From positions 438 through 10,851 of the forward strand of contig DJPP01000077.1 in assembly GCA_002438575.1 (NCBI GenBank): a DNA stretch of 10,414 nucleotides, in the 5' to 3' direction. Within the stretch, counting starts at the first letter, position 1; the number at the start of each line of letters is the position of its first letter. The notes under the pieces are model-generated. The model saw only the letters and a list, made by a program, of their open reading frames with translations. It searched no databases and was not told the origin of the DNA. The translations under genes were made by a program, and so were the position numbers. Below, one piece after another: positions 1-10,414 of the stretch. The DNA is from Oscillospiraceae bacterium UBA6409. Lineage in GTDB: Bacteria; Bacillota; Clostridia; Oscillospirales; Oscillospiraceae.

Positions 1-15
1 TGAAAGGAGCGCACA

Positions 16-663
16 ATGAAAACAGTATTATTGATCGGACTTGGCCGCTTCGGGCGGCACCTCGCCATGCAGCTCAATGAGCTGGGGCATCAGGTCATGG
101 CGGTGGACAGAGACGAGGAGCGCGTCAACGAGTGTATGCCCTTCGTCACCAACGCGCAGATCGGCGACAGTACCCGTGTAGATTTCCTGCGCTCACTGGG
201 CGTCAGCAACTACGATGTCTGCTACGTCACCATCAGCGGGGACTTCCAGAACTCGCTGGAAACGACGTCCCTGCTCAAGGAGCTGGGAGCGAAGTATGTG
301 GTGTCCCGCGCGGAGCGTGACGTGCAGGCGAAGTTCCTGCTGCGCAACGGCGCGGACGCGGTGACATACCCGGAAAAACAGCTGGCGAAGTGGGCGGCCA
401 TCCGCTACACCGCCAACCACATCTTCGGCTACATAGAGCTGGATGAGAAGCACGCCATCATCGAGGTCGCTGTGCCGGAAAGCTGGCAGGGGCACAGCAT
501 CGGCGAGCTGGACGTCCGCAAAAGGTACGGCGTCAATATCCTCGGCGTAAAACGGGATGGCAAAACCGACGTGACCATCTCACCGGAAACGGTGCTGGAC
601 GGCAACCTGACGCTGCTGGTGCTGGGCGAGTATACGGCGCTGAAAAAGTGCTTCCGGCTGTAA
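16..663 (+). CDS. ktrA: Potassium uptake regulator of the KtrA/TrkA family (RCK domains)
   Basis: This is a 215-residue cytoplasmic protein, the usual length for KtrA. Known role of the family: an octameric ring of RCK domains that binds nucleotides and gates a membrane K+ channel subunit (KtrB/TrkH). Visible: an N-terminal Rossmann fold opening with the dinucleotide motif GLGRFG (residues 8-13) and an acidic residue ending beta-2 (VDRDEE, D31/D33), which together form an RCK_N domain over about residues 1-135. A C-terminal RCK_C-like domain follows (about 136-215), with the IGELDVRKRYGVNILGVKR-type segment. The start is set by GAAAGGAG just upstream. The first three bases of the window are TGA and could be the stop codon of an upstream ktrB/trkH, which is the normal gene order, but that gene is not visible. 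No strong terminator follows; the next gene has its own promoter. The family call is secure; KtrA rather than TrkA rests on length and the single RCK unit. Confidence 0.93.
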   Translation: MKTVLLIGLGRFGRHLAMQLNELGHQVMAVDRDEERVNECMPFVTNAQIGDSTRVDFLRSLGVSNYDVCYVTISGDFQNSLETTSLLKELGAKYVVSRAERDVQAKFLLRNGADAVTYPEKQLAKWAAIRYTANHIFGYIELDEKHAIIEVAVPESWQGHSIGELDVRKRYGVNILGVKRDGKTDVTISPETVLDGNLTLLVLGEYTALKKCFRL

Positions 664-689
664 GACCGCATCTGCCGACGCTTGTGCAG

Positions 690-718
690 TTGCAAGCGGC
701 TCGCCGGGGTGATATAAT
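690..718 (+). promoter_or_regulatory. Sigma-A promoter of the nitroreductase gene
   Basis: A -35 box TTGCAA (690-695) and a perfect -10 box TATAAT (713-718) are separated by 17 bases. Transcription would start near 725, about 40 bases before the start codon at 766. A perfect 6-bp inverted repeat (CGCTTG 679-684 / CAAGCG 693-698) overlaps the -35 box and could be an operator or a weak end-of-transcript hairpin for the gene before it. A strong ribosome binding site, AAGGAGG, follows at 753-759. Confidence 0.75.
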
Positions 719-765
719 TTAGTTGACAAATACGTCTTTTCCCAACAGAAACAAGGAGGTTCATT

Positions 766-1281
766 ATGGAGTTCTTTGATGTCATTAAAAATCGCGGCAG
801 CTATCGCGGTGAGTTTGAAAAGGCCGGCGTACCGCAGGAAGATCTGCGGCGCATCCTGGACGCGGGCATTCGTGCCCCATCCGGCTATAATCTACAGCCG
901 ACCACGTTCTACGCCGTCACGAATGAGGCGCTGCGCCACGCGCTGGCGGAGATATTCCCGACAAAAGCGGTAAAAACCGCGCCTGTCATTATTGTGGTCA
1001 CCTCGAAATGTGTTCATGGCGGAGACCATGATCTCCAGTTTGAGACCGAGGACTACGCCGCCGCCGCAGAGAACGTTATGCTGGCGATCACCGCGTCCGG
1101 ATATGCCGGCGTATGGATGGACGGCATGATGAAGTTCGAGGGCAATGCCGAAAGGGTGCGGCAACTCCTGCACATTCCGGAGGACGAACGCCCGCGTACC
1201 ATTATCCCCTTCGGCAAGCCGGTGGATAACGTCACACAGAAGCCCAAAAAGCCCTTTGACGAGCGTGTACATATTCTTTGA
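766..1281 (+). CDS. Small nitroreductase-family flavoprotein
   Basis: A 171-residue soluble protein of the nitroreductase (FMN-dependent NAD(P)H oxidoreductase) family. Visible family signatures: an N-terminal R-x-S-x-R element (R10, S12, R14) that contacts the FMN phosphate; the APSGYNLQPTTFY segment (about 38-50), matching the usual PS-x-N-x-QP FMN-binding stretch; an AAAAENVMLAITASGYAGVWMDG helix-turn region (about 99-121); and an IIPFGKP motif near the C-terminus followed by the typical K-P-x-x-E/D-x-V-H-x ending. At 171 residues it is among the shorter members. The substrate cannot be read from the sequence; family members reduce nitroaromatics, quinones or flavins, or act in thiol-redox roles. 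The start is set by AAGGAGG with a 6-base gap. It is a single-gene unit, with its own promoter and a strong terminator after it. Confidence 0.9.
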   Translation: MEFFDVIKNRGSYRGEFEKAGVPQEDLRRILDAGIRAPSGYNLQPTTFYAVTNEALRHALAEIFPTKAVKTAPVIIVVTSKCVHGGDHDLQFETEDYAAAAENVMLAITASGYAGVWMDGMMKFEGNAERVRQLLHIPEDERPRTIIPFGKPVDNVTQKPKKPFDERVHIL

Positions 1282-1338
1282 GCTTTACCCTCCATGCCGC
1301 ACGCCGCGTGGTTTGTATCATAGCATAATTGCTGCAGG

Positions 1339-1374
1339 AAAAGGACTGGCACGCCAAGGCGCGTCAGTCCTTTT
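1339..1374 (+). terminator. Intrinsic terminator after the nitroreductase
   Basis: A perfect 10-bp stem (AAAAGGACTG, 1339-1348, with CAGTCCTTTT, 1365-1374) is extended inside by ACGC/GCGT after a 2-base bulge. The stem begins with A-residues and ends in a T-run, as in Rho-independent terminators that can work in both directions. It lies 57 bases past the nitroreductase stop codon. Confidence 0.85.
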
Positions 1375-1489
1375 CACATGGGATATATTGAGGAGAATAC
1401 CGTTTGGGGGAAAGCAAGCTGCGGCGGTCCGGCACGTTCGCCAGGCGCTTTGGCACCCCGACGGCCTTTTCTGCGTAGGATAGACTGTA

Positions 1490-1507
1490 CGGAGCCGCCC
1501 GGCTCCG
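1490..1507 (+). other. Small inverted repeat in the leader of the ZIP gene
   Basis: A perfect 7-bp inverted repeat (CGGAGCC / GGCTCCG) with a 4-base loop ends 30 bases before the ZIP transporter start. GTA/TAC (1487-1489 / 1510-1512) can extend it after a 2-base bulge. It could be an operator for a metal regulator or an mRNA hairpin. I see no convincing sigma-A promoter between 1375 and 1531, so the promoter of the next gene is unresolved. Confidence 0.4.
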
Positions 1508-1537
1508 CATACTACGGATACGGAAAAGGGAATGTCT

Positions 1538-2272
1538 ATGCAATCATCTGTCCTTCAGGGGATATTGCTCCCCTTCTGGGGCACGTCGCTGGGCGCGGCG
1601 TGCGTATTCTGCCTGCAAAGAGCGCCCTCCGCCGTTCTGCGCCGTGTGTTGGAGGGCTTCGCCGCCGGGGTGATGACCGCCGCCTCGGTGTGGAGCCTGC
1701 TGCTGCCCGCTATCGACTGGGCGGACCTGGGCCGCTGGTCCTTCCTTCCGGCGGCGGGCGGCTTCTGGCTGGGGGTGCTGTTTCTGCGGCTGCTGGAGCG
1801 CCTGCTGCCGGAGGCTGTTACCGACCGTTCCACCACCATGACCCTTCTGGCGGTGACGCTGCACAACATCCCGGAGGGGATGGCGGTGGGCGCGGCCTAT
1901 GCCGGATGTGTGGCGGCAGGAGCCGCCGCGCCCGCCGCGGCGTTTACGCTGGCGCTGGCCATCGCCATCCAGAATGTGCCGGAGGGCGCCATTGTGGCCC
2001 TGCCCCTGCGTACCGCCGGTGCGGGGAAGGGGAGAGCCTTCCTGGGCGGCGTGCTCTCCGGCGCGGTGGAGCCGCTGGCCGCCGGCGTGACGGTGCTGGC
2101 GGCGGCGCTCATCGTTCCGGCGCTGCCCTGGCTGCTGGGCTTTGCCGCCGGGGCTATGCTCTATGTGGTGGCTGCCGAGCTGCTGCCCACGCGCGGCGAC
2201 CCCGGCCCGGGAGCGCTGGCCTTTGCCGCAGGCTTTACCGTAATGATGATCCTGGACGTGGCGCTGGGGTAG
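1538..2272 (+). CDS. ZIP-family metal transporter (GufA-like)
   Basis: An integral membrane protein of 244 residues with about eight hydrophobic segments, the usual size of bacterial ZIP proteins, which carry Zn2+ and other divalent metals into the cytoplasm. The defining motifs are present: HNIPEG in transmembrane segment 4 (bases 1861-1878) and QNVPEG in segment 5 (1969-1986), the paired metal-binding helices. The Q-for-H change in the second motif is typical of the GufA branch, so it is not a defect. A polar Arg/Asp-rich loop precedes segment 4. Two in-frame ATGs exist at 1532 and 1538. I chose 1538 because GAAAAGGG ends at 1530, leaving 7 bases of spacing against only 1 for 1532. The coding sequence is very GC- and Ala/Gly/Leu-rich. 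Which metal it carries cannot be read. It ends 9 bases before the promoter of the B12-riboswitch transcript, but nothing shows that it shares that control. Confidence 0.9.
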   Translation: MQSSVLQGILLPFWGTSLGAACVFCLQRAPSAVLRRVLEGFAAGVMTAASVWSLLLPAIDWADLGRWSFLPAAGGFWLGVLFLRLLERLLPEAVTDRSTTMTLLAVTLHNIPEGMAVGAAYAGCVAAGAAAPAAAFTLALAIAIQNVPEGAIVALPLRTAGAGKGRAFLGGVLSGAVEPLAAGVTVLAAALIVPALPWLLGFAAGAMLYVVAAELLPTRGDPGPGALAFAAGFTVMMILDVALG

Positions 2273-2281
2273 GGAAGAGGG

Positions 2282-2310
2282 TTGACAACGGCCAATTCCT
2301 GTACTATAAT
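2282..2310 (+). promoter_or_regulatory. Consensus sigma-A promoter driving the B12 riboswitch leader
   Basis: A perfect -35 box TTGACA (2282-2287) and perfect -10 box TATAAT (2305-2310) with the ideal 17-base spacer. Transcription should start near 2317, about 27 bases before the riboswitch aptamer. A fully consensus promoter upstream of a repressing riboswitch suggests that control lies at the RNA level rather than at initiation. Confidence 0.92.
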
Positions 2311-2343
2311 GTCGCTGACAAGTAAATAAACAGTCTGTTGATC

Positions 2344-2569
2344 CAATGTCGCCGGCGGCCGTACAGCCCACCATGGGCCAGGCGTCGGCATAGAAGGAAA
2401 GGGGTACCCAAACCCCGCACGACCGGTACTGTGAGCGCAAGGATGCACCGAAGCGGCGTAAGCCGCCGGGACGAAAGTCCGCCATTGTGGGCGCAAGCCC
2501 ATGAGAAGGTAGGCTGCAAACGAGGTGGGACGACTGTCCCCCGAGGCGCGAGCCAGGAGAATTGCATTG
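2344..2569 (+). promoter_or_regulatory. Cobalamin (vitamin B12) riboswitch aptamer
   Basis: Conserved cobalamin-riboswitch blocks occur in the right order: a P4-like hairpin GGGGT/ACCCC (2401-2416) followed by CCGGTACTGTGAGCG (2423-2437), matching the family's CCGCaACTGTaAGCG; GCCATTG (2481-2487), matching GCCACTG; a TGGGC-GCAA-GCCCA hairpin (2488-2501); TGAGAAGG (2502-2509), matching GGGAAGG; and AGCCAGGAGA (2551-2560), matching the B12-box AGYCAGGAGA. GNRA-type loops cap the hairpins at 2453-2466 and 2469-2480. CAATG (2344-2348) and CATTG (2565-2569) can close the outer P1 helix, so the ends are approximate. Some positions differ from consensus (T in GCCATTG, A in GAGAAGG). Known role of the family: binding adenosyl- or other cobalamins usually switches off the downstream genes. 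It precedes a terminator and genes carrying transcobalamin-type domains. Confidence 0.93.
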
Positions 2570-2637
2570 TGTAGGACGAAGTTGCAGCGGGCGCGCTCTC
2601 CGTGTGCGGGAACCTTGTACCACCATGTAGATGTACC

Positions 2638-2672
2638 ACGCTGACCTCCTGAACGGGAGGTCGGTGTTTTTT
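2638..2672 (+). terminator. Intrinsic terminator, expression platform of the B12 riboswitch
   Basis: A 12-bp stem containing three G-U pairs (2638-2649 with 2656-2667; core GACCTCC / GGAGGTC), a 6-base loop and a run of six T's (2667-2672). It sits 69 bases past the aptamer on the same strand, the normal place for the OFF-state terminator of a transcriptional cobalamin riboswitch. The competing antiterminator could not be identified with confidence. Two direct copies of GTACCAC (2617-2623, 2633-2639) lie just before and overlap the stem base, and could take part in the switch. Confidence 0.88.
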
Positions 2673-2760
2673 GCGCCGCCTTTTCCGCGGCCTGCCCTGT
2701 GGGGCGGGCGGCAGGGGCGGCGACGTCTTTCCGTGGCGCAGGGGCCGTATCTATTGCGTT

Positions 2761-2787
2761 CGCTGTCCGGCCTTGTGCCGGGCAGCG
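2761..2787 (+). repeat. Leader hairpin 1 (possible second terminator)
   Basis: An 11-bp stem with one G-U pair (CGCTGTCCGGC 2761-2771 / GCCGGGCAGCG 2777-2787), a 5-base loop, followed by the T-rich tract TTTCATTTT. It lies within the untranslated leader of the surface-protein gene and could act as a weak terminator or as an mRNA-stabilising hairpin. Confidence 0.55.
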
Positions 2788-2799
2788 TTTCATTTTCGC

Positions 2800-2846
2800 G
2801 GGACAGAGTGCACTCTGTCCCATTTTTCATGCCTTGCATGAAAAAT
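2800..2846 (+). repeat. Back-to-back palindromes in the leader
   Basis: The first element (2800-2821) is a perfect 22-base palindrome with half-site GGGACAGAGTG. Immediately after it comes a perfect 11-bp inverted repeat, ATTTTTCATGC (2822-2832) / GCATGAAAAAT (2836-2846), with a 3-base spacer. The first stem followed by ATTTTT has the shape of a terminator; the second is AT-rich. Such adjacent palindromes also resemble dispersed intergenic repeat units, and a search for other genomic copies would decide between these readings. Confidence 0.6.
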
Positions 2847-2857
2847 ATTTCCCGTGC

Positions 2858-2953
2858 CAAGCTGAGGCGCCGTGTGCTTTTCATCTGCACCGTGAAACGG
2901 TACAGATGAGTCTCCCTTATCAAGCTGAGGCGGCCATTGGCCGCGTGCTTTTC
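2858..2953 (+). repeat. Duplicated leader module flanking a hairpin
   Basis: Two direct copies of a module beginning CAAGCTGAGGCG and ending GTGCTTTTC: copy 1 at 2858-2882 (25 bases) and copy 2 at 2921-2953 (33 bases). Copy 2 is 8 bases longer and contains the palindrome GCGGCCA-T-TGGCCGC (2930-2944). Between them lies an imperfect hairpin (TCATCTG 2881-2887 / CAGATGA 2903-2909, extended inside by ACCGT/ACGGT after one mismatch). The function is not recognised. Confidence 0.6.
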
Positions 2954-2961
2954 CATAAGTG

Positions 2962-2989
2962 GGGCGGGGATGTTGCCGCATCCCCGCCC
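2962..2989 (+). repeat. GC-rich leader hairpin before the ribosome binding site
   Basis: A perfect 11-bp inverted repeat, GGGCGGGGATG (2962-2972) / CATCCCCGCCC (2979-2989), with a 6-base loop. No T-run follows, so it is not a standard terminator. It ends 29 bases before the Shine-Dalgarno site of the surface protein and could stabilise the processed message or be the last part of a repeat element. Confidence 0.55.
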
Positions 2990-3018
2990 ACCCCCTCACA
3001 CCGACAAAAATTTACATA

Positions 3019-3025
3019 AAAGGAG
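3019..3025 (+). promoter_or_regulatory. Ribosome binding site fixing the surface-protein start
   Basis: AAAGGAG lies 8 bases before the ATG at 3034. An earlier in-frame ATG at 2959 would add 25 residues without a signal-peptide character and sits against the GC-rich hairpin. The site at 3019-3025 and the signal peptide that starts exactly at 3034 settle the start. Confidence 0.9.
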
Positions 3026-3033
3026 AAAGAAAC

Positions 3034-6000
3034 ATGAAAAAACGCATCATCAGTTGGCTGTTGACGATCGTGATGGTCGTCAGCCTGCTGCCCACCTCCG
3101 TGCTGGCCGACACGCCGGCCGCGGAGCAGGAGCAGACGGGAGAGACGGTCTCGGCGGACACGGAGAACACCGTTCCTGCCGAGGATGAGGAGACGCAGGA
3201 GCAGCAGGAGCCTGTCCCGCAGGAGACCAGCGTGCAGACCGTCGATACCCAGGCCGCTGCTGTCAGCGTGCAGGCCACAACGACGCTCGACAGCTATTTT
3301 GAGGGCCTGCCGGTCACCGCGGAGACCGAGCCCGGCAGCCCCAGCAGCACGAACAAGTGGAAGATCACGACGCTTGACGGCGGGAGCGTCCTCATGTCCG
3401 GCAACAAGGGCAAGAACAGCTCCAGCAGCACGCTGCAGCTCACCTTCACAAGCGACGTCCACATGACCTTCGAGTACAAGGTCTCCTCCGAGACCAATTA
3501 CGACAAGTGCACCATTAAACATGGGAGCAATATCCTGGTCAACGAAGTCAGCGGCAATATCGATTGGACCTTGCTGGAGGTCGACGCCAAGATCGGAGAT
3601 GTGCTGCAGGTCGTTTATAAGAAGGACCCCAGCGGAGATAAGAACGACGACTGCGTCTATCTGCGGAATTTCGCCGCCGGTGAAGCACTGGTCATCACCT
3701 TCCATAATGGAGAGGAGACCTATACCCAGAACATCTATGGCGGCAAGGGCACGCTCAAGGCAAACACCTTTACCTCCGACAGCGGTATTTTTGCCGGCTG
3801 GGCCACCACCGATGGCGGTGCCGTGGTGTATGAGGACGGCGCGGCCATCGACAATGTGACCAGCAACATGGACCTGTATGCTGTGTGGTCTGCTGCCTAT
3901 ACCGTTACCCTGACCAATGGTGACAGCAGCGACACTGTGCAGGTGCCCCAGAACAGCACCATCGGCGGCCGCCTGCCCGCCGATCCCAGCAAGACGGGCT
4001 ATACCTTCGGCGGCTGGTTCAACGGCGAGACGCAGCTGACCGCGGAGACGGTCATCTCCGGCAATGTGACCTACACCGCCAAGTGGACCCCCATCACCTA
4101 TACCATCGCCTTCAACGCGAACGAGGGTACCGGCACGATGGACAGCATCACCGCCACCTATGACCAAAAAGTTACCCTGCCTGAGTGTACCTATACCCGT
4201 GTGGGATACGATTTCAACGGTTGGGCGACCTACAAGTCCGCCAGCTATGGTACCTATAGCGCCGGACAGGTAGTTTCCGGATTGACCAGCACAGACAAAA
4301 CTACCTATCAGCTTTATGCTACTTGGAAGGGCAAGTCTGTGACTGTCACAGTTGACCTTAACGATGATAGTACGCCGGCCACTTACTACGGTACGGTGGG
4401 CAGCAACTATAACTATTTGAAGACTTCGGAGGATACCTATTCGCAGACGATCAAAGATCCCGCCCGCACGGGCTACATCTTTGCCGGCTGGTTCGACGCG
4501 GCCGAGGGCGGCAATGCGATCAGCACGTCTTATAAATTCACCGCCGCCGACGCCGAAAACGGCTTTACCATGTACGCCCACTGGACAGAGGCCGTAACGA
4601 TCACGTTTGATGCCAACGAAGGCACCTGCTGGTCAAAGACGAAAGACATTCCAAAGGGCACTGCGTATAGTAAGCTTCCGTCCGCGACGTTAAGCGGTAA
4701 AGCTTTTGATGGCTGGTATACGCAAAAAGAGGGCGGCACCAAGGTGGAAGATACCACTGTTTTCAACGAGAACACCACGCTTTATGCCAAGTGGCGCGAC
4801 TATCAGTACGTCATCAAGTTCAACATCAAATCCAGCGACGAGAGCAGCGTTACCGGCACGATGGCCGATCAGGTCGCCCCCTTCGGGAAGAGCGCCGTGC
4901 TGACGAAGTGCGCCTACTCCCGCGAGGGCTATGAGTTCGCCGGCTGGGCGGAGAGCAGCTACGGCAGCACCATCAAGTATGCCGACGAAGCCACCATCAA
5001 CCGCGAGTGGGAGGAGGACGACTGGGGCTACAACGGCAGCGAGGACAACGAGACGTATAACCTCTACGCCATCTGGACGGAGAAGAAGTCCCCCGAGCAG
5101 ACCGCGGCCGACGCTAAGCTGGATGCCGCCGACAACGCCATCACCGCCACCTACAATCCTGTTTATGGAACGGATACCAATGCCTTGACCATGATCAGCG
5201 CCAAGCTGGCCGCCGCCGGGATCACGAACGTCACTGTGACGGTGAAGGAGGCCGCTTACAGCAGCAATAACTATGTGGGCATCGCCGCCGACGGCACGAT
5301 CCAGTATAAGTGGAACCCGAACGGCACTACGACTGCGGTTGCTGGTACTGTGCGTCCGGTGTTCATTCTGACCTATACCGATGGCAGCAATACTTCCTAC
5401 ACCAGGGAGACTACCGGGTGCCTGTTCAACATGGGCCTCGACGAGGAGAAGGCGATGACCGCCCTGCGCGCCGTGGCGTACCGCATCACCGTCCCCGAGA
5501 CGGTGGAGAGCGCGGGCGATCTCACCAGCCTGCCCAAGTACCCCCTGAAGGCCGGTGTGGACGAGAGCAGCGTCGACTATAGCAAGAGCGACGACCTCGA
5601 GCTGTGGACCACCGCCGCGTGGACCTCCGGCAGCACAGCCATCATTTCCATCAGCGACGGCTCCGACCCCTATTTCTCCCCCTACAAGGCCACGGTGTCC
5701 CTGCCCGCGCAGGACACCTCCGTCACCCTGACGCTGACGCTGACCTATAACGGCCGCGAGGATCTCAAGGTCAGCAAGGCCTACACCGTCAACGTCAAGG
5801 GCAGCGCCGCCCCGGCGGACAACAAGTATCAGACGGCCCTGGACAAGGCCCTGACCGATATTGGTCTGACCAACCCCGAGGACGGCAGCAAGATCGATGT
5901 GAACAACGTCACCAGCGATATCCAGTTCCCCACCACCCGCGATCTGCGCCGCTTGACGGAGGGGGGCTTCGACGGCAAGTATACGCCCATCCTGCTCTGC

Positions 6001-8220
6001 ACGAGCAATGCGGACGTGGTGGTCTCCGCCGATCCCGATACCGCGAACGTCGCGCGCATGGTGACCTACCGCCCGCTGCCCGGCCGGGCTGCCGCCACGG
6101 TCACCGTAACGGTGAAGATTTTGGACCGCCCCAGCGGCGAGGGCAAGGATTATGCCAGCATGAAGGTGCTGGCCAGCAAGGACATCACCCTGACCGTCCA
6201 GCCCCTGACGCAGGAAGAGCTGGATACCGCCGCCGCCTTTATGAAGAAGGTCACCACGGCGGAGGTCTACTGGGAGGGCATCCGCAAGGCCAACAGCGAC
6301 AAGAACAACATCACCGGCGACCTGTACAGCTTTATCGAGATCGTCCCCGACGGCGACGGGTATACGTTCGTTCGCAATGTGGACGACTGGAACCAGTGCG
6401 GCGTCAAGGCTGACGATATCCCCGGTTGGCTCGATACAGAGAAGTACCGCTGCTTCCGATCCTCCCGCCCTTCTGTGGTGGAGCACGAGCTGCTGCGGGT
6501 GCATCGGCCAACGTACAACACCGAGGTCACCATCGACAGCGTGTTCAGCTACACCGAGTACGCCAAGTATTGGGAGAAGTTCCGGGACAACGAGGCCTAC
6601 GCACAGTTTGCCCAGTTCTATCAGCAGCCTGTCTCCCTGACCGTCAAGGTCGCCGGCACCACCGGAAAGGATGACCCCAACGCGCAGAAGGATCTGACGG
6701 CCACGGTCAAGATCACCGGCTATGAGAGCTTCCCCGCTGTGACGGCTTACACCTTCACCGGCGAGGCCGGTCAGACCTGGTCCGCCTGGGATGCCGTCAA
6801 GGCCTGCCTGGACGCCAATGGCTATACCTGCGACGGCTCCGGCAGCTACCTGAAGTCCCTGACCAAGGGCAGCGTCACGCTGGGCGAGGGCGATCACGGC
6901 ACGGAGTCCGGCTGGATGTTCCGCGTTACCCGCGATGGCAGGACCGTTACGCCCAACACCACCCTCGGCACCTATTTCCTGAAGTCCGGCGACGTGGTGG
7001 AGCTGTTTTACACCACGGTCAGTGTTCCGCTGGATCCCGCCGAGACCGATCCCTCCATCACCAACCGTGATTTCGGTCAGGCCTACTCCCAGACCAAGAG
7101 CTTCTCCGGCGCCAGAGCTCTTGCCCCCAATGTGGGCCGCAGTGACGCCGACAGCACAAGCGTCTGGGGCGACTGGATCGTACTGGCCATGGCCCGCAGC
7201 GGCATGAAGCTGTCCGACCAGTTTGTCAAGGACTACTACGCCAAGGTGGAGGCCTATGTCAAGGCCAACTACAACGCCAACGGCACCCTGAAGTACGATG
7301 GCCGGAATGACCTGTATTTCCTCACCGACAACGCCCGATTGGTGCTGGCGCTGACGGCCATCGGCAAGGATCCCGCCAATGTGGGCGGCAAGAACCTGCT
7401 CACTGCCCTAAAGGACAGCAGTGTGGCGCCCAAGCAGACCTCTGACAAGATCTTTGCCCTTATTGCGCTGGACAGCAAGAATTACGGCTCCGCTGCCGAG
7501 TCCCAGCGTTGGGTCGATCTGATCCTGGATGCGCAGGAAACCGATGGCGGCTGGAAGACCTCGGACAGCGCCGCTGCGAGTGACATCGATATGACCGCCA
7601 TGGCGCTGACGGCGCTGGCACCCTATTACGGCGATGGCAACAGCAGGCTGAATGCCGCCGCTGTGGATCGGGCGATCAAATGGCTGTCTGAACAGTATCA
7701 GGCCGGTAAGTATACCAGCTCCGAGACCTGCGCCCAGGTGGTGGTAGCCCTGTCCGCCCTGGGCATCGACGCCAACGCCGATGCGCGCTTTGTCCGCACT
7801 GTGGCCACCGGCGACAGCGAAGTCAGCACCCAGAGCCTGGAGCAGGATGCCAAGACTGTTTCTGTCAGTGTGCTCTCCGCCCTGCTGCAATACCATGTGC
7901 AGGACCAGGGCTTCAAGCACATCTCCAACGGGCCTGTGACCGCCCTCTCCACCGAGCAGGGGCTCTACGCCATGGCCGCCTACCAGCGCTATGCCACGCA
8001 GTCTGAGCGCCTGTACGACATGACGGATGTGCAGGCCGGGCAGGACAAGCCCTCCGGCGGCAGCGGCAATTACTACTATCCCGGCACGGCCGCAGGCACC
8101 AAGACCGACTCTGCCAACACGGCGGATGACAGTCAGATGGTGCTGTGGCTGGGCAGCGCAGTCATGGCGGCGGCAGCCGTTGTGGTGCTGACCCATAAGC
8201 GGAAGCGCGTTTCCAAGTAA
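3034..8220 (+). CDS. Giant surface protein with InlB repeats, DUF4430 and transcobalamin-like alpha/alpha-toroid; probable corrinoid-binding protein
   Basis: A 1728-residue exported protein. In order: signal peptide 1-25 (KKR start, hydrophobic core, cut after VLA); acidic Glu/Gln/Thr-rich linker 26-81; beta-sandwich-like region about 82-213; six InlB B-repeats (Flg_new) 219-681, each ending LYAxW or similar; two Ig-like beta-rich regions about 688-922 and 929-1232; DUF4430 about 1235-1329 (SGWMFRV, then FLKSGDVVELFYT); alpha/alpha-toroid about 1330-1669, with a QW-type motif QETDGGW (1501-1507), SDIDMTAMALTAL and a closing STEQGLYAMAAY helix; Gly/Ser/Tyr linker; a degenerate sorting motif SANTAD (from 1693), a hydrophobic helix and KRKR tail. 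Established: DUF4430 is the beta-domain fold of transcobalamin and intrinsic factor, whose alpha domain is an alpha/alpha-barrel. Here the order is reversed. Squalene-cyclase catalytic DxDD is absent. With the B12 riboswitch upstream, corrinoid capture at the cell surface is the best inference. Another ligand remains possible. Confidence 0.88.
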   Translation: MKKRIISWLLTIVMVVSLLPTSVLADTPAAEQEQTGETVSADTENTVPAEDEETQEQQEPVPQETSVQTVDTQAAAVSVQATTTLDSYFEGLPVTAETEPGSPSSTNKWKITTLDGGSVLMSGNKGKNSSSSTLQLTFTSDVHMTFEYKVSSETNYDKCTIKHGSNILVNEVSGNIDWTLLEVDAKIGDVLQVVYKKDPSGDKNDDCVYLRNFAAGEALVITFHNGEETYTQNIYGGKGTLKANTFTSDSGIFAGWATTDGGAVVYEDGAAIDNVTSNMDLYAVWSAAYTVTLTNGDSSDTVQVPQNSTIGGRLPADPSKTGYTFGGWFNGETQLTAETVISGNVTYTAKWTPITYTIAFNANEGTGTMDSITATYDQKVTLPECTYTRVGYDFNGWATYKSASYGTYSAGQVVSGLTSTDKTTYQLYATWKGKSVTVTVDLNDDSTPATYYGTVGSNYNYLKTSEDTYSQTIKDPARTGYIFAGWFDAAEGGNAISTSYKFTAADAENGFTMYAHWTEAVTITFDANEGTCWSKTKDIPKGTAYSKLPSATLSGKAFDGWYTQKEGGTKVEDTTVFNENTTLYAKWRDYQYVIKFNIKSSDESSVTGTMADQVAPFGKSAVLTKCAYSREGYEFAGWAESSYGSTIKYADEATINREWEEDDWGYNGSEDNETYNLYAIWTEKKSPEQTAADAKLDAADNAITATYNPVYGTDTNALTMISAKLAAAGITNVTVTVKEAAYSSNNYVGIAADGTIQYKWNPNGTTTAVAGTVRPVFILTYTDGSNTSYTRETTGCLFNMGLDEEKAMTALRAVAYRITVPETVESAGDLTSLPKYPLKAGVDESSVDYSKSDDLELWTTAAWTSGSTAIISISDGSDPYFSPYKATVSLPAQDTSVTLTLTLTYNGREDLKVSKAYTVNVKGSAAPADNKYQTALDKALTDIGLTNPEDGSKIDVNNVTSDIQFPTTRDLRRLTEGGFDGKYTPILLCTSNADVVVSADPDTANVARMVTYRPLPGRAAATVTVTVKILDRPSGEGKDYASMKVLASKDITLTVQPLTQEELDTAAAFMKKVTTAEVYWEGIRKANSDKNNITGDLYSFIEIVPDGDGYTFVRNVDDWNQCGVKADDIPGWLDTEKYRCFRSSRPSVVEHELLRVHRPTYNTEVTIDSVFSYTEYAKYWEKFRDNEAYAQFAQFYQQPVSLTVKVAGTTGKDDPNAQKDLTATVKITGYESFPAVTAYTFTGEAGQTWSAWDAVKACLDANGYTCDGSGSYLKSLTKGSVTLGEGDHGTESGWMFRVTRDGRTVTPNTTLGTYFLKSGDVVELFYTTVSVPLDPAETDPSITNRDFGQAYSQTKSFSGARALAPNVGRSDADSTSVWGDWIVLAMARSGMKLSDQFVKDYYAKVEAYVKANYNANGTLKYDGRNDLYFLTDNARLVLALTAIGKDPANVGGKNLLTALKDSSVAPKQTSDKIFALIALDSKNYGSAAESQRWVDLILDAQETDGGWKTSDSAAASDIDMTAMALTALAPYYGDGNSRLNAAAVDRAIKWLSEQYQAGKYTSSETCAQVVVALSALGIDANADARFVRTVATGDSEVSTQSLEQDAKTVSVSVLSALLQYHVQDQGFKHISNGPVTALSTEQGLYAMAAYQRYATQSERLYDMTDVQAGQDKPSGGSGNYYYPGTAAGTKTDSANTADDSQMVLWLGSAVMAAAAVVVLTHKRKRVSK
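3688..5076 (+). repeat. Six tandem InlB B-repeat (Flg_new) coding units
   Basis: Six protein repeats of about 65-90 residues lie within the surface-protein gene, ending at the Trp codons at about 3888, 4086, 4326, 4584, 4794 and 5076. Each starts with a beta strand of the form (V/Y)-T-(I/V)-x-F-(N/D), has a central F-x-GW motif (FAGW, FGGW, FNGW, FAGW, FDGW, FAGW) and ends in (L/M)YAxW or YTAKW. These are the hallmarks of the Listeria-Bacteroides repeat, a beta-grasp-like stalk module of surface proteins. They probably lift the C-terminal ligand-binding domains, or space them, within the cell wall. Units 3 to 5 use visibly more AT-ending codons than the flanking sequence. Confidence 0.88.
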
Positions 8221-8234
8221 CAACAGAACAGCCG

Positions 8235-8262
8235 ACGCAGAGGCGCGAGAGCGCCTCTGCGT
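8235..8262 (+). other. Perfect 12-bp hairpin between the two DUF4430 genes
   Basis: ACGCAGAGGCGC (8235-8246) and GCGCCTCTGCGT (8251-8262) pair perfectly around a GAGA tetraloop of the stable GNRA type. It starts 14 bases after the stop codon of the surface protein. Only a short T-stretch interrupted by other bases follows (ATGGCACTTTTA), so it is a poor terminator. It more likely protects the upstream message from 3' exonucleases or permits partial read-through to the lipoprotein gene. Confidence 0.7.
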
Positions 8263-8289
8263 ATGGCACTTTTATGAGGGATGAGAGAT

Positions 8290-9069
8290 ATGAAGAAAAA
8301 CCACCGATTTTGGCTGCTGGCGCTGGTCCTGTCTCTGCTGCTGACCTGCGCCGCCTGCGGTAAGCAGAAAGCCCCTGCCGCCGACACGACCTCTGACACA
8401 AAGCAGGAACAGACCGCGGACACCAGGAAGGACGATACATCTGAAACGGGCACCACCAAGGCTGACGGCAAGCAGGACGCGGCAAAGACCGAGGATAAGA
8501 CCGTGGACGATAAGAAGCCCGACGAGCAGAAGGTGGCGGACGAGGCCAAGAAGACCGAGGAGGACATCAAAAAGCAGGAGGAAGCCAAGCGCCTGGAGGA
8601 GCAGAAGCGGCTGGAAGAAGAGAAGAAACAGCAGGAACAGGAGCAGCCTGCTGCGCCGGACCCGGACCCTGAACCCGCGCCGGCTCCTGACCCGGCGCCG
8701 GCGGCGTCCGTGTCGCTGTATATCTCCTGTGCCAACGCCGTGGGGATCCAGTCCGGCCTGCCCGCCGGAGGTGTCCTGCTCAGCAGCACGACATCCATCA
8801 CCCCCGGTGAGACGGTCATGCAGGTGCTCCAACGCGCCTGCCGCGACGCGGGCATACCCATGGTCAACAAAAGCGGCTATATCAGTGCCATCGGCGGCGT
8901 ATACGATCACATCAGCGATGCGTACCCCTCCTCCGGCTGGATGTACTGTGTGGACGGCTGGTTCCCCAACTACGGTGCCGGCAGCTATACGCTCTCCGGC
9001 GGCGAAAGCATCCAGTGGCTCTATACGCTGGACGGCGGCGCAGACGTGGGCAATACCTATATGGGCTGA
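8290..9069 (+). CDS. DUF4430 lipoprotein with charged and Pro-rich stalk; probable membrane-tethered corrinoid-binding protein
   Basis: A 259-residue predicted lipoprotein. The N-terminus MKKNHRF is followed by a Leu-rich core and the sequence LLLTCAACGK; the lipid-bearing Cys is C20 or C23 (LLTC or CAAC, neither perfect). Residues about 25-119 are almost all Lys, Glu, Gln, Asp, Thr and Ala, a likely extended or coiled-coil stalk. Residues 120-137 are Pro-Asp/Ala rich, a stiff spacer. A DUF4430 domain covers about 138-259, with the diagnostic block SGWMYCVDGWFPNYGAGSY then LSGGESIQWLYTLDGGADVG. Known: this fold forms the beta domain of transcobalamin and intrinsic factor. I infer an outer-face tethered receptor that shuttles a corrinoid toward the ECF importer encoded next. 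An ATG at 8281 is also in frame, but the GAGGG at 8276-8280 is correctly spaced (9 bases) only for 8290. It lies 69 bases behind the surface-protein gene and probably shares its transcript. Confidence 0.88.
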   Translation: MKKNHRFWLLALVLSLLLTCAACGKQKAPAADTTSDTKQEQTADTRKDDTSETGTTKADGKQDAAKTEDKTVDDKKPDEQKVADEAKKTEEDIKKQEEAKRLEEQKRLEEEKKQQEQEQPAAPDPDPEPAPAPDPAPAASVSLYISCANAVGIQSGLPAGGVLLSSTTSITPGETVMQVLQRACRDAGIPMVNKSGYISAIGGVYDHISDAYPSSGWMYCVDGWFPNYGAGSYTLSGGESIQWLYTLDGGADVGNTYMG

Positions 9070-9070
9070 A

Positions 9071-9097
9071 AAAACGGGCGGCGCTGCCGTCCGTTTT
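9071..9097 (+). terminator. Intrinsic terminator after the DUF4430 lipoprotein
   Basis: A 12-bp stem with one G-U pair (AAAACGGGCGGC, 9071-9082, with GCCGTCCGTTTT, 9086-9097) and a 3-base loop begins one base after the stop codon. The A-rich 5' side and T-run on the 3' side fit a Rho-independent terminator. It closes the riboswitch-controlled unit and separates it from the ECF operon. Confidence 0.88.
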
Positions 9098-9120
9098 CCA
9101 CCATTTCCCGCGGGGAAGGA

Positions 9121-9150
9121 TTGACGTACACCGCAGTTTCGGGATATAAT
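9121..9150 (+). promoter_or_regulatory. Sigma-A promoter of the ECF transporter operon
   Basis: A -35 box TTGACG (9121-9126) and perfect -10 box TATAAT (9145-9150) with an 18-base spacer. Transcription should start near 9157, about 30 bases before the start codon. The leader is too short to hold another riboswitch. The ECF genes therefore appear to be expressed independently of the B12 riboswitch unless read-through occurs. The ribosome binding site AGGAGGTGAT (9175-9184) is almost fully complementary to 16S rRNA. Confidence 0.88.
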
Positions 9151-9187
9151 CTAAAGGTTAGGACAACGATTTTCAGGAGGTGATCTC

Positions 9188-10087
9188 ATGGACGATACGC
9201 TGCGCTCCTGCCATCCGGCGGTGAGCTTTGCCTATTTCGCCCTGGTCATCGCCTGCACGATGCTTTTGATGCACCCGGTGTGCCTGGCACTGTCGGCGCT
9301 GGGCGGCGGGTGGTATGTCGTCCGCCTGCTGGGCGGCAAGGGCCTGCGCCGCCATCTGCTGTGGCTGCTGCCCATGGCCCTCCTGGCGGCGGCGGTGAAC
9401 CCTGCCTTTGTCCACCAGGGCGTCACCATTCTGGCCTACCTGCCCTCCGGCAATCCTTTGACGCTGGAGAGCCTGCTCTACGGTCTGGCCGCCGGCGCCA
9501 TGCTCAGCGCCGTGGCGCTGTGGTTCGTCTGCGTCACCGATGTCATTACCTCGGACAAGGTGGTGTACCTTTTCGGCCGCGTTATCCCGGCGCTGTCCCT
9601 GCTGCTGAGCATGATCCTCCGCTTTGTGCCCCGCTTTGTCCGGCGGCTCCGTGCCGTGGCCCAGGCCCAGCGTCATCTGGGCCGCGATACCCGGACCGGC
9701 TCCCCGGTCCGGCGCGTCAGAAGCGCCCTGCGGGTGTTCTCCATCGTCGTCACCTGGAGTCTGGAAAGCGGGCTCATCACCGCCGACAGTATGCGCTGCC
9801 GCGGCTACGGCCTGCCGGGGAGGACCTCCTTCTCTCTCTACCGGTTTGACCGGCGTGACGGTGCCGTCGCCCTCTGGCTGGCCTTCTGCGGCCTGTATCT
9901 GCTGGGCGGCGGTCTGGCCGGCGGCCTGCGCTTTCAGTATTACCCCATGCTGCTCAGCGGTCCCGTCACACCGCTGGCGATCAGCTTTTTCGCCGTTTAC
10001 GGCCTGCTGTGCTTTACGCCGGTGCTGCTGGACGCCCTGTCCCGGCGCCGCTATCTCGTCCGGAAAGGAGGGACGCCCCATGCCTGA
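9188..10087 (+). CDS. ECF transporter transmembrane (T) component
   Basis: A 299-residue integral membrane protein of the EcfT/CbiQ family, somewhat longer than the common 260-270. Known role: it couples ATP hydrolysis by the EcfA ATPases to toppling of a vitamin-binding S component. Visible: hydrophobic segments at about 10-50, 55-75, 90-120 and 130-150; a cytoplasmic helix with AQAQRHLG (first coupling motif region); the second coupling motif ADSMRCRGYG (199-208), equivalent to the family's A-x-x-x-R-x-RG signature; and two more membrane segments at the C-terminus (about 220-245 and 255-280). The start follows an excellent AGGAGGTGAT. The stop codon overlaps the next gene by 8 bases (10080-10087), so the two are translationally coupled. 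Substrate is set by the S component, which is not in the window; position beside B12-linked genes suggests cobalamin. Confidence 0.9.
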   Translation: MDDTLRSCHPAVSFAYFALVIACTMLLMHPVCLALSALGGGWYVVRLLGGKGLRRHLLWLLPMALLAAAVNPAFVHQGVTILAYLPSGNPLTLESLLYGLAAGAMLSAVALWFVCVTDVITSDKVVYLFGRVIPALSLLLSMILRFVPRFVRRLRAVAQAQRHLGRDTRTGSPVRRVRSALRVFSIVVTWSLESGLITADSMRCRGYGLPGRTSFSLYRFDRRDGAVALWLAFCGLYLLGGGLAGGLRFQYYPMLLSGPVTPLAISFFAVYGLLCFTPVLLDALSRRRYLVRKGGTPHA

Positions 10088-10414
10088 CCTGCTGTGCCTG
10101 GAGCACTTCGGCTTCACCTATCCCCAGCAGCCCCGCCCTGCGCTAACGGACGTGTCCCTCACGGTCCGTCAGGGCGAGTTCTGGGTCCTCTGCGGCGCCT
10201 CCGGCTGCGGCAAGACCACGCTTCTCCGCCAGCTGAAGCCCGCCCTGCGCCCCCACGGTGCGGCCGAGGGCCGCATCCTCTTCGACGGCCGGCCGCTGGA
10301 TGACCTGCCGCCCCATCGGCAGGCCGCCGATATCGGCTTCGTTCTCCAGTCTCCGGAGGAGCAGACCGTCACCGACAAGGTCTGGCATGAGCTGGCCTTC
10401 GGACTGGAGAGCCT
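10080..10414 (+). CDS. ECF transporter ATPase (EcfA), 5' part, cut by the window edge
   Basis: The first 111 codons of an ABC-type ATPase that runs off the right end. Visible: A-loop Tyr14 (FTYP), Walker A GASGCGKTT (39-47), Q-loop Gln90 in FVLQSPEEQ, followed at once by VTDKVWHELAFGLES (97-111). The VTDxVWHELAFGLE stretch is characteristic of ECF-type ATPases and marks them off from ordinary ABC importers. The signature LSGGQ, Walker B and the coupling helix lie beyond the window. AAGGAGGG at 10065-10072 is well placed for the ATG at 10080, inside the end of the T-component gene. It may be a single ATPase followed by a partner, or a fused double ATPase; this cannot be decided here. Confidence 0.92.
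   Translation, partial: MPDLLCLEHFGFTYPQQPRPALTDVSLTVRQGEFWVLCGASGCGKTTLLRQLKPALRPHGAAEGRILFDGRPLDDLPPHRQAADIGFVLQSPEEQTVTDKVWHELAFGLES

Follow-up and report, generated by a model that had tools for sequence, protein, structure and literature searches.

A predicted corrinoid capture operon in an Oscillospiraceae bacterium, with a cobalamin aptamer, a transcobalamin-like surface protein and ECF genes

The closest described relatives of the protein studied here were reported in 2007 by Burroughs, Balaji, Iyer and Aravind, who found transcobalamin-like SLBB domains in bacteria joined to toroids that lie N- or C-terminally (PMC1796856). In the portion of that paper drawn on here, these proteins are placed at the cell surface, their operons also encode CbiO, CbiQ and a further SLBB paralogue, their hosts usually lack key B12 synthesis genes, and a role in scavenging 'B12 or its precursors' is proposed together with lateral transfer to animals. 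Neither 'riboswitch' nor 'B12 element' occurs in its main text. The C-terminal domain of the vertebrate carriers is described as DUF4430 in the relevant part of a later paper (PMC4350170).

Capture of B12 at the surface ahead of a transporter is also the task of BtuG, a Bacteroides surface lipoprotein that can strip B12 from intrinsic factor in vitro; as described in the sections consulted, it is a β-propeller partnered with the outer-membrane BtuB, unlike the present system in fold and envelope (PMC6143338, PMC6977713). ECF-type import of B12 is likewise performed by ECF-CbrT of Lactobacillus delbrueckii, whose ECF module, in the excerpted account, is common to FolT2 and not dedicated; the terms 'lipoprotein', 'riboswitch' and 'DUF' are absent from the main text of that paper (PMC5997447). 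BtuFCD, an ECF transporter, BtuM and BtuG are the systems given in a 2020 review on how gut bacteria take up B vitamins; the part used here mentions no DUF4430 protein, and the review is not one of the open-licence papers that contain that term (PMC6977713). Corrinoid uptake at the cell surface of Gram-positive gut bacteria is little known. Open-licence PMC papers, supplements excluded, yielded no report of experimental B12 binding by a bacterial DUF4430–toroid protein, and the family has apparently gone without an experimental test since 2007. The same texts contain no report of a riboswitch link of DUF4430–toroid genes; the RNA regulon survey PMC3766115 may list such genes in its supplement.

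The protein analysed here fits the 2007 description closely, as far as that description was available to us: it shares the DUF4430 domain, the fused toroid and an operon with a second SLBB protein and CbiQ- and CbiO-like genes, and differs in having an InlB-type stalk and no LPxTG motif. Its architecture and the functional idea are therefore already published (PMC1796856). New here are the counts of upstream riboswitches and EcfT genes in 77 loci, the freely permuted domain order and the structural match of a toroid–DUF4430 module.

Gene order and leader

The window, as we call the whole stretch of DNA analysed, comprises 10,414 nucleotides of contig DJPP01000077.1 from Oscillospiraceae bacterium UBA6409. 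In its upstream part are genes, all on the + strand, for a TrkA-type protein (16–663), a nitroreductase (766–1281) and a ZIP transporter (1532–2272), the last gene before the promoter. There follows a single run, also on the + strand, of promoter, aptamer, terminator, surface protein, DUF4430 protein, EcfT and EcfA. The original prediction dealt with the surface protein and its riboswitch; the downstream DUF4430 protein (8281–9069) and the ECF genes are additions to it.

The run begins with a sigma-70 promoter (TTGACA-17 nt-TATAAT, 2282–2310) that matches the consensus at 12 of 12 positions; the promoter search found this one site, compared with a mean of 0.3 in shuffled sequence. Just downstream is a cobalamin riboswitch aptamer (RF00174, 2329–2583), which scores 27.4 bits with an E-value of 6.9e-5 in a focused scan of 901 nt and aligns to the full model (positions 1–189), including the conserved core (GAGCCAGGAGA box). 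The default Rfam scan of the window does not list RF00174, because this score is below the gathering score of 31.5, and the aptamer is classed as sub-threshold; the Rfam threshold is a scoring convention. The gene thus lies downstream of a cobalamin riboswitch, as predicted, though one that scores under the Rfam cut-off. An intrinsic terminator with a 13 bp stem and a T tract (2638–2667) is the presumed expression platform. Terminator-like sites number six within 2250–3100, against a mean of 0.9 in shuffles, and the leader (2329–2690) has a folding z-score of −2.96.

Between aptamer and gene is a gap of 450 nt that holds further terminator-like stems. The approximately 360 nt separating the riboswitch terminator from the gene (2668–3033) contain stem-loops of this kind at 2761–2787, 2800–2821 and 2930–2944, as well as two near-copies of a repeat (2850–2882 and 2913–2953), perhaps a REP-like element.

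The surface protein

The large surface protein has 1,728 residues and is encoded by an open reading frame running from an ATG at 3034 to a stop codon ending at 8220. At its N terminus is a putative signal peptide (3034–3108, boundary set by eye). A stalk of InlB-type List_Bact repeats (3703–5085, outer limits by eye) matches PF09479 in six stretches with an E-value of 3.4e-43, the best being residues 522–586; TIGR02543 also matches.

Beyond the stalk is the DUF4430, or transcobalamin-like β-grasp, domain (6763–7017, residues 1244–1328), which scores 51 bits with a profile built from relatives and shows strands in an AlphaFold2 model. By Pfam it is weaker: the fragment spanning residues 1225–1335 reaches 19.4 bits (E 0.0015) against a cut-off of 23.8, and a search with the entire protein lists no DUF4430 at E ≤ 0.1. 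Following it is an α/α toroid (7066–8031, limits from predicted helices and alignment) that ends in a conserved LYDMTDV and scores 16.7 bits with SQHop_cyclase_N, under the cut-off of 26.2. The AlphaFold2 model (pLDDT 81.6) has helices at about residues 1345–1654 and resembles solved toroids. The predicted succession of a DUF4430 domain directly before a toroid is therefore present, with a DUF4430 domain that is real if weak by Pfam. A Pfam search of the region, residues 1235–1669, had been suggested for confirmation; both domains, searched as fragments, stay under their cut-offs, and PF01122 (Cobalamin_bind) finds nothing in the fragments (E ≤ 10) or in the entire protein (E ≤ 0.1).

DxDD is the defining catalytic motif of squalene-hopene and class II terpene cyclases. 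It is absent from the surface protein, in agreement with the original prediction, though the toroid has DIDMT instead (residues 1517–1521) and so retains the two aspartates of a D-x-D-x-T motif; D1519 is conserved in 49 of 49 aligned toroids and D1517 in 44. CGEQ is the thioester motif of the α-2-macroglobulin/complement thioester domain. The surface protein sequence lacks this motif, and the sole cysteine of the toroid is residue 1566.

At the C terminus, a hydrophobic stretch and basic tail (8137–8217) form a putative anchor, assigned by eye. An LPxTG wall anchor was considered and rejected: the motif is absent from the window protein and from the last 60 residues of all 120 proteins listed, the window protein included. 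Of the idea that the protein is displayed on the wall, the signal peptide and hydrophobic C terminus, both judged by eye, are in favour and the missing LPxTG is against. A near-invariant C-terminal tail (TADDSQMxLWLGSAV and variants, with a basic end) occurs in at least 104 of the 120 listed proteins, the domains upstream of it differing; judged from these sequences, it may be an unrecognised, LPxTG-free anchoring signal.

Likeness to animal B12 carriers

Animal intrinsic factor, transcobalamin and haptocorrin likewise consist of a toroid and a β-grasp domain. In them the toroid comes first, whereas in the window protein, which is without a PF01122 match and whose binding is only predicted, DUF4430 comes first. 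We denote DUF4430 as D and the toroid as T. A natural TD module from Sporosarcina (locus L012, 4950–6167) matches the animal carriers across both domains. In a Foldseek search of the PDB with its model, ranks 1–15 are taken by transcobalamin, intrinsic factor and haptocorrin, with E-values from 2.5e-11 to 1.2e-8, the next fold following at 1.6e-6. This result makes a chance likeness to the animal fold less likely. The clamp geometry of the animal proteins is not reproduced: superposed on intrinsic factor, the model matches 344 residues at an r.m.s.d. of 19 Å, with a linker mostly at pLDDT below 50.

The model of the window protein itself places transcobalamin only at Foldseek rank 23. In a separate structural alignment of this model, the matches mostly span model residues 118–445 and hardly touch the DUF4430 domain. 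The window toroid has the fold of the α-domain of the animal carriers, as the proposed structural check was to reveal; it matches many other toroids too, so that likeness of the toroid alone is weak evidence.

Sequence comparison gives a different picture. Squalene-hopene cyclases are the nearest matches of a toroid profile (E 2e-20), which finds neither transcobalamin nor intrinsic factor at E ≤ 10; PF01122 matches none of 49 toroids at E ≤ 0.01. The DUF4430 profile, from 40 sequences, has transcobalamin-2 as its top PDB match, weakly (E 0.012), with other transcobalamin chains at 0.24–0.28, near an unrelated reductase at 0.32. Close to this profile, again weakly (E 0.46), is RUMGNA_00854 (PDB 3u7z), a 'putative metal binding protein'; as a single 101-residue construct it also matches the TD model (E 6e-4, TMt 0.62). 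The window's DUF4430 protein as a lone query finds no transcobalamin, and a PDB sequence search with the whole surface protein returns only two internalin B chains. On the models available, the link between the toroid and the animal α-domain is thus structural and not one of sequence. The claim that the protein combines both folds of the animal carriers stands by structure; by sequence its toroid belongs nearest to the cyclases.

Conservation of the operon and its riboswitch

Searching with the two-domain region gave 5,310 proteins at E ≤ 0.001 among 7,996 scored candidates; a profile search directed at short proteins had 1,089 matches among 7,995 scored. A genome-contig scan with a single window fragment confirmed no relative; with an alignment query, 566 relatives were confirmed, the best 80 of which form the 77 distinct loci discussed here, and more exist. 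This sample favours close relatives and includes 20 Paenibacillus loci. Hosts among the best 80 of 566 are Clostridia, Lachnospiraceae, Oscillospiraceae, Paenibacillus, Sporosarcina and others.

Immediately downstream of the surface protein, the window encodes a secreted DUF4430 protein (8281–9069, +; PF14478, 58.3 bits, E 1.1e-15), a probable lipoprotein that carries LLTCAAC without matching the canonical lipobox pattern. It has tblastn matches in 73 of 77 loci; some of these fall inside the surface protein, and separate DUF4430-only ORFs were for that reason counted on the + strand, where they are present in 66 of 77 loci, in 62 of them starting at most 2 kb after a toroid ORF. Next is a CbiQ-type EcfT membrane protein (9188–10087, +), identified by tblastn to the relatives' loci: it has no Pfam match itself, matches 64 of 77 loci (E 1e-3), reaching 4.7e-76 with L006, and its counterpart there matches PF02361 (CbiQ) at 32.3 bits over a cut-off of 25. 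Last is an EcfA ATPase (10080–10412, +; PF00005, E 2.3e-13) truncated by the window end, which scores 65.7 bits with TIGR04520, for which the full-length cut-off is 315, and has tblastn matches (E 1e-3) in 63 of 77 loci. An S component of the window operon, if any, would lie past the window end; in each of the four loci examined, an ECF S component (PF07155 over cut-off) adjoins or is fused to the ATPases. In two loci the S components match riboflavin, folate and general S-component models, not a cobalamin-specific one. Two ECF ATPases and an S component are joined in one chain of about 900 residues at L028 11566–14247 and L055 11546–14281.

RF00174 searches of 75 whole genomes gave 249 distinct matches, which were mapped by coordinates per genome and retained only where the locus shows the conserved box. 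In 53 of the 77 loci (best 80 of 566) the toroid ORF has a same-strand riboswitch upstream. The distance to the first possible start of the ORF is no more than 700 nt in 37 of these loci and larger in 16; in 5 of the 37 that start codon falls within the aptamer or at its end. Uniform placement, a calculation that uses rounded genome sizes and disregards the shared ancestry of the loci, would give 0.16 loci. Two of the 53 (L071 and L074) have matches below the Rfam cut-off. Manual inspection removed three matches: L064 3291 and L061 13621 were assigned to a different contig, and L010 10924 is downstream. Of the 63 loci with a closed ORF start and no less than 800 nt before it, 50 have a riboswitch. 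The riboswitch-less 24 include 10 with the ORF cut or under 800 nt upstream, one (L032) counted as 'none' without a search, and 13 real absences at the search sensitivity used; in several genomes only some of the first-look candidates were scored, so riboswitches can be missed. Riboswitch and transporter go together, with 50 of 64 loci that have an EcfT-like gene against 3 of 13 that have none (Fisher p 2.7e-4), some of the 13 being short or cut contigs. Of the 20 Paenibacillus loci 19 show the link, and of the 57 from other taxa 34 do. Since riboswitches lie upstream in 53 of 77 loci, the operon is tied to corrinoid status.

A second cobalamin riboswitch, on the minus strand, lies back to back with that of the capture operon in three loci (L039 5101–5261, L047 1344–1532 and L051 6853–7055).

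Proposed function and alternatives

Domain content, fold, riboswitch and conserved operon are established by computation. The riboswitch, the ECF operon and the structure matches make a surface corrinoid scavenger a well-supported function for the family, and we consider it likely that the window locus is a cobalamin-repressed operon for corrinoid capture and import. The prediction published in 2007 (PMC1796856) points independently in the same direction. As to ligand, two-domain clamp, hand-over and direction of control, we infer the following. When coenzyme B12 is scarce, the aptamer would keep the 2638–2667 terminator unformed and the operon would be expressed; relief at low B12 is expected because cobalamin riboswitches are described as OFF switches in the part of the source consulted (PMC11477304) and a terminator is present. 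The long surface protein would carry its toroid and β-grasp domain out past the envelope, where the pair would bind a corrinoid in the manner of transcobalamin and intrinsic factor. From there the membrane-bound DUF4430 protein would take over the corrinoid and deliver it for import to a dedicated ECF transporter made up of S component, EcfT and EcfA. The B12 scavenger of the original prediction is thereby supported as a family function; its binding is predicted only, and the idea is not new.

ECF modules transport many cargoes, and the S components of two loci match no cobalamin-specific model. The 2007 wording, in the portion of the paper used, also names precursors beside B12 (PMC1796856). 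The same machine could accordingly serve a B12 precursor, another tetrapyrrole or a cobalt complex, which we regard as rather unlikely given cobalamin riboswitches in 53 of 77 loci and B12 carriers as the best structural neighbours of the TD module.

Readings that give up capture altogether fare worse. If the toroid were an enzyme acting outside the cell, of either the terpene-cyclase or the polysaccharide-active type, with DUF4430 as a binding module only, the loss of DxDD would be hard to accommodate, isoprenoid substrates would not be expected for a secreted protein, and neither B12 control nor ECF linkage would be accounted for; we judge this very improbable. The long InlB-type stalk and the 450 nt between aptamer and gene in the window would suit an adhesin or structural protein that stands beside a B12 operon by chance. 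Against such a coincidence are the 37 of 77 loci with a riboswitch within 700 nt of the first possible start and the recurrence of the link in Paenibacillus and other taxa alike, and we give it hardly any credence. Corrinoid capture and import remains the reading we prefer.

With the riboswitch statistics and the structural match of the TD module, the prediction of 2007 becomes sharper and can be tested directly. If capture is correct, a riboswitch-controlled, intrinsic-factor-like surface receptor would do in Gram-positive bacteria what BtuG does in Bacteroides, might compete for host B12, and would offer a test bed for the claim, taken from the consulted part of the 2007 paper, that animal B12 carriers were acquired from such bacteria.

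Domain order in the family

In 52 of the 77 loci a single ORF contains both DUF4430 and the toroid; in 21 the two were found only on separate ORFs, and in 4 toroid loci DUF4430 was not found. As direct neighbours, DT occurs in 46 loci and TD in 34, and 28 loci have both within a single ORF. Just one DT, the arrangement of the window protein, is seen in 17 loci, and just one TD, that of the animal carriers, in 6. Since DT, TD, TDT and DTDT all occur among the relatives, the permuted order of the window protein is ordinary for the family; the original prediction had treated the reversal as special, and both orders had in fact been published in 2007 (PMC1796856).

A tentative extension, possible at best, is that toroid and β-grasp jaws are interchangeable modules of a widespread Gram-positive B12 capture system that was overlooked after being predicted in 2007. 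Arrays of the DTDT type would bind several corrinoids per chain; with jaws on separate proteins, corrinoid would be handed on by exchange of the β-grasp jaw, from the surface protein to the membrane DUF4430 protein and then to the ECF S component; and the animal carriers would represent one captured TD module of such arrays.

Divergent extra toroids, scoring 38–105 bits with the family profile, are present in Sporosarcina, Paenisporosarcina and Paenibacillus proteins (L012 5070–5816, L025 6021–6812, L036 6309–7193, and L073 5661–6374 and 6555–7250). In L012, L025 and L036 the extra toroid is 24–50 residues ahead of DUF4430, giving a TD module of about transcobalamin size. Four toroid relatives (P0122, P0125, P0126 and P0198) also have a dockerin domain (PF00404), which suggests, from their domain composition, that some members are docked onto cellulosome-like scaffolds.
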